Shown piece after piece: positions 1-64,000 of a DNA stretch of 64,000 nucleotides; position 1 is the first letter of the stretch; each line of letters starts with the position of its first letter. The notes beneath the pieces are model-generated. The model worked only from the letters and a program-made list of their open reading frames with translations, did not search any database and was not told where the DNA came from. The stretch comes from Caulifigura coniformis. GTDB taxonomy: Bacteria > Planctomycetota > Planctomycetia > Planctomycetales > Planctomycetaceae. The translations under genes and the position numbers were made by a program. The stretch lies in assembly GCF_007745175.1 (NCBI RefSeq), contig NZ_CP036271.1, forward strand, positions 2,988,314 through 3,052,313, read 5' to 3'.

Positions 1-2
1 TC

Positions 3-713
3 GTTCAGCAGGATGCGGTGCGACTGGCGGAAGAACTGGAAGCGGCCCGGCGCGTGGCCGCGGACGCCACCCGGACGGCGACGGCCCTCCAGAACGAACT
101 GGCCCAGGCAAACGCGCGCGCCACGGGGCTCGCCGGCGAAGCGGCCGCCGAGCGGGCGCGGGTCGATCAGGTGCTCTCGCGCGAAGAGGAACTCGGCCGG
201 CTGATCGTGGAATTGTTCAACGTTCCCAGGGCCGACATCGACAAGGTGCTGAATGACCCCGGGGCAGGGGGCATTTCAAGATCCCCGCAGGAAGTCGCGG
301 CCCTCCGCAAACAGTTCGAGGATATGGCCGCCGCGAGGTCGGGCCGGATGATCAAGCACCTGCTGGTGTTCGATGAGATCCGCAAGCGGTGCGACGTCTG
401 GGAGGTCTTCGTCGATTCCCAGCACCTCGTGACGGTGAACACGGGCGTGCGGACGGCGTCGCTCAGGCTGAACCTGAAAGACGACGGCGATCCCGACATG
501 GAACGCTTTGAGAATGAGTTCGTCGAGGTCGCTCGCGGGCTGCCCGATCCGAAGTCGCTCGTGGTCGTGCTCCTGAGTTACGACCGCGCCACGCGGCTGA
601 TCGTCACCGAGGCGCTGGACAGGTCGATGCCGAACATCATGCGCCGGCTGGCGATGGAAACAGCCGGCGTGCGATTCGAGTACGCCGACCTCGGGATTCG
701 CATCGGACAGTGA
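3..713 (+). CDS. Coiled-coil protein of unknown function (5' end outside window)
   Basis: The reading frame is open to the first base of the window, so the gene most likely begins upstream; the GTG at 18 is only the first start codon visible. The first ~60 visible residues are rich in Ala, Arg, Glu and Gln with long-helix character, consistent with a coiled coil. After a linker there is a C-terminal globular part of about 140 residues containing a strand-rich stretch (VWEVFVDSQHLVTVN) and a helix-rich end. No signal peptide or catalytic motif is visible. It converges on the next gene, 116 bp away. I do not recognise the family and assign no function. Confidence 0.7.
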   Translation, partial: VQQDAVRLAEELEAARRVAADATRTATALQNELAQANARATGLAGEAAAERARVDQVLSREEELGRLIVELFNVPRADIDKVLNDPGAGGISRSPQEVAALRKQFEDMAAARSGRMIKHLLVFDEIRKRCDVWEVFVDSQHLVTVNTGVRTASLRLNLKDDGDPDMERFENEFVEVARGLPDPKSLVVVLLSYDRATRLIVTEALDRSMPNIMRRLAMETAGVRFEYADLGIRIGQ

Positions 714-829
714 GCCGCATCGCGGCCTGGAGCAGCTTCAAGATTGGTGTTCGGGGTTCCGCAGGCGATGAACGCACGAACGCGAATCGAGAACCGTTCA
801 ATCGCCTGCACAGGAGCCATGAAAATGGT

Positions 830-2716
830 TTAGCGGTTCATGATCCGCTTCCAGCCGGGGAGGCCGCTCGCTCCCTGTCGGCGTGGAACGTTGACGTAAT
901 TCGTGTCGTCGAGAGAATCGGGTTGCTCGCCGGGCTTGGCGGCCGGTTTCGGAACCGACGCGTCACGCGGATCGGCCGGGCTCGATTTCATCGGCGGACT
1001 CCCAGGGGCCGGAGCGGTCCCGGCCGGCGGAATCGTGCTGCCGGGAATCGAACCGCCCGAAGGGGACTGCGGCAATGGGGACTGGCCCGACGGGGACTGG
1101 GGCGCCTCGATGATCGGCCGGCGGTTGCGTGGGATCGTGGAATCGACGGGCAGACCGGGCTGTGGGATACCGGTCCCGGCGGGGATCGACGCCCCCTGCC
1201 CGGAGATCGCCGGAGCGGAACTGCCCGGCAGCGAGCCGGTCATCGGAGCCGTCGCCGAGTCGAAGCCTCGCGATCGCAGCGCGGGGCCGTCTTCCGGAAC
1301 CGGCCCGTTGGGATTGGCGATCGACGGATTGATCGTTGAAGGGCTGGCGACGGTGGACGGAAGCGGAGCCGGGGAGGCAACCGGCTTCGCGATGATCTGC
1401 ACCTGGGTCGTCCAGTCGGCGACGCGCGTCCCCGCGTGAGTCAGGACTGCATCGATTCTCGCCATGCTCGGCGTGCGGGCGAGCACCTTGAAGATCGCCC
1501 GCTTCGTCGTTCCAGCGGGAATATGGGCGTAGCGGTGTTCCACCAGGACTCCATCGCGGTGTTCCAGTCCCGCGGGAACATCCACGGTCAGCACCACGCC
1601 GTCCGCATCGCCGTTGCCCGTATTGGACACGACGAACACGGTCGACAACTCATCGTCGACTTTGAGGGAAGTGGGAATCTCCGCCACGACACTCAGGCGT
1701 GCCACCTTCGGGGCGACCTCGCGGGAGGCCGGCTCAACAGGGGCGAGCTTCGGCGTTTCCATCAGGACTGGCGGGGTCTCATTGACCGTCAACGGAGTCA
1801 CGGCCGTCACGTGAGTGGAACTGCTCACGGCCACGGCCGCGCGCACCTCGGCGACCGCCTGGATCTCCCGGTCGGTTCCCGGCTGTAGGGTGATCGCGAG
1901 GCGGCGTTCCTGCCCGGGACGCAGGGAGTCGATCCGCCAGTGGAGGGCGGTCGCCGAGACATCCGCCGGCGGATGGGTCGACTCGACCCGGTCGAGGTTC
2001 GCGAGTTCTTCCGTCACAAGGATCTGTTCGAGAATCTCCGCCCCGCGGTTCTGCACGATCAACGCATAGGTAATCGCTTCCGACGGCGGGGACTCTGCGG
2101 GAAGGTCGCGGGTGACGATCAGTGCGGGGTGCGATTCGCCCGCGCCGCCATAGCTGAGCGGCTGGTCGGCCGGCTGGACCGCCGGCGCCTGGGCTACCGG
2201 ATTCCACAGGGGGGCCGTCTGCCGATAAACGGTCGGCCACGTCTCGGTCAGACGACGCTGCGCCATCGACCAGCCGTCGCGAATCGGTTGCAGGATCGAT
2301 TGGGGCGACAGGCCCAGTGAAGTGGAAACGAGCGTCGTGTGCCGGATCTGGTCCCACTCGTGGGCGAGCATCGTGCGCACCAGACGGCCGTCGAGGTCGA
2401 TGGCCAGCGGAGCCGGTGTAGTCGGCTCGGGAACCTGCGGCGCGAACAGGAATGTCGGCGGGGCAGGGGCGACCGCGATCGGCTTCGTCGACGCTTCAAG
2501 CCGCCCGGGCGGCTTGAAGAGGAGGATGGTCAGCATGACGCCGATGAGCCCGCAGACGACGCTCGTCGTCCACATGGGGCCGATGTAGATCGGCGTGGTG
2601 AAGAACCAGATGATCCGCAGCCACAGGCGCTTGATTTGGATCCAGGGCGCAATCAATTCCTGGAAGAGATAGCGCAGGATGCGGCGAGGATCGAGGCGAC
2701 GTCCGCGAACCAGCAC
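830..2716 (-). CDS. Membrane-anchored protein with DUF11-type repeats
   Basis: A 628-residue protein. The chosen start is the GTG at 2716, preceded by a good purine-rich ribosome binding site (GGAAGGGAG); an in-frame TTG at 2809 would add 31 residues but has no such site. A short basic cytoplasmic part is followed by one or two membrane helices at about residues 27-65 (IIWFFTTPIYIGPMW and SVVCGLIGVMLTILLF). The exported part has two immunoglobulin-like modules resembling DUF11/CARDB repeats (for example ITYALIVQNRGAEILEQILV and STVFVVSNTGNGDADGVVLT). The last ~170 residues are Pro/Ser/Gly-rich and probably disordered or wall-spanning. A surface structural role is an inference; no enzyme motif is present. 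Confidence 0.75.
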   Translation of the reverse strand: MLVRGRRLDPRRILRYLFQELIAPWIQIKRLWLRIIWFFTTPIYIGPMWTTSVVCGLIGVMLTILLFKPPGRLEASTKPIAVAPAPPTFLFAPQVPEPTTPAPLAIDLDGRLVRTMLAHEWDQIRHTTLVSTSLGLSPQSILQPIRDGWSMAQRRLTETWPTVYRQTAPLWNPVAQAPAVQPADQPLSYGGAGESHPALIVTRDLPAESPPSEAITYALIVQNRGAEILEQILVTEELANLDRVESTHPPADVSATALHWRIDSLRPGQERRLAITLQPGTDREIQAVAEVRAAVAVSSSTHVTAVTPLTVNETPPVLMETPKLAPVEPASREVAPKVARLSVVAEIPTSLKVDDELSTVFVVSNTGNGDADGVVLTVDVPAGLEHRDGVLVEHRYAHIPAGTTKRAIFKVLARTPSMARIDAVLTHAGTRVADWTTQVQIIAKPVASPAPLPSTVASPSTINPSIANPNGPVPEDGPALRSRGFDSATAPMTGSLPGSSAPAISGQGASIPAGTGIPQPGLPVDSTIPRNRRPIIEAPQSPSGQSPLPQSPSGGSIPGSTIPPAGTAPAPGSPPMKSSPADPRDASVPKPAAKPGEQPDSLDDTNYVNVPRRQGASGLPGWKRIMNR

Positions 2717-2811
2717 GGTGGACTCCCTTCCACAGGCTTCAGAAACAACTTCGGCAAGAACTGCCGGAAATGTACCCGATCTGCAAAATCGGGGGAAGAT
2801 GGAGGTCAAAC

Positions 2812-2859
2812 CAACAGAGGCCAGGCGTCAGCAAGCGGGCTGACGGCTGGCCTCTGTTG
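2812..2859. repeat. Long hairpin upstream of the DUF11-type gene
   Basis: A 13-bp perfect outer stem (CAACAGAGGCCAG with CTGGCCTCTGTTG), then one G-G mismatch, then 7 more paired bases around an AAGCGG loop. It lies about 95 bp upstream of the GTG start at 2716 and has no T tract, so it is unlikely to be a simple terminator. Confidence 0.7.
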
Positions 2860-3105
2860 TGTGCGCCTCGCCCGCGACGCGGACAAAAGGCGACCTCCCG
2901 ACACACCCGAACGCACATTGCTTAGGGCTGCTTGGTTTCCCATCTGACCCGGTTCACACGGCGCCGCCGTGCGGGAGATCGCCTTTCACCCGCGAAGGGG
3001 GAGTCCCGCAACGTAACGCAGTGGCGGGCGATCCGCAACTGGCGCGAGTGGATCAGGAGAGCTGGTCACTTCTTCTCGATGGACCAATTCGGCGTTGGCG
3101 TGCGC

Positions 3106-3133
3106 CGTTGCCGCAAAATGACTTGCGGCAACG
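3106..3133. repeat. Perfect 11-bp inverted repeat
   Basis: CGTTGCCGCAA pairs perfectly with TTGCGGCAACG across a 6-base loop. It lies mid-intergenic and has no T tract. It may be an operator or RNA stem; function unknown. Confidence 0.65.
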
Positions 3134-3195
3134 AGAAACGACCGACGGTGGAAAAGTGACTCGCCCCGCCCCAATCCCCACCCGCCCAAGCACTT

Positions 3196-3225
3196 CCGAG
3201 TACCGAGTACCGAGTACCGAGTACC
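3196..3225. repeat. 7-bp tandem repeat (CCGAGTA x4)
   Basis: Four exact head-to-tail copies of CCGAGTA followed by a partial CC. It is non-coding. Confidence 0.85.
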
Positions 3226-3684
3226 GGGCCCCCCGCGCAACCGCCCCCGTCATGATGGAGGACCTATGAACACAACCACCATCAACCTGTCGTCCCCCCC
3301 GGCTCCATGTCCGCACCACCGACGCTCTCCCGATCCCTCCGCAGGAAAAGAGGGCGAGGAGTACAGGACCACCCACACAACGCGCCCTCCTCGCCCCCTC
3401 GGGACGCTTCCCTCCCACTTCACCCGGCAGAAACATGTCCGGTCGATTTGCGCCTCGTGGAACAGACGGAAGAACGGGGTTTTCAAGCCAGTCCTCGACC
3501 TGGTGGTCCGGCTGTGGATCGCTTTTTGCTCGGATCCCGGAACCTGTCCCTGACTGGCTTTCCCGCATCACTGTTCAAAACTGACACATTGTCCTAGCCC
3601 GAAATCACGGCCTGGCGTACGATTCAGCGTCGTTCGTCGCGCAGTTGAGGTGCTCGACAGCGTGCTTAAGGAGATGCCGTTGCC

Positions 3685-4749
3685 ATGATTGCACTCAGGA
3701 GAGGCGTTGCCGCCCTGGCGCTGTTGACGGTCCTGGCCTCCCACGCCTCCACCGCCCACGCCTCCGCCGCCCAGGTCGCCACCGCTCCTCCCCTCGACGT
3801 CCTGAAGTCGCAACTCGATGGCTGGCTGACCCCGCAACTCTCCACGCGGCCGGAACTGAAGCAGGCGGTGGATGAGCTTTGGAATTCTGCGGGCAAATCG
3901 CTGAATCCCTCGCAGCGGGCGGACCTGCTCCTGCGGGCCTTCTACCTCGCTGATCCGGAAGTCCGGGACCTCGTCGAAAGCTGCAGTGTCGGCGATTCGG
4001 GACTCACTCTCCGCGACTTCCCCGCCCTGTCGTCACGCCACGACGAGCCTCTGTTCACGAACAACGTACGGGCGTTCTACGCACGGTTTCTCGCCACAGC
4101 CACGCTGTACGAAGAATCACTCGACGCCTACCGCCAGGTCGATCTGGCCTACCTCGCCGACCCGGCCACGGCCCTGTTCTACAAGGCGGTCTGCGAACAT
4201 GCCCTCCTGTTGAAGTCCGACGGCCTCGCCACCCTTGGCAAGCTGCTGGACGAAACGGAGGCGGTTCCGCCGCGCTATCGGGCACTCGGCGAGTTGATGA
4301 AGGGCGACCTGGAAAAACTCGAGGAAAAGTCGCTCGCCGAGGTCGCCAGCCAGATGAACGACGTCCGCCGCCGTCTCACCCTCGGCCGGGCCGGGGAAAA
4401 AGTGCAGCGTGTCGAAGACCAGATCATCGTCACGCTGGACGAGATCATCAAGAAGCGGGAAGACGAGCAGAATTCCTCGTCATCCAGCAGCGCCTCCGGA
4501 CGCGCCAGCGGCCAGATGCGGCCTGATGGCAGTTCCCCGGCGGACGACAGCTACCTTGGCGGAATCAAAGGCAAAGGCCTGACCGACAAGAAGGACATCG
4601 GCCACAAGGACAACTGGGGCGACCTTCCCGAGAAAAAGCAGGCCGCTGCGAAGGGAATGCTCGAGAACCAGTTCCCGGGACACTATCGCCTCGCCGTCGA
4701 GCAATACCTCAAACGTCTCGCGGAACGGACTGCCCCCCCGCGCGAGTAG
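3685..4749 (+). CDS. Secreted protein of unknown function
   Basis: A 354-residue protein with a clear signal peptide (basic MIALRRG, hydrophobic AALALLTVLA, cleavage near SASTAHASA). The middle is alpha-helical and looks like helical repeats (residues ~60-240), followed by a Ser-rich linker with 'SSSSSASGRASG' character. The C-terminal block of ~70 residues (KGLTDKKDIGHKDNWGDLPE, then LENQFPGHYRLAVEQYL) has the Asp/Lys/Trp/Tyr pattern seen at the C-terminus of many large planctomycete exported proteins. A strong terminator follows. Function unknown. Confidence 0.75.
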   Translation: MIALRRGVAALALLTVLASHASTAHASAAQVATAPPLDVLKSQLDGWLTPQLSTRPELKQAVDELWNSAGKSLNPSQRADLLLRAFYLADPEVRDLVESCSVGDSGLTLRDFPALSSRHDEPLFTNNVRAFYARFLATATLYEESLDAYRQVDLAYLADPATALFYKAVCEHALLLKSDGLATLGKLLDETEAVPPRYRALGELMKGDLEKLEEKSLAEVASQMNDVRRRLTLGRAGEKVQRVEDQIIVTLDEIIKKREDEQNSSSSSSASGRASGQMRPDGSSPADDSYLGGIKGKGLTDKKDIGHKDNWGDLPEKKQAAAKGMLENQFPGHYRLAVEQYLKRLAERTAPPRE

Positions 4750-4798
4750 CTCGAGCTGACAACAGGTCCGGCCGCAGGGGCGGCCGGAACGAAGAACG

Positions 4799-4822
4799 CC
4801 GCCGATCACCTCGGCGGTTTTT
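4799..4822 (+). terminator. Rho-independent terminator
   Basis: A 7-bp stem (CCGCCGA / TCGGCGG) with a 5-base loop followed by TTTTT. It ends the secreted-protein gene at 3685 and sits just before the aminotransferase start. Confidence 0.85.
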
Positions 4823-4839
4823 CATTGACGTGGTGCCGC

Positions 4840-6039
4840 ATGACGCGCGCAGATTTGGACGCCTCGGAGTGGGCCGAACATTGGCCCCAGATCCCGGGCG
4901 TCATCTATCTCAATCACGGCTCCTTCGGCCGGGCCCCCAGGGCCGTCCTCGATGCCCAGAAGTCGTGGACGGCGAAGCTCCAGCAGAACCCCGTCGACTT
5001 CTTCACGCGGCAGCTCGACAGGCTGCTCGATTCGGCGGCCGACAAAATGTCTCGGTTCGTCGGCTGTAAGTCGGGCGACCTGGTGTTCGTGCCCAACGCC
5101 ACCGTGGCGATGAACATTGTCGCGGCCAACGTCCAGCTCGATTCGGGCGACGAGGTGTTGCTGAACGACCATGAATACGGGGCCGTCTGCCGCATCTGGA
5201 GAACGCGCTGCCAGCAGGCCGGCGCAAAGCTCGTCGTCGCCCGCCTGCCCGATCCGCTCACTTCCAGAGAACAGATCATCGAAGCGATTTTCGCAGCCGT
5301 GACCGAGCGGACGCGGCTGATCGTCGTCAGCCATGTGACTTCCCCGACCGCGATTGTGTTTCCCGTTGAGGAGATCTGTGCCCGGGCGCGGGCGCTCGGA
5401 ATCCGGGTCTGCATCGACGGTCCGCACGCCCTCGCCATGCGGCCCATCAATCTCGAGATGCTCGGCTGCGACTTTTACTGCGTCAGCTGCCACAAGTGGC
5501 TCGCGGCCGGTATCGGGAGTGGCTGGCTGTATGTCCGCGGCGGCCTCAAAAACCATCTGCACCCGACGACGCTCAGTTGGGGACGCAGCCTCAGCGGCCG
5601 CCCGGCGACCTGGAAGGATGAATTTCATTGGCCCGGCACTTTCGATCCCGCGGCCTATCTCTCCACGACCGCCGCGATCGAGTTTCTGTCGATGGTCGGC
5701 CTCGAGGCATTCCGCTCAACGACCCACGCCCTCGCCCGCGAAACGCGGGCCCGCCTGCTTGCCGAACTGGACGGCGTTGCGCTCTCGCCGGACGGCCCCG
5801 ACTGGTACGGCTCGATGGTCACTGTCCGGCTGCCGTGGCTGCGAACGCGCGATTCGGGAGTCCCCATCAATCACCCGCTCCAGGCAGCGCTCTGGGAGCA
5901 GTTCCATATCGAGGTCCCGGTCGTGGAATTGAATGGCCACGCCCACCTGCGAGTCTCCTGTCATCTCTATACGAGGGCCGGCGACATCGAGGCGCTGATG
6001 GCCGCGCTCAGGCAGCTGCGTCCCTCGCATTCGCACTGA
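4840..6039 (+). CDS. Class V PLP-dependent aminotransferase-like protein (isopenicillin N epimerase type)
   Basis: A 399-residue fold-type I PLP enzyme. It opens with the typical IYLNHGSFGRAP substrate loop. Asp193 in CIDGPHA would contact the PLP ring nitrogen, and Lys219 in SCHKWLAAGIGSG is the expected Schiff-base lysine. The sequence matches the cysteine desulfurase / isopenicillin-N epimerase branch, but nothing shows the actual substrate, and sulfur transfer is not supported by a neighbouring cluster. The ATG at 4840 is preferred; a TTG at 4825 would start inside the preceding terminator. Its last 32 bp overlap the 3' end of the convergent deacetylase gene. Confidence 0.88.
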   Translation: MTRADLDASEWAEHWPQIPGVIYLNHGSFGRAPRAVLDAQKSWTAKLQQNPVDFFTRQLDRLLDSAADKMSRFVGCKSGDLVFVPNATVAMNIVAANVQLDSGDEVLLNDHEYGAVCRIWRTRCQQAGAKLVVARLPDPLTSREQIIEAIFAAVTERTRLIVVSHVTSPTAIVFPVEEICARARALGIRVCIDGPHALAMRPINLEMLGCDFYCVSCHKWLAAGIGSGWLYVRGGLKNHLHPTTLSWGRSLSGRPATWKDEFHWPGTFDPAAYLSTTAAIEFLSMVGLEAFRSTTHALARETRARLLAELDGVALSPDGPDWYGSMVTVRLPWLRTRDSGVPINHPLQAALWEQFHIEVPVVELNGHAHLRVSCHLYTRAGDIEALMAALRQLRPSHSH

Positions 6040-6838
6040 TATCCAATGCTCCGTCGTCGACGCTGCCAGCGCCGATCAACGCAGCAGCCGGCGGTGTCGG
6101 CTGCGTGCTCGCGTTTCGTGCTGTCGCACCAGGCAACGGCGAGAACGACCAGCCCGCGGAGATCAGGCCCGGTAGCGACTGCCCGAGCATGGCAGGGGTT
6201 TTCTGCATCGACACCACGTTGTCGTGCAGGCACACGATTGACCGGGCCCGGAGCCGGCCCTCGAGCACCTGCCGGAGCGACTCAGCGGTGGTCTCTTCGA
6301 GATAATCGGCCGGGAACACGTCCCACAGCGCGATCGGCTGCTGGTGAATCCGGCTCCATTTCACGACCGCGTGCGTCAGCCGTCCGAACGGCGGACGGCA
6401 CCACGCAGGAGACACCCCTGCGGTCTCTTCGATGATGCGGGTTCCTTCGGTGATCTCCCGAATGACTTCCCGCGGCCGTGTCTTCCAGCAATCGATATGA
6501 CGGCGAAAGTGGTTGCCCAGGGAATGCCCGGCCGCGACGATCTCTCGCGCCCGCGCGGGAAACCTTCGCACATTCTCACCGAGGACGAAGAAGGTCGCCT
6601 TGAGGCCGTGACGCGCGAGACATTCCAGCAGCAGGGGAGTTCCCGCGTCAGTCGGCCCGTCGTCAAAGGTCAACGCCGCGATCTTCTGATGGCCGGGCGA
6701 TTCGGGAAGCCGGATCGACAGATCGCGCACATACGCCGCGGCTGCACGGGGCCACAGGTGGGCGAAGCGATGGCGAAAACTTCGTCGCCAGCCGGATGGC
6801 TGACTCGCAGTCGACTGAGATTCCCAGATCGAGGCCAT
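6008..6838 (-). CDS. Polysaccharide deacetylase (NodB homology domain)
   Basis: A 276-residue carbohydrate esterase family 4 protein. It shows the metal-binding Asp pair in TFDDGPT (Asp59/Asp60), the HxxxH metal motif (His110, His114 in GNHFRRH), the RPPFG motif near 148-152 and the final LxH motif (CLH, His205). Such enzymes remove N-acetyl groups from chitin-like, peptidoglycan or other glycans; the substrate is not evident. No signal peptide is seen, so either it acts inside the cell or the N-terminus is non-canonical. It lies 43 bp downstream of the SirB1-type gene on the same strand and overlaps the aminotransferase gene convergently. Confidence 0.9.
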   Translation of the reverse strand: MASIWESQSTASQPSGWRRSFRHRFAHLWPRAAAAYVRDLSIRLPESPGHQKIAALTFDDGPTDAGTPLLLECLARHGLKATFFVLGENVRRFPARAREIVAAGHSLGNHFRRHIDCWKTRPREVIREITEGTRIIEETAGVSPAWCRPPFGRLTHAVVKWSRIHQQPIALWDVFPADYLEETTAESLRQVLEGRLRARSIVCLHDNVVSMQKTPAMLGQSLPGLISAGWSFSPLPGATARNASTQPTPPAAALIGAGSVDDGALDISANARDAAA

Positions 6839-6881
6839 GGCATCCCTGCCTCACACGGGCCATCTGAACTTTGTGGTTTCC

Positions 6882-7721
6882 CTAGTTGCAGGCGGCCAGC
6901 ATCTGACGGGCCGACGCCAGCAGTTCTTCCACCGCCAGTCGCTCCTCGGGGAGCAGGTGGGACACCTGGCCGCGGAATAGATCGATGACGCGCCCTGGGC
7001 GGCCGAGCATCAGCGAAACGGAGGCGAGGTCGCGGCGATCGATGAAAGACGAAGGGCGGAGCGCCAGAAGCCTCCGCAGCACACGTTCCGCGCCGAGCCA
7101 GTTGTCTTTTCGAAGGTGCAGCGTTTTGAGGTTGTTGAGCATCCTCAGAACGATCGTCCGGGGGGGCGCCGTCTGCAGCGTCGGCCGGAGATCCTGGGCC
7201 GAAAGGCCGGACACCCCGCCCAGCCATTCGATGCATTCCATTTCGGACATGATCCGTCCGCCGCCATAGGCGTCGACGAACAACGGCCCCTCGTCGCTTT
7301 CATAGCGGCAGAGGAAATGGGCCGGCGCGGCCACGCCGCTGATCGGCAGCCCCAACTGTTCTCCAACGGCGATGTAGATCAGCGAGAGGGAGATCGGAAT
7401 TCCCCGCCGAGTCTCGACCACCCGGTCGAGGTAACTCGAGTCGGCTGCGTCAAAGCAGGAAGCCGACCCTGAGAATCCATAGGTCCCGGCAATGACGTTG
7501 CAGATCGCCTTCAGCGTCTCAGCGTCATTCCGGTGTTTGACGATCGCCCCGCGGGCGTCGTCGGCGATGGCGGCGAGTCGAAGCTGGGTGGTCTGGAAAT
7601 CGAGCGAGGGACGGGCGTCTCTCGCGATTTCGAGCGCGGCCTGCGTCATCGAAACCGAACGCTGGAATCCGATCAACTTCGTGAACTCGACGTCGTCTTC
7701 GAAGTGGCAGAGCGGTGGCAT
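6882..7721 (-). CDS. SirB1-type protein (transglutaminase-like plus TPR)
   Basis: A 279-residue protein. The segment at ~95-140 (SYLDRVVETRRGIPISLSLI followed by an AHFLCRY stretch) is characteristic of the SirB1/Transglut_core2 family. The C-terminal third (LNNLKTLHLRKDNWLGAERV) is helical and TPR-like. Members often lack clear evidence of enzyme activity and their role is poorly known. It is co-directional with, and probably co-transcribed with, the deacetylase downstream. Confidence 0.85.
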   Translation of the reverse strand: MPPLCHFEDDVEFTKLIGFQRSVSMTQAALEIARDARPSLDFQTTQLRLAAIADDARGAIVKHRNDAETLKAICNVIAGTYGFSGSASCFDAADSSYLDRVVETRRGIPISLSLIYIAVGEQLGLPISGVAAPAHFLCRYESDEGPLFVDAYGGGRIMSEMECIEWLGGVSGLSAQDLRPTLQTAPPRTIVLRMLNNLKTLHLRKDNWLGAERVLRRLLALRPSSFIDRRDLASVSLMLGRPGRVIDLFRGQVSHLLPEERLAVEELLASARQMLAACN

Positions 7722-7981
7722 GCGGTGGTCTTTAAGCGACAGGAGGCGACTTGCGCAATCCTACGCAGCATGGAGCAGCCCACCAATCAGAAAGATCAGG
7801 AACGCTCTCCATTCGGCAGGAAGTGCGTCGTCACGCTGCAGTGCGTGTCAAACTGCTGCGCTCCGGAAGACTGCACTGCTCAAGCCAGTGCAGGAGACAA
7901 ACGCCGACCGCGAAGGCCTCACCCCCCCGACTTCGTCGGCGGGGCCGCATTAAAAGAAGACCCGCTTCAACGACAGTCGCC

Positions 7982-8239
7982 TCAGCCCTGGACGTCTTTC
8001 AGCAGGGGCGTCAGGTAGGCGACGGTGCTGTCCATCGTGCCTAGCTGCGGATAGTCGGCTTCCGGAATCTGGATGCGATACTGCTTCCGCAGTTCCATCA
8101 CGATGTCCAGGAAGTCCATGCTGTCCAGTTCCATCTGTTCGCGGAACGGGCGCGCATCGTCGAGATTCGACAGGTCTTCGTCGGGAGCGATCCGCTCCAG
8201 AATGTTCAGAATCACTCGACGAATATCAGCCGGCGCCAT
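7982..8239 (-). CDS. Acyl carrier protein
   Basis: An 85-residue acidic helical protein. Ser40 in ELDSMDFLDIV is the expected 4'-phosphopantetheine attachment site (DSxD variant of the usual DSL). The ATG at 8239 gives normal ACP length; an upstream extension of the frame to 8443 is arginine/glycine-rich and unlike ACP. GGAG occurs about 12 bases upstream. It is not beside fatty-acid genes, so it may be a specialised carrier; which acyl chain it carries cannot be told. It is divergent from secY. Confidence 0.9.
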   Translation of the reverse strand: MAPADIRRVILNILERIAPDEDLSNLDDARPFREQMELDSMDFLDIVMELRKQYRIQIPEADYPQLGTMDSTVAYLTPLLKDVQG

Positions 8240-8450
8240 CCCACACGTCTCCACGAATCCCGCATCTGGTTCAGCACTTGCGGCCCTCGGCCGCCAGGGA
8301 AACCGCGAATGATAGGCGATCCCCCTGAAAGTGCGAGCGAGGGGGCCCACGATCCAGGTCGAGAGTTCAAAACCGGTCTCCCGTCCGCCGCGGGTACTCG
8401 CCGCAGGATTCCCGGTTTGTGGACCGTTCCAGCTTCCTTTCATCCTTCTC

Positions 8451-8479
8451 TTGTCGCCATCCCCCTGGCCTTACATAAT
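8451..8479 (+). promoter_or_regulatory. Candidate sigma-70-type promoter of secY
   Basis: TTGTCG (8451-8456), a 17-bp spacer and CATAAT (8474-8479). The start codon is 33 bases downstream. Confidence 0.6.
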
Positions 8480-8512
8480 CCCGCGATTCGACTTCTGACC
8501 ACGAGCGGCGAA

Positions 8513-9877
8513 ATGCTGGATAAGATCGTCACGATTTTTCGTATTCCCGAACTTCGGCAGAAAATCCTGCTGACGCTGATCCTTCTCGGCGTTTATCGCA
8601 TGGGCTTTGCGGTGTTCCTCCCGAACATCAACCAGGCCGAGTTTGCGAGCGCCATGGAACGCATGGGCCAGAGCTCGCTCGGCCAGGTCATGCAGGCCGT
8701 GTCGATGTTCTCGGCCTCGCAGTTCGGCAACGCCACGATCTTCGGCCTGGGCATCATGCCCTACATCTCGGCCTCGATCATCTTCCAGCTGCTGGCGACG
8801 GTGTACCCGCCGCTGGAAGCCCTCCAGAAGGAAGGCGAAGCGGGACGCAAGAAAATCAATGAATACACCCGCTACGCCACCGTGGTGCTCTGCCTCATCC
8901 AGAGCGTGTTCTGGGTCGCGATGCTTCCGCAGAGCCTCGGCCCGAACATCTTCCTCGGCGGAATGGACAGCTGGTGGTATATCCTCCTCGACGCCATGGT
9001 GATGACGGCCGGAACCGTCTTCCTGATGTGGCTCGGTGAGCAGATCGATGAATACGGCATCGGCAACGGCATCAGCCTTTTGATCATGGCCGGCATCGTC
9101 GCCCAGATGCCCGCCGTCGGAGCCCAGTTCCTCGGCCCGGCATTCAAGGGGGGCGGCATCGACGTCAGCCTCGGCTCGGAAGTCGGTATCGATCGACTGA
9201 TCCTGCTCGGCGCTCTGTTTGTCGCAGTCATCCTTGGCGTCATCGCCATCACCCAGGCGACCCGCCGGATCCCGATCCAGAGCGCCAAGCACGTTCGCGG
9301 ACGCCGCGTCATGGGCGGCCAGCGGTCGCACCTCCCGATGCGGCTCAACGCCTCGGGCGTCATGCCCATCATTTTCGCGTCCAGCCTGCTCATGTTCCCG
9401 GCCTTCTTCTTCGGCTGGTTCGCGAACAAGTGGCCCGACGTGTGGGTGTTCAACATGCTCTCGAACATGTTCAACAACGCGGACCGCGGCTACGTCTACA
9501 ACCTCTGCTACATCGCGCTGATCTTCTTCTTCTGCTACTTCTGGACCGGCATCACCTTCAATCCGAAGGACATCGCCGACAACCTGAAGGACTACGGCAG
9601 CTTTGTTCCGGGTTATCGCCCGGGCCAGCGCACGGCCGATTACCTCGACCACGTGATGAACCGCATTACCTATGTGGGGGCAGCCTTCCTCGCGGTCATC
9701 GCCGTCATTCCGACGGTCATGGCGACGAGCATGAACATCCCCTACATGATCGCCAGCTTCTACGGAGGCACCGGCTTGCTGATCGTCGTCTCGGTGGCCC
9801 TCGATCTCGTCCAGAAGATCGACAGCCATCTCGTGATGCGGAACAAGCAGGGCCTGCTCGAGGCCGAGGCGGCGTAG
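8513..9877 (+). CDS. secY: Protein translocase subunit SecY
   Basis: A 454-residue polytopic membrane protein with ten predicted helices, forming the pore of the Sec translocon with SecE/SecG. Diagnostic stretches are the N-terminal MLDKIVTIFRIPELRQKIL, ALGIMPYISASIIFQLL-like helix 2 (GIMPYISASIIFQLL), GNGISLLIMAGI, and the cytoplasmic loop QSAKHVRGRRVMGGQRSHLP that contacts ribosomes. The ATG at 8513 gives normal length; the frame extends upstream to 8309 but that extension is not SecY-like and contains the promoter. secY normally follows rplO; here it sits with map, away from the spc cluster. Confidence 0.98.
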   Translation: MLDKIVTIFRIPELRQKILLTLILLGVYRMGFAVFLPNINQAEFASAMERMGQSSLGQVMQAVSMFSASQFGNATIFGLGIMPYISASIIFQLLATVYPPLEALQKEGEAGRKKINEYTRYATVVLCLIQSVFWVAMLPQSLGPNIFLGGMDSWWYILLDAMVMTAGTVFLMWLGEQIDEYGIGNGISLLIMAGIVAQMPAVGAQFLGPAFKGGGIDVSLGSEVGIDRLILLGALFVAVILGVIAITQATRRIPIQSAKHVRGRRVMGGQRSHLPMRLNASGVMPIIFASSLLMFPAFFFGWFANKWPDVWVFNMLSNMFNNADRGYVYNLCYIALIFFFCYFWTGITFNPKDIADNLKDYGSFVPGYRPGQRTADYLDHVMNRITYVGAAFLAVIAVIPTVMATSMNIPYMIASFYGGTGLLIVVSVALDLVQKIDSHLVMRNKQGLLEAEAA

Positions 9878-9905
9878 TCGCCCGCTCCCCATGGTGAGTC
9901 CTTTC

Positions 9906-9939
9906 GCACCCCGGCTGCTTCCATCGGCCGGGGTGCTTT
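9906..9939 (+). terminator. Hairpin between secY and map (weak terminator or attenuator)
   Basis: A 10-bp perfect stem (GCACCCCGGC / GCCGGGGTGC) followed by only TTTAC. The map start is 16 bases further on, so partial read-through is likely. Confidence 0.55.
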
Positions 9940-9955
9940 ACTTGATGACACGATC

Positions 9956-10765
9956 GTGATCTCTCTCAAAAGCCCTCGCGAACTGGCGCTGATGCGCGAC
10001 GCCGGAAAGATCGTCGCCGAATGCCACTCCATCGCCCGCGAATTTCTCCGTCCCGGGGTCACGACCGCCGAGGTCAACGCAGCCGTCGACAAATTCCTGA
10101 CCGAACTCGGCGCGATACCGCTGTTCAAGGGATTTCCCGGCGAGACTCCCTTCCCCGCCTCGACCTGCATCAGCGTCAACAGCCAGATCGTGCATGGGAT
10201 TCCGGGCGGGTACGTCCTGAAGCCGGGTGACCTTGTGAGCCTCGATGTCGGCGTAAAATGGAAAGGCTGGTGCGGAGACTCCGCCTGGTCGTATGCGATC
10301 GGAGAGGTCGATGCCGAGAAGACGCACCTGATGGCCGCCGGGCGCTACCTGCTGCACCGCTCCATCTTCCTCTGTGCGTCCCGCAAGCGGTGGTCGGAAG
10401 TGGCGGACGACATGACCCGCGAAGCGAAGCGCCTGGGCGTCACGCTCGTCCGTAAATTCGTCGGGCACGGTATCGGCAAGGAAATGCACGAGTCGCCGCA
10501 GGTTCCGAACTTCATGGACCGCGACATGCGTCGCTCGGATTTCGAACTCAAGCCGGGGCTCGCCCTGGCGATTGAGCCGATGGTGAACGCTGGCAAGCCC
10601 GACGTGAAAATCCTCGGCGACAAGTGGACGGCGGTGACCGTCGACGGCAAACCGAGCGTCCACTACGAGCATTCGGTCGGCCTCACCGCCAACGGCCCCG
10701 TGCTGTTGACCGAAGGGGTCGGCGAGCCGTTCGATCCGCTCGTGGAGCCGGTCCGACCCGCCTAA
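9956..10765 (+). CDS. map: Type I methionine aminopeptidase
   Basis: A 269-residue enzyme that removes the initiator methionine from new proteins. All metal ligands of the pita-bread fold are present: Asp97, Asp108, His171, Glu207 and Glu238. The substrate-binding His80 lies in SVNSQIVHGIP. Start is GTG at 9956 (begins MISLKSPRELALMRDAG, typical of the family). It follows secY by 78 bp, as in the common secY-adk-map order but without adk. Confidence 0.96.
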   Translation: MISLKSPRELALMRDAGKIVAECHSIAREFLRPGVTTAEVNAAVDKFLTELGAIPLFKGFPGETPFPASTCISVNSQIVHGIPGGYVLKPGDLVSLDVGVKWKGWCGDSAWSYAIGEVDAEKTHLMAAGRYLLHRSIFLCASRKRWSEVADDMTREAKRLGVTLVRKFVGHGIGKEMHESPQVPNFMDRDMRRSDFELKPGLALAIEPMVNAGKPDVKILGDKWTAVTVDGKPSVHYEHSVGLTANGPVLLTEGVGEPFDPLVEPVRPA

Positions 10766-10868
10766 GGGCTCTCCGGGCTCCTCGCCCTCTTCATCCGGCT
10801 GTTTCTGCCGAACTTCGGCCGGAATTGGAGGCCGGACACCCGTTTCCGCCCGTGAAGGCGAGAGGTCG

Positions 10869-10898
10869 TTGACCCTCGTCCGCGGCAGGGCGTATCAG
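10869..10898 (+). promoter_or_regulatory. Candidate promoter of the lipoprotein gene
   Basis: TTGACC (10869-10874), an 18-bp spacer and TATCAG (10893-10898), 64 bases before the ATG at 10963. Confidence 0.45.
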
Positions 10899-10962
10899 AA
10901 GGACGGGCCGAACTGCTGCGTCGCCTCACGGTGTCGCGGTTGTCCGTGCAACTCGTTTTGTG

Positions 10963-11703
10963 ATGCGTGTCGCCATGTCCCCGCGAGTCATCCCTTCGAT
11001 CGTGCTCACGGCGTTCCTCGCCGGATGCACCACCGCGCAGACCTCCAACACCGCCCGCACCGCGACCGAGCAACTGCTCCTCTCGAATGCCGTCGACCAG
11101 TCGCTCGACAAGGTCGATTTCAAGCCGCTGCACGGGCAGAACGTCTTTCTTGAAGAGAAGTACATCGACTCCGTCGACAAGCAGTACATCATCGCGTCGA
11201 TCCGCCACCGCATCCTGCGCGCGGGCGGACACCTGGCCGAGAAGATCGAAAACGCCGACATCGTTCTCGAGCCACGCAGCGGCGGCGTCGGCACCACGAC
11301 GTCCTCTTCGTTTGTCGGCATCCCGAGCTTTTCGCTGCCCGGGATGGTCACGATTCCCGAAGTGAAACTCTTCACGCGCTCGCAGCAGGCCGGATACGCC
11401 AAGCTCGGGCTGGCCGCCTACGACCCGAAGACCCGCGAAAGCCGCGGACAGGGTGGCATGAGCGTCGCCCAGTCGAACGACAACAACTACTACTTCGCCG
11501 GTGTCGGCCCGTGGCAGACGGGCACGCTCAGGGAAGAGATCACGCGGACGACGACCGGGACGGCCGCCATCCGCCGCGACCAGCTCCCGCCCAACGTCGC
11601 CTTCACTCCCGGGCCCAAGCGGCTCCAGGAAGAAAGCGGGACGGCGCTCGTCAACGGCGAGGTCGAACAGGTCCGCGCTGAAGCTCCCGACGCTCCGAAG
11701 TAA
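10963..11703 (+). CDS. Lipoprotein of unknown function
   Basis: 246 residues starting MRVAMSPRVIPS. A hydrophobic segment ends in the lipobox LAGC (residues 19-22), so Cys22 should be lipidated. The mature part has an alpha/beta start (VDFKPLHGQNVFLEEKYIDS), then Ser/Thr/Gly-rich loops. It resembles a family of unknown function common in planctomycetes (possibly DUF6655, from memory only). GTG at 10960 and ATG at 10975 are alternative starts. It converges on the cinA-like gene, 12 bp away. Confidence 0.82.
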   Translation: MRVAMSPRVIPSIVLTAFLAGCTTAQTSNTARTATEQLLLSNAVDQSLDKVDFKPLHGQNVFLEEKYIDSVDKQYIIASIRHRILRAGGHLAEKIENADIVLEPRSGGVGTTTSSSFVGIPSFSLPGMVTIPEVKLFTRSQQAGYAKLGLAAYDPKTRESRGQGGMSVAQSNDNNYYFAGVGPWQTGTLREEITRTTTGTAAIRRDQLPPNVAFTPGPKRLQEESGTALVNGEVEQVRAEAPDAPK

Positions 11704-11715
11704 ACATCGCCGAAG

Positions 11716-12951
11716 CTACTGCAACCGGCTGGGCAGTTCGCGCCGCAGCAGGTCGAGGGCCGTCTTCCCGATCCGCGCCGGAAGGATCGCAGGGTTGCCG
11801 CCGATGGCCAGGCTGTCGACAAGAATTCCATCCGGGCCCGCGACGGCGACCCGGATCCGCAGCCGGCTCTGGGCGATTTCGTCGGGCGTCAGGTCGGGAT
11901 ACGGCTCGGTCGCCAGGGCGTAATTCACGCGCAGGTGCTCACGGGTCGCCGCGGCGAGACGTCCAACGCGATGCTCATGGATGTCGTCCTCCAGGTCGGC
12001 CAGCAGAACCCCGGCGACTTTCTCTTCGACGCCGGTGACGACGAGCGCCCGGCCGGGATACTCCGCTTCCAGTGCCCCCAAGGCCCGCGCCAGCCAGCCT
12101 CCCGTGGCGCAGTCGGCGACTCCCAGCGTCCAGCCGTAGTGGGCCAGCGTGCGCAGGACGACCGTTTCCAGTTCCTCGTCTTCCACTCCATACGCAAACT
12201 TCCACAGCCGCGACCAGACGGCCCCCTTGGCTTCGTCAATCTTCGCCTGGCACTCCGCTTCGGATTTTCCACGGGCCTCGATCCGCAGCGTGATCGTCGC
12301 TTCATGGGCCGTGATGCCGATCTCCGGATCGCGGCCGCGGGCGGTCAGGTCGCCGAGAAGCTCGTCGGCCTGCGATTCGCCGCAGCCGTAGCAATGAATG
12401 CGATACCGGCGGATGACCTCGCCGGTCGCCGGCAGCCGGGGAACGACCTGCTCCTCGAACATTCTCTTGAGTTCTGAAGGAACACCGGGAAGGGCCGCGA
12501 CGAGGCAGGGCGATTTTCCGGAACGTGGAATCTCGAGCCAGATGCCCGGCGCTGTCCCGATCGGGTTTGCGAGCGGAGTACTCCCCTCAGGGAATTCCGC
12601 CTGGATGCGATTCCGATCAGACATCACCCGGCCGCGCTTCCGGAACATCTCTTCAATGGTCGTCAGCGCGTCGGAATCGAGGACCAGCGGCCGGTTGATT
12701 ACAGTCGCCAGCGCGATGCGGGTCAGGTCGTCGAGCGTCGGCCCCAGTCCGCCGGACACGATCACCACATCGGCCCGTTCGACGGCCAGTCGCAGGCAGG
12801 CCACGTTGGCTTCGAGGTCGTCCGCGATGCTGGTGTGGAAGCCCGTCGGAATTCCGAGGTCGCTGAGCTGCTGGCTCAGCCACTGCGAGTTGGTGTCCAG
12901 CTTCGCGCCGGAAGTGATCTCGGATCCGATAGCGACGATTTCAGCGAGCAT
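11716..12951 (-). CDS. CinA-like protein with altered amidase site
   Basis: A 411-residue two-domain protein. The N-terminal MoaB/MogA-like domain carries the SGGLGPTLDDLT motif (residues 66-77), as in CinA. The C-terminal domain aligns with PncC nicotinamide-nucleotide amidases, but the active-site motif normally read as AESCTGG is here ADCATGG (280-285): the nucleophilic serine position holds Cys281. The following TYSNxxK segment is shortened to TGVEEK, losing the conserved tyrosine. The GPGG-type C-terminal motif is also degenerate. The family recycles NMN formed by DNA ligase or handles ADP-ribose; the amidase activity here is doubtful. Confidence 0.88.
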   Translation of the reverse strand: MLAEIVAIGSEITSGAKLDTNSQWLSQQLSDLGIPTGFHTSIADDLEANVACLRLAVERADVVIVSGGLGPTLDDLTRIALATVINRPLVLDSDALTTIEEMFRKRGRVMSDRNRIQAEFPEGSTPLANPIGTAPGIWLEIPRSGKSPCLVAALPGVPSELKRMFEEQVVPRLPATGEVIRRYRIHCYGCGESQADELLGDLTARGRDPEIGITAHEATITLRIEARGKSEAECQAKIDEAKGAVWSRLWKFAYGVEDEELETVVLRTLAHYGWTLGVADCATGGWLARALGALEAEYPGRALVVTGVEEKVAGVLLADLEDDIHEHRVGRLAAATREHLRVNYALATEPYPDLTPDEIAQSRLRIRVAVAGPDGILVDSLAIGGNPAILPARIGKTALDLLRRELPSRLQ

Positions 12952-13271
12952 GGGAAGTCTTTGACGACGGGAACGGGCTGCGGCGGGATCATAGGCGGTT
13001 CGATCCGCGACAGAGAGTCGATCGTGATTTGACCAGGATTGTCGACGGCGCGGCTCAGTTCGAAAGACTCGCGCGGAATCTTCCAGATTCGTCTGGATTC
13101 AATCGCAAGCTTCGGACTAGAAGTGCCGATGTAGTTTCGGTCGATCACTGGTCGCCGCAGAGAGAGGAACGTCGATTGCCCTGATCGACGAGCTTCCCTC
13201 AGCAGTGACCGGAAATCGGAGAGACTTCACAGGCTGTCACGTCATCGTTCGCCGGAGGACCAACCCTTAGC

Positions 13272-13376
13272 GTGAGCCGCGATCACCCAAGCGGACGTGC
13301 TTTGCACGACGCGATCGCCGCTCTTCTCGCAGCGACATCCACCCGTCGCGCAACTTCGACACGACAGCCTGAATAA
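13272..13376 (+). CDS. Possible 34-residue peptide before an orphan terminator
   Basis: A GTG-started frame that ends with TAA directly at the foot of the terminator. GGAGG lies 13 bases upstream of the GTG, which is a long spacing. The product is Arg/Ala/Thr-rich without a recognisable motif. It could equally be part of a small RNA. Weak call. Confidence 0.15.
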   Translation: MSRDHPSGRALHDAIAALLAATSTRRATSTRQPE

Positions 13377-13377
13377 G

Positions 13378-13409
13378 AAGCCCGGTGATGAAAATCGCCG
13401 GGCTTTTTT
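13378..13409 (+). terminator. Rho-independent terminator with no obvious upstream gene
   Basis: AGCCCGG pairs with CCGGGCT across a 12-base loop, followed by TTTTTT. It is oriented rightward, but the only annotated gene to its left (cinA-like) runs leftward. Confidence 0.75.
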
Positions 13410-13492
13410 CGTTGATGGATTTCGTCGGCGGGGATTTGACACTCCGGCGCTTTAGGACATCGGTCCTCACGACCTCTTCCTCTCGCGCGACT

Positions 13493-13530
13493 TCACTTCC
13501 CGGCCTGAAAACAGTGCCATCGGGAAGTGA
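13493..13530. promoter_or_regulatory. 10-bp inverted repeat, possible operator
   Basis: TCACTTCCCG and CGGGAAGTGA are perfectly complementary, separated by 18 bases, about 80 bp upstream of the exported anchor gene. A second shorter repeat (TTCCCTG / CAGGGAA) lies close to the start codon. Confidence 0.4.
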
Positions 13531-13611
13531 CGATCTGGAAGCCAGGTGAGTAAACGTCCACTTCGATTCCCTGAAGCGTAAATCGCAGGGAAACGGACCG
13601 GCAGAACTCGA

Positions 13612-14598
13612 ATGGACATTCCCATGCTGAAACCGCTTGGTGCCTGTCTTGTGCTGAGTGCCATCCTGCTCACGACCAGGTCCGCATCGGCCGAGTTGAT
13701 CCCCGGCTACGAGAATGTGATCGGCGGGAATCTGAATGGGCAGGCACAGATCGAGGGGCGCACGATCGTTCGGGGAGACGTGCTGGGCGGGTTCGCGCAG
13801 TTCGGGACGGGGTTAGTGCCCCCTGCGGTTTATGCCAACGCCGACACGCTCCTCGTTGGCGGGAACCTGCAATCCAGCGGTCTCACCATGCACGCAGGCG
13901 ATGTCCGTCTCGGCGGCACGAATAGCGGCGCCACCGTCAACCTGAACGGTCCCGGCAGTGAACTCTTTCAGAACGACTCCACGGCGCTGTCCAGTGCGAA
14001 TGCCGCCGTCAGTCAACTGGGGCTGGCATCCGACTTCTACTCCAATGCGGCCGTCAACAGCACGACGACGATCGTCGGTACGAACATCACGTTGAATCCC
14101 TTGCCTGGGCCGGATGGCCTGGCCGTGCTCGCGGTCAACGCGGTCAACATCCAGAACGCCCTGTTCTCACTGGCGGTTGCGGGAGTTCCACCCGACACGA
14201 GGTTCCTGATCAATGTGGTCGGCAATCTGTCGTCCGACCCGATTCTGGCCAACTTTGATGCCAGCTTCGCAGACCCGGCGATCTACTCGCGGATTCTCTG
14301 GAATTTCCAGGACCAGACCTCGGAGCTCAATCTCTCCCGTGAATGGTACGGTTCGATCCTGCTGCCCGATGCCAGCCTTGTGACGACCAGTGCGATCAAC
14401 GGCATGGTGCTCGTTGGAGGCGATTTTACGTCGAGTTCCGAGGTGCGATTCCCCGAATTTCAGGGATTCACGCCGTTCGCGGTCCCAGAACTGTCCAGCT
14501 TCTTCCTCGCAACCCTGGCCGGGCTCGGATACCTCGTCAGTCGCAGGAAACGTGATCGCAAAAGCGATCCTTCAATCGGTGGCCCCATCTCCCGATGA
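13612..14598 (+). CDS. Exported choice-of-anchor A protein with PEP-CTERM-like tail
   Basis: 328 residues. The signal peptide is best read from the second ATG (13624; LKPLGACLVLSAILLTTR, cleavage after SASA). The body has the pattern of the choice-of-anchor A domain: VIGGNLNGQAQIEGRTIVRG followed by repeated beta-strands (DVRLGGTNSG, NGMVLVGGDFTSSSEV). The C-terminus reads VPELSSFFLATLAGLGYL then RRKR. This is Pro-Glu, a hydrophobic helix and a basic end, as in exosortase-processed PEP-CTERM proteins, with PEL in place of PEP. It is probably sorted to the envelope. Exosortase itself is not in the window. Confidence 0.82.
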   Translation: MDIPMLKPLGACLVLSAILLTTRSASAELIPGYENVIGGNLNGQAQIEGRTIVRGDVLGGFAQFGTGLVPPAVYANADTLLVGGNLQSSGLTMHAGDVRLGGTNSGATVNLNGPGSELFQNDSTALSSANAAVSQLGLASDFYSNAAVNSTTTIVGTNITLNPLPGPDGLAVLAVNAVNIQNALFSLAVAGVPPDTRFLINVVGNLSSDPILANFDASFADPAIYSRILWNFQDQTSELNLSREWYGSILLPDASLVTTSAINGMVLVGGDFTSSSEVRFPEFQGFTPFAVPELSSFFLATLAGLGYLVSRRKRDRKSDPSIGGPISR

Positions 14599-14658
14599 GT
14601 TCGACGCGGCAGTAGAAGGGCGACTGCGCCGCTCCAGTCGCGCTGGAGGCATCGATCT

Positions 14659-16197
14659 TCAAGGTCGCAGCTGCCGCGACTCGAAATAGTTCCGCAGCTC
14701 TTTGACGCCCTGCTTTTCGACCAGCGCCACATATTGGTCCGGTCGGAGCAGGTACATCGCCCCCTCAGTCAGGCCAGCGTCGGACATCTCTCGCTGCCAC
14801 GCGAATCGGTGGAAGACGACGCCCAGTTCGCGGCACGCCATTTCCAGCGGCGAATCAACGTCGCCGTACACGTGAACTTGCCAGCGGGGCTCGGCGAGCG
14901 TGTCGTAATTGCTCGTGCCGTCGGCGAAGCGAATCCACGGGAGTCGATCTCCCCCGAGGACGACGCCGGCCCGTCCTTCGCTCAGCGGGCTCTCCCGGTA
15001 CTGAATCTGCGTCTGCGAAACCGTCCGGAACAGGAATCGCCGCACGAACGCGAATCGGACGGCGACTGGCATGATCAGCGGAAACAGACGCGTGCGGACG
15101 AACTTCGCCCAGCGGTTCGTGCTCGTGACGGCCGTAAACACGCGGTCGGTTGTGGCGACCAATTGTCGGGCGAAGCCGATCCGTTCCGCCTCGTAAGTGT
15201 CGAGGAGCGCGTCATCGGCCTTGCCCTGCAGCACGGCGGCGAGCTTCCAGGCGAGGTTGATGGCGTCGCCGATGCCCGTGTTCATCCCCTGGCCGCCGGC
15301 CGGGCTGTGGATGTGGGCGGCATCGCCGGCGAGAAAGGCCCGGCCCTTGCGGAAATGATCCGTCACGCGGTGATGGACGTGATACGTCGAGAACCAGCTC
15401 ACCTTCCGGACGTCGACCTTGAGCTGCTCGATGGCCCGCCGGCCGACGTCGTTGAAGGTGAGGTCGGCCGGCGTGCAGTCGGGCCTTTCTTTGACGGTGC
15501 CGATCAGGCGGATGTGCCCTTCGTCGTGGAGCGGGAAGACCACGACAAAGTCGGCGTGGTCGAGGTCGATGTTGAGCTCGCGATTGATGGCAGGGCCGGC
15601 GGCTTCGACATCGGCGACGTAGAAGAAGTGCTCGTACGTGCCGCCGGGGAAGCCGGTGCCGATGATCTCACGGACCTTTGAGCGGGCTCCGTCACATCCG
15701 ACGATGTAGCGGCAGTAGCAGCCCTCTTCGGTGTTTCCATCTCGTTTCAATACGGCGTTGACCTCCTTGCCCGGCTCGGTGAATCGCAACAATTCTGTGA
15801 AGCGGATCAACTCCGTGTTCCGTTCAACGTGAACGCCGAGATCTGCGAGTCGCGCGATCAGGAGTTTCTCGTGTTCGTCCTGCGGATAGATCAGCAGGAA
15901 GGCGAACTCACTGATTCCCTCACCGATGCCCTGAAGGGAGACCCGGGCCCGATGCCGGCCTTTCACCCAGAAATTCGCGCCGGCGACCTTGGCGCCGCGG
16001 TCGACAACCGCCTGGGCGAGGCCCATCTGCCGATAGAGTTCGAGCGTTCGCGCCTGCACAGCCAGGGCCCGAGAGGTCGTCCCCGGCTCGGCCGCCTTGT
16101 CGACGATGCGGACCCGGATTCCGAAATGCGTCAGCCACAGGGCCAGGACAAGCCCCGTCGGTCCCGCTCCAGCAATCAAGACGTCAGCAGCAGGCAT
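14659..16197 (-). CDS. FAD-dependent monooxygenase (PHBH fold)
   Basis: 512 residues from the ATG at 16197. The N-terminus is a Rossmann FAD site (ADVLIAGAGPTGLVLALWL). A central DG-type motif (YIVGCDGARSKVREIIG) and the FAD ribityl/pyrophosphate motif GRAFLAGDAAHIHSPAGGQG followed by MNTGIGDAINLAWKLA mark an aromatic-ring hydroxylase of the UbiH/MhpA/PHBH group. It uses NAD(P)H and oxygen; the substrate is unknown. An in-frame TTG at 16248 with GGAGGG upstream also exists, but that extra sequence belongs to the adjacent 360-bp repeat, so I reject it as the native start. Confidence 0.9.
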   Translation of the reverse strand: MPAADVLIAGAGPTGLVLALWLTHFGIRVRIVDKAAEPGTTSRALAVQARTLELYRQMGLAQAVVDRGAKVAGANFWVKGRHRARVSLQGIGEGISEFAFLLIYPQDEHEKLLIARLADLGVHVERNTELIRFTELLRFTEPGKEVNAVLKRDGNTEEGCYCRYIVGCDGARSKVREIIGTGFPGGTYEHFFYVADVEAAGPAINRELNIDLDHADFVVVFPLHDEGHIRLIGTVKERPDCTPADLTFNDVGRRAIEQLKVDVRKVSWFSTYHVHHRVTDHFRKGRAFLAGDAAHIHSPAGGQGMNTGIGDAINLAWKLAAVLQGKADDALLDTYEAERIGFARQLVATTDRVFTAVTSTNRWAKFVRTRLFPLIMPVAVRFAFVRRFLFRTVSQTQIQYRESPLSEGRAGVVLGGDRLPWIRFADGTSNYDTLAEPRWQVHVYGDVDSPLEMACRELGVVFHRFAWQREMSDAGLTEGAMYLLRPDQYVALVEKQGVKELRNYFESRQLRP

Positions 16198-16229
16198 GTT
16201 GGCAGGATCCGTCTGGCTCGGGTGGGATG

Positions 16230-16600
16230 AGGCCGCCCGGACATTCAACCTGCCCTCCGCGCTGGCGAAGACGTCCCGGCTCGATGTCAGAGTTTCGCTG
16301 AGGCATGCGACGCAACCACCTTTCTAACTGAAGGTTCCGGCCCAAAGCCCCTTCAGGCAGGCGAAGACTCTTCCCGATGCGCAACCCCTCCCGTCAGGGT
16401 GGAGAGTTCGTTCTTTGGCAACGCAAACAAGGGGTGATCAGCCCCGCGAGAGGGGGTGAAAAAAGCACTCCAAAACTCGTCACACATGTCACAGGTCCAA
16501 AACTCCAATGTTTCAGACGTTTCTTCGCTGTCACAGGTCGTCACAGGTCGTCACAGGTCTCCCCCCCCGGGGAGCCGGCCTCCGCGACAGCGAATGTCTA
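16230..16600 (-). repeat. ~360-bp inverted repeat, copy 1
   Basis: Read leftward, this copy is about 95 percent identical by eye to 22901-23258 read rightward. It begins 6 bp after the stop codon of the DUF3592-like gene (stop ends at 16607) and runs toward the monooxygenase gene. It contains three tandem copies of the 10-mer TCACAGGTCG (last base varies), a T6 run, and a CTGAAGG / CCTTCAG stem. The ends carry GGACATTC-like octamers in opposite orientation. Open frames through it have indels or amino-acid-changing differences between copies, so it is probably non-coding. Confidence 0.9.
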
Positions 16601-16606
16601 CTCGCA

Positions 16607-17155
16607 TTAATGCGGGCTCCGCAGCCAGCGCACGACCAGCATCACGAGGCCGATCAGGGTCACGCCCGCACCCATCACGCCGACGGCCAGCGTCCCCGTC
16701 CAGCGTTCGGCCCAGGAGGCGATCCGCGACCTGCCCGGATCATCCGGCAGGTATTCAATCTCCACGACGTCCCCGACCTTGTACATCGGCGGGTTGGTGC
16801 CCGTCGCCGAAACGCCCGTGTATTCGACCCCCTCGACCTCGTATCGGTACCGCGGTTTCTGCACGCGGTCCCTGCGGACCATTTCGGTGACCGTCCCCTG
16901 GGCCTTCACGGCCTGCGCGGTGAACTGCTGGCTGTGGTAGCCGATGACCGCCGCCATCCCGAGAAACACCATTCCGATCACCGTGATCAGCACGCCCAGC
17001 CCGAACGATTTCTTCGGCCGCAGCGGCCGGTGAATCGACTGCGGCGACTGCCGGCGGATCCATTCGGCCGCCTCCTTGACCGTCGAGCGGCCGGCGGAGA
17101 GGTCCTCGAGGATGTCCTCCAGCTGTCGGGCGTGGCCGTCAGAATAGTCTGGCAT
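16607..17155 (-). CDS. Two-helix membrane protein, DUF3592-like
   Basis: 182 residues. The N-terminal cytoplasmic part is helical. It is followed by a membrane helix ([20 protein letters not shown], ~52-72), then a ~60-residue beta domain ([50 protein letters not shown]) that matches the DUF3592 pattern, and a second helix ([20 protein letters not shown]). Function unknown. It is divergent from fabI, and its stop codon is directly followed by repeat copy 1. Confidence 0.8.
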
Positions 17156-17207
17156 CGACGTGAGGTGTTGGAGGACCGCGAAGGAGGGGGGCCGGGGCTG
17201 GTCGCCC

Positions 17208-17237
17208 TTGAGAATCTCGCCTCTGCTGGCCTATCGT
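17208..17237 (+). promoter_or_regulatory. Candidate fabI promoter
   Basis: TTGAGA (17208-17213), an 18-bp spacer and TATCGT (17232-17237), 48 bases before the fabI ATG. Confidence 0.5.
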
Positions 17238-17285
17238 ACCGCGCTTCCAGGCATTTTCGCGTTCGAGTCAGAGAGAGAAGCGTCC

Positions 17286-18113
17286 ATGGGTTTGTTCGAC
17301 GGCAAAAAAGGTGTGGTGTTCGGCATCGCGAACGAGCGGTCGATCGCCTGGGCCATCACACAGCAGCTGTTCGCCCAGGGAGCCGAAATCGGCTTCACGC
17401 ACCTGCCCGATAAAGACCCGGAGCGGCCGAAGAACGCCAACAAGGTGAAAAAACTGGTCGAACCCCTCGGCGCGAAGTTCGTCGTCCCCTGCGACGTGCA
17501 GAAGGACGAGGACCTCGATGCCGTGTTCGCGAAGATCACCGAGCAGTTCGGCAAGATCGACTTCGTCCTGCACTCGATCGCCTTCGCCCCTCCGGCCGAC
17601 CTGACCCAGGAAGTCTACAAGTGCAGCCGGGCCGGCTTTTCGCTGTCGATGGACATCAGCGTCTACAGCCTCATCGCCATGTGCGGTCGGGCCAAAGCCA
17701 TCATGAACCCGGGCGGCAGTATCCTCACGCTCACCTACCTCGGCGGCGAGAAGGTCATCCCCGGCTACAACCTGATGGGCCTTTGCAAATCCGCCCTGGA
17801 GAGCAGCGTGGAATACATCGCCAGCGAAATGGGTGCCGACGGCGTCCGCGTCAACGCCCTGAGCGCCGGCCCCGTGCGGACGATCAGCGCCAGCGGCGTC
17901 GGCGACTTCAAGAAGATGCTGACGCTGTACGAAACGTTCTCCCCCCTCCGCCGCAACATCACCGAGGAAGAAGTCGGCAAGTCGGGGATGTTCCTCCTGA
18001 GCGATATGTCAGGCGGCATCACGGGCGAAACACTGCACGTCGACTGCGGCTACCACGTGATGGGCGGTCCTCCGCTCGATGCCTTCGGAAACAAGGCCGA
18101 AGCCTCGGAATAA
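17286..18113 (+). CDS. fabI: Enoyl-[acyl-carrier-protein] reductase (NADH), FabI
   Basis: 275 residues, short-chain dehydrogenase fold. The FabI-type nucleotide loop [11 protein letters not shown] is at 13-23. Catalytic Tyr161 and Lys168 lie in [14 protein letters not shown] (Y-x6-K), with the second tyrosine Tyr151 in TYLGGEKV. It reduces trans-2-enoyl-ACP in the last step of each fatty-acid elongation cycle, and is the target of triclosan in related enzymes. The ATG at 17286 with a GAGAG upstream gives normal length; the open frame upstream to 17160 contains the promoter. It is monocistronic, with its own terminator. Confidence 0.97.
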
Positions 18114-18120
18114 AAGCGAC

Positions 18121-18152
18121 AAAAGACCCCGGCAAACGCCGGGGTCTTTTTC
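18121..18152 (+). terminator. Strong terminator after fabI
   Basis: A 13-bp perfect stem (AAAAGACCCCGGC / GCCGGGGTCTTTT) with an AAAC loop and a T tract. Confidence 0.93.
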
Positions 18153-18229
18153 GTTGCGGCGGTCCTGGCTCACTCGAGACACGCCTTGCGGCTGAAGAAC
18201 GACACTTCACAATCACGGGAGCAGGCTCG

Positions 18230-18763
18230 ATGAAGAACACCATCGCGGTTTACTCGTCGAAGCCCGCAGTCAAAGGCGCCGATTTCATCGAGAAGGCTCG
18301 CGAGGTCGGCGTCGAGCTGAGGTTCCTCGCGCTGGGCGGCTTCATCCCGCATGATCCGGAGCTGGGCAAACGACTACATGAAGTGCGGGGTGGGGCATCA
18401 CTTCTTGTCGGGGCGTTCGAAACCGATGCCTCAATTCTCGCCGAGTTCGACAAGCTCGTTGCTGATGGCGAGCGAGAGTCGGTTGTGACCCTGCTCAATG
18501 CGGGACAATTGCCCTGGTGCGAACTCTATGTCGGAAAGTTCGACTACGAAGCCACGGTGAAAAAGAAGCCAAAGGACAAGGCGGGGATCGACGAGTCGGT
18601 TTCGGCCCGTGATTTACCCGCTTTGAAAGCCGCCCGCACGCGATACATCGTTGACAACCAGTCTCGCAAGAAGAACGGCGGGTTGCTGGTGAATGCCGTC
18701 GCCAAACTTCTGGCGACGGAGAGCGAGGGCGTCATTGCAGACTATCTGCGCCCTTCAAGATAA
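18230..18763 (+). CDS. Cytoplasmic protein of unknown function
   Basis: 177 residues from the ATG at 18230, preceded by GGGAG about ten bases away. The frame is open far upstream as a shadow of fabI; the fabI terminator and the ribosome site fix this start. No signal peptide or membrane helix. The N-terminal half looks alpha/beta (NTIAVYSSKPAVKGADFIEK, VELRFLALGGFIPHDPELGK), the C-terminal half is helical and Lys-rich. No family recognised. Confidence 0.7.
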   Translation: MKNTIAVYSSKPAVKGADFIEKAREVGVELRFLALGGFIPHDPELGKRLHEVRGGASLLVGAFETDASILAEFDKLVADGERESVVTLLNAGQLPWCELYVGKFDYEATVKKKPKDKAGIDESVSARDLPALKAARTRYIVDNQSRKKNGGLLVNAVAKLLATESEGVIADYLRPSR

Positions 18764-18822
18764 AGCAGTCGTCCCCTGATGACGGAACTCGAAGTCTCCT
18801 TCCATTCGGAAGGGTGGCCGGC

Positions 18823-18872
18823 GGCTGGACTGAGCGGAGCGAAGGAAGCCCAGGTCGACCGTTGTCGAGTCG
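18823..18872 (+). repeat. Dispersed 50-bp intergenic repeat, copy A
   Basis: Ungapped 40/50 match to 21226-21275, starting GGCTGGACTGAG. In this copy AGGAAGC (18843-18849) can pair with GCTTCCT (18875-18881). Confidence 0.65.
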
Positions 18873-18949
18873 ACGCTTCCTGATCGACCGTCGATACCAG
18901 AAACTGAGACGTCGAGACGTCTTCCAATGTCAGCAGACCGGAGTGACCC

Positions 18950-19903
18950 GTGCGATGGATCATTGGCGCATTCTTGCTGGTTGCTCCCCCAGCCTTCGCA
19001 GCCGCTCCGCCCGCTGAAAAGACGCCCGCCCCCCAACCCACATTCGAAGAGCTCCGCCTCGCCCGCGATTCGCTCCTCGAAAGCATGGTCCGCGATTACG
19101 GCTACAGCCTGCAGAACGGCCAGGCCGTCAAACACATCCCCCAGCCCACGCCGGCCATCGCTCTCGACTTCTACCGGGCGGAGCAGGGGGGAGTCGCCTC
19201 CGGTCCCGACGCCTCCTTCTTCCGCTATCGCGACGGCAAGCTCGTCGGCTGGGGCAACACGTTCGCCGGCGGAAAACAGAAGGGCTACACGCTGGCCCAG
19301 TTGCTCGACAGCTTCTTCGGGCTCAAGGGACGCCTGGTCGAAGGCTCGCCGTCGCTCCTGCAGAAAAACCTCCCCGGCGACTGGATCATTCTCGACAGCG
19401 CCCTCCAACTGCCGGGCGACGCACCCGCTCAACTGGAGAAAATCCTCGCGAAGGATTTCGACTTCCACGTCAAACTCGAAATGCGCGAAGTCGAACGTCC
19501 TGCCATCGTCGTTCGCGGAACTTACAAGTACGCCCCGACGCGACTCGACGCCGAGAAGGAGAAGGCTGATCCCGATCAATGGGACGTCCTGCGGATCTAC
19601 GAGGACGAATCTCAACTGAACGAAGAACCCGGCGGCGCGGGCGGCGGAGACTTCGGCCTGTTCCTCAACTGGCTGGGTGAAGCGATTGACGCCATCGTCA
19701 TCGATGAACGCTCATCACAGACGGAAGGAGTCGCGATCTCCTGGAGACGCCACACCGAGAGCCAGGGCTCAACAGCCCGCGATCGCACCAGGACCAATGC
19801 GGCGTCCGTCTTGAAGAACATCGAATCCCAGACCGGCCTCACGTTCACACATGAATTGCGGCCAGTGAACGTGATGTTCGTCACGCCGGCAAAGAAAAAC
19901 TAG
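18950..19903 (+). CDS. Secreted protein with DUF3738-like C-terminus
   Basis: 317 residues starting at GTG 18950, with GGAGTG a few bases upstream. The signal peptide is RWIIGAFLLVAPPAFAAAP. The C-terminal ~120 residues hold a helix-strand module ending SVLKNIESQTGLTFTHELRP then VNVMFV. This resembles the end of the DUF3738/TIGR03435 family (an -xxLxxQxGLxxExxxxPVxVxVV- pattern). No enzymatic motif. Probably periplasmic; function unknown. Confidence 0.72.
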   Translation: MRWIIGAFLLVAPPAFAAAPPAEKTPAPQPTFEELRLARDSLLESMVRDYGYSLQNGQAVKHIPQPTPAIALDFYRAEQGGVASGPDASFFRYRDGKLVGWGNTFAGGKQKGYTLAQLLDSFFGLKGRLVEGSPSLLQKNLPGDWIILDSALQLPGDAPAQLEKILAKDFDFHVKLEMREVERPAIVVRGTYKYAPTRLDAEKEKADPDQWDVLRIYEDESQLNEEPGGAGGGDFGLFLNWLGEAIDAIVIDERSSQTEGVAISWRRHTESQGSTARDRTRTNAASVLKNIESQTGLTFTHELRPVNVMFVTPAKKN

Positions 19904-20010
19904 AGCCTCTGCGGGAACCTGTTGAGCGGCGGGGTTCATCCCCGCCGGTCCGCGTCCGCAACCGTACTGGTCAGTATTCCGAGAGGCGCTAAACCGGGTG
20001 CCGTCGCGTC

Positions 20011-21114
20011 CTACTTGACCGGCGGCAACACATCCTTGATCGGCGCCCCGGATCGCGCCTCCGCCCCGTGATAGTCCTCGCCCAATAGCGCGGCCAGCGT
20101 GGCCGCCACCTGGCTCTGCGTGACGCGATCGCAGTTCTTCCGTTCGCCGAGCGGCGGAGTATCCGGACCAAGGAACGCCATCCACATATCCTCGGCCCCT
20201 TCGATCTTCTTGCCGTGGTTCTTCCAGTCAGTCGGGCCTGAGCCGCGGCCGTGGTCGGTCGTGATGATCAGCGTCGTCTTATCGCGATACTGGTCGATCG
20301 ACTGCACAAGGTCCCACAGGCGCTGGATGTACGCGTCCACCGCATGGGCCGACGTCAGCAGGTTGTCGTAGCGACCGGCGTGGCCCCAGGCGTCGGTTTC
20401 GAGGAAGCCGATGAACATCACCCGCGGGCGATGCCTCAACAGATGCTCGCGGGCGGCCTGGTATAGGAACGAATCGATCACCTCGGCCGCGTTGGGACGG
20501 GTGGTGTCGGCGATCAGGTCGTTCAGCAGCTTCTGCCGCGGGTTCGGATCGGATTCCGGAACCGGCTCCCAGCCCCCCATCACGGGGAATCCGCAGCGTT
20601 CACGATTGATGATGAACGGCGTGACGTCCCAGGCGCTGTAGGCGGCGACCTTGCCATCGAAAGCCGGCCTGCGATGCAGCCATTCGAGAACGGTGAAATT
20701 CTCGTTGGGCTTCTTCGCGTTGCTGTCGATCCGCAGGTCGGCGAAACCGGTCAGAATCTCGTTGTAACCGGGGTAGGAGAACTTCATCGTGTTGGTGATC
20801 TGCGACGAACTACCTTGCGGCATGTTGCCGTAGAGTTGTCCTTCTTTGGCGATCTTGGTCCAGAAGAAGGGCAGGAGCGCCTCGCGACGTTCTTCCGGGG
20901 TCTCACGCCAGAACTGGCTTTCGATCGCCTTGACGTTGCTGACGCCGCCCGGCTCCTTGCTGATGAGTTCCTTCTCGGCGCCGGTGAAGACTTCCTGCCA
21001 GCGGAGCCCGTCGGTCGTGATCAGGATGACGTTCTTCGTCTTCAGGTCGGCGGCCGTTCCGCGACAGGCGCAGCACGCCAGAAACGCCAAAGTGAGAATG
21101 ACGCGAATCATCAC
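20011..21114 (-). CDS. Alkaline-phosphatase-superfamily hydrolase, secreted
   Basis: 367 residues with an N-terminal signal peptide (MIRVILTLAFLACCACRGTAA). The metal-site motifs of the superfamily are present: Asp in LITTDGLRW, a candidate nucleophile Ser in KFSYPGYNEILTG, ETDAWGHAGRYD, and TTDHGRGSG with a following NHG. This pattern fits type I phosphodiesterase / phosphopentomutase-like enzymes rather than formylglycine sulfatases, since no CxPSR motif occurs. The substrate is not evident. It is divergent from sthA. Confidence 0.85.
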   Translation of the reverse strand: MMIRVILTLAFLACCACRGTAADLKTKNVILITTDGLRWQEVFTGAEKELISKEPGGVSNVKAIESQFWRETPEERREALLPFFWTKIAKEGQLYGNMPQGSSSQITNTMKFSYPGYNEILTGFADLRIDSNAKKPNENFTVLEWLHRRPAFDGKVAAYSAWDVTPFIINRERCGFPVMGGWEPVPESDPNPRQKLLNDLIADTTRPNAAEVIDSFLYQAAREHLLRHRPRVMFIGFLETDAWGHAGRYDNLLTSAHAVDAYIQRLWDLVQSIDQYRDKTTLIITTDHGRGSGPTDWKNHGKKIEGAEDMWMAFLGPDTPPLGERKNCDRVTQSQVAATLAALLGEDYHGAEARSGAPIKDVLPPVK

Positions 21115-21498
21115 AGATCGCCCCTCCGTTGCGAATTACGACTTCTGCTCAGCCCCAATATCCCCCGACACTCAGTTGTACAGCCGGGCGCGCGTCGACC
21201 ACAGTCTCGCGGCGGGGTAGTCGGAGGCTGGACTGAGTGCAGCGAGGGAAGCGCCGGGGCGACCTTTGCCGAGCCTCCCATCGCTGATTGACGCTCAGTA
21301 ACAGGTCATGGCGCCGATATCCTGCCAGGACGATCCCCTTCGTTCACCTCTCCCAGCCCGCGACCGGGGTTTCGCCGAAAACGGCTCCAACCCCGGCCAC
21401 ACGCCGATCAGGGTCGCCCCTCCACAACGATTCCTGCTAAACATCAAGCCGCGCCGGGAAGAGTCGCTTTGATCTGCATCGCCTGAGGGAGCATTCGC
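21115..21498. other. Divergent intergenic region
   Basis: 384 bp between the phosphodiesterase-like gene and sthA. It contains copy B of the 50-bp dispersed repeat. No RNA gene or clear promoter recognised. Confidence 0.5.
21226..21275 (+). repeat. Dispersed 50-bp intergenic repeat, copy B
   Basis: Partner of 18823-18872, same orientation, ten mismatches and no gaps. The hairpin of copy A is not conserved here. Confidence 0.65.
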
Positions 21499-22893
21499 GT
21501 GCCTGACTTTGAATTCGATCTCGTCGTCATTGGCACCGGTCCCGGAGGCGAAGGTGCCGCGATGCAGGCCGCTAAGCACGGCATGAAGGTCGGCGTCGTC
21601 GAACGCATGAAGATGATTGGGGGAGCCTGCACGCATGTGGGCACGATTCCCTCCAAGGCATTGAGATATGCCATCTTCCGCATGATGGAAGTGAACCGCA
21701 GCCAGCAGTTCCTGGATCGCGGGCTGTTCGTCGACACGCCCTTCCCGGACCTGTTGAAAGCAGCCAAGGGCGTCGTGCAGAAGCAGGTGCTCCTGCGAGC
21801 AGGCTTCTATGAGCGCAACGATGTCCCCGTCATCCACGGATCGGCCCATTTCGTCGATTCCAACCACGTCGAAGTGACTGATGCGGACGGGTCGAGGAAG
21901 ATGGTTCGCGCCAAGTACTTCGTCATCGCGACCGGGGCACGGCCCTATCGTCCAGCGAGCATCGATTTCTCGAATCCCTGTGTGTTCGACAGCGACACCA
22001 TTCTCGGCCTGAATCGCGACGTGAAGTCGTTGATTGTCTACGGAGCGGGCGTGATCGGATGCGAGTACGCCTCGATGTTCCGCAACCTCAATGCCAAGGT
22101 CACACTCATCAATGCCCGCGACAAGCTGCTGGAATACCTCGATGACGAGATCATCGACGCCCTGTCGTATCACTTCCGTGAGCACGGCATGCTCATCAAG
22201 CACAAGGAAGAGTTCGAGAAGGTGGAGTGCACGCACGATGGGGTGATCGTGCATCTCAAATCCGGCAAAAAACTGAAGGCTGATGCGCTGCTGTGGGCAG
22301 CCGGCCGGACAGGCAACTCCGACGGAATGGGGCTCGACAAAGTCGGGGTAGAGCCCGATTCCCGCGGCAATATCCCGGTCAACGAGAATCTTCAGACGGC
22401 GGCCCCGCATATCTACGCCGTCGGTGACGTCATCGGGCCCCCCGCGCTCGCCAGCGCTGCCTACATGCAGGGGCGGTTTGCCTCGAGCCACATGCTCGGC
22501 AATAAAGATGTCGCGCCCGTGAAAAACGTCCCGACGGGCATCTACACCAGTCCTGAAATCAGCTCCCTGGGGAAGACGGAAAAAGAACTGACGGCCGAGA
22601 AGGTCCCTTATGAGGTTGGCCATTCACTGTTTCGCAGCCTGGCCCGGGCGCAGATCACCGGCCAGGCGGTCGGCATGCTGAAGCTCCTGTTTCATCGTGA
22701 AACGCTGGAATTGCTGGGAATTCACTGCTTCGGCCAACAGGCCAGCGAAATTATCCATATCGGCCAGGCAATCATGCTCCAGCCCCCGCCGCATAACACC
22801 ATCAACTATTTCGTGAACACGACCTTCAACTATCCCACGATGGCCGAGGCCTACCGCGTCGCCGCCTTGAACGGCCTGAACAGGCTCTTTTAG
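21499..22893 (+). CDS. sthA: Soluble pyridine nucleotide transhydrogenase (Si-specific)
   Basis: 464-residue FAD flavoprotein of the disulfide reductase family. It moves hydride between NADPH and NAD+. The FAD motif is [19 protein letters not shown]. The segment [16 protein letters not shown] (41-56) is diagnostic for SthA: only the first cysteine of the usual C-x4-C redox pair is present (Cys44), with Thr49 at the second position. The second Rossmann motif is [16 protein letters not shown], and the dimerisation domain follows from ~345. Start is GTG 21499 with GGGAG upstream. Repeat copy 2 begins 7 bp after the stop. Confidence 0.96.
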
Positions 22894-22900
22894 GGCGCGT

Positions 22901-23258
22901 GGACATTCGCTGTCGCGGAGGCCGGCCTCCCGGGGGAGACCTGTGACGACCTGTGACAGCGAAGAAACGTCTGAAACATTGGAGTTCTGGACCTGTGACA
23001 TGTGTGACGAGTTTTGGAGTGCTTTTTTTCACCCCCTCTCGCGGGGCTGATCCCCCTCTGTGTGCGTTGCCAAAGAACGAACTCTCTACCCTGACGGGAG
23101 GGGTTGCGCATCGAGAAGAGTCTTCGCCTGCCTGAAGGGGCTTTGTGCCGGAACCTTCAGTTAGAAAGGTGGTTGCGTCGCATGCCTCAGCGAAACTCTG
23201 ACATCGAGCCGGGACGTTTTCGCCAGCGCGGAGGGCAGGTTGAATGTCCGGGCGGCCT
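22901..23258 (+). repeat. ~360-bp inverted repeat, copy 2
   Basis: Inverse of 16230-16600. It starts 7 bp after the sthA stop and points toward the ribosomal protein cluster. Two TCACAGGTCG units here versus three in copy 1, and seven rather than six T's in the central run. The CTGAAGG / CCTTCAG stem lies at 23132-23160. The octamer GGACATTC at 22901 and GAATGTCC at 23242-23249 form short terminal inverted repeats. Confidence 0.9.
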
Positions 23259-23518
23259 GGTTGTGGGCGCGCTCAGGAAGTCCTCGCCAAGTCTCTCTGG
23301 ACCAGGAATTCCCGGATCTTCGGTCCGTCCGGCCGCTCCCTCAGAAAAACTTCCCCAGGCCGACGAGGCACTCGTGGTTTCGCCGTTCTTGACAAAAGGC
23401 GAGCGTTTTGCGGCATGATGCGGAAGTGCACGCGGCGCGGAGGGGCCGCTCGGGGAAAGAAAATGGGAGGTTCGGGGAGCAAATGTGCCGGCCGTTAGAA
23501 TTTCCAGAAGCTGATTCG

Positions 23519-23547
23519 TTGACACATTGCACGACCGACGATAACCT
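23519..23547 (+). promoter_or_regulatory. Candidate promoter of the ribosomal protein cluster
   Basis: TTGACA (23519-23524), a 17-bp spacer and TAACCT (23542-23547), about 67 bases before rpsJ. A second TTGACA (23389-23394) with CATGAT at 23414 has a less suitable 19-bp spacer. Confidence 0.5.
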
Positions 23548-23556
23548 CCCCGATTC

Positions 23557-23583
23557 CCCGCAAAACCGTGCGCGGGATTTTTC
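23557..23583 (+). terminator. Attenuator-like hairpin in the rpsJ leader
   Basis: CCCGC pairs with GCGGG across a 10-base loop and is followed by ATTTTTC, 31 bases before the rpsJ start. The stem is short; it would act as an attenuator rather than a full stop. Confidence 0.35.
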
Positions 23584-23613
23584 GTAGTAAGTCGTTTGAC
23601 CAAGGGGACTTGA

Positions 23614-23931
23614 GTGGCCGGCAACGAACGCATTCGCATCCGAATGGAGGCGTATGACCATTCCGTGCTCGACCAGTCGGCGACGGATATTGTCGACACG
23701 GCGAAGCGGACTGGGGCGATCGTCCATGGGCCGATTCCCCTTCCGACGCGGATCGAGCGCTACACAGTGCTGCGGAGCCCGCACATCGACAGGAAGTCTC
23801 GCGAGCAGTTCGAGATTCGGACTCACAAGCGGGTGATCGATATTGTTCAGCCGACCGGCAAGACGATCGACGCTTTGAACAAGCTGTCGCTCCCGGCTGG
23901 TGTGGATATCAAGATTAAGGCGACCACATAG
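23614..23931 (+). CDS. rpsJ: Ribosomal protein uS10
   Basis: 105 residues; 30S head protein that in many bacteria also joins NusB in transcription antitermination. Family landmarks are [20 protein letters not shown] near the N-terminus, the loop stretch [20 protein letters not shown] and the end [18 protein letters not shown]. Starts at GTG 23614 with AAGGGG upstream. First gene of the S10-spc cluster. Confidence 0.98.
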
Positions 23932-24339
23932 TCGGTCGCTGCAGGGTGTGGTTGTTGGTATATTGAGAGTTTGAGTGCTTTTGGGCACGGTTCCCTTCGG
24001 GGCTTCTGGCCCCGGAGGCTCGATGCTCTGGGCGCCGGCACCGCTGGCTCTCTGGCTGTTGGACGAGGCCGGAGTGGTTCGGGGTGGGCGGCGAAATGGC
24101 CATCCTCACCGGGGCCTGCGTGGTCCTGGCTGTCGGGTCGCTCGGATGTTGGGCGTCTCGCGGCGGTGAGTGGTGTGAGCACCTGTCATGGTGCGTTGCG
24201 GTGCTCGCGGGTGGAGTCATCTCCCGCGGACGGCTTGGCCGGGTCTGCAATTGTGTGTTTGTTGTGTGTTTGTTGAGACAGAAGTGTCGTGGCCCTGGTT
24301 CGCTGGTGAGCCCGCTGCGATACGGAGGTAGGGGAACCA
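23932..24339 (+). other. 408-bp spacer between rpsJ and rplC
   Basis: Unusually long for this cluster. It holds a hairpin at 23994-24018 and an extended -10 candidate (TGGTATATT, 23956-23964). The distal part is G/T-rich (TTGTGTGTTTGTTGTGTGTT around 24250). Frames through it lack ribosomal-protein character. It may be an RNA leader controlling rplC and downstream genes. Confidence 0.6.
23994..24018 (+). promoter_or_regulatory. Hairpin in the rpsJ-rplC spacer
   Basis: CCTTCGGGGC pairs with GCCCCGGAGG (10 pairs, one G-U) around a TTCTG loop. No T tract follows, so it looks more like a regulatory or processing structure than a terminator. Confidence 0.45.
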
Positions 24340-25065
24340 ATGTCCGTCGGATTGCTTGGACGTAAGATCGGCATGACTACCGTGATCACGGAGGACGGCA
24401 CCGCCGTTCCGGTCACGGTGCTCGAGGTCGGTCCGTGCACGGTCCTGCAGATTCGCACGAAGGAGCGGGATGGCTATGAGGCCGTCCAGCTTGGCTTCGA
24501 CGACAAGCTGAGTGACAAGGATCGCGAGCGGGCGCCGGAACAGCGGCTGCGGTCGCGGGCCAGTCGTGCAGAGCGCGGCCACGTGGTCGCCCTCGGCAGC
24601 AAGCGTCAGAAGGCCCGCAAGGATGCCGGCGTCGAGCCGGTTGCCAAGGCGGGTTGTGAACCGCAGCGGTTCATTCGCGAGTTCCGGACGGACGGAGAAG
24701 AGCACGGCCTGGAAGTCGGCAAGGTTCTGTCGGCCGATGCCCTCGAAGGCGTGAAGTACGTCGACGTCATCGGGATCTCGAAAGGTCGCGGAACGTCGGG
24801 TGTGATGCGTCGCCATAACTTCGGCGGTCAGCGGGCCACCCACGGTGTGAAGAAGGTTCACCGCCACGGTGGTTCGATCGGTCAGCACACCGATCCCAGC
24901 CGCGTGTGGAAGGGGAAGCGGATGGCCGGTCAGTACGGCAACACCCGCTCCACCATGCGGAACCTGCTCGTGCACCAGATTGACAAGGATTCGCACATGC
25001 TGCTGGTTCGCGGGGCTGTCCCCGGAGCCCGCAATGGTTATGTGATGATTCGCAAGGCGGATTGA
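24340..25065 (+). CDS. rplC: Ribosomal protein uL3
   Basis: 241 residues, a little longer than the E. coli protein; binds 23S rRNA near its 3' end and reaches the peptidyl-transferase centre. Landmarks are the N-terminal LLGRKIGMTTVITEDGTAVP and the central loop GTSGVMRRHNFGGQRATHG, followed by HRHGGSIGQ and PGARNGYVMIRK at the end. An insertion of charged residues (about 55-85) accounts for the extra length. AGGGGAA precedes the ATG. Confidence 0.98.
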   Translation: MSVGLLGRKIGMTTVITEDGTAVPVTVLEVGPCTVLQIRTKERDGYEAVQLGFDDKLSDKDRERAPEQRLRSRASRAERGHVVALGSKRQKARKDAGVEPVAKAGCEPQRFIREFRTDGEEHGLEVGKVLSADALEGVKYVDVIGISKGRGTSGVMRRHNFGGQRATHGVKKVHRHGGSIGQHTDPSRVWKGKRMAGQYGNTRSTMRNLLVHQIDKDSHMLLVRGAVPGARNGYVMIRKAD

Positions 25066-25129
25066 CGTCGGAGCTGAGGCTTCGGCCTGCATTCGCTTTC
25101 GTCGTGAACCTCACAAAGTTTGAATACCC

Positions 25130-25777
25130 ATGATTTCCGTACCCATCGTTGATGTGACTGGCAAGCAGGTCGGGACTTACAGTCTCGACCCCGCTGATTT
25201 CGCCAAGGCCATCAATAAGCAGTTGCTGCACGACGTCGTGGTCATGTACCAGGCGAACAAGCGCATCGGCAGCCACAAGACGAAGACCCGCGGCGAAGTC
25301 GCCGGCAGCACCAAGAAGCTGTTCCGGCAGAAGGGGACCGGCAACGCCCGCGTCGGCACCAAGCGGTCGCCGATCCGTCGTGGCGGCGGACACGCGTTCG
25401 CGAAGGTTCCCCGTGACTACGGTTATCGGCTGCCGAAGAAGGCGATTCGCGCAGCAACCCGGATGGCCGTGTTGAGCAAGTTCCAGGACGGACAGGCCGT
25501 CATCCTGGATCAGCTGGCTGTCACTGAAATCAAGACGAAGGCGGTCGCACAGGTGCTGAAGGCTCTCGGCCTGAAGGAAGACAGCACGCTCCTGGCGATC
25601 AAGGACTACGACAACACGCTGTACCGCTCGGCCCGCAACATCGGCAATCTCATGATTTCGCCGGCTCGCGAGCTGAATGCCCTCGACGTGCTGCGTCAGC
25701 GGCGGTTCCTGGTGACGAAGGACGCCCTGGATGTCCTGAAGTCGGCCGGAAAAGAGAAGGCCGCCCAGGCCGGTTGA
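25130..25777 (+). CDS. rplD: Ribosomal protein uL4
   Basis: 215 residues; lines the exit tunnel with an extended loop. The loop is visible as SHKTKTRGEVAGSTKKLFRQ followed by KGTGNARVGTKRSPIRRGGG and HAFAKVPRDYGYRLPKK. In enterobacteria L4 represses its own operon by binding the S10 leader; whether that holds here is unknown. It follows rplC by 64 bp. Confidence 0.98.
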   Translation: MISVPIVDVTGKQVGTYSLDPADFAKAINKQLLHDVVVMYQANKRIGSHKTKTRGEVAGSTKKLFRQKGTGNARVGTKRSPIRRGGGHAFAKVPRDYGYRLPKKAIRAATRMAVLSKFQDGQAVILDQLAVTEIKTKAVAQVLKALGLKEDSTLLAIKDYDNTLYRSARNIGNLMISPARELNALDVLRQRRFLVTKDALDVLKSAGKEKAAQAG

Positions 25778-25842
25778 TGTCGGGCAGGTAATCGCCTGCC
25801 GATCGGAAACAGAGTTCAAGCGGATTGCGGAGTGGATGAGTC

Positions 25843-26133
25843 ATGGCTCTTGAATTGGCGCCACATCAGATCATCGTGCGGCCTCTCGTGACGGAGAAGG
25901 GGACGCATCAGTCGGAGCGTCACAATGCCTACTCGTTTGAGGTTCATCCTCAGGCGACGAAGCTGACGATCCGCGCCGCCGTCGAGGAACTGTGGAACGT
26001 CCGCGTTCTCGATGTCCGCACGCAGAATCGCAAAGGCAAGCTGCGTCGCCACAAGATGAGCAAGGGCGTGCAGTCGGACTGGAAGAAGGCGGTCGTCAAG
26101 CTGCATCCCGACGACAAGATGGCGTTCTTCTAA
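25843..26133 (+). CDS. rplW: Ribosomal protein uL23
   Basis: 96 residues; sits at the tunnel exit and docks trigger factor and SRP. Typical start (HQIIVRPLVTEKGTHQSERH), then YSFEVHPQATKLTIRAAVEE and the NRKGKLRRHK loop. Follows rplD by 65 bp. Confidence 0.97.
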   Translation: MALELAPHQIIVRPLVTEKGTHQSERHNAYSFEVHPQATKLTIRAAVEELWNVRVLDVRTQNRKGKLRRHKMSKGVQSDWKKAVVKLHPDDKMAFF

Positions 26134-26195
26134 GTCGACGGTCGATTGCCGCCGAGACCAACTGAGAGACGTGAAAGTTCAGGACAGAAACGATC

Positions 26196-27053
26196 ATGGG
26201 AATTCGCCAGTACAAGCCGACCTCTGCCGGGCGCCGCAATGCGTCGGTGAGCGACTTCGCCGAAATCACCGATCCTAAGAAGAAGCCGGAAAAGTCCCTG
26301 CTGGTCCGCCTGAAGAAGCATTCGGGCCGGAACAACCAGGGCAAGATCACCGCGCGTCATCGCGGCGGCGGCGCCAAGAAGCAGTACCGCATCATCGACT
26401 TCAAGCGGACCAAGGACGATATTCAGGCCACGGTGGGCTTTATTGAATACGACCCGAACCGGACGTGCCGCATTGCACTGCTGCACTACTCCGACGGCGA
26501 GAAGCGGTACATCCTGGCGCCGAACGGCCTCAAGGCCGGCGACAAGGTGATGAGCGGACCGAAGGCTGAGCCGAAAGTTGGCAATACGCTTCCGATGTCC
26601 CACATCCCGCCCGGAACGCAGGTCCACAACGTGGAACTGCAGCCTGGTCGCGGTGGGCAGATTTGCCGGAGTGCCGGAACCGCCGCAACGATGTCGGCTC
26701 GCGATGGCAGTTGGGCCCAGCTCACCCTGCCGTCCGGCGAAATCCGTCGCGTCCCGGCCGCCTGCCGGGCCACGATCGGCGTTGTCGGAAATTCGGAACA
26801 CTCGAGTATTCGCATCGGCAAGGCCGGGCGGAACCGCCATCGCGGCATTCGTCCGCACGTCCGCGGCTCGGCCATGAACCCGATCGCTCACCCGATGGGT
26901 GGTGGTGAAGGTCGCCGCAACGGCGGTCGTCACCCGGTGAGCCCCACGGGCAAGCTGGCCAAGGGTGGCAACACCCGCAAGCGGCGGAAGCCGTCGACCA
27001 AGGCGATCGTTCGTCGCCGCTGGTCGAAGCGGAATGGCCAGAAGAAGCTCTAG
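26196..27053 (+). CDS. rplB: Ribosomal protein uL2
   Basis: 285 residues; bridges the subunits and is needed for peptidyl transfer. Landmarks are [20 protein letters not shown], the basic stretch [20 protein letters not shown] and the C-terminal [20 protein letters not shown], whose histidine is near the catalytic centre. Follows rplW by 62 bp. Confidence 0.98.
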
Positions 27054-27057
27054 CAGC

Positions 27058-27114
27058 AGTTGGTAGTGGGTGGTGGGTCGTTGGCAGGAATCGGTTTCCT
27101 GCCCACTACCAACT
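27058..27114. repeat. Stem-loop in the rplB-rpsS spacer
   Basis: AGTTGGTAGTGGG (27058-27070) and CCCACTACCAACT (27102-27114) form a perfect 13-bp stem. Inside it, GGCAGG and CCTGCC can pair as an alternative. No T tract. Confidence 0.7.
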
Positions 27115-27166
27115 ATCCACTATCCGCTTGAATTCAGATTCAGAGTAAGAAGCGTCAGGTGGAAAA

Positions 27167-27439
27167 ATGGGACGTTCGCTGAAAAAGGGACCGTATGTCG
27201 ACGCGAAGCTGCTCAAGAAGATTGGGCGGCTCGAGGCGGGCGGTCGTAAAGAGCCTCTGAAGACCTGGGCGCGTCGGTCGACGATCTCCCCGGAATTCAT
27301 CGGTCATACCTTCCTGGTTCACGACGGCCGCAAGCACGTCAGTGTCTACGTGACGGAAGAAATGGTCGGGCACAAGCTCGGCGAATTCTCCCCGACGCGG
27401 ACGTTCAAGGGCCACGGAGCCAAGGGCGGCTCGAAGTAA
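27167..27439 (+). CDS. rpsS: Ribosomal protein uS19
   Basis: 90 residues; 30S head protein that contacts the A-site side of the subunit. Start [19 protein letters not shown] and the block [20 protein letters not shown] with [15 protein letters not shown] are diagnostic. Preceded by a 113-bp spacer with a strong stem-loop. Confidence 0.98.
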
Positions 27440-27539
27440 TCAGCGGGATCCGGTCGCACGACCGGGTGATGAAGTTCAGCCCAGGCTGGCAAGCGGCCGC
27501 TGTGCTGGTTGGATACAGTTTGAATCAAGGCAGTTGGTC

Positions 27540-27884
27540 ATGGCACTCATCAAGGCAAGTCATCGTCACGCCCGAATTTCGGCGACGAAGATCCGTCCGT
27601 TCGCGGACATGATCCGCGGAAAGACCGTGGCGGAAGGGACCCGCGCCCTGCTGTATGTGCCGAACCGCGGTGCGAAGTTCCTCGCCAAGGTGCTGCGAAG
27701 CGCCGCCGCGAACGCCGAAGACCGCGGCGCCCGGAACGTCGACCAGCTGATCATCAAGGACGCCCGTGTCGATGGCGGTCCGATGTTCAAGCGAATCAAG
27801 CCGATGTCGCGCGGCCAGGCCTTCATGATCCGTCGCCGGTTTGCCCATGTTCACGTTGCCGTCGACGCCCCGGAAATCGCGTAA
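27540..27884 (+). CDS. rplV: Ribosomal protein uL22
   Basis: 114 residues; its beta-hairpin lines the exit tunnel. Recognised by RHARISATKIRPFADMIRGK, the helix AKFLAKVLRSAAANAEDRGA and the end FKRIKPMSRGQAFMIRRRFA. The ATG at 27540 is used; an in-frame TTG two codons earlier is not needed. Confidence 0.97.
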   Translation: MALIKASHRHARISATKIRPFADMIRGKTVAEGTRALLYVPNRGAKFLAKVLRSAAANAEDRGARNVDQLIIKDARVDGGPMFKRIKPMSRGQAFMIRRRFAHVHVAVDAPEIA

Positions 27885-27942
27885 CGGCCCTGTTTGATTC
27901 ACCCCGCTTCAAAGTGAAGCCAGAGAGTTTTGGAATTGACCC

Positions 27943-28644
27943 ATGGGACAGAAAGTTCGTCCGACCGGCTTCCGGATTGGCATCGTCGAGGATTGGCGCA
28001 GCCGCTGGTACGCTCCGAAGAAGGAATTCGGCGCGCTGCTGGTCGAAGACTTCAAGATCCGCAAGTTCATCAAAGAAGAATACAAGCAGGCGGCCATTGA
28101 GAAGGTCGAGATCGAGCGCACCCGCGACCAGGTCGTGGTTCACATGCACTCGGCCCGCCCGGGAATCATTATCGGCCGCAAGGGCCAGGAAATCGATCGC
28201 CTGAAAGGGCGCCTCGAAGACCTCACCGGCCGCCGCATGGAAGTCAAGATTGTCGAAGTCACGAATCCGTTCCGGAGCGCCGCCCTGGTTGCTGAAGACA
28301 TCGCTCAGCAGCTGATGAAGCGGGGCAGCTTCCGCCGGACCCTCAAGCGTTCGCTCGACCAGGTCATGGAAGCGGGCGTCAAGGGAATCAAGATTCAGCT
28401 GTCGGGTCGCCTCGGCGGAGCGGAAATGTCCCGCTGCGAAAAGGTGAGCCGCGGTTCGATCCCGCTGTCGACGCTGCAGCGGCATGTGGATTACTCCCTC
28501 GCAGTCTCCAAGACAGCGATGGGAACGATTGGCGTCAAGGTGTGGATCGATCTAGGCAATTACGGGGAAGAGGAGACTGGTCATGGCGCTAATGCCCAAA
28601 CGGGTGAAGCACCGAAAAGAGCAAAGAGGTCGCATAAAAGGTGA
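27943..28644 (+). CDS. rpsC: Ribosomal protein uS3
   Basis: 233 residues; lines the mRNA entry channel. The start GQKVRPTGFRIGIVEDWRSR, the KH-domain loop SARPGIIIGRKGQEIDRLKG and GIKIQLSGRLGGAEMSRCEK are diagnostic. The lysine/arginine-rich tail (last ~20 residues, ending KRAKRSHKR) is encoded by the 62 bases that also encode the start of rplP in another frame. Confidence 0.97.
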   Translation: MGQKVRPTGFRIGIVEDWRSRWYAPKKEFGALLVEDFKIRKFIKEEYKQAAIEKVEIERTRDQVVVHMHSARPGIIIGRKGQEIDRLKGRLEDLTGRRMEVKIVEVTNPFRSAALVAEDIAQQLMKRGSFRRTLKRSLDQVMEAGVKGIKIQLSGRLGGAEMSRCEKVSRGSIPLSTLQRHVDYSLAVSKTAMGTIGVKVWIDLGNYGEEETGHGANAQTGEAPKRAKRSHKR

Positions 28645-29002
28645 CGCGACGCGTGGAAACACCGTGTCCTTTGGCGACTTCGGTTTGCAGTCGACCCAGG
28701 CCGGTCATATCCGCGCGACGACCATCGAAGCGTGCCGTATCGCAGCGAATCAGTATATTCGCGGCGAAGGCAAGCTCTACATCCGGATCTTTCCGAACAA
28801 GCCCAAGACGGCTCGCCCGCTGGAAACCCGAATGGGTACCGGTAAAGGTGAGCCCGATCACTGGGTCGCGGTCGTGAAACCCGGTACGGTGATGTTTGAA
28901 ATCGCAGGCGCATCGAAAGATGCCGCCCGTGAATGCTTCAATCGCGTGGCTCACAAGCTGCCGATTGCCTGCCGGCTGGTCGAACGGACCCCTGGCACGT
29001 AA
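28583..29002 (+). CDS. rplP: Ribosomal protein uL16
   Basis: 139 residues; positions tRNA between the A and P sites. Start LMPKRVKHRKEQRGRIKGDA is typical, and FPNKPKTARPLETRMGTGKG and VAVVKPGTVMFEIAG confirm the family. Its first 62 bp overlap the 3' end of rpsC. A GGAG lies about 10 bases before the ATG, within rpsC. Confidence 0.97.
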   Translation: MALMPKRVKHRKEQRGRIKGDATRGNTVSFGDFGLQSTQAGHIRATTIEACRIAANQYIRGEGKLYIRIFPNKPKTARPLETRMGTGKGEPDHWVAVVKPGTVMFEIAGASKDAARECFNRVAHKLPIACRLVERTPGT

Positions 29003-29106
29003 ACGGAGGGCAGGCGTTCGCCTGCCGCCCTTTTTGATTTCAAGTCGAGAGTCCATTCACTGCTGACCCAGGCCGAAGCCTGGTCCGCGTGAGCAAGGTC
29101 AGTCAG

Positions 29107-29313
29107 ATGGCGACATCCAAAGAGTACCGCGAAATGAGCGATGAACAGCTCGGCACCGAGCTGGTTCAGACGCAGAAGGATCTGTTCAAGCTGCGGTTCC
29201 AGGCATCGACTGAGAAGCTCGATGCCCCGAGCAGCCTGAAGAAGCTCCGCCGCTCGATCGCCCGGATCAATACGATCCGCCGTGAGCGCGAACTCAAGGC
29301 AGCCCAAGGCTGA
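29107..29313 (+). CDS. rpmC: Ribosomal protein uL29
   Basis: 68 residues, two long helices at the tunnel exit. EYREMSDEQLGTELVQTQKD followed by LFKLRFQ and the arginine-rich ARINTIRRERE are family marks. The ATG at 29107 fits the usual length; GTG 29089 would add six residues. Confidence 0.95.
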   Translation: MATSKEYREMSDEQLGTELVQTQKDLFKLRFQASTEKLDAPSSLKKLRRSIARINTIRRERELKAAQG

Positions 29314-29381
29314 TTTCAACGCCTCGCGACGCCGTCGCGGGGGTCAACAGATCAAAAGTTCCCGAAGAGTTCGGCAGTCCC

Positions 29382-29672
29382 ATGCGGAAGACCCTGACTG
29401 GCACCGTGACGAGCGACAAGCGGGCGAAAACCCGTCGCGTCGAAGTCGATCGTCTCTACGCCCATCCGAAGTACGGCAAGATCGTGAAGGCGAAGACCGT
29501 CTGTCACGTGCACGACGAGAACAACGAGTCGCTGAAGGGCGATGTCGTTGAGATCGCCGAATGCCGGCCCCGTTCGGCGCTGAAGCGGTGGGAACTTGTG
29601 AAGGTGGTCAAGAAGGCGAACCAGGTGGCCGTGCAGAACACGCCGGCCGTGACCGAGAACGCCACCGCCTGA
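29382..29672 (+). CDS. rpsQ: Ribosomal protein uS17
   Basis: 96 residues; primary 16S rRNA binder of OB fold. RKTLTGTVTSDKRAKTRRVE, YAHPKYGKIVKAKTVCHVHD and the ECRPRSALKRWELVKVVKKA block are diagnostic. A short Ala/Thr/Val tail follows the core. Confidence 0.96.
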   Translation: MRKTLTGTVTSDKRAKTRRVEVDRLYAHPKYGKIVKAKTVCHVHDENNESLKGDVVEIAECRPRSALKRWELVKVVKKANQVAVQNTPAVTENATA

Positions 29673-29749
29673 TTGCAGGTTCCGCCCCCGGCGACCGGGT
29701 CTCGGGTCGCGAAGCGACTGAAGTCATTGTTTTCTGAGAGGTCACTCCC

Positions 29750-30124
29750 ATGATTCAGATGCAGACGGTTATGGACGTCGCCGACAACACCGGCGCCAAG
29801 GTCGTCCGTTGCATCCGCGTCCTCGGCTCGACCCACCGCCGCTATGCCGGCCTGGGCGATGTCGTCGTCGTGAGCGTTCAGAAGTCCATTCCGGGTTGTG
29901 CCGACGCCGTCAAGAAGGGCAAGGTCACCCGTGGTGTCGTGGTCCGCGTCCGCAAGGCAACCCGCCGGCCGGACGGCAGCTATGTGCGGTTCGACAAGAA
30001 CGCCGTGGTGCTCGTGGACAACGACGGCAATCCCCGTGGAACACGTATTTTCGGCGCCATCGCCCGTGAGCTGCGTGAAAAGCGGTACATGAAGATCATC
30101 AGTCTCGCGAGTGAGGTTGTGTAG
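29750..30124 (+). CDS. rplN: Ribosomal protein uL14
   Basis: 124 residues; forms an intersubunit bridge and is the docking point of Rsf[41 protein letters not shown] and [20 protein letters not shown] are family signatures. The stop codon is 4 bases before rplX, suggesting translational coupling. Confidence 0.98.
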
Positions 30125-30128
30125 TCCA

Positions 30129-30485
30129 ATGAAGATCAAGCGAGGCGATCAGGTTGTGGTCATCAGCGGCGTCAACGCCAACGACGCGCCGCGCCGTGTG
30201 ACGGAAGTGATCGACGGCGGCGAAAAGCTGCTCGTCGAAGGCGTGAACCTCGTGTTCCGCCACGTGAAGCGTGGGCATCCCAAGAGCCCGCAGGGCGGCC
30301 GTCTCCGCAAGGAAATGCCGATCCATGCGAGCAAGGTGATGTACTACTGCGAGAAGTGCCAGCGGGGCGTTCGCCTCGGCTACCGGTTCACAACGGATGG
30401 CGCGAAGGAACGCTTCTGCAAGAAGTGCTCCGCTGCCGCCGGCAGCATCGCTCCGGCTCGCAAGGCCCACGCTGAGGCAAAGTAA
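30129..30485 (+). CDS. rplX: Ribosomal protein uL24
   Basis: 118 residues from the ATG at 30129. KOW motif near the start (KIKRGDQVVVISGVNANDAP), then NLVFRHVKRGHPKSPQGGRL. The C-terminal half keeps a four-cysteine zinc ribbon (CEKC ... CKKC). It initiates assembly of the large subunit. Confidence 0.97.
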   Translation: MKIKRGDQVVVISGVNANDAPRRVTEVIDGGEKLLVEGVNLVFRHVKRGHPKSPQGGRLRKEMPIHASKVMYYCEKCQRGVRLGYRFTTDGAKERFCKKCSAAAGSIAPARKAHAEAK

Positions 30486-30620
30486 GTGAACAGCCGGGTC
30501 GTCATCGGCCCGTGAACGTCGCGAGGAGTCGCGCAGCGAGTCCCCGCCGAGTGAAAGCTCAGTAAAGACTCGGGCGTCCGTACTTCAGCCGGCCGCCACA
30601 TCGAGAAAACAGGTTGAATC

Positions 30621-31172
30621 ATGCCGCGGATGTTGGACCGTTATCGGTCAGAGATCGCCCCACAGCTGTCGAAGGAACTCGGCCGGACCAATCCGCACGC
30701 CGTTCCGAAGCTGGTGAAGGTCGTTGTGAATATGGGTGTCGGCAAGGCCGTTCAGGATCCCAAGATCCTGGAGGAGTGCGTCGAACACCTCTCGATGATC
30801 ACGGGCCAGAAGCCTGTGATTACCCGCTCCCGCAAGTCGATCTCGCAGTTCAAGCTGCGTGAAGGGATGCAGATCGGCGCCTGCGTGACCCTTCGCGGTC
30901 ACCGCATGTACGAGTTTCTCGATCGCCTGATCAATCTCGTGCTTCCCCGCGTCCGCGACTTCCGCGGGATTAACCCGAAGGCCTTCGATGGCCGCGGCAA
31001 CTACAGCCTTGGTCTTACCGACCAGGTCGTGTTCCCGGAAATCCAGGCGGACAAGGTGAAGCACCTTCAGGGAATGAACATCGCCGTTGTGACGACGGCG
31101 ACGAACGACGAGGAAGGCCGGGCGCTGCTCACGGCGATCGGCATGCCTTTCAAACGGGACGCCAAGGCGTAA
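30621..31172 (+). CDS. rplE: Ribosomal protein uL5
   Basis: 183 residues; part of the 5S rRNA complex, touching the P-site t[43 protein letters not shown] and the [20 protein letters not shown] block identify it. A 135-bp spacer separates it from rplX. Confidence 0.98.
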
Positions 31173-31298
31173 TCATACGAAGTTTCCCCGCCCACGCAGG
31201 GAGCTTGAAACAACATCTGCCGCAAGGTGGAACCAAACTAGGAATGCCGCCCTCGCTGGTGGCAAGAGCAGACACAAGTCCGCACGGGATTTCAGGGT

Positions 31299-31484
31299 AT
31301 GGCGACAAAAGCCAAGGTTGCGAAGGCGGCGAAGAAGCCGAAATTCAGCACGCGTCAGGAGCGTCGGTGCCAGTTGTGCGGACGTCCGCGCGCTGTGTAC
31401 CGCAAGTTCACGGCGTGCCGTATCTGTTTCCGCAACCTGGCGTTGGATGGTCTGATCCCCGGCGTGAAGAAGGCGAGCTGGTAA
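31299..31484 (+). CDS. rpsN: Ribosomal protein uS14, zinc-binding (short) type
   Basis: 61 residues. The pattern [20 protein letters not shown] then [10 protein letters not shown] carries the four zinc cysteines (CxxC x12 CxxC) of the C+ form, which does not need the longer zinc-free version. Ends KKASW, as usual. rpsH starts 7 bases after its stop. Confidence 0.97.
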
Positions 31485-31491
31485 TACGATC

Positions 31492-31887
31492 ATGATGACC
31501 GACCCGATTGCTGACATGCTGAGCCGGATTCGCAACGCCCTGATGGTGGAGCGGCCGTACGTTGACATTCCGACCTCTCGCGTGAAGGTGGGCATCGCCG
31601 AAGCCCTGCAGCGCGAAGGCTACATCTGGGACTTCGAAATCATCGATGAGAAGCCCCGGGCGAAGCTGCGGATCAACCTGAAGTTCGGCCCCAACGGCGA
31701 ACGCGTGATCCAGAAGATCCGTCGCGTGAGCACGCCGGGTCGTCGGGTTTACTCCGGCATCGCCAAGACGCCGGAAGTGCTCCAGGGGCTGGGAGTGTTC
31801 ATCCTTTCGACGAACCAGGGCGTGCTCTCCAGCCGTGAAGCCAAGGCGAAGAACGTCGGCGGCGAAGTGCTCTGCGAAGTGTATTGA
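31492..31887 (+). CDS. rpsH: Ribosomal protein uS8
   Basis: 131 residues; central-domain 16S rRNA binder. Start MTDPIADMLSRIRNALMVER and the C-terminal GLGVFILSTNQGVLSSREAK are diagnostic. In E. coli S8 represses the spc operon; no matching site was identified here. Two adjacent ATG codons; the first is used. Confidence 0.97.
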   Translation: MMTDPIADMLSRIRNALMVERPYVDIPTSRVKVGIAEALQREGYIWDFEIIDEKPRAKLRINLKFGPNGERVIQKIRRVSTPGRRVYSGIAKTPEVLQGLGVFILSTNQGVLSSREAKAKNVGGEVLCEVY

Positions 31888-31973
31888 TTTCAGAGAGGTC
31901 GACCTGCCCATCGTCATTCCGGGCGTGATCCCGGATTCGACGAGCGAAGGTCCAGAAGAGGTTTGAACAAGTC

Positions 31974-32522
31974 ATGTCGAGAATCGGCAAAAAGCCCGTC
32001 CCGGTTGCTGCAGGCATCGATGTCACCGTCGCCGACCAGCTCGTCAAGGTGAAGGGCCCCAAGGGCGAGCTCTCGTTGAACGTTCACCCGGCGATGTCCG
32101 TGGAGTTCGACAGCGCGGCCCGTGAGATCAAGGTTGCCCGCCCGGACGATCAGCGTCAGAACCGCGCGTTGCACGGATTGACCCGCGCCCTGCTGGCCAA
32201 CATGGTCGAAGGCGTTGCCAAGCCGTTCGAGAAGAAGCTCGAGATCCAGGGGGTCGGCTACCAGGCAACGCTCGCCGGCAAGAACCTCTCGTTGCAGGTC
32301 GGCTTCGCCAACACGATCAAGCTGCCGGTCCCTGCGGGAATCACCTGCACCGTGCCGCAGCCGACGCAGATCATCGTCACGGGGATCGACAAGGGCGTGG
32401 TGGGACAGTTTGCGGCCAACATCCGCCGCGTTCGTCCGCCCGAACCGTACAAGGGCAAGGGAATCCGGTACGCTGGCGAACAGGTTCGCCGCAAGGCCGG
32501 TAAGGCCCTCGCCGGTAAGTAA
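31974..32522 (+). CDS. rplF: Ribosomal protein uL6
   Basis: 182 residues with two similar domains near the sarcin-ricin loop. MSRIGKKPVPVAAGIDVTVA, the repeat junction KKLEIQGVGYQATLAGKNLS and RRVRPPEPYKGKGIRYAGEQ are typical. Confidence 0.97.
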   Translation: MSRIGKKPVPVAAGIDVTVADQLVKVKGPKGELSLNVHPAMSVEFDSAAREIKVARPDDQRQNRALHGLTRALLANMVEGVAKPFEKKLEIQGVGYQATLAGKNLSLQVGFANTIKLPVPAGITCTVPQPTQIIVTGIDKGVVGQFAANIRRVRPPEPYKGKGIRYAGEQVRRKAGKALAGK

Positions 32523-32578
32523 GGTGTAGCCGGCTCGCCTGCGAGTCGTGTTCACGAGATCAGATTTGTCGTTTGTCA

Positions 32579-32601
32579 GTGGTCAATCGTGATTTGACCA
32601 C
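32579..32601. repeat. Hairpin in the rplF-rplR spacer
   Basis: GTGGTCAA pairs with TTGACCAC across a 7-base loop within the 187-bp spacer. No T tract. The rest of the spacer shows nothing recognisable. Confidence 0.5.
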
Positions 32602-32709
32602 AAATGGCGCCCGCGGGTTGATCCGGTCGGTCTCAATGACAAACGGCCATGGAATCATGACCAATGATGAATCCTATTCCGGATTCGTTCCGGTCGAGGT
32701 AACTCAACG

Positions 32710-33075
32710 ATGAAGCTTGCCACCAGAATTTCCAAGCAGCGTATCCGCCGCGGCTACCGCGTCCGGAACGCCGTGCGTGCGACGGGCCGCCTGCGGTTGA
32801 CGGTTCACCGCAGCAACCTGCACATGTACGCGCAGATCATCGACGACTCGACCGGCAAGACGCTTGTCTCCGCAGGCAGCACCGAGAAGGAGCTGGGCGG
32901 AGCTGGGACCTACCAGGGCAATAAGGAAGCTGCTGCCCGGGTCGGAGCGGCGCTCGGTCAGCGGGCGAAGGCGGCGGGGATCGAGAAGGTCGCTTTCGAT
33001 CGCGGCCGTTATAAGTATCATGGTCGCGTCGCGGCTCTGGCGGACGCCGCCCGCGAAGCCGGTTTGGATTTCTAA
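32710..33075 (+). CDS. rplR: Ribosomal protein uL18
   Basis: 121 residues; binds 5S rRNA. RLRLTVHRSNLHMYAQIIDD, TLVSAGSTEKEL and the ending FDRGRYKYHGRVAALADAAR are family signatures. An arginine-rich N-terminus (ISKQRIRRGYRVRNAVRATG) contacts RNA. Confidence 0.97.
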   Translation: MKLATRISKQRIRRGYRVRNAVRATGRLRLTVHRSNLHMYAQIIDDSTGKTLVSAGSTEKELGGAGTYQGNKEAAARVGAALGQRAKAAGIEKVAFDRGRYKYHGRVAALADAAREAGLDF

Positions 33076-33163
33076 ACCCAGGTCGCCGGGGTTCCTGCGA
33101 CACCTTTGAATCAACAGAAGCTCTGCCGGAGATTTCCTTCCGGCGACTGACGAGGACGGATAC

Positions 33164-33760
33164 GTGGCACAAAATCGTGGTGGTGGACCGGGTCAAGGTT
33201 CGCGCGGCGGCGAAGGCGGCAGCGGCGGTGAGCGCCGTGGTCGTGGTCGTGGCGGCGAAGGCGGTCGCGGCGGTGAAGGCGGCGGCGGAAATTCGCCGGA
33301 ACGCGTCCTGCAGATTCGTCGATGCGCCTGCGTCGTGAAGGGCGGTCGCCGGTTCAGCTTTGCCGCACTCGTCGTGACGGGTGACAGCAAGGGCAACGTC
33401 GGCTTCGGCTACGGCAAGGGCGGGGAAGTCCCGGTGGCCGTCGAGAAGGCCACAAAGGTGGCTAACCGCCGCCAGAAGCCCGTGCATCTCCAGACGTCTG
33501 CACAGGGCACGACGATTCCGCACCGCGTCGAAGGCCGGTTCGGAGCCTCCAAGGTCCTTCTGATTCCGGCTTCGCCGGGTACTGGCGTGATCGCCGGCGC
33601 CGTGGTGAAGGCGGTCGTCGAATCGGCTGGCGTGTCGGACATTCTGACGAAGAGCCGCGGATCGAATAACCCGGTCAACATGGTCAAGGCGACGATGAAC
33701 GCCCTGGCAAAGCTGCGGACGCGCGATGACATCGCCCGCCTGCGGGGAGTGGAAGTCTAA
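33164..33760 (+). CDS. rpsE: Ribosomal protein uS5 with Gly/Arg/Glu-rich N-terminal extension
   Basis: 198 residues. The core from about residue 44 is normal S5: [40 protein letters not shown] and [20 protein letters not shown]. The first ~43 residues are a low-complexity run of Gly, Arg, Glu and Ser (RGGEGG-type repeats) in place of the short lysine-rich start usual in bacteria. GTG start at 33164 with GAGGA upstream. Its stop overlaps the rplO start by one base (TAATG). Confidence 0.97.
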
Positions 33761-34209
33761 TGATTATCGATGACGTCCATCGTGGCATTCAGAAGCACAA
33801 GGCGCCCAAGCGCGTCGGTCGCGGCTGTGGCTCGGGCCATGGCAAGACCTCGGGCCGCGGTCACAAAGGTCAGGGAAGCCGTCGCGGTTCGAAGTCGAAG
33901 CCGGGCGGATTCGCCGGCGGCCAGATGCCGCTGTTCCGGACCGTCGCCAAGCGCGGCTTCAACAACCGTGCGTTTTCGGACGCCGTGTTCGCGATCAACA
34001 TCGCGCTGCTCGAAGAGCGTTTCAACGCGGGTGACGAAGTCAGCCCCGAGACGCTGAAGAGCCGCGGGATCGTGAAGGCCAACTACGACCAGCTCAAGAT
34101 CCTCGGCAACGGCGAACTCACCAAGAAGCTCACCGTGAAGGCCCATCAGTTCTCGGCTTCGGCCGCGGAGAAGATCAAGGCCGCCGGCGGAACTGTCGAA
34201 GCCGTCTGA
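33760..34209 (+). CDS. rplO: Ribosomal protein uL15
   Basis: 149 residues. The Gly/Arg/Lys-rich N-terminus ([20 protein letters not shown]) and [20 protein letters not shown] are diagnostic. Translation is coupled to rpsE by a TAATG overlap, leaving no room for rpmD. Last gene of the cluster. Confidence 0.97.
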
Positions 34210-34239
34210 TCGCTTCGGCATCACGCCAACGACAAGCTC

Positions 34240-34271
34240 AAAACGCACTACTCACCGTAGTGCGTTTTTTT
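34240..34271 (+). terminator. Terminator of the ribosomal protein cluster
   Basis: A 12-bp stem (AAAACGCACTAC / GTAGTGCGTTTT) with a TCACC loop and a run of T's. Confidence 0.94.
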
Positions 34272-34635
34272 CGTTGGATGACTCCGGCCGTGTCATCCGT
34301 GGCCGGGCCATCCGTTCGCTGCGAGGGCAGTCGGAATGCCTCGAGCCGAATCGCGCGCAACCCTGCACGTGATGGTGGGGGGACCATGAACACGATGAGT
34401 TTGAGCCCGATTTCGACAATGCGGCCGGCGGCCGGTCCGTGGGATTCTTTGGCCCGGCAGGCCTCGACCCGTCGAGGCCTCGGTCGCCCGGGGAAAGGGA
34501 GGAAGAAGGACAGATGCCCCCCTGGCTCTGTGCATCTTGATCGGTTGCCAGATTCTCGCGTGCCCGTGGGGGCCCGTTGTCCCATCTCCGGAGCGCCCGG
34601 GCGCGGCGAACTGCGGATTGAACCGGGACCGCAGA
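34272..34635. other. Intergenic region after the ribosomal cluster
   Basis: 364 bp between two facing terminators. The only structure seen is a 9-bp perfect hairpin at 34459-34480 (AGGCCTCGA / TCGAGGCCT, CCCG loop). No convincing gene on either strand. Confidence 0.5.
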
Positions 34636-34668
34636 AAAGAAAAAGGGCCATCGTTGAATCGATGGCCC
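34636..34668 (-). terminator. Terminator of the flgM-like gene
   Basis: GGGCCATCG / CGATGGCCC stem (9 bp) with a 6-base loop; on the minus strand it is followed by TTTTTCTTTT. Confidence 0.88.
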
Positions 34669-34685
34669 ATCGAACGATTAGCGGC

Positions 34686-34979
34686 TTACGCTCCGCGGCT
34701 CCACGCGGCGATCATCTTGTCGATTGCCGCCTCCAGGCGCTGCGGGCTGTCGTAGGTGCCAGCCTCGATCGCCGATTTGATCTCCGCGAGTCGGGCTGCA
34801 CGCACCTGGGGATCGATCTGTGCCGCGCTCAGGGAACGGGCGGCGTCCGAAATCTGCACTTCGTCTCGAGGAACCTGCACGCCAGGCGCGGGAGCCGCGT
34901 TGACCGCGGCCGGTTTCGCGAGGTGCACGGGGCGAACGGCGCCTGCGCCGCCCACTGTTCCAGCTCCCGTCACATCCAT
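34686..34979 (-). CDS. FlgM-like anti-sigma-28 factor
   Basis: 97 residues from the ATG at 34979, with AAAGGA eight bases upstream. The N-terminal half is Ala/Gly/Pro-rich and likely disordered. The C-terminal half matches FlgM: DEVQISDAARSLSAAQIDPQ, then RAARLAEIKSAIEAGTYDSP and a final amphipathic helix. FlgM holds the flagellar sigma factor inactive until the hook is complete. No flagellar gene is nearby, so the partner sigma is inferred only. It has its own promoter and terminator. Confidence 0.82.
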   Translation of the reverse strand: MDVTGAGTVGGAGAVRPVHLAKPAAVNAAPAPGVQVPRDEVQISDAARSLSAAQIDPQVRAARLAEIKSAIEAGTYDSPQRLEAAIDKMIAAWSRGA

Positions 34980-35573
34980 GTCGACGTCCTTTGAAGCAGA
35001 AGTCACATCCCCGGCCGAATCTGCCGGAGTTGTGGGAGCCGGATCATACCGCAGGTGGCGATTTGACGACAACGGCCTTTTGCTTTCTGGACGCAAGTGG
35101 TTGTTGCTGTGGGAGTTGTCGAAGGAGTTCGAGCCGGTTGAGAAGCGGATCATGGTTGCTTTCCGCAACCGTCCTGGCTGTTCAGTGCATCGGAGCGGAG
35201 TTGCCGAACAACCGGCTTCTCCGCTGCGCGAGGTGGCATCGTGCCGTAGGATTGATGGTGTGGAGGAGCGAGCACGTCCATGGACAGGCAAGGTCGCCTG
35301 TCCCCGCCATGCGTGCGGGAGGAGGTGTTCCGCTCTGTAAAAAGTATCGGCTCAGGCCCCAAGCAGAATTCAGTCCAATTGGTTCACGCCCGGAACAGTT
35401 TGCCCCGATTGCCGAACTGCTGCCCATGCTACGCGCGTCAGTTCGTGCGTTCCGGGACCGGGTTTGGCCACGGCGGCCGGAAGCCGGGTCTTGGCGTCCA
35501 GCCCGCGCTCTGCCCAGGTCGATAGCGCGAGAGGAATCGTCACGGAACGGCGGGACGGGAGAACGGATCAGTC
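34980..35573. other. Divergent intergenic region
   Basis: 594 bp between the flgM-like gene and the histidine kinase. It contains the flgM-like promoter and an 8-bp perfect hairpin at 35282-35303 (GGACAGGC / GCCTGTCC). Frames of 60-200 codons exist but have erratic Arg/Cys-rich translations and are not called. Confidence 0.5.
35043..35072 (-). promoter_or_regulatory. Candidate promoter of the flgM-like gene
   Basis: On the minus strand TTGTCG (35072-35067), an 18-bp spacer and TATGAT (35048-35043), 63 bases upstream of the ATG. It looks like a housekeeping promoter, not a sigma-28 one. Confidence 0.5.
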
Positions 35574-36386
35574 ATGTCGCTCACTGAGCTGGAACAACTG
35601 CAGGCTGAGAACGCCACGCTGCGGGCTCAGTTGGACGACCTGCAGCAGAGGCTCGTGCAGGCCCAGAAACTCGGGGCCGTCGGATCGCTGGCGTCGTCGA
35701 TCACCCACGAGTTCAACAATATCCTGACGACGATCATCAACTACGCCCGGATGGGGGTCCGCCACAAGCAGGCCACGATTCGCGACAAGGCGTTCGATCG
35801 CATCCTTTCGTCCGGCCAGCGGGCCGCGAAGATCACCACCGGCCTCTTGTCGTACGTTCGTAACCGCAGCGACCGCAAAGACATCCTGAGCCTCAAGCAG
35901 CTCGTCCAGGATATCCTGCTGCTCGTCGAGAAGGACCTGCAGGTCCACCGCATCCGGGTGGAAACGCGGTTTGTCGGTGAGCCGTTTGCCTCCGTCAGCG
36001 CGGGTCAATTGCAGCAGGTGCTGCTCAACCTGATCGTCAATGGCCGGCAGGCGATGGAGCCGGGCGGAACGCTGTACGTGTCGGTCGGGCCGGGGAGCGA
36101 TCCGGAGATCGCCGAGATCGCGATTCGTGACACAGGCTGCGGCATCCCCACCGACAAGCTGCAGAAGATCTTTGATCCCTACTACACGACCAAATCGGTC
36201 GATGCCCAGGGGCAGGGCGGAACGGGCATCGGCCTGGCGCTCTGTAAGGACGTGATCGACGCCCACGGCGGGCGGATCCGGGTGGAAAGCGTTGTCGGCC
36301 GGGGAACCATGTTCACCCTGAAACTCCCGATGGCGCCGGCCCCGGTTCTCTCTGTGCGACCGGAAGTCGCCCAGAAGGTGGGGTAA
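35574..36386 (+). CDS. Soluble sensor histidine kinase
   Basis: 270 residues without membrane helix or PAS domain. An N-terminal coiled coil (LTELEQLQAENATLRAQLDD, 3-35) leads into the phosphoacceptor helix GSLASSITHEFNNILTTI (His45). The ATPase domain has QVLLNLIVNGRQAM (N box), DTGCGIP (D box), a YYTTK F-box-like stretch and GTGIGLALCK (G2). The class resembles NtrB/ZraS-type HisKA kinases. No response regulator is adjacent, so its partner is unknown; the coiled coil suggests input by protein contact. Confidence 0.9.
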   Translation: MSLTELEQLQAENATLRAQLDDLQQRLVQAQKLGAVGSLASSITHEFNNILTTIINYARMGVRHKQATIRDKAFDRILSSGQRAAKITTGLLSYVRNRSDRKDILSLKQLVQDILLLVEKDLQVHRIRVETRFVGEPFASVSAGQLQQVLLNLIVNGRQAMEPGGTLYVSVGPGSDPEIAEIAIRDTGCGIPTDKLQKIFDPYYTTKSVDAQGQGGTGIGLALCKDVIDAHGGRIRVESVVGRGTMFTLKLPMAPAPVLSVRPEVAQKVG

Positions 36387-36432
36387 GATCGCGGGTTCAC
36401 GCACCCCGCATGATCCCCTGTCACGCAAACAA

Positions 36433-36472
36433 AGAAACCGCCGATGGCGCCTGGGCGCCGTCGGCGGTTTCT
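36433..36472. terminator. Bidirectional terminator between convergent genes
   Basis: A 12-bp stem (AGAAACCGCCGA / TCGGCGGTTTCT) extended by GGCGC pairs; it lies between the histidine kinase and the leftward LolA-like gene. T tracts are weak. Confidence 0.7.
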
Positions 36473-36510
36473 ATTGTCCCTCTGCCATCCGCGCGCGAGA
36501 TCCGCCCCGA

Positions 36511-37788
36511 TCAATCCTTCGGAACCTCGGCCGCAGCGATGTCTTTCACGGTGAGGTCGCCCATGATCGCCCGGTACACGCCATTCGGCTTCTTGTACCA
36601 GAACACGACGGCGTCCTTGTCGGCGGTCGTCTTCCCCTTGCCGCGGTAGCGATAGTCGGCCTTGTCCATGGCGAAGAGGAACGGGGTGACGGCTCCGAGA
36701 TTCGCCATCGTCGCGTTCAGTTCTCCCTGGGTGTTGTCGTCAACCGCTCCCTTTTTGAGCGCACCCTTGAAGACATCGTTGAACAACAGGGTCACCCACT
36801 CACCCCAGTCCGTAATGCTGGCTGGAAAGGCTCCGCCCGATTTCTCGGTGAAGCTGCGGAGGGCGGCGATGAGGCTCTCCTCACCACCGGCCACCTTCGG
36901 GGTCGTTGCGGGCTGCCGGACCTCATAGCCTTCGGGTGGGTCGAAGCTGAACAGCGACTCATCGAGCTGCTGATTGAACTGGAACTCGGTCATCGTGACG
37001 TGGTGCACGAGGCTGTCGTAGTCGATCTGGACTGGCGACCCGGTTTTGACGTCGACCCACATTTCGAAGTGAGTCTTGCCGTAGGTCGCCTCGAAACCAC
37101 GGACGGTCTTGCCTTCGAGTTCCTTCTGGCCAAGATCTTTTTCCGGCGTGTCCTTCAGGGACTGGAGCGAACGGAGCCAGGAATTCTTGTGCCCCCCCTC
37201 GACGGGGTGTTTGTCTTCGTGGGCCGGCCGAACCATTGCCGTTTTCCGTCTCATCACCGGCAGAGCCGCCAATCCGGGGGGGGCCAGGGCCGAAGGGTCG
37301 CTGAGGAGCAGCCGGGGAAATCCTGCGGCGTCGTGGATAGTCACGGTGCCGGACGGCTTTCCGTTGAACATGTGCTCCGTCCGCGACCGCCCGTCCGCGG
37401 CGACGTATTCCCGCACGACCGCGGGCGGACGATCGATCCCGAGCGTCCTGATTTCCGTGAGGTACGACATCGACTTCGCCTTCCGGGCGTTCTCGATCAC
37501 CTGGGCATAGGCCGATGTCGGCGCCCGCAGCGCCACGATGGCGAGCACGACGCAACTGGTCAGCAGCAGCCCGCTGCCTGCCTTTGCAATTCTCATGAAC
37601 CGGCTCCTCGGAATGGACAGGATGGTCGTGTTCGAAGTCTGCTCGCGCTTCTCGAGGGTCTGCAGCGTGGCGGTAATCGCTTCCGCGGACGGGCCCGCCG
37701 GGATCGGCTCCAGCTTCATCGCGCGCACGGCCTGTTCGAGCAGGTCATCCACAGGCTCGTCCGGAAGATCGGAATGGTGGGTGGACAT
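36511..37788 (-). CDS. Single-pass membrane protein with LolA-like exterior, likely sigma-factor partner
   Basis: 425 residues from the ATG at 37788, with AGGAG six bases upstream. About 75 cytoplasmic residues precede one membrane helix (GSGLLLTSCVVLAIVALRAP). The exterior begins SAYAQVIENARKAKSMSYLT and has strands resembling a LolA/LppX half-barrel (VVREYVAADGRSRTEHMFNG, FEMWVDVKTGSPVQIDYD). The gene starts 33 bp after the ECF sigma gene, and the layout (short inside, one helix, large outside) is that of transmembrane anti-sigma factors, but no zinc-type anti-sigma motif is visible, so that role is inferred. Confidence 0.75.
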   Translation of the reverse strand: MSTHHSDLPDEPVDDLLEQAVRAMKLEPIPAGPSAEAITATLQTLEKREQTSNTTILSIPRSRFMRIAKAGSGLLLTSCVVLAIVALRAPTSAYAQVIENARKAKSMSYLTEIRTLGIDRPPAVVREYVAADGRSRTEHMFNGKPSGTVTIHDAAGFPRLLLSDPSALAPPGLAALPVMRRKTAMVRPAHEDKHPVEGGHKNSWLRSLQSLKDTPEKDLGQKELEGKTVRGFEATYGKTHFEMWVDVKTGSPVQIDYDSLVHHVTMTEFQFNQQLDESLFSFDPPEGYEVRQPATTPKVAGGEESLIAALRSFTEKSGGAFPASITDWGEWVTLLFNDVFKGALKKGAVDDNTQGELNATMANLGAVTPFLFAMDKADYRYRGKGKTTADKDAVVFWYKKPNGVYRAIMGDLTVKDIAAAEVPKD

Positions 37789-37820
37789 CGGGGACTCCTG
37801 GATCTCGCTTCGCGTCTGTT

Positions 37821-38336
37821 TCAATGGGGCTCGTCGAGGAGTTCACGCAGCCGCTGCCGGGCACGATGGATCGTGACGCTGACGACGTTGACGGAGACCT
37901 CGAACTCCCTGGCGATGTCCGGCTGCGACCAGTCGCTGAGGACATGCAGGGAAAACATCTCGGACTGCCTGGCGGGGAGTTCCGCCAGCGCCGCCCGCAG
38001 CCGCTCGGACAGCTCCGTCGCGATGGCGGTCTCGACCGGGCTGGCCTCGGTCGAGGCGACCTCGCCAAGGACGTCATCACCGGACGGCCGGGGGCTTCCG
38101 AAGATCGACCGCTGGCGATAGCGCCTTCGCAATCGATCGAGGGCCCTCGAGGTCGCGATGCTGCACAGAAAGGCCGGCCACGCGGCAATCGTGCGTCGCT
38201 GCGAGGCCTTCCACGCGGTCAGCCAGGTCTCCTGGTAACACTCCTCGGTGTCGCTCGGGCGGTTTCCGAGGAGACGCGAGCAGACCGCCCAGACGGCCGG
38301 GCCGTGAATTGCGACGAGGTGGTCCCAATTGGTCAT
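37821..38336 (-). CDS. ECF-family RNA polymerase sigma factor
   Basis: 171 residues. Region 2 is visible as RPSDTEECYQETWLTAWKAS with the promoter-melting segment after it (AFLCSIATSRALDRLRRRYR). Region 4 helix-turn-helix is LPARQSEMFSLHVLSDWSQP then DIAREFEVSVNVVSVTIHRA. It is followed immediately by a membrane protein gene, the usual sigma/anti-sigma arrangement. Confidence 0.92.
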   Translation of the reverse strand: MTNWDHLVAIHGPAVWAVCSRLLGNRPSDTEECYQETWLTAWKASQRRTIAAWPAFLCSIATSRALDRLRRRYRQRSIFGSPRPSGDDVLGEVASTEASPVETAIATELSERLRAALAELPARQSEMFSLHVLSDWSQPDIAREFEVSVNVVSVTIHRARQRLRELLDEPH

Positions 38337-38613
38337 CGCCGCCTGAAAACCCTGAAGTACAAGTCTGCCCGAACGACGAACGGGTGTGGCTTCACAGGAA
38401 TAGTCGTTCGAGCGGGCTGACTCTTACAGGCTCTCCGGTCATGATCCGAAATTCGCGACAATTGCCCGGGTACTGTCGTTCTTCGACAAGCCGCTGTCGT
38501 GGGGCGGTCTCCCGACCGTCCCACCCGGCCCGACCGTCACGTCTCACGAACTTCCATCGGCCAGGATCACACAGTCACACTTCGCCGAAACGCGCAACCG
38601 TGCCCGTCAGGGT

Positions 38614-39291
38614 ATGGCAGCCATCATCATTCTCGGCGGACATCGCACCGGAACGAGCCTCACCGCCCGGCTCGTTCATGAACTCGGCTTTCCGGCCGCC
38701 CCCTCGCCCGGCCGGCTTCTCGCTCCGCGGGGCGGCCACGAGAGCGATAACCCCGACGGCTACTACGAGGACGTCGCGTTCCTCAGGCTCCACCGCCGGA
38801 TGCTGGGCGAACATCTCGCTTCGACCGGAGGTTGGCGGAACCCCTGCCGGAACGACGCGGAGATCCTCCGGCTGCGAGACCGCTATCGCGGACTGATCGT
38901 CGCGCGGGCCGAGAGTTCTCCTGCCTGGAGTTTCAAGGACCCCCGGCTCTGCCTTCTCGGAGATCTCCTGTTCACGGCGCTGACCGACCTTGGCATCCCG
39001 TTTCGAGTCGTCACCACCCGCCGGCCGGTTATCGAAGTCGTGACCAGCCTCATGCGTCGCGGACTTCCGGAATCGGATGCCGCCCGGATCGCGGAAACCT
39101 TTGAAGCCGGCCAGCAGGCCATGTTGTCGCTGGCGGCAAACGCCGGGGTCCCCTGCCTGGAACTGTGGCTGGCCTCGGAGCGGACAGAGCAGGGGGGCCG
39201 GAGTCAGGTCAGGGACCTGCAGCGTTTTCTCGGAGCGGAAGACGCGGCCCTCACCGAGTCGCTCACAAAGCTCGTGCGATTCAATCGTTGA
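38614..39291 (+). CDS. Sulfotransferase-like P-loop protein
   Basis: 225 residues. The N-terminal P-loop IIILGGHRTGTSLTARLVHE is the PAPS 5'-phosphosulfate loop of sulfotransferases. FKDPRLC (107-113) followed by a VVTTRRPVIEVVTSL segment matches the 3'-phosphate-binding region of these proteins. It would transfer sulfate from PAPS to a glycan or small molecule, but activity is unproven. Divergent from the ECF sigma gene across 277 bp in which I see no clear element. Confidence 0.82.
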   Translation: MAAIIILGGHRTGTSLTARLVHELGFPAAPSPGRLLAPRGGHESDNPDGYYEDVAFLRLHRRMLGEHLASTGGWRNPCRNDAEILRLRDRYRGLIVARAESSPAWSFKDPRLCLLGDLLFTALTDLGIPFRVVTTRRPVIEVVTSLMRRGLPESDAARIAETFEAGQQAMLSLAANAGVPCLELWLASERTEQGGRSQVRDLQRFLGAEDAALTESLTKLVRFNR

Positions 39292-39330
39292 AATTCACGG
39301 AGACGGCCGGCAGGTTTGTGCCGCAACCGT

Positions 39331-39603
39331 TTACTGACATTCGCCCTGATTAAAGATGCGATCCAGCCAGGACGTCTTCTGCAGTCGCTCCTGCACGGCC
39401 GCCACGGAAATCGCCTGTGCGGCGCCGACGCGATATTCCGGCGTCTCTTCCCACAGGTCGCGAGTCCAGCCCCTCGGCAGCGGGCGCTTTTCGTTCTTCT
39501 CCGCGCCCTCCATCTGCAGATCCTGGAGCAGCACGATCAGTCGACGGCGATCACCCGGGCCCAGTTCCCGCGCCTGGGCAAGAAGTTCTTCGACGGTCGG
39601 CAT
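39331..39603 (-). CDS. Small protein of unknown function
   Basis: 90 residues; AGGAG eight bases before the ATG supports it. The N-terminal helix VEELLAQARELGPGDRRRLI then VLLQDLQ resembles the short 'addiction module component' (TIGR02574-like) helices, but the match is weak. No toxin gene is adjacent. Confidence 0.55.
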   Translation of the reverse strand: MPTVEELLAQARELGPGDRRRLIVLLQDLQMEGAEKNEKRPLPRGWTRDLWEETPEYRVGAAQAISVAAVQERLQKTSWLDRIFNQGECQ

Positions 39604-39685
39604 GCGCTTGGCTCCTGCCGGTCAGTCTAGTTTTCGCTGCCGCTGTGTGGCAGGCGTTATTGGCACACATTCCACCCGGGCGGGG

Positions 39686-42600
39686 TCAGGACGGAGTCGC
39701 CGCCGGGGCCGCTTCGGTCGCGTGGGTGTCGCGATGTCCGCTCTTGCCGCTGGCGGCGAGTTCCAGGGCCATCTTCTTGATGGCGGCCAGATCGAGCTTC
39801 CCGGTCCCGAGGACCGGGATCGTTTCCACCTTGTAGAACGAATCGGTCGACGGCAGCCAGAGATTCGGCAAGCCAGTGGCGGACAGGTCCTTGACCAGTT
39901 GCGACGAAGGCTTGGCGAGTTCCGTATACAGCACGATCAGCCGCTCGCCGCGCGATGGATCAGGAGCCGAACTGATCGCGATCCGCGGCCCGGTTTCTTC
40001 TTCCTGTGACGACGGAGACAGCCGGTTCAGCTCCTCCTCGATCCGGATGTGCGGCACCATTTCGCCGCCGATCTTTGAGAACCGGCTCTGCCGTCCGGTG
40101 ATATGCACGAAGCCTTCCTCGTCAATCTTCGCAAAGTCCCCGCTGGCGTACCAACCATCGCGAATCACTTCGGCCGTCTTCTGGGGATCTCCGAGATATC
40201 CCTTCATGATGTTCGGGCCTTTGACGAGCAGCAGTCCCTCGGTGTTGACTCCCAGGTCAGCCCAGGTTTCGGGGGAAACGACTTTGACCGCGCAGCCCGG
40301 GATGGCCCGGCCGACCGTGCCGAGCTTGTTCGTCTTGTACATGGCATCCCGCGCGAGGTGGTCGGGAATGTTCACCGCCGCAACCGGCGACATCTCGGTC
40401 GTTCCGTATCCCTCGCTGGGGTAGAAGCCGAACTTCGTGTTGAACTCCTCGGCCAGGTCCATCGGCAGCTTCTCCGCCCCGGTGACGACCAGGTGCAGTT
40501 TGGAGAATTGCTCCTTCGTGCAGCGTTTCACGTAGTTCCTGAGGAAGGTCGGCGCGGCGAGAATGATGCTCACGCCGTATTTCTCGGCCAGCGTGCCGAC
40601 GGTCTTCGCGTCGAGCGGGTTGAAGTGGTAGCACGACCGGGCGTCGAAGCAGAGCGGCAGCCAGAGCGTCGCCGTGTAACCGAAGGAGTGGAAGAACGGC
40701 AGAATTCCCAGCAGACAGTCGGACGGCTTGAGCTGCAGCAACTGGTCGACGGCCTGAACGTTCGACCCGATGTTGGCCTGCGTCAGCATCACTCCCTTGG
40801 GATCGCCGGTCGATCCCGACGTGAAGACGATCGTCAGCAGGTCGTCAGGCTGGACGCGCGTGAGCCCCAGCAGGCGTTCGAGGACCACGATGGGCGTGGC
40901 GAACGCGTGCATTGCGGCCTTCGCCTTGTCGAGCCCGGTGATCTGCTCCTTGATGTCTTCGAGAAACACCCATTCCGCTCCTTCGAGGGCGACGGGTCTT
41001 TTCTCGAGGAACCGGCGACTGGTGAGGACGTGCTTCAGTCCCGCTTTCCGGACGCAGTAGTTGATGACGCTGTCCGCCATCGTGTAGTTCAGGTTCACGG
41101 TCGTCCGGCAATCGAGCGTGACCGCGAGGTTCGCCAGGCAGCCGCCGACGGAGGGGGGCAGCAGGATCCCGACGTTCTGTTCGTCGGGCGCGAAGACCGT
41201 CCGGCGCAGCACCGATCGGAGGGCGAGCGCCCCGGCGAGGGTGCGGCCTCCCGTCAGTTCGACTCCCGCGGAGTCGGCGATCTTCAGGCGGTTCCGGCCC
41301 CGCCGCGCCTGGCGGACGAACTTTCGGGCCACTGTCAGTTCCGTCGAGCGCGCCATCTCGTTTGCCTCCACCCCGAGAAGTTCGACTGCCTGCCTTACCT
41401 GGTTCACGTCATCGGCTTGCGCGATCGGTTTACCAAAATGAATTGAGATGGGATACGGCCATTGCGCAGGCTTCTTCCAGAAGAACTTCCCGCCGCGGAA
41501 GCTGAACACGCTTCCCCACAGCCCGTGAAGATAGACCGGGATGATCGGGGCCGCGGTGCCGTCCACAATCCGCATCAGTCCTCGCTGGAAGGGCTGCAAC
41601 TGGCCGGTGCGGGTCAGCGCTCCTTCGGCGAAGATGCACACGACTTCGCCGCGCAAAACAGCCTCCCGGGCCTCGTTCAGCGCCGCGAGCACCGCCCTTC
41701 CGCCGCTGCCCGCCTTGATCGGGATAATGCCCCCTCTCTGGCAGAACCACCGCAGGAACGGTTTGTTCACATAGTCGGCATACATGATGAAACGGACGAA
41801 CCGCGACGAACTCACCAGCAGCAGGATGCCGTCGATCCACGACACGTGATTCGCGACCAGCAGGGCGCCTCCGCGTTCGGGAATGTTCTCACGGCCGTAA
41901 ACCTTCAGGCGGTACATCACCCGGCTGAGGACGTAGAACAGGAAACGGGCCAGGAATTCCGGCAGCAGCAGCACGACGTAGACGACGATCGGAATCGTTC
42001 CCAGCCCGGCCAGCATGAAGATCGTGGCCGGCGGAAGGTTCAGGACTCCGTGCAGCAACTGGAACAGCCCGCACGACACGAGGATCAGCGAGAACGAAAC
42101 GAAGTTCGAGCCAGCCAGAACGGTTCCCCGGTTGGAGTCGTCGCTGCGGTATTGCAGGTAGGCCTCGAGAGGAATGTCGAAGAGCGCCGCGAAGCCCCCG
42201 AGACAGAACAGCATCGTGCACACGCCGTAGAACGCCGGCTGACTCGTCGCGGCGAGCGAGACGTCGACAAACCTGCTCGCGATGAACACGCCCAGGGCAC
42301 TCGCGCTGATGCCGAAGGCCCCGAGCGGAACCAGTCCCAGTTCGACTTTCCCCTGCGACCAGATTCCCGCCAGCACACTCCCGACACCCATGCCGGCGAC
42401 GAGCACGGCCATCAGAATCCCGACGTCTTCCTTGGGGAGGTGCAGTCCTTCGTTTCCGAACGGGTCGGTATTGAGCTGCGCGAGCGAAGCAAGCATCCAG
42501 AAGAATCCGATGCCAAGCGCGCACCGCAGCAGCCGCACGTCGCGGAACAGCACCTGGATCGCCGGCCACGTTTCGGTGACCGGATTCCAGGCAATGCGTT

Positions 42601-43231
42601 TCCCGGGGCTTGCCGCTCCAGCCGTACGGACAAAGAGACTGGTCAGGGTTCCGGCGATCGCGGTTCCGATCAGCGCAGCGGCGGGGATCCACAACCCTGC
42701 CAGCGTCGGGCCGGCGTCGAGCACTGGCCCGGCGACACCATACAGCTTGTAGCCAGCCACTGTTCCCAGCGCCGATCCGGTGACCGTCGCCAGGCCAAGC
42801 AGGCCGTTCCCCTGCGAAAGTGATTCGGGTTTGAGAATCTCGGGCAGGGCTCCGAACTTTGCCGGCCCGAACAGCGCGCTCTGCGCGCCGAGCAGGAACA
42901 CGATTGCGAACAGCAGCCAGAGCTGCGACGTCGCGATTGCGAGGATGCCTAACGCCGTGAGCACAATCTCGGCGACCTTACACCGCACGATGACCGCCTG
43001 TTTCGGAAGGCGATCGGCCAACGAACCTGAGAGCGGCGCGAGCAGCAGGTAAGGGATGGTGAACAGCACCCCGCCCAGAACCAGCGCCAGCGTGGGATCC
43101 ATCGTCCGTTGGCCAATTGGCACAGCCAGCCAGCGGAACATGTTGTCGTTGAACGCACCCAGAAACTGGGTAGCCGTCAGCCCGAGGAAGCTGGCCGAAC
43201 GGATCGAGCGTGGCGTCGCGGGGTGGGACAT
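39686..43231 (-). CDS. Fused lysophospholipid transporter / acyltransferase / acyl-ACP synthetase
   Basis: 1181 residues, three parts. Residues ~10-430 form a 12-helix MFS transporter of the LplT type (LTATQFLGAFNDNMFRWLAV). Residues ~440-625 are a PlsC acyltransferase with NHVSWIDG (His462, Asp467) and EGALTRTG (536-543). Residues ~660-1170 are an AMP-forming acyl synthetase with FTSGSTGDPKG (803-813), GYGTTEMSP and the ASGDFAKIDEEGFVHITGRQ hinge. In E. coli LplT and the bifunctional Aas are separate neighbouring genes; here all three activities are on one chain. The expected role is re-import and re-acylation of lysophospholipids at the inner membrane. Confidence 0.92.
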   Translation of the reverse strand: MSHPATPRSIRSASFLGLTATQFLGAFNDNMFRWLAVPIGQRTMDPTLALVLGGVLFTIPYLLLAPLSGSLADRLPKQAVIVRCKVAEIVLTALGILAIATSQLWLLFAIVFLLGAQSALFGPAKFGALPEILKPESLSQGNGLLGLATVTGSALGTVAGYKLYGVAGPVLDAGPTLAGLWIPAAALIGTAIAGTLTSLFVRTAGAASPGKRIAWNPVTETWPAIQVLFRDVRLLRCALGIGFFWMLASLAQLNTDPFGNEGLHLPKEDVGILMAVLVAGMGVGSVLAGIWSQGKVELGLVPLGAFGISASALGVFIASRFVDVSLAATSQPAFYGVCTMLFCLGGFAALFDIPLEAYLQYRSDDSNRGTVLAGSNFVSFSLILVSCGLFQLLHGVLNLPPATIFMLAGLGTIPIVVYVVLLLPEFLARFLFYVLSRVMYRLKVYGRENIPERGGALLVANHVSWIDGILLLVSSSRFVRFIMYADYVNKPFLRWFCQRGGIIPIKAGSGGRAVLAALNEAREAVLRGEVVCIFAEGALTRTGQLQPFQRGLMRIVDGTAAPIIPVYLHGLWGSVFSFRGGKFFWKKPAQWPYPISIHFGKPIAQADDVNQVRQAVELLGVEANEMARSTELTVARKFVRQARRGRNRLKIADSAGVELTGGRTLAGALALRSVLRRTVFAPDEQNVGILLPPSVGGCLANLAVTLDCRTTVNLNYTMADSVINYCVRKAGLKHVLTSRRFLEKRPVALEGAEWVFLEDIKEQITGLDKAKAAMHAFATPIVVLERLLGLTRVQPDDLLTIVFTSGSTGDPKGVMLTQANIGSNVQAVDQLLQLKPSDCLLGILPFFHSFGYTATLWLPLCFDARSCYHFNPLDAKTVGTLAEKYGVSIILAAPTFLRNYVKRCTKEQFSKLHLVVTGAEKLPMDLAEEFNTKFGFYPSEGYGTTEMSPVAAVNIPDHLARDAMYKTNKLGTVGRAIPGCAVKVVSPETWADLGVNTEGLLLVKGPNIMKGYLGDPQKTAEVIRDGWYASGDFAKIDEEGFVHITGRQSRFSKIGGEMVPHIRIEEELNRLSPSSQEEETGPRIAISSAPDPSRGERLIVLYTELAKPSSQLVKDLSATGLPNLWLPSTDSFYKVETIPVLGTGKLDLAAIKKMALELAASGKSGHRDTHATEAAPAATPS

Positions 43232-43324
43232 TCAGGTTCGCCAGGGCAATCAGACAGTTGAAAACACCGGACGACAGGCGTCACGACACGGAGAATATCA
43301 CGTCGAAAGCCCGTCTTGCCCCGT

Positions 43325-43590
43325 TGTGCAAAATCAACGCTGCCTGCGAAACGAGGCATGGCAGCACCGCTGTGTCGCATTTTGCACAGGCAATTTGAAG
43401 CGCTGCGTCTCTCGCGACAGCCGACCGGCTTTGGATTTCACTGAATTTCGTGCAACGCGTCGAAACGTTCCTCGCAGTTGCGCGATGCGCCGATATGTTT
43501 CCTGTAGAGCCTTGAGCGGCGAGCGTTGGCCCGCACTTGCTGCTCGGCCTAAAGCGTCCTGGATGACTCGCTCATCCAGGACGTTTTTTC
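43325..43590 (+). ncRNA. Candidate structured small RNA
   Basis: The intergenic stretch 43232-43651 has no convincing gene. It contains a nested hairpin: TGTGCAAAAT (43325-43334) pairs with ATTTTGCACA (43379-43388), and inside it GCTGCCTGC (43339-43347) pairs with GCATGGCAGC apart from one bulged T (43356-43365). A strong rightward terminator ends at 43590. The neighbouring genes on both sides run leftward, so the terminator needs its own rightward transcript. No match to 6S, tmRNA, SRP RNA or RNase P is recognised. Confidence 0.35.
43555..43590 (+). terminator. Strong rightward terminator without an upstream coding gene
   Basis: A 12-bp perfect stem (CGTCCTGGATGA / TCATCCAGGACG), CTCGC loop, then TTTTTTC. 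Confidence 0.9.
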
Positions 43591-43651
43591 TTTTCCGGCT
43601 CCTTTTCTGGGGCCCCCCGAAGGTTGCCGCTCCGCGATTCGGCGTCCGGTT

Positions 43652-44041
43652 TCAGCTGGCCGACCTTTGAGCCGCATCCTGCTCCCCGGCTGCCTGGAGA
43701 CCGGCAGGGCTCACTCCGGAAATCGACGCAATGCACGGAACACCGAGGCCGAAGCCTTTCAGCGGATTGCTCCAGATCTGGCTGCCCGTTGCCGGATCGA
43801 GGCAGTACGTATAACCCTGCACCGATGCGATCAGCCGATCGGTGTCGTAGAGCAGCACGACGAACCCGGCCCCCTGAGGCGACTTCCAGGACCAGACCAG
43901 CTCGCCCGTGTCCCGGTGCAGCGCGCAGACGCGGCGGTTGAAGCCCACGAACACGAGGTCGGCCGGATCGACTGTCGGTGTCGCCTTCCCGGCCGATGAG
44001 CCGGATCCGCTGAGAAAACTGGAATCAAACGACTGGGACAT
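43652..44041 (-). CDS. Short PQQ-type beta-propeller-like protein
   Basis: 129 residues from the ATG at 44041, with GGAG upstream. It contains about two blade motifs of the PQQ-like repeat: VFVGFNRRVCALHRDTGELV with W, and ASVQGYTYCLDPATGSQIWS. A full propeller needs six to eight blades, so it must oligomerise, bind another protein or be a remnant. Ser/Gly-rich start, no signal peptide. Shares orientation with the gene upstream at 44242-44787 but is separated by a terminator. Confidence 0.72.
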   Translation of the reverse strand: MSQSFDSSFLSGSGSSAGKATPTVDPADLVFVGFNRRVCALHRDTGELVWSWKSPQGAGFVVLLYDTDRLIASVQGYTYCLDPATGSQIWSNPLKGFGLGVPCIASISGVSPAGLQAAGEQDAAQRSAS

Positions 44042-44182
44042 CGTGCGCTCCGCCTGTTCGATGAATCCTTGTTTCCGCGCCAGAACGCGGCTGAACTTGC
44101 CCGGGATCAAAGGAATCGCAGGTTCCCCACGACCCTGCAACGCCTCGGCCGACGACCGAATCAGGGCAACCGGAGACGCACG

Positions 44183-44217
44183 AAAAAAGCCCGACCGATT
44201 CAGTTCGGCCGGGCTTT
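44183..44217 (-). terminator. Terminator of the 44242-44787 gene
   Basis: A stem of about ten pairs with one mismatch (GCCCGACCGA / TTCGGCCGGGC); on the minus strand it is followed by TTTTTT. Confidence 0.82.
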
Positions 44218-44241
44218 CGCCTCTCGAATTGTCTTCAGCAG

Positions 44242-44787
44242 TTACCAGCCATAGTTTCCGTATCCGTAGACGAACGGCCGGCGGTAAGGCCGCATGGTCG
44301 GCTGCAGGTCGCTCTCCAGTTGCCGCAGGTTGGATGACAGGCCGTCCAGCATCCGCTGGGTCGAATCGACATGGATGTGCCCGGGGTGATGCGTCGGCGG
44401 GTACGAGACATAGCCGGTCGGTGTCATGTATTTGTAGCCCGGCGATGCATACGTGTAGTCGCTCCGGCTGAGACGACGGTCGAGGTTCCGCACGTGCATC
44501 TGGGCATGGTCGACCATTTGCCGCATTGTCGACCGCGACCGTCCGCTGTGGACGGCGTCGTGAATCGCGTTCATCGAGTCGAGTAACTCGTCCGCTTCCT
44601 GGATGAGATTCGGATAGTCGTGGGACACCGAGAATCGGCTGACGATTGCCGCTCGAATGGCGCGGGCCTGCTGCACGCCTGAAACGGCATGCTCCTCAAG
44701 GTGCGAAATGACGTGGGGTGGCGCGGCCTGGGCGGCCGGGACCGAAGCAAACAGGATGATGACCGCCGTAGGCAAAAAGGTCTTCAT
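44242..44787 (-). CDS. Small secreted protein, Tyr/His/Pro-rich tail
   Basis: 181 residues from the ATG at 44787, with GGAGG upstream. Signal peptide KTFLPTAVIILFASVPAAQA. The mature part is helical (residues ~28-110, e.g. NLIQEADELLDSMNAIHDAV), then Tyr/Pro/His-rich (YTYASPGYKYMTPTGYVSYP) and ends YGYGNYGW. Function unknown. Confidence 0.75.
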   Translation of the reverse strand: MKTFLPTAVIILFASVPAAQAAPPHVISHLEEHAVSGVQQARAIRAAIVSRFSVSHDYPNLIQEADELLDSMNAIHDAVHSGRSRSTMRQMVDHAQMHVRNLDRRLSRSDYTYASPGYKYMTPTGYVSYPPTHHPGHIHVDSTQRMLDGLSSNLRQLESDLQPTMRPYRRPFVYGYGNYGW

Positions 44788-45110
44788 GGGTGGAACCTCC
44801 GATGCACAACCGCAGACAGTATGGGTTGGAACTCTGCGATCAGGAGGCCGCTCAGGTGACCGCCGCGACGACATGTGCGGCGTGAAGTTGTTGTCACCTG
44901 AATCAGCCGTGCTCAGAACTATTCGCAGACTTCGCAGTCACTATGCCCGGAGCCCACCGGATTTTTGCGAATAGCGCAAGGCAATAGAGGGTAATGTGTT
45001 AGATGGAATTTCTGCCGATGGTGGTCCAGATCGGCAGAAACTGCCGGTCGCGACACGCGCCCTCATTCCGATGTCGGCGCCGGCTGGTGTCAGTCGGCTG
45101 TCCCGGGAAC
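44788..45110. other. Intergenic region with an 11-bp inverted repeat
   Basis: 323 bp between two leftward genes. TTTCTGCCGAT (45009-45019) and ATCGGCAGAAA (45030-45040) pair perfectly across a 10-base loop. It may be an operator, or the processed 3' end of the small membrane protein mRNA. Nothing else recognised. Confidence 0.5.
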
Positions 45111-45290
45111 CTAACGGCGGCTGCCGCTCTTCATCAGGAGCCAGCCAAAGAGCGCGACCGAAATCAGCACGACCCCATATTGGGACGGCGTCATGTTCGC
45201 CCAGGCACTTGCCGCGTATTGCGAATAGAACTTCGCATAGCGTGTCACGGCGTTGGCCAGGAGCAGGGGCATGTCGGGGGGCACCGCCAT
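45111..45290 (-). CDS. Small single-helix membrane protein
   Basis: 59 residues from the ATG at 45290. A C-terminal helix (YGVVLISVALFGWLLMKSGS) is preceded by an amphipathic, Tyr/Ala-rich segment. The frame extends upstream to 45404, but with Pro/Arg-rich sequence. No ribosome site is evident, so both start and existence are moderately uncertain. Confidence 0.45.
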   Translation of the reverse strand: MAVPPDMPLLLANAVTRYAKFYSQYAASAWANMTPSQYGVVLISVALFGWLLMKSGSRR

Positions 45291-45427
45291 GGAAATGGCG
45301 GGGGTTTCGTGTGGAAACGGTCCGCTGACGCGCGAACCTTGCACTAACCTAGGTTGCGAAACGGCAACGTGCGGCCGAATTTCGGGAATCCGGCCGTCAA
45401 CCACGGCCCTTCAACCAGGTCAGCAGG

Positions 45428-46546
45428 TCAGATCGTCAACTGTCGATCCCGCCCCACGACCGGCCAGGTGGCGACAAGGTCGCCGTCCTCGATCACGTAC
45501 GCCTCTTTGTGAAGCGCCGAGCAGGGGCAAACGTGTCGCGGAATGCCCAGCAGCCAGTCTCCCGGCGCGAAGTCGCCCGCATTGGGCGTCTCGACGACGA
45601 GGTGCTCCTCGTTGTGCAGCACCTGAACTCCCATGGGCATCGCGGGAAACACGACGCGCTGCCCCATCGGTGGGTCGGACGCAACCGATTTCGTCCCCAG
45701 GTCGAGGGTCACACGATCCCCCTTCGGCCGGCTGACCACACGGGTGAATAGTAGCGCCGCCGGCTTGAACACTTCGAGATCCGGAAACTTCTCGCCGTAG
45801 TTGGCGTCATGAAAGATGCACGTCCCAGGGCTCAATTCGATGGCCGGATCGTCGATCGTCGCATAGACGGGGAATGTCGGCGTTCCGCCGCAGATCATCT
45901 TCGGAACGGGGATGCCCGAACGCTCGAGCCGGTCGCGGAGAGCCTGGATCGGCCGGAATTTCTCGAGCAACGCCGCCAGTCGCTCCTCCGGATCCGCTTG
46001 ATGGAAGTGGCCGTCGTAGATGTGGAAGCCCGCCGGTTCGACGTGCGCAGTCTCCGCAATGGTGCGGTAGAACTGGTAGGCATCGTCCCCCGCGGTCAGG
46101 CCCGTCCGGTCCCGGCCCGGATTCAGGTCCATATACACTTCGACCGTCATCCGGGCAGCGTCCAGCGCGCTCGCCAGCTGCGCCAGCGGGGTGGGATGGT
46201 CGGCCGTCACTCCCAGTCGCAGGTCGGGATAGCGCTGTTTGATCGCGACGACCCGTGCAATGTTCGGCCCGACGGGGTTGTACGCCAGCACGATGTCGCG
46301 GACGCCGCAATCCGCGAGCATTTCGACTTCCGCAATTGTCGCCGCCTTATGACGCCGGACGCCTGCCTCCAGCAACAGTTGGACGACCGCCGGCATCTTG
46401 TGGGTCTTGCAGTGCGGCCGCAGGCGGTCGGGTGAGCCGGCGATCCGCAGCATGGTCGCCAGGTTCCGTTCGACGATCGGGCGGAACACCACGTACGACG
46501 GGGAGAGCAGTTCCTCGGGGCGGCGGATGAAATATTCGTCGGACAT
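45428..46546 (-). CDS. D-threonine aldolase / DSD1-like PLP enzyme
   Basis: 372 residues, alanine-racemase-type barrel (fold type III). PLP lysine is expected at Lys47 in LRPHCKTHKMP. GFHIYDGHFHQ and MICGGTPTFP are conserved barrel motifs. The C-terminal domain has the metal-site pair HVCPCSALH found in D-threonine aldolase and D-serine dehydratase. Substrate (D-threonine, D-serine or a 3-hydroxy D-amino acid) cannot be fixed. Divergent from the BatA-like operon. Confidence 0.9.
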   Translation of the reverse strand: MSDEYFIRRPEELLSPSYVVFRPIVERNLATMLRIAGSPDRLRPHCKTHKMPAVVQLLLEAGVRRHKAATIAEVEMLADCGVRDIVLAYNPVGPNIARVVAIKQRYPDLRLGVTADHPTPLAQLASALDAARMTVEVYMDLNPGRDRTGLTAGDDAYQFYRTIAETAHVEPAGFHIYDGHFHQADPEERLAALLEKFRPIQALRDRLERSGIPVPKMICGGTPTFPVYATIDDPAIELSPGTCIFHDANYGEKFPDLEVFKPAALLFTRVVSRPKGDRVTLDLGTKSVASDPPMGQRVVFPAMPMGVQVLHNEEHLVVETPNAGDFAPGDWLLGIPRHVCPCSALHKEAYVIEDGDLVATWPVVGRDRQLTI

Positions 46547-46689
46547 GGTTTGACCAGGGGGACCGGGCACTCACCGTTGAGCGATCCGTACTCTACAATG
46601 CGACCGGATGATTTCCTCCTGAGGCGGTTGTCCTTGCGCGGCTTCAATGGGAAAACTCGCGGTTTGAATGGTCTCGTCTCCGGTCGTTG

Positions 46690-49041
46690 ATGTTCAGCTG
46701 GGTTTCCACACACTTCCTGAATCCATCGCTCTTCTGGCCCGCTGTCGGGCTGATGGCGGTGCCGATTCTGATCCATCTCATCAACCGCCTCCGATATAAG
46801 CGGGTGCGGTTTGCGGCGATCCAGTTCCTGCTGCAGAGCCAGAAGCAGAACCGCCGCCGGGTCCTGATCGAACATCTTCTCCTGCTGGCCGCCCGCGTGC
46901 TCGCCGTCGCCTTCATCGGCCTGCTGATCGCCCGTTTCGTCGCCGATCCCCGGCAGATTTCGATGTTCCAGGGAACGAAGACGCATCACGTGCTGCTCGT
47001 GGACGACAGCGGCTCCATGCGCGACCGCACGGGCGACACTGATGCCTTCACCGCGGCTCGCGAAGTGATCCGGAAGCTCGCCGCCGAAGGCGCCCAGCGA
47101 CCGGAAACACAGAAGCTGACGGTGCTGCGGATGTCGAGCCCGAACGAAACGCTCAGCGGCCTGAGCGAGCGCGACGTCGACGATTCGCTCCTCGCCGAAA
47201 TGTCGACCCGGCTTGACGACCTCGAATGCACGTATGGGGCCGTCGATGTCGCTGGCGCCCTGGACGCCGTGAAATCCCGCCTCGGCGACGATGCAGGCTC
47301 CGTCAAGCACCTGCACGTCATCAGCGATTTCCGCCGGGTCGACTGGTTCGACAACAAGGCCGCTGCCGCCGGCATTCGCGCGCTGGAAGAGGCCGACATC
47401 GATGTGAACCTCGTTCGCACGGTGGCCGCTTCGAACAGCAATCTCGCCGTCACGGATCTCTCCGGTGATTTCGCGACGGCCGCGGCCGGCGTTCCGGTGC
47501 TGCTCACGGCGTCGATCCACAATTTTGGAGCCGTGGCGGCCGAGAATGTCCGTCTCGCGGTGCAGGTCGATGGCCGTCCTCTGCCGGGGAACTACCTCCT
47601 CGAGCGGATCGACGCCGGCCAGACGGCGAAACGGGCCGTGCCGGTGCTGTTTGAGAAATCAGGGACGCACCGCGTCGCCGTCTCCGTGGAATCGGACGCC
47701 TTGGAGGCCGACAATTCCCGCCGCATTGCCGTCGTTGTCGCGGACGATCACCCCGTGCTCGTCGTTGTCGGCAGTTCGCTCCAGGACGACGGCCACTATC
47801 TCCGCGATGCGCTGGCCGCAGATAAATCGGTGACCGGCTACAACGTCACGGTCGACTCCCCGGAATTCTTGAGAAGGCATCCGCTGGATGCCTACCAGGG
47901 GATTTACCTGGTGAACGTCCCCGACCTGCCGGAGGACGCCGTCGATGCGCTCGAGAAGTATGTCGCCGCCGGGGGCGGCCTCGCGTGGTTCCTGGGCGAT
48001 CTGGTCCGCCCGGCGTTCTACAACGACCGGTTGTATCACGAGGGAAAGGGCCTGTTTCCCGTGAAGCTGGGGCCCGCGCCCGCCCGTCTCACCCGGGACG
48101 AGTTCACTTCCCAGCCCGACATCGCCGCCCGCGACAACGATCTGTTCCGCATCCTGGCCGGCGCGGAGAACCCGTTCATCGACCAGGTCTTCGTCAATGT
48201 CTATTACCCGGTCGATCGCGACTCGTTCGTGAAGGATCGCGAGCGGCCTGGCGGCGTTTCGATTCTCGCCGACCTTCGCAATCGTGACCCCCTGATGCTC
48301 GAAAGCGCGTTCGGAAAGGGCCGGATTGTCACCAGCCTGACCGCCGCCGCGCCGATCATGTCGCCCGAGAAGGTCGTCTGGACGAACTGGGCCAACGGGC
48401 CTGGCGCACCGAGTTTCGCAGTGATGAATCTCGAACTGGCGCGGCTCATCGCCCGCCGCGATCGCGCAGCGCCCTTGAGAATGGTCGGCGAGCCGATTGT
48501 CATGCCGATCGACCGCACCCGCTTTCGTGACGACATCGAGATCGTCGGCCCGGACGACCAGGTCTCGCAGGTCTCCGCGATCGATCCTGCTCCGGCTGAC
48601 AGCAGCAGTTCAACGACGGACGCGGTCCCCATGCCCGTCGCCACCTACCGAGACACCGAGCGCCCCGGGTTCTACGTGGTCACGAAGTTCGGGCAGTCGC
48701 AACAGCCCGATCAGCAGGTCCTGGCGTACAACGTTCCTGAAATTGAAAGCGATCTGAAGGTCGCGGCGGATGCCGACATTTTCAACGAGCTCGGGGATGG
48801 CATTCAGGTCACGATTCAGCCCGCCGGCAGCGCGGAGTGGATTCGTTCCGAGTCGCCCGGCCGTGAACTCCGCTGGATCCTGCTGGTGGTCCTGGCCCTC
48901 CTGCTGTCGGTTGAGCAGATCCTGGGCTATCGACTGAGCTACCACTCATCGGACGAGTCCTCGCCAAAGTCGAAGATTTTCCGCCGTCGCAAGACCGCCA
49001 CGACCGGTGCGCGGCGTCCCCTGAAAGCGGGGACGAGCTGA
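46690..49041 (+). CDS. BatA-like membrane protein with von Willebrand factor A domain
   Basis: 783 residues from the ATG at 46690. The N-terminus (FLNPSLFWPAVGLMAVPILI then HLINRLRYKRVRFAAIQFL) is the BatA N-terminal domain, followed by a second helix and a VWA domain whose MIDAS start is VLLVDDSGSMRD. The rest is predicted exterior, with CARDB-like strands and a DUF4159/glutaminase-like fold, and a C-terminal helix (WILLVVLALLLSVEQILGYR). Its TGA overlaps the next ATG (TGATG). MoxR and DUF58 genes that often precede such genes are absent here. Confidence 0.85.
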   Translation: MFSWVSTHFLNPSLFWPAVGLMAVPILIHLINRLRYKRVRFAAIQFLLQSQKQNRRRVLIEHLLLLAARVLAVAFIGLLIARFVADPRQISMFQGTKTHHVLLVDDSGSMRDRTGDTDAFTAAREVIRKLAAEGAQRPETQKLTVLRMSSPNETLSGLSERDVDDSLLAEMSTRLDDLECTYGAVDVAGALDAVKSRLGDDAGSVKHLHVISDFRRVDWFDNKAAAAGIRALEEADIDVNLVRTVAASNSNLAVTDLSGDFATAAAGVPVLLTASIHNFGAVAAENVRLAVQVDGRPLPGNYLLERIDAGQTAKRAVPVLFEKSGTHRVAVSVESDALEADNSRRIAVVVADDHPVLVVVGSSLQDDGHYLRDALAADKSVTGYNVTVDSPEFLRRHPLDAYQGIYLVNVPDLPEDAVDALEKYVAAGGGLAWFLGDLVRPAFYNDRLYHEGKGLFPVKLGPAPARLTRDEFTSQPDIAARDNDLFRILAGAENPFIDQVFVNVYYPVDRDSFVKDRERPGGVSILADLRNRDPLMLESAFGKGRIVTSLTAAAPIMSPEKVVWTNWANGPGAPSFAVMNLELARLIARRDRAAPLRMVGEPIVMPIDRTRFRDDIEIVGPDDQVSQVSAIDPAPADSSSSTTDAVPMPVATYRDTERPGFYVVTKFGQSQQPDQQVLAYNVPEIESDLKVAADADIFNELGDGIQVTIQPAGSAEWIRSESPGRELRWILLVVLALLLSVEQILGYRLSYHSSDESSPKSKIFRRRKTATTGARRPLKAGTS

Positions 49042-51413
49042 TGCATTCGCTCCTCGCCCAGGTCGCCCCCGAGACCTCGACCTCGTTCGAGATTGACTGG
49101 CCCTATGCGCCCGGCGAATGGGCATTGTTCGTCACTTTTCTGCTGATCGCCGGCGTGGGGGTCTGGCTGTATCGCAAGGACGCCCGGTATCTCCCGCGGG
49201 GCTGGCCGATCATCCTGGCCGCACTGCGTGTCGCCGCCCTCGCGGGACTCGCCGCGATCCTCCTGAACCCTCACACCCGCACCCAGACGACCGGAACGCG
49301 TCCGTCGGAAGTCGCCATTCTCGTCGACACTTCGACGTCGATGCAGCAGCCGGCCGACGACGTGACCCCCGGTACGGTCGGACCGACGCGCGCGGAGCGC
49401 GTTCGCGAGGTTCTGGCCCAGTCGCCGCTGGTGAGTGAGCTGCGGAAGTCGCATGTTGTCGATGTTTTCACATTCGACAGCGATCTCAAGCCGCAGGCCC
49501 AGCGGCTCGAACAGTTCAAGGAGGGAGAAACGGCGAACGACAAGCCAGTGGACTGGTCGAAGGTCATCGAGCCTCAGGGAAACTCGACCCGGCTGGCCGA
49601 TTCGATCGACAAGCTGCTTGCCGAAAGCCGGTCGCGCACGCTCGCCGGCGTGGTCGTCCTCTCAGACGGCGCTTCGAATGCCGGACGCGACATGCGCCCC
49701 GCCAACGAACGTGCCCGCGCCCAGGGAGTGCGGATGTTCGCGGTGGGGCTCGGCGGCACAAAGCCCCCCATCAACGTCGCCATCCAGAAGGTCATTCTGC
49801 CGACAGATGTGCAGAAAGGGGATCCGTTCGAGATCACTGGCCTCCTGCAGGGGATCAACGTCGGCGGCAAGTCGGCCACGGTCGAACTGCTGGAGAAGGG
49901 GCCGAACAACCCGCAGCCCAACGTGATCGACACGAAGACCGTCATCCTCGCCGATGGAGAACTCGCGGAGTCGAAGTTCGAGCTCCGCTCCAGCGAGGCC
50001 GGCAACTACGAATACACGTTGCGGGCCAAAGTCGCCGATGTCGCCGAGACGCGCGAAGACGACAACCTGCAGTCGCGGACGGTGAACGTTTTCGACCGGC
50101 CTCTGAAGACGCTGATCGTCGCTGGCGGTCCGATGCGGGAGTATGTCTTCTCCCGCAATGTGCTGAACCGCAACCGCGGCATGTCCGTCGATGTCTGGCT
50201 GCAGACCGGTGAAGCCGGGATCAGCCAGGAGGCCAACCAGCTCCTGTTCAAGTTCCCCGAGTCCCGCGAAGAACTCTTCGCCTACGACATCCTTCTCGCC
50301 TACGACGCCGACTGGTCGAAGATCTCCCTCGAACAACAGAAGTGGATCGAGGAATGGGTCTCCAATGAGGGGGGCGGCATGATGTTCATCGCCTCCGACG
50401 TCTTCACTCCGGCCCTCACGGTGAACCGCGATTCCTCCGGGTCGCTCGACAAGCTGCTGCCCGTCGTGCTGGACCAGGTGATGCCGGCCATCGGCGCCCG
50501 GGATCGTGCTGCTGTCGCCCAGCCGCTGACGTTCACGCCCGAAGGGAAATCGGCCGAGTTCCTGCAGATTGCCGAGACGGCCGAGGCCTCGGCGGAAGCC
50601 TGGACGACGTTCCCCGGTGTGTTCCGCTGCTTTCCGACGCGTGCCCGCAAAGGAGGAGCGACGGTCTATCTGGAATTCAGTGATCCACTGTCCCGCGGTG
50701 TCGATGGCGCCCCCGTCCTCCTCGCCGGTCAGCGATTCGGACAGGGCTCGGTGCTGTACCTCGGCAGCCCGGAGTTCTGGCGTCTCCGCAGTCTCAGCGA
50801 AGATTACTACGAGCGTCTGTGGACGAAATTCGCCCGCAAGGTCGGCGAAGGACGCTCCAAACGCGGCGTTCAGCGGGCCCTCGTCATTCTTGAAGGCCGG
50901 GAAGTGGAACTCGGACAGACCGTCCCCGTCCGCGTCCGGGCTGTGAACTCGCAGTTCCAGGCACTCAGTTCCGACACGATTCGCATTGAAGTCATCGATC
51001 CTCGTGGCCGTCCGCTGGTTCCGGCCCCGGTTCTCGATCGCGACCGCAATCGCGCCACGGAATACTTCGGCAACTTCCGCGTCGCCATGCCAGGCCGGTA
51101 TCGCATCGAGCTGAACGTGCCGGATACCAACGACAAGGCGACGGCCGAAATCGATGTCCTCGTTCCGCAACGGGAGTTCGCGTCGCTGACCCAGGACGTT
51201 GTCTCACTCAAGACGCTCGTCGATGGCACTGGCGGCGGATATTTCACGCCCGCGGAAGTTTCAAAACTTCCCGCACTGATGCCGAGCGCCGCGGAAGAAT
51301 TCATCATCGACCAGCGGGTCAGGGAACTCTGGGACCGTGCCTGGATGCTCTACCTGCTCGTCGGCCTCCTCGGCCTCGAATGGCTCCTGAGAAAGCTCCT
51401 CAAACTCGCCTGA
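49041..51413 (+). CDS. VWA-domain membrane protein
   Basis: 790 residues. Two N-terminal helices (WALFVTFLLIAGVGVWLY and IILAALRVAALAGLAAILL), a VWA domain with MIDAS motif VAILVDTSTSMQQ, then a large periplasmic region with a class I glutamine-amidotransferase-like fold (LIVAGGPMREYVFSRNVLNR and AYDILLAYDADW) but no clear catalytic Cys. A C-terminal helix (MLYLLVGLLGLEWLLRKLL) closes it. Translationally coupled to the BatA-like gene. Confidence 0.85.
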   Translation: MHSLLAQVAPETSTSFEIDWPYAPGEWALFVTFLLIAGVGVWLYRKDARYLPRGWPIILAALRVAALAGLAAILLNPHTRTQTTGTRPSEVAILVDTSTSMQQPADDVTPGTVGPTRAERVREVLAQSPLVSELRKSHVVDVFTFDSDLKPQAQRLEQFKEGETANDKPVDWSKVIEPQGNSTRLADSIDKLLAESRSRTLAGVVVLSDGASNAGRDMRPANERARAQGVRMFAVGLGGTKPPINVAIQKVILPTDVQKGDPFEITGLLQGINVGGKSATVELLEKGPNNPQPNVIDTKTVILADGELAESKFELRSSEAGNYEYTLRAKVADVAETREDDNLQSRTVNVFDRPLKTLIVAGGPMREYVFSRNVLNRNRGMSVDVWLQTGEAGISQEANQLLFKFPESREELFAYDILLAYDADWSKISLEQQKWIEEWVSNEGGGMMFIASDVFTPALTVNRDSSGSLDKLLPVVLDQVMPAIGARDRAAVAQPLTFTPEGKSAEFLQIAETAEASAEAWTTFPGVFRCFPTRARKGGATVYLEFSDPLSRGVDGAPVLLAGQRFGQGSVLYLGSPEFWRLRSLSEDYYERLWTKFARKVGEGRSKRGVQRALVILEGREVELGQTVPVRVRAVNSQFQALSSDTIRIEVIDPRGRPLVPAPVLDRDRNRATEYFGNFRVAMPGRYRIELNVPDTNDKATAEIDVLVPQREFASLTQDVVSLKTLVDGTGGGYFTPAEVSKLPALMPSAAEEFIIDQRVRELWDRAWMLYLLVGLLGLEWLLRKLLKLA

Positions 51414-51435
51414 CTCACCTCTGAATCCAGAATCC

Positions 51436-53892
51436 GTGCCCGCCCCCACCGAAATCACCCGTCAGCTCGACTCCGCGCTTTCGCAACTGCGCGCGCAGGT
51501 GCGGCGCTACGTCGTTCTGGAAGGGCTGGCCCTTGTCGTGGCCGTCATCGGTCTTGGCTTCTGGCTCGGCTACTTCGCGGACGAACTCCATTTCGGGGCA
51601 AGACGACTCGAACTTCCAAAATGGATTCGGCTTGCCTTCACAATTGTCGTCGCCGGCGTCGCCGCGACGGTCTTTTTCACCTGGGTGGTCGGCCGGTTGT
51701 GGACACGTTTCGGCCGGAAGATGCTGGCAATCGTTCTCGAACGGCGATTCCCGCAGCTGGGCGATCGCCTGATCACGGCCGTGGAGCTTCAGGCGTCCCC
51801 CCGCGTACATGAATCCCCCCTGTCCGAGCTGATGTGGCAGCGGACCGCCTCCCAGGCGGCCGAGGCGCTGAAGGGGGTGAATCTGAACGATGTCTTCAAC
51901 CCCCGCCCGCTGAAGAGAGCCCTGGTGGTGGCCGGCGTCCTGCTCGCCTCGATCGCCGTGATGGGAACCGCCAACGCTGCCGGTGTTCAGCGGTGGTTCA
52001 ACGCCTTCATCCTCGGTCGCGACGACTACTGGGAGCCATATCGCAAAAGCGCGATGTCGGTTCGCGTCATCGCCGAGCCGGGTAAGCGCGTGCGCGAGTT
52101 CGACGCGGACGGTATCTATCGCCATCCGCGCGGGGTCGATCTCACGATCGAGGCCGAATCGGCCGAGGGAAAGGTTTCTCCCGAACGGGCGACGTTGAGC
52201 TTTCGTTCCTTCGGAACCTCGGGAGTCGCCCGGGGCTCCGCGCCGATGTCGCGGGGCGGCGATCGCACTTTTCGCACAACCCTGTCACGCGTCATCGACG
52301 ACCACGAGCTGTGGGTGACCGCCGGCGACTACGTCAATCGCCACCCGTTCCGCATCCAGATCGTGGAGCCGCCGCGGATCGACCGCATCGAGCTCCATTG
52401 CGACTACCCGGGCTACACCGGACTCGATGCGGTGGAAGACAGGCCGGTCCTCGTTCAGTCGCTGCAGACGTCGCTGCCGATGGAGACGGCCTTCGAGCTC
52501 CGCGCCACTGCCAATAAGCCTCTTGTCGCGGCCGTCATCCGCTGCGAGCAGTTCGAGCTCCGCTTTCGGAGAAACTCGCCCGGCGGATCGTCAGACGAGC
52601 ACCGGCCTGTCCTGATCGTTCGCGACGCGGCTGACGGCACGGCCCGCACAGTCCAGCTCGGCGGAACGGATCACTGGTTCGCCGAGGATGGACTGACCTT
52701 CCGCGCTCCGATGAAGGTCTCCCTCAAGGGGGTGGAAGAACTGGCGTCGCTCACAGAGGGAGCTCTGCCGCCGATCCCCATCCCGCCCGTCGCTCCGCTC
52801 CAGATTCTGCTGGAGGATGAGGACGACGTCTTCAGCACCGAGCCCACCAGTCTCACCATCACCGGCGTGGCCGATCTCGACCCCGTCGTCGATGTCCGGC
52901 TCTCTGGGGTCAGCAACGTCGTCACCCGCCTCGCCGAGCTGCCGGTTCGAGGCCGCATCACCGACGACTACGGGGTTCGCAAGGCCGAGTTCGGCTACGA
53001 GATCCTTCCCGACCCGGCCGACGCGGCCGAGGGAGTGAAGGCGGCTGCCCTCAAGCTCGTTCCGCTCAAGCTGCAACCGGCCAACCAGCGCGAATTCGCT
53101 GTCGGCCCTGAGGGGGCCGGGGAGCGATTCTCTCTGACGCCTCTCGAGCTTCGCGACGGCCAGCGTCTGCAGCTTTCGGTCTACGCCGAAGACGGCGACG
53201 ACCGGAACGGCCCCCACCGGGCCCGCGGCGAAGTGTTCACGCTTCGCGTCGTGCCGGGCGAAGAACTCCTGTCGCGGCTGTACGAAAAGGAACTCAATCT
53301 CCGCCAGCGGTTCGAGCAGATCATCACCGAGACCAAACGCGTCCGCGACGACCTCAAACAGCATGAGGACCGCGCCGCCGAGTGGAAGGGGGCCAAGGCC
53401 GCCGGCGAGGAGGAGAAATCCAGTTCCCTCTACAACGCCATCGACGCCTCCGCTCGCCGCAGCCTGCACCAGGTGCGAACGAATCAGACAGAATCACGGG
53501 CGATTGAAGTCGCGTTCGGTGAAATCCGCGAGGAGATGGTCAACAACCGCGTCGACACCCCCGCGCTGCTCGATCGCATCGACCGCGGTGTTGTCGCCCC
53601 GCTGCACACGATCAACGAGTCCGACTATCCCGATCTCGACGGTCTCCTGGCGCTCTTCGCCCTCGCCACCGAACGAAACGAAGATCCCTCCGCCCGCATC
53701 GCTCCCGCCCGCGAGGCCGTCGAACGGCTGATCGCCCGGATGGAGCAGGTTCTGTCTGAGATGCAGCGTCGCGGAAACGTCAACGAGATCATCCAGCAGC
53801 TCCAGAACATCATCGAGCGTCAAGAGAAGCTGCGCGACGCCACCGAGCAGCGCAAACTCGACGAGCTCTTCGAGGATATTGGCAAGCCGTGA
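51436..53892 (+). CDS. DUF4175-like membrane protein with C-terminal coiled coil
   Basis: 818 residues, GTG start. Helices at about 28-46 (LALVVAVIGLGFWLGYFA), 68-88 and 155-175 are followed by a large exported beta-rich region (FRIQIVEPPRIDRIELHCDY, LTITGVADLDPVVDVRLSGV). The last ~200 residues are helical with long charged heptads (EKELNLRQRFEQIITETKRV). Overall layout matches the DUF4175-type partner seen beside BatA/VWA genes. Its stop overlaps the next GTG (GTGA). Confidence 0.8.
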   Translation: MPAPTEITRQLDSALSQLRAQVRRYVVLEGLALVVAVIGLGFWLGYFADELHFGARRLELPKWIRLAFTIVVAGVAATVFFTWVVGRLWTRFGRKMLAIVLERRFPQLGDRLITAVELQASPRVHESPLSELMWQRTASQAAEALKGVNLNDVFNPRPLKRALVVAGVLLASIAVMGTANAAGVQRWFNAFILGRDDYWEPYRKSAMSVRVIAEPGKRVREFDADGIYRHPRGVDLTIEAESAEGKVSPERATLSFRSFGTSGVARGSAPMSRGGDRTFRTTLSRVIDDHELWVTAGDYVNRHPFRIQIVEPPRIDRIELHCDYPGYTGLDAVEDRPVLVQSLQTSLPMETAFELRATANKPLVAAVIRCEQFELRFRRNSPGGSSDEHRPVLIVRDAADGTARTVQLGGTDHWFAEDGLTFRAPMKVSLKGVEELASLTEGALPPIPIPPVAPLQILLEDEDDVFSTEPTSLTITGVADLDPVVDVRLSGVSNVVTRLAELPVRGRITDDYGVRKAEFGYEILPDPADAAEGVKAAALKLVPLKLQPANQREFAVGPEGAGERFSLTPLELRDGQRLQLSVYAEDGDDRNGPHRARGEVFTLRVVPGEELLSRLYEKELNLRQRFEQIITETKRVRDDLKQHEDRAAEWKGAKAAGEEEKSSSLYNAIDASARRSLHQVRTNQTESRAIEVAFGEIREEMVNNRVDTPALLDRIDRGVVAPLHTINESDYPDLDGLLALFALATERNEDPSARIAPAREAVERLIARMEQVLSEMQRRGNVNEIIQQLQNIIERQEKLRDATEQRKLDELFEDIGKP

Positions 53893-56240
53893 GCGCGCCT
53901 GGCACCGAACACTCGCGCACCCGGTTGCCGGCCGGCCTCGCGATCATCGCCGCGGCCTGGTTCATCGGCTTCACGCTTTATTTCTTCTCACGGGGACTTC
54001 CGAACAACTCCCCCTGGACCCGGCCCGACCTGTGGACCCAGTCCCCCTGGCTGATCCTCGACAGCCTCCTTCCCCCCGTTGCCGAGCCGGGCCAGTCGCT
54101 CCCCGATTCGTCCGGCTGGAGGTTTCTCCCCCAACGATTCGGGAAGATGTGCTGGGCAGGATTCGTTCTGCTCGGCGCCTGGCATCTCGGCTCGCTGATT
54201 CTTCGACTTCTCGTCCCGCGGACGTCCCGCCGGCAAACCGGAGAGACCCATGTCGCCGATCCCCGGCCCGAGCCCATCGGAACAATTCCGCGCGGGCTGA
54301 TGTTTGCGCTCGCCGGCCTCGCCGGGTTGTCCGCCTGGACGTTGATCGTTCTGGGTTTCGGTCTTGCCGGCGTGCTCTGTCGCTGGATCTTCGGCGGGTT
54401 GCTCATCGCGTTCGTGGTGATCGAACAGGTTCTTGAGCGCCGCTCTCCCGGCAGGGCGCGAATCGCCACCCGGGAGACGTGGGATTCCACACTCGACGCG
54501 ACGCCTCGGCTGGCCGTCATCTGCCTCGCGGCCATGACGCCCTTCCTTCTCGCGATGATCCTTGGCTCGCTCCTGCCGTCGACGGACTTCGACGTGAAGG
54601 CCTACCACCTTGTCGGCCCGAAGGAGTGGTTCCAGGCCGGTCGGATCACGTTCCTGCCGCACAACGTCTACACCAGCTTTCCGTTCCTTACGGAGATGCT
54701 CCTCCTCTCGACGATGGTCCTCTCCGGCGACTGGTGGACAGGCGCCATCGCGGGGCAACTCGTGCTCGCCGCCTTCGGGCCGCTGGCCGCCATCGTCGTC
54801 TTCCAGCTCGCAGCCCGTTTCAGCCGGACCGCCGGCTGGCTCGCCGCGTTCATCTACATGTCGACTCCCTGGGTCGTCCGCATTTCGATCATTGCCTACG
54901 TCGAGGGAGCGCTGGCCGCCTACCTCGCGGCATCGCTTGCGGCATTCCTCGTCTCCCGCGACCACAACGAACAGTGCCTCCGCTGGACGGCCGTCTGCGG
55001 CCTCTTCGCGGGCAGCGCCGCCAGCTGCAAATATCCGGGCGTCATTTCGGCCCTCATTCCGTTCGGCCTCGCCGTCGTCTGGGAAGGCTGGCGTTCGGGA
55101 ACGGGCCAGCGGATGAAAGCCGCGGTCCTCGGCGGCCTCGTCTTCTCCGCCGCCGGACTCGCCGCCTTCGGCCCCTGGCTCCTCAAGAACGTCATCCAGA
55201 CCGGCAATCCCGTCTACCCGCTCCTGTGGGGCCTCTTTGGAGGGCAGGGCTTCGATGAACGACTCAACGCGAAGTTCAAGGCCGGCCATGCCCTGCCGAT
55301 CGATGTCCTCAAGAACCCGCTCGCCTGGATTCCCGACCTCTGGCGACACATGACCGACGTCGCCGTCGGCAGCGACTGGCAAAGCCCGCTCATCTTCGGC
55401 CTCGCCCCGTTTGCGATCCTCCTCTGGTGGACGCTCCGCCGCAGCAACACCGAAAAGCAGCGGACGACCGACCTCGCCGTCATCCTGCTTGATGCCGTCT
55501 GGCTGTTCCTCACCTGGTGGGCCCTCACGCACCGCATCGACCGCTTCTGGGTCCCGATGCTCCCCATCCTGGCCGTGCTCTCCGGAATCGTACTGCGTTC
55601 GATCCTCGATCGCCGCTCACGCATCCTCCCGTTCGTGATACTCATCACCCTTGCCGCTACAACCTGGTACCACCTCGCCTTCATCGCCAGCCCGTTCATC
55701 GGATTCAGCGGCTACCTGATGAACGAGGTCGTCGCTCGCCGTGTCGCCGAAGCGGCGTCCGCCCCCGGGATGACCATCATCAACTCGCTTCCGGACGACT
55801 CGAAAACGCTCCTCATCGGCGAGGCCCAGGTCTTCGAGGCCCGCCGCCCCGTCCTCTACAGCACCGTCTTCAACCACAACGTCTTCGAACAGCTCTTCGC
55901 CGCCGGGGACGGAGAATCCATGAAGCCGCCGGCCGAATTGAAGCAGGCTCTCGAGGACCACGGCATCACCCATATCCTTGTCAACTGGAACGAAGTCCTC
56001 CGTTACAGGACGACCTACGGCTACACGGACTTCGTCACCCCCGATCACGTTGACGAACTCCGGAAACTCGGCCTCGTCCAGCCGGAAGACCTCCCGCAAA
56101 CAGTGAAGGCCGCCGTGGAGCTTGCCACACAGGGCGACTCCACGAAGCACCAGCTCTCCACCTGGGGCAAAGGCCTCGTGCGAACGAGCCCCGACGGAGA
56201 CTGGTTCCCCGCCTACCAGCTCTGGCGCGTCGTCGACTGA
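53889..56240 (+). CDS. GT-C-fold membrane glycosyltransferase-like protein
   Basis: 783 residues with about 12 helices. The first external loop holds STDFDVKAYHLVGPKEWFQA, whose acidic residues occupy the catalytic position of GT39/GT83-type enzymes (PMT, ArnT). A large soluble C-terminal part follows the last helix (~600 on). Such enzymes transfer sugars from polyprenyl phosphate donors to proteins or lipids outside the membrane. Donor and acceptor unknown. It shares the operon with the BatA/VWA genes through a four-base overlap. Confidence 0.82.
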   Translation: MSAPGTEHSRTRLPAGLAIIAAAWFIGFTLYFFSRGLPNNSPWTRPDLWTQSPWLILDSLLPPVAEPGQSLPDSSGWRFLPQRFGKMCWAGFVLLGAWHLGSLILRLLVPRTSRRQTGETHVADPRPEPIGTIPRGLMFALAGLAGLSAWTLIVLGFGLAGVLCRWIFGGLLIAFVVIEQVLERRSPGRARIATRETWDSTLDATPRLAVICLAAMTPFLLAMILGSLLPSTDFDVKAYHLVGPKEWFQAGRITFLPHNVYTSFPFLTEMLLLSTMVLSGDWWTGAIAGQLVLAAFGPLAAIVVFQLAARFSRTAGWLAAFIYMSTPWVVRISIIAYVEGALAAYLAASLAAFLVSRDHNEQCLRWTAVCGLFAGSAASCKYPGVISALIPFGLAVVWEGWRSGTGQRMKAAVLGGLVFSAAGLAAFGPWLLKNVIQTGNPVYPLLWGLFGGQGFDERLNAKFKAGHALPIDVLKNPLAWIPDLWRHMTDVAVGSDWQSPLIFGLAPFAILLWWTLRRSNTEKQRTTDLAVILLDAVWLFLTWWALTHRIDRFWVPMLPILAVLSGIVLRSILDRRSRILPFVILITLAATTWYHLAFIASPFIGFSGYLMNEVVARRVAEAASAPGMTIINSLPDDSKTLLIGEAQVFEARRPVLYSTVFNHNVFEQLFAAGDGESMKPPAELKQALEDHGITHILVNWNEVLRYRTTYGYTDFVTPDHVDELRKLGLVQPEDLPQTVKAAVELATQGDSTKHQLSTWGKGLVRTSPDGDWFPAYQLWRVVD

Positions 56241-56323
56241 TCGCTTCGCATGCCGACCAGGAACTCGCGCGGTACCATCCGCACGTCTCGCGACTTTCCT
56301 GTCCCTTCGCTCCGGAGACTTCA

Positions 56324-57679
56324 ATGCGAGTCCTGCTGTTCGCTCTCGCGGCTCTCGCCGCCCTGGCCAATGTGTCCGCCGCGGCCGACAAACCCAACTT
56401 CCTCATCATCTACGCCGACGACCTGGGCTGGGGCGAAACCAGCATCCAGGGCTGCAAAGACATCCAGACGCCTCACATCGACTCGATCGCAAAAAACGGC
56501 ATTCGTTTCACCCAGGGCTACGTCGCTGCGACGTATTGCAGCCCCTCGCGGGCCGGCCTGATGACCGGCCGCTACCCCACCCGCTTCGGCCACGAGTTCA
56601 ACAGCACCGCCCGAAAGACCGGGCTCGATCTCAAGGAAACCACGGCCGCCGATCGCCTCAGATCGCTTGGCTACGCGACCGCGTGCGTCGGCAAATGGCA
56701 CCTCGGCGAAGCCCCGGAATATCTGCCGATGAAACAGGGCTTCGACGAGTTCTATGGAACGGTCAAGAACACGGCGTTCTTCAAGCCGAAAGAGTTTGTC
56801 GATTCCCGCGTTTCGAACGACGTGCATCCTGTGACGGACGAATCGTTCTACACGACCGACGCCTACGCCCAACGCTCCGCCGACTGGATCGGCAAGCAGA
56901 AAGGGAAGCCCTGGTTCCTGTACCTGCCGTTCAATGCCCAGCATGCCCCGCTGCAGGCGACCGAGGAACACCTGGCCAAAGTGAAGAACATCACGGATGA
57001 GAAGCGAAAGACCTTCGCCGCGATGATGATCGCCATGGATGACGCCGTCGGCAAAGTCCTCGCGAAGATCCGTGAGAACGGCGAAGAAGAGAACACGCTG
57101 ATCTTCTTCATCGGCGACAACGGGGGCCCGACGCAGGGCACGACCTCCCAGAACGGCGGCCTCCGTGGCTTCAAGATGACGACGTTCGAAGGCGGCCCGC
57201 GCGTTCCGTTCTTCGCCCAGTGGAAAGGCCACTGGCCCGCCGGCAAAGTCGAAGACCGCCCTGTCATGAATCTGGACGTCCTCCCGACCATGATCGCCGC
57301 CGCCGGCGGCAAGGTGGACCCGAGCTGGAAGATCGACGGCGTCGATCTCACTCCATATGTCACCGGCAAGAACTCCGCCCGGCCGCATGAGACGATGTAC
57401 TGGCGCTACGGCGCCCAGTGGGGCATTCGTCACGGAGATATGAAGCTCGTCGTCTCCCGCGGCGGCAGCGGCCAGCCGGAACTGTACGACCTGACGAAGG
57501 ATGTCGCCGAATCAAAGGATCTGGCCTCCGCCCAGCCGGAGACGGTGGCCCAGTTACAGAAGTTGTGGGATGCGTGGAGCGCCCAGCAGGCGCCGCCAAG
57601 TGCACCGGATGAACAGGCGGAAACGCTGCAGCCGAAACCGAAAAAAAATGCCCGCCGGGCACGCAAGAAGGCCGCCTGA
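56324..57679 (+). CDS. Secreted sulfatase (formylglycine-dependent)
   Basis: 451 residues. Signal peptide RVLLFALAALAALANVSAAA. The formylglycine motif CSPSRAGLMTGRYP places the modified Cys at 72 and Arg at 76. Asp32/Asp33 in IIYADDLGWG and the later FFIGDNGG motif supply the calcium site; GKWHLG is also present. It is expected to hydrolyse sulfate esters, probably on an algal-type polysaccharide, and needs a formylglycine-generating enzyme, not seen here. The last 30 residues are a basic low-complexity tail. Confidence 0.95.
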   Translation: MRVLLFALAALAALANVSAAADKPNFLIIYADDLGWGETSIQGCKDIQTPHIDSIAKNGIRFTQGYVAATYCSPSRAGLMTGRYPTRFGHEFNSTARKTGLDLKETTAADRLRSLGYATACVGKWHLGEAPEYLPMKQGFDEFYGTVKNTAFFKPKEFVDSRVSNDVHPVTDESFYTTDAYAQRSADWIGKQKGKPWFLYLPFNAQHAPLQATEEHLAKVKNITDEKRKTFAAMMIAMDDAVGKVLAKIRENGEEENTLIFFIGDNGGPTQGTTSQNGGLRGFKMTTFEGGPRVPFFAQWKGHWPAGKVEDRPVMNLDVLPTMIAAAGGKVDPSWKIDGVDLTPYVTGKNSARPHETMYWRYGAQWGIRHGDMKLVVSRGGSGQPELYDLTKDVAESKDLASAQPETVAQLQKLWDAWSAQQAPPSAPDEQAETLQPKPKKNARRARKKAA

Positions 57680-57701
57680 AGTCAGGTCGTCCGAACACAA
57701 A

Positions 57702-57738
57702 AAAGCCCAGCGGGCGCTCCCGCTGGGCTTCAATTTTT
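57702..57738. terminator. Bidirectional terminator between sulfatase and accB
   Basis: AAGCCCAGCGGG / CCCGCTGGGCTT, 12-bp stem, CGCT loop; T tracts on both strands. Confidence 0.92.
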
Positions 57739-57749
57739 CGGTCCCACGC

Positions 57750-58241
57750 TTATTCCTTGATCAGGAACAGCGGCTGGCCGAAGTCGACGGGGTCGCCGTC
57801 CTTCACCAGGCACTTCACGATCGTTCCGGACATCTTCGCCGGGATCTGGTTGAAGACTTTCATCGCCTCGATGATGCAGACCACCGATTCCGACTTCACG
57901 CGGTCGCCCGCTTTGACGAACGGAGGTTCGCCAGGCTGGGCGGCGGAATAGAACGTGCCCACCGTCGGGCTCTTGATCGCCGGCAGGTTCTCTTCGCTCG
58001 CGGGGGCGGCGGCAGCGGGCGCCGCCGGGGCGCTGGCGGCGGCGGGAGCCGGCGCGGCGTGGACGGCCGGAGCCGCCATCTGCACCGGAATCATTTCGCC
58101 GCCCAGTCCGCGCCGGAGAATCACGCGGTCGCTTCCCTTCTGCAGCTTCACCTCATTGAGGTCGAACTTATCCATGAGCTCAACGAGCTTCTGGAGGTTG
58201 TCGAGATCAAAGGGGCCTCCCGAGGCGGCTTCACGCGGCAT
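57750..58241 (-). CDS. accB: Biotin carboxyl carrier protein of acetyl-CoA carboxylase
   Basis: 163 residues from the ATG at 58241 (AGGA 7 bases upstream; GTG 58247 is too close to it). An N-terminal helical region is followed by an Ala/Pro-rich linker (about 58-85), then the biotinyl domain with EAMKVFN; Lys128 is biotinylated. It carries carboxybiotin between AccC and AccAD in malonyl-CoA synthesis. It follows the peptidase gene by 48 bp; accC is not adjacent. Confidence 0.96.
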   Translation of the reverse strand: MPREAASGGPFDLDNLQKLVELMDKFDLNEVKLQKGSDRVILRRGLGGEMIPVQMAAPAVHAAPAPAAASAPAAPAAAAPASEENLPAIKSPTVGTFYSAAQPGEPPFVKAGDRVKSESVVCIIEAMKVFNQIPAKMSGTIVKCLVKDGDPVDFGQPLFLIKE

Positions 58242-58289
58242 ATCCACGTCCTGTACTTTTCTTTTGGAACGCTTGCGGAGCGGCCGCCG

Positions 58290-59396
58290 TCAGGCGATCT
58301 GTGCCGACTCCCAATCGCTGGGTAGCGCGCGGGACAGAACCTCGCAGCCGTCCGGTGTCACGAGAACGTCGTCCTCGATCCGGACTCCGAATTGGCCGCG
58401 AATGTAGATTGCTGGTTCCACGGTGACAACCATGTTCGCCTCAAGGACATGCGGAAAATTCGGCGCCAGACGCGGCTGCTCGTGGATCTCCAGCCCGAAC
58501 CCGTGTCCCAGCCCATGCCCCAGTTCACCGTACCCCGCCTCGGCGATCACCTTTCGGGCGATCGCATCCACGGCTTTTCCGGCAACGCCCGGCCGGATCG
58601 CCGCGATGGCCTGCCGCTGGGCCTCCAGGACGACCTCATACACCCGCTCCATTTCGCTGCCCGGACGCCCCGTGAAAAACGTCCGGGTCAGGTCCGAGCG
58701 GTAGCAGGAATGGGTCTCGGCCCCCCAGTCGACCAGTATCAACGGCGATTCTCCGATGAGCCGGTCGCCCGCGTGATAATGTGGCATGGCCGCCCGATCG
58801 CCGACGGCAATGATCGGGGCGAAGGCGAATCCCGCCGCGCCGGAGCAGCGCATCGTGGCCTCCAGCTCCCAGGCGCACTCCCGCTCCGTCCGCCCGCTCG
58901 TCAGTCGCGGCTTGAGGGCGTTGATGCCCTCGATCGCGAGATCGACCGCCCGCCGAATCTCCGCGATCTCATCCGCATCCTTGACCGCTCTCAGCCCTTC
59001 CACGAGGCCTTCCACCGGCACGAGCGTCGCCTGAGCCGCCTGTTCCTTGAACAGCGTATAGAGTGCGAACGACGTGGAATGCGGGTCGAATCCGAACTTC
59101 TTTCCGCCAGCCTTCGCAAGCGCCTGGGCCGCAGCGAGAGGGAGAGTCAGGTCGGGCGGCCGGATGAACGAATCGACCCCCGGGCATTCTTCCGCCAGCT
59201 GCGTTTCATACCGCCGATCGCTGATCAGGAGAGGACGGCCCTGGTCGAGCAGCAGGTACGTCGAGTCGCCCGTGAAGCCTGTGAGATACCGGACGTTGAT
59301 CTCGGACGTCACCAGCATCGCCGACAGTCCGGCCCGTTCGAGAACCTGCTGCAATCGCTCTCTTCGTTCCGCCGGTCGGTTCGAGTCGTTCGTCAC
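58290..59396 (-). CDS. Xaa-Pro aminopeptidase (M24B family)
   Basis: 368 residues from GTG 59396, which has GGAGGGAG upstream; a TTG at 59432 has none. An N-terminal creatinase-like domain precedes the pita-bread catalytic domain with two-metal ligands in LVDWGAE, YRSDLTRTFF, GHGLGHGFGLEIHE, TVEPAIY and RIEDDVLV. It cleaves the N-terminal residue before proline. pepP/pepQ-type genes often sit next to efp and accB; efp is missing here. Confidence 0.94.
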   Translation of the reverse strand: MTNDSNRPAERRERLQQVLERAGLSAMLVTSEINVRYLTGFTGDSTYLLLDQGRPLLISDRRYETQLAEECPGVDSFIRPPDLTLPLAAAQALAKAGGKKFGFDPHSTSFALYTLFKEQAAQATLVPVEGLVEGLRAVKDADEIAEIRRAVDLAIEGINALKPRLTSGRTERECAWELEATMRCSGAAGFAFAPIIAVGDRAAMPHYHAGDRLIGESPLILVDWGAETHSCYRSDLTRTFFTGRPGSEMERVYEVVLEAQRQAIAAIRPGVAGKAVDAIARKVIAEAGYGELGHGLGHGFGLEIHEQPRLAPNFPHVLEANMVVTVEPAIYIRGQFGVRIEDDVLVTPDGCEVLSRALPSDWESAQIA

Positions 59397-59509
59397 GTTT
59401 GGATGCTCCCTCCAATCCGCCTTCCAGCTCAATAGCCCGGCTGCTACTCGAGCATGTCATGCGGGTCTCCCTCAGGAGAGCCGGACATTCATCCGCGAAG
59501 CCGGGCGTC

Positions 59510-61003
59510 TCACTCCACGCTCAGCACTTCCAGCTTCGTCTTACCCAGCAGGTGAATGATCGGCACGAACGCCGCGACGGGGGCCGCCGAGTTCTCCGAA
59601 AGATCCGCATCGGCGATTTTGATGTGCCCCACTCCGATCCCTCCCTTGCCGAGCGTCGCATCGAGCGGAACCCACTGACCGTTCAGGTAAGCCTCCGTCC
59701 ACATGTGCCCCCCAAGTCCCTCGAGCGAATCGGCGTAGACGAAGCCGATCACGACCCGGGCCGGAATCTTGTTGGACCGCAGCAGCGCCGCGAGCAACAC
59801 CGCGTGCTCCGTGCAGTCGCCGGCCAAGTCGCGGGCGACCTCGCTCGCTGTTGCCAGCGCGGTCGAGAAGTTCTTGTTCTTCAGACGCGTCGCCACGAAT
59901 TTTTCGAGGGCGACTGCTGTCTCCACCGGGTCCATCTTCCCGGCCGCCCCTTCCGCGGCCAGTTTCCTGACGTTCGGATCCTCCAGGTCGAGGAATCGCG
60001 AACTCGACAGGTAATCGGAGGCTGGCTGGGGTTCGTCTCCCTTCGTCCCCGGCTTGATGGCCTGCACTGTCAGTTCGATCTCGGTGTCGCTCAGCGACTT
60101 GATTTTCTGCGTCGGACCGGCCGGAATCGCCTCGGCCGCGTTGCCGTCGATCGTCACCTTGTAGACGCCCTTCGTCGCGTTGTGCGCGTTCTTGATCAGA
60201 CCCGTCTTGATGACGGTGTCCATGCCCAGGTCGAGGCCCTCGCCCGAGATGGCTTTGAGCGCCTCCTCCTTCGAAACCGTGTAGGTCGTCATGTCCAGGA
60301 GGTTGGTCGATGTTTTGACCGTCTCCCCCTGGTCATCGACGTACGACGTGATCTTCAACCCGGGAACCATCGAATGCGTCGTCAGCACCTTGTCGCATTC
60401 GACTTCGGAGCCGTCGAGGAGTTTTATCTTCTCCTTCCCCGCGTGCTTGAGTGTGATCGTCGCGACCTTGCTCATCTGCGGGTCGTACATCCGGAACTGT
60501 CGTGACTCGCCCGCCTTCAGCGGTTCCACCTCGAGTGCCCGGTCGATCCACGCAGGCGATTTCACCGTCGAATCCCAGGCTTCGGTCGTGACCTTCGGCC
60601 GGCCTGCCGACATCGTCGTCATCGTGAGCTGGTCGCCCTTGATCCGACCTTCCGATTCGACCTTGCTCGTGGGCGGGTTGTCGATCGACAGCTTGAAGGA
60701 CAGCATGTTCCCTTCGCTGTCTTCTTCCGAGCTCTGGACGACCGACATCCGCAGGGAGAATCCGAACCGGGTGATCGTCATCTGGTTCAGGTTGTCGCAG
60801 ACGATGATCTGCTTCCCGTCCCGCTCGATCGTCTGCACGGTGATGTGGGCGAATCCAACACGCTGCTTGCCGATGAAGATCGCCTGCCACGATTCCTTCT
60901 TCTCACCGGAAGGCTTCTTCGGCGTCTGGGCGCTCGCGGGCGTCCTCGACGAGGCCAGGATCAGCAGGAAAGCAATCAGCGACAGCAGGACGCGGCGTGA
61001 CAT
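59510..61003 (-). CDS. Secreted transglutaminase-like protein
   Basis: 497 residues with signal peptide (RRVLLSLIAFLLILASSRTP, cleavage after ASA). The first ~330 residues are beta-rich. The C-terminal transglutaminase core has the Cys-His-Asp triad in LAGDCTEHAVLLAALLRSNK, LGGHMWTEAYL and WVPLDATLG. Bacterial members may be peptidases or scaffold-type proteins; activity here is unknown. Confidence 0.88.
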   Translation of the reverse strand: MSRRVLLSLIAFLLILASSRTPASAQTPKKPSGEKKESWQAIFIGKQRVGFAHITVQTIERDGKQIIVCDNLNQMTITRFGFSLRMSVVQSSEEDSEGNMLSFKLSIDNPPTSKVESEGRIKGDQLTMTTMSAGRPKVTTEAWDSTVKSPAWIDRALEVEPLKAGESRQFRMYDPQMSKVATITLKHAGKEKIKLLDGSEVECDKVLTTHSMVPGLKITSYVDDQGETVKTSTNLLDMTTYTVSKEEALKAISGEGLDLGMDTVIKTGLIKNAHNATKGVYKVTIDGNAAEAIPAGPTQKIKSLSDTEIELTVQAIKPGTKGDEPQPASDYLSSSRFLDLEDPNVRKLAAEGAAGKMDPVETAVALEKFVATRLKNKNFSTALATASEVARDLAGDCTEHAVLLAALLRSNKIPARVVIGFVYADSLEGLGGHMWTEAYLNGQWVPLDATLGKGGIGVGHIKIADADLSENSAAPVAAFVPIIHLLGKTKLEVLSVE

Positions 61004-61117
61004 CGGCAGGCTCGACGGAGGACCGGATCGACGGGATACCCCATCATAGCCTCGCGCCGTCGACGGAGCGCACTGCGGATCGCCCCGAAAGCGTCAAGCC
61101 GCGCCGGCTCTCGTGTC

Positions 61118-61429
61118 TTACTGCCCCATCTTGAACACGGCCGCCCCGCCGACGTTCACCTGGTCGACGATCCCGATGATCGTCGCATCCACTGGCAGCT
61201 TCTTGGTCTGCTCGGTGAATCGGGCGCTCGATCCCTGGACGATCAGCACCGTCTCCCCTTCGCCCGCACCGACGGTATCCACGCAGATGAAGGTCCGCCC
61301 CGTTCCGATCAGTTCGGCGCGGGTCTTGTCGTTGAGCCGCAGCGGTTCCACGACGATCAGCTTCTGGCCGACCATCGCGTCGACCTTCTGCGTCGAGACT
61401 ACACTCCCGGTGACTTTGGCAAGAAACAT
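61118..61429 (-). CDS. EutN/CcmL-family microcompartment vertex protein
   Basis: 103 residues. FLAKVTGSVVSTQKVDAMVG, KLIVVEPLRL, FICVDTVGAGEGETVLIVQG with SSAR, then LPVDATIIGIVDQVNVG are the signature of BMC-P pentamers, which cap the vertices of bacterial microcompartments. No hexameric BMC-H shell gene or encapsulated enzyme is in this window, so the protein is an orphan here. It is divergent from the XdhC-like gene. Confidence 0.9.
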   Translation of the reverse strand: MFLAKVTGSVVSTQKVDAMVGQKLIVVEPLRLNDKTRAELIGTGRTFICVDTVGAGEGETVLIVQGSSARFTEQTKKLPVDATIIGIVDQVNVGGAAVFKMGQ

Positions 61430-61639
61430 GGAAAGACTCGCTGGGGAACGTGCTGCGGCCGTGTTGTAGTTCAAAACCCCGGGGCTGGCGATATGGACTG
61501 GCGACAGCTCCCGCTGTCGCGGACCGATCCGGTCCCCATCACGGAGAAAACGTGGATCGGCAGTGTTCCAAATCGGGTGGAATCGGCAATCATCGACGGT
61601 GTGGATCTCCGACCGGGGAATCCAGTACGGGATCGATTT

Positions 61640-62725
61640 ATGCGTGACGTGTTCGCCGCCCTCTGCAATGCCGCCAACGCCGGCCGGCCGTGCCTGTTCA
61701 CGGCACTCGTTGAAACCCGCGGATCGACACCCCAGAAGGCCGGCGCCGCCATGCTCGTCTTTGCCGACGGCGCGCAGATCGGCACACTGGGCGGGGGGTG
61801 TGTCGAAGCCGAAGTCAAACGCCGTGCCCTCGAACGCATCACCGTCGGGGGGCCTGAATTGATGACCTTCCAGCTCGACAGCGACTACGGCTGGGACGAC
61901 GGGCTGATCTGCGGCGGTCGCATGAAGATGCTCGTCGACGCCATCCGCCCCGGCAACGACCTGTCCTATTACCGGGCCTGCAGCGAACGAGCCACGGCCG
62001 GCCAGGGCTTCACCCAGGCGGTCATCCTCGAGGACCATCCCGATGCGCCGCCGGGAAGCCAGTTCCTGTTCGACGTCGCAGGAAGCCTGCTCGCGTCGCG
62101 TCCCGCCGGGCTGCCTCCGGAAAGCGTCGGCGAGAACCTCAGGTCGATTTCCTCCCGTCCCCGCCCCTATGTCGTCTCCGGGGTGACCTATCTCCCGTCG
62201 CTTCCTCGTTGCCGCCTGATCATCGTCGGGGCCGGGCATGTGGGCCAGAAGACGGCCGAACTCGCGGCCGATGTCGATTTCGACGTCTGGGTCATTGATG
62301 ACCGTGAGGAATACTGTTCGCCGGAGCGGTTTCCCCGCGCGCAGCAGCTCATCGCCGGGCCGATCGGCAGAGAGCTGAAAGCGCTCGAAACGACTCCGGA
62401 CGATTTCCTCGTGATCGTCACCCGGGGACACAACCACGATGAAGAGGCGCTTTACCGGCTGATTGGCAAGCCCTTCAGATACCTGGGGATGATCGGCAGC
62501 CGCCGCAAGATCCGCATGATCTTCGATGACCTTCGGAAGGAAGGCGTCTCCCCATCGGCTCTGGAGCGAGTTCACGCGCCGCTCGGGTTCGATATCGGAT
62601 CGCAGACCGTGCCGGAAATCGCAGTGAGTATCGTGTCCCAGCTCATTGCAGTCCGGAACCGCGGCGAATCCGTCTCGACGGTTCACGCCCTGCGTGACAC
62701 AGTGCGGGCTGCCAGCGGAACCTAG
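61640..62725 (+). CDS. XdhC/CoxI-family protein
   Basis: 361 residues from the ATG at 61640. The N-terminal XdhC domain has LVETRGSTPQKAGAAMLVFA and IGTLGGGCVEAEVKRRAL. The C-terminal Rossmann domain has LIIVGAGHVGQKTAELAADV and YLGMIGSRRKIRMI. Family members insert or sulfurate the molybdenum cofactor of xanthine dehydrogenase-type enzymes. No molybdoenzyme gene is next to it. Confidence 0.92.
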   Translation: MRDVFAALCNAANAGRPCLFTALVETRGSTPQKAGAAMLVFADGAQIGTLGGGCVEAEVKRRALERITVGGPELMTFQLDSDYGWDDGLICGGRMKMLVDAIRPGNDLSYYRACSERATAGQGFTQAVILEDHPDAPPGSQFLFDVAGSLLASRPAGLPPESVGENLRSISSRPRPYVVSGVTYLPSLPRCRLIIVGAGHVGQKTAELAADVDFDVWVIDDREEYCSPERFPRAQQLIAGPIGRELKALETTPDDFLVIVTRGHNHDEEALYRLIGKPFRYLGMIGSRRKIRMIFDDLRKEGVSPSALERVHAPLGFDIGSQTVPEIAVSIVSQLIAVRNRGESVSTVHALRDTVRAASGT

Positions 62726-62783
62726 CCCGCAATTTCCCTCCTGCCGCCCCCCCGCGGCCGATGCCATTCGAAAGGATCTCGAA

Positions 62784-63524
62784 ATGTCTCCCGTGGCCGT
62801 CATTCTCGCCGCCGGCAAGAGCAAGCGGATGCAGTCGGACACCCCGAAAGTGCTGCACGAGGCCTGCGGCCGGCCAATGGTCGAGTATGTTCTCGACGCC
62901 GCCCGGGCAGCGGGCTGCGGAAAGCTCGTCGTCGTTGTGGGCCACAAGGCCGAAGTCGTCCGCGCCGCCCTGGAGCACCATCCCGACGTGGAGTTCGCGC
63001 TCCAGTCGGAACAACTCGGAACGGGCCACGCTGTGATGATGGCCAGGGATCTGCTGAAGGATCACACCGGTTCCGTCCTCGTCCTCACCGGCGACACGCC
63101 GCTCCTGCGGGCGGCGTCCCTGAAAGGCCTGCTCGATGAGCAGGCCGCCCATCACGCCGCTTGTGTTGTCGGAACGGCGAAGACGCAGCAGAACGAAGGT
63201 CTCGGCCGGATCGTTCGCAACGCGTCGGACGAATTCCTGAGGATCGTCGAACACAAGGACGCCTCCCCTGAGGAACGCGCCATCACCGAGATCAACACGG
63301 GTTGCTTCGCATTCGACGGGCCGGCGCTGTTCGAGGCTCTCGACAAGGTCCGGCCCAACAACTCGCAGGCCGAATACTATCTGACCGATTGCGCCGAGAT
63401 CCTGAAGCAGTCGGGCAGGGCCGTCCGGGCCGCCTGCCTGTTCGACATCGTGGAAGCGATGGGAGTCAACACGCAGGAGCAGCTGGCGGAAGTCGAGCGG
63501 GTGATGCGCTCCCATATGGGCTGA
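62784..63524 (+). CDS. GlmU-type UDP-N-acetylglucosamine pyrophosphorylase domain
   Basis: 246 residues from ATG 62784 with AAAGGA upstream. Nucleotidyltransferase motifs: VAVILAAGKSKRMQSDTPKV, QLGTGHAV, LTGDTPLL, EGLGRIVR and EINTGCFAFD, all as in the N-terminal half of GlmU. The left-handed beta-helix acetyltransferase half (about 200 residues) is absent; the gene ends with a normal stop. It would make UDP-GlcNAc from GlcNAc-1-P and UTP if the acetylated substrate is supplied by another enzyme. A different sugar-1-phosphate cannot be ruled out. Confidence 0.88.
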   Translation: MSPVAVILAAGKSKRMQSDTPKVLHEACGRPMVEYVLDAARAAGCGKLVVVVGHKAEVVRAALEHHPDVEFALQSEQLGTGHAVMMARDLLKDHTGSVLVLTGDTPLLRAASLKGLLDEQAAHHAACVVGTAKTQQNEGLGRIVRNASDEFLRIVEHKDASPEERAITEINTGCFAFDGPALFEALDKVRPNNSQAEYYLTDCAEILKQSGRAVRAACLFDIVEAMGVNTQEQLAEVERVMRSHMG

Positions 63525-63891
63525 AGGCCGCCGTCGGGTCGAGGAAAGCCCGTCGAAAGGTTCTGTGAAAAATTACGACATGGTGAACGGATGTCGACTT
63601 GAATCGTTCCGGGGAAGTCGCAGTTTTTCTGTAGCAGCCCGGTTTTCGGCCATGTATGCTTTTTGGCATGTAGAGGCGGACGGCTCCGTGCGTCTCGGCA
63701 TTCAAGCGGTCGATCCATTCGGGTTTCAGGCTCTCGCCATTATTCCCTAACGTCGTCGCGAGCCTGGTCGGTCGGAGTGGTGAGAAGCGGCGTCGCAAGA
63801 CGTCACGCCGCCGAAGATGTCGCAGATGGTCAGGGCCAACAGGGCCTCTGTGATGTACTCCAATTGATTTTTCGAGTGAGGAAGGGCTGCC
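63525..63891 (+). other. Upstream region of the cold-shock gene
   Basis: 367 bp. Contains T-rich stretches and a possible -10 (TATGCT, 63655) without a good -35. The length would allow a long mRNA leader as in cold-shock genes. No gene is called. Confidence 0.4.
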
Positions 63892-64000
63892 ATGCAGCAA
63901 GGCACGATTAAAAAGCTGGTGTCGGATAAAGGATTCGGCTTCATCGCCGGCGCTGACCGCGGGAAGGACTTGTTCTTCCACCTCTCGGCGATCAAGGAAG
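63892..64000 (+). CDS. Cold-shock domain protein (3' end outside window)
   Basis: 36 residues are visible. QQGTIKKLVSDKGFGFIAGA holds the RNP1 motif KGFGFI, and DLFFHLSAI holds RNP2 (LFFH). It has a nucleic-acid-binding OB fold. GAGTGAGGAAGG lies upstream of the ATG. Confidence 0.93.
   Translation, partial: MQQGTIKKLVSDKGFGFIAGADRGKDLFFHLSAIKE

Follow-up and report, generated by a model that had tools for sequence, protein, structure and literature searches.

The Qrr small RNAs (sRNAs) of Vibrio, under sigma-54 and LuxO, are short and terminated and often present in several copies per genome; they act with Hfq, and their conserved core is longer than that of the RNA described below. GlmY and GlmZ of the Enterobacteriaceae are likewise sigma-54-controlled, with upstream activator sites, and are bound by RapZ. 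In Gram-positives, sRNAs of the RsaE type act independently of Hfq via a C-rich loop (UCCCC). The CsrA sponges CsrB and RsmZ feature repeated GGA loops. For planctomycetes, no such regulatory RNA was found in searches of open-access papers; a Rhodopirellula-1 motif is named in PMC2864571.

Here a sRNA gene and its family are described from a window (that is, the whole stretch of 64,000 nucleotides analysed; G000:C1:2988314-3052313) of the Caulifigura coniformis genome (G000), a single contig of 6.76 Mb. An earlier note on this DNA had proposed a new rightward small RNA without recognising any known RNA family. In agreement with the latter, Rfam gave no family at gathering score in the gap that harbours the gene and, down to an E value of 5, two weak matches far below theirs. 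The sRNA family is apparently undescribed.

Results

The gene lies in the gap of 420 bp (43232-43651) to which the earlier note had pointed; both flanking genes are leftward, one being an aas-like fusion and the other a PQQ-like open reading frame (ORF) (Table 1). Mechanically called ORFs span the gap (for example, 43056-43670 on the + strand, 204 aa), and no supporting evidence was found for them. The proposed rightward terminator was recovered, with its stem at 43551-43587 and T6 at 43584-43589; a simple terminator scan was by itself not above chance (2 found versus 2.0 expected). The sequence from 43503 to 43594 folds at −48.8 kcal/mol versus a shuffle mean of −27.75 (z −6.26; reached by 0 of 200 shuffles). 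The heart of the RNA is a conserved hairpin adjoining the terminator, which had been overlooked, and the predicted RNA extends over about 43503-43592, not over 43325-43590 as first thought; its 5′ end is an estimate from homologous promoters (± several nt) and its 3′ end falls in or just past the T tract. A real sRNA gene of about 90 bases, consisting of one hairpin plus the terminator, is almost certainly present here, and its transcription is predicted from comparison among genomes. Elsewhere in the window, the bacterial small SRP RNA (RF00169) was located at 2885-2984 on the minus strand; in G000 as a whole, the 23S rRNA model was matched and the 16S rRNA model was not, possibly an effect of the search's first filter.

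Table 1. Features of the sRNA locus and of the viral contig L314 (window positions unless stated)
Feature	Position	Strand	Evidence or remark
Small RNA gene (predicted)	43503..43592	+	Covariance model R1, 72.4 bits; fold z −6.26
Hairpin 1 (stem covarying, loop nearly invariant)	43505..43551	+	Fold; covariation on alignment A4 and loop-anchored ungapped comparison
GGCCCGC in the loop, almost without variation; putative seed or recognition element	43528..43534	+	Column counts, 80 distinct copies
Intrinsic terminator, 13 modelled covarying pairs, then T6	43551..43589	+	Fold, covariation, terminator scan
Dyad YGNNGCA-WWW-TGCNNCR, imperfect, putative enhancer	43371..43391		14.4 bits; contains the right arm of the earlier note's hairpin
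TGTGCAAAAT, left arm of the earlier note's repeat	43325..43334		At most a dyad half-site, below the 8-bit threshold
aas-like fusion	39686-43231	−	MFS, acyltransferase and AMP-binding domains
PQQ-like ORF	43652-44140	−	PQQ_2 domain
Hairpin copy on L314	7081-7114 (L314)		34 nt identical
Diverged second GCCCGC hairpin on L314	about 7470-7525 (L314)		Precedes the next gene

A DNA search with 43260-43620 against 59 genomes (G000 included) returned a strong match in the only further genome from the genus (E 8e-22; positions 250-330 of the query, that is, 43509-43589; 89% identity) and short matches on one word in several others. Alignment of these matches revealed a compact gene, namely a hairpin with the loop core GCGTTGGCCCGCAC followed by a terminator and a T run; for 14 sequences RNAalifold predicted 25 pairs, 17 of them with double-sided changes. 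The covariance model R1, built from 14 aligned sequences, matched three good copies in G000: the window copy at 72.4 bits (G000:C1:3031817-3031909, that is, window 43504-43596) and two others at 45.3 and 36.0 bits, the next score being 20.4. Across the class, R1 matched 148 of 397 genomes (E<=0.1); the numerous low-scoring matches beyond the family probably reflect noise from terminators, and the loop core was absent from the four inspected (G108, G380, G064 and G345; 33.8-38.0 bits). An extended model of promoter plus RNA (R2; 66 sequences) matched 142 of the 170 genomes and 56 of the 58 genera of the window's family at E<=1e-5, including 111 of its 130 good-quality genomes; 19 of the 28 genomes without a match are good-quality ones. 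Among 392 genomes drawn from the phylum, nothing outside the family scored above 35 bits. The 18-base core occurs in 67 stretches, and the named records that carry it include Gimesia, Schlesneria and other Planctomycetaceae; hairpin plus terminator were not seen, on inspection by eye, in ~20 core stretches from other phyla, nor in at least one planctomycete record with the core (L115). Judged by sequence comparison, these loci make up an authentic and novel family of small RNAs of the sigma-54 type, present in nearly every genus of the window's family; the existence of the gene itself is near certain.

Two records hold single-hairpin variants, in which one long stem carries the usual apical loop (L076:460-550 and L119:5345-5445), and, by record names, each of these genomes also carries a normal copy (L086 and L080, respectively). 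Tandem copies were seen as well, with three within ~540 bp (L160:2971-3506) and two ~440 bp apart (L104:3479-4046).

Loop and promoter counts were taken from the first 112 R1 matches listed, from which 8 without the loop core (<=4 mismatches) were dropped, leaving 104 copies. Among the 8, G108, G380, G308, G064 and G345 read as terminator-only (two outside the family, with R1 scores of 38.0 and 37.6 bits), and G160:C139, G012:C497 and G061 appear to be members whose loop has diverged; low-scoring outside matches were not counted as members. In the 80 distinct copies, which were picked for a similar loop, three of the GGCCCGC columns are invariant (80/80) and four are at 78-79/80, while the loop's 5′ side is variable.

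Stem covariation was assessed on an alignment of 87 chosen loci (A4), from which a tighter threshold had removed 3 reverse-strand matches, and by comparing ungapped copies anchored on the loop. For 89 distinct sequences, in an alignment fitted to the model, 91.0% of cells were paired versus 72.8% after shuffling, and the covariation score was 0.633 versus 0.270 shuffled and 0.07-0.16 slid; the number of pairs changing on both sides (23 of 25) was little above the shuffled mean of 18.7. In the loop-anchored comparison, which is not structure-fitted (80 copies), stem pairs −2, −3, −5, −6 and −7 beat 500 of 500 shuffles, and the remaining five of the ten were reached by 16-40 of 500. The proposal of a new rightward sRNA gene with its own terminator thus held, its stems being conserved and covarying in related genomes. 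Furthermore, G.U cells numbered 140 versus 26 A.C cells, and a T run of at least four was found in 89 of the 104 copies, which together fix the RNA strand as +. These data bear on whether the element merely terminates the leftward PQQ-like gene and encodes no separate RNA: the stem does fold on the minus strand as well, but T6 is restricted to the rightward side, hairpin 1 covaries by itself and the G.U excess agrees with the + strand, so that this reading is barely credible.

A GG-N10-GC (−24/−12) site with at least 8 consensus matches was found 24-33 nt before the loop core in 97 of the 104 copies, versus 124 of 2080 shuffles, and rpoN is present in 56 of 59 genomes, G000 among them. The seven copies without the site are the window copy and its counterpart in the genus-mate (G001), a second copy in each of these genomes (G000:4894202 and G001:C45), G152 and G275, where GT replaces GC, and G007:C85. 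The fixed-distance −24/−12 element that defines sigma-54-dependent sRNAs is therefore a feature of the family and not of the window copy, whose best site scores −4.9 bits (97 true sites: median 17.2, minimum 8.3) and in which no sigma-70-like site was found. The third G000 copy (2047582) carries a strong sigma-54 site (16.8 bits) and, as rpoN is present, the genus still uses sigma-54.

In both the window copy and that of the genus-mate, RNA and upstream dyad (see below) are kept and the −24/−12 element is absent, and the window copy is thus probably read from another promoter. It could instead be a decaying, unexpressed paralogue of an otherwise functional family, given that it has neither a sigma-54 nor a sigma-70-like site and that the genome has two other good copies; this is improbable, however, as the RNA is 89% identical to that of the genus-mate over 81 nt, in contrast to a poorly aligning spacer, and pairing in the terminator is preserved by a change from T-A to C-G. 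The preferred reading, another promoter at an active copy, would make the locus a natural case of promoter switching, in which one genus has kept RNA and enhancer dyad alike but lacks the sigma-54 element.

Upstream of the copies, word counts picked CATTTTGC and GTGTTGCA, both of which resolve into one dyad of 17 bp, YGNNGCA-WWW-TGCNNCR. A total of 170 dyad sites of at least 8 bits were found. They precede the core by 140-199 nt in 130 cases, and at least two occur in 55 of 90 upstream regions. The fixed consensus, which was learned from the same sequences in which its occurrences were counted, occurred in 62 of 82 upstream regions when <=2 mismatches were allowed (4.5% of shuffles; 6 of 81 downstream regions) and in 38 of 82 at <=1 mismatch (0.24% of shuffles; 0 of 81 downstream regions). 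By this enrichment, and by the 14.4-bit site in the window, the family has sites resembling enhancers, some 80-200 bp before the start. The dyad is probably the enhancer of the activator, and sigma-54/enhancer control of the sRNA family is very likely.

In 8 genomes, exact dyads numbered 40 versus 8 for the reversed control, and a sRNA copy is closely preceded by one in 6 cases, none of these being in G000 or G019. When 20 of the 40 sites were inspected for a regulon, sigma-54 promoters showed no clear pattern. Some exact dyads (L283, L286, L290 (G000), L301 (G013), L299 (G077)) are near prepilin-like (FTLIELLVVIAI) genes or, in G077, ~0.9 kb before a flagellar-rod-like gene; a wider regulon is possible.

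The dyad also accounts for part of the nested hairpin from which the earlier note had started its RNA. The inverted repeat, TGTGCAAAAT (43325) and ATTTTGCACA (43379), is real, and as RNA it folds moderately better than shuffles, with z −2.35 on both strands (reached by 2 of 200 shuffles on + and 6 of 200 on −), all of which would suit a single 266-nt RNA including a 5′ hairpin at 43325-43390. Nevertheless, a search with <=2 mismatches per arm did not find the repeat ahead of the genus-mate's copy, where aas and the sRNA itself align and the spacer between them aligns poorly; its right arm lies within the recurrent dyad; the hairpin is not conserved as RNA; and homologous promoters place the start near 43503, ~178 nt to the right of 43325. 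A 266-nt RNA is accordingly highly improbable: gap, terminator and inverted repeat stood, and the single RNA joining the 5′ hairpin to the terminator did not. Since the ATTTTGCACA arm is part of the dyad, putative operator DNA outside the RNA is the best reading of this hairpin.

The genes around the copies were compared with crude longest-ORF calls, which define both ORFs and clusters. The commonest setting is a leftward panB, the sRNA and a trxB-like gene; in G035 the sRNA gene is inverted between the two. Across 97 loci, the next ORF is trxB-like in 20 and an MFS gene in 12, and the downstream ORF is co-directional in 74 and convergent in 23, in 24 and 21 clusters, respectively, with a median gap of 192 nt to a co-directional start. 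If the RNA were a cis-acting leader or attenuator for the downstream gene, the excess of co-directional ORFs, the trxB-like and MFS clusters and an activator gene downstream at 7 loci would fit; yet 23 loci are convergent, as is the window copy, the ORFs are scattered over many clusters at that gap, the gene is inverted in G035, the terminator is strong, and a conserved same-direction downstream gene was not found among these loci. A leader is thus very improbable. In L007, a 6S RNA gene (RF00013; 1705-1909) is located ~110 nt downstream of the sRNA.

The activator gene found directly downstream of the copy in 7 loci encodes a FHA-GAF-AAA-Fis sigma-54 activator (domains checked in one). Each of the 12 genomes searched has a best match to this protein, at 524-1167 bits and with coverage of 82-98%; a second match in G016 reached 456 bits and all others were <=291, and the G000 protein (1418053) has the same domain set. 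The dyad occurs with <=2 mismatches upstream of the activator gene in 5 of 12 genomes, versus 1 site in ~21,000 coding positions. Being encoded next to some copies and strongly matched in every one of the 12 genomes, this protein would be the likeliest activator. Its assignment as regulator of the sRNA, based on neighbourhood and small counts, is a tentative one, its odds being reduced by 3 of the 12 genomes in which the match covers just 82-85% of the protein.

Hfq was not found in any of 40 genomes, 25 of them from the window's family. A nearly invariant 7-nt loop, a freely varying stem, multiple copies in some species and sigma-54 promoters together suggest a trans-acting RNA with the loop as seed. 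The 11-mer complementary to the loop was not enriched in 12 genomes (97 sites, sRNA copies included, versus 108 for the reversed control), and among 30 of the 97 sites inspected, 5 were near a crude ORF start, one being a sRNA copy itself, such that no base-pairing target was supported. In the 5872-base 23S locus (the match plus 1500-base flanks), the best ungapped complementary run is 12 with G.U, at position 4890 and outside the 23S match, and the best run inside the match is 10; no significance is attached to either.

A protein-binding or decoy RNA, whose loop would be recognised by an RNA-binding protein, is a serious if rather unlikely rival. A nearly invariant loop on a stem free to vary would suit it, as would the lack of an enriched complement, the tandem copies in L104 and L160 and a bare hairpin on a viral contig (see below), but a single motif per RNA makes a poor sponge, and the loop has no GGA and is hence not CsrA-like. 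A CsrA sponge was itself considered on the conserved loop and rejected, GGCCCGC occurring once per RNA with no repeated GGA. Action of the loop by base pairing rather than protein binding is somewhat favoured.

Eight IMG/VR stretches contain the core word. One of them, L314 (12.9 kb examined), belongs to a contig of 59 kb that also encodes an integrase, and over 34 nt it is identical to the hairpin as found in the window's genus; of the compared loci with the exact 17-base core, none but those of G000 and G001 have all 34 nt. A small phage ORF (start uncertain) follows shortly after the phage copy, which is closed by the phage's own stem. By folding, the hairpin was absent from the other 7 of the 8 stretches, and the phage leader word had no match when viral contigs were scanned for it. 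An attachment site is unlikely, with the integrase gene 3.6 kb away and the identity ending before the terminator; the integrase gene adjoins what reads like a tRNA 3′ end, and ARAGORN reported no tRNA. Candidate readings of the phage hairpin are a mimic, a decoy or a cis element.

Discussion

The model as a whole, regarded as probable, is that of an RNA that acts in trans and without Hfq through a seed in its loop and is controlled by a FHA-GAF sigma-54 activator, the locus at 43503-43592 being one of three copies in G000 of a family-wide sRNA. The activator, for which the FHA-GAF-AAA-Fis protein is the likeliest candidate, would bind the dyad and fire the promoter; a short stable RNA would then be released, and its loop would pair with GCGGGCC-type sites in mRNAs without Hfq. 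At the window copy, another promoter would take the place of the lost −24/−12 element. A more far-reaching version is doubtful: a family-wide, Hfq-free sigma-54 RNA regulon built of one activator, the dyad and the multi-copy RNA, with the promoter moved in one genus and a phage-captured hairpin that would plug into the circuit or jam it.

Planctomycetes have an unusual cell biology, and Hfq was undetected in the 40 genomes checked; the sRNA may be a core regulator in such bacteria. With its nearly invariant loop, mapped promoter and candidate activator, it makes RNA-based control in planctomycetes directly testable.

Among known systems, 6S RNA (RF00013) is also small and adjoins a sRNA copy in L007, but it was rejected as an identity, since its model had no match in the window and the sRNA is about half its length with another architecture. 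The Qrr, GlmY and GlmZ models, which are presumably present in the Rfam library, matched neither the window nor 13 relatives, where only a separate 6S RNA was found. The sRNA resembles Qrr of Vibrio in being short, terminated, sigma-54-dependent and often multi-copy, but differs in its 7-nt loop, its phylum, the lack of a Rfam match and the absence of a detected Hfq, the host factor of Hfq-class sRNAs having been found in 0 of 40 genomes. With GlmY/GlmZ it shares sigma-54 control with upstream activator sites, yet those RNAs are longer and RapZ-bound, and the sRNA here has no Rfam match. With the C-rich-loop sRNAs of the RsaE type it shares a GC-rich hairpin loop and Hfq-independence, as proposed here, but the loop there is UCCCC, whereas here it is GGCCCGC, combined with a sigma-54 promoter.
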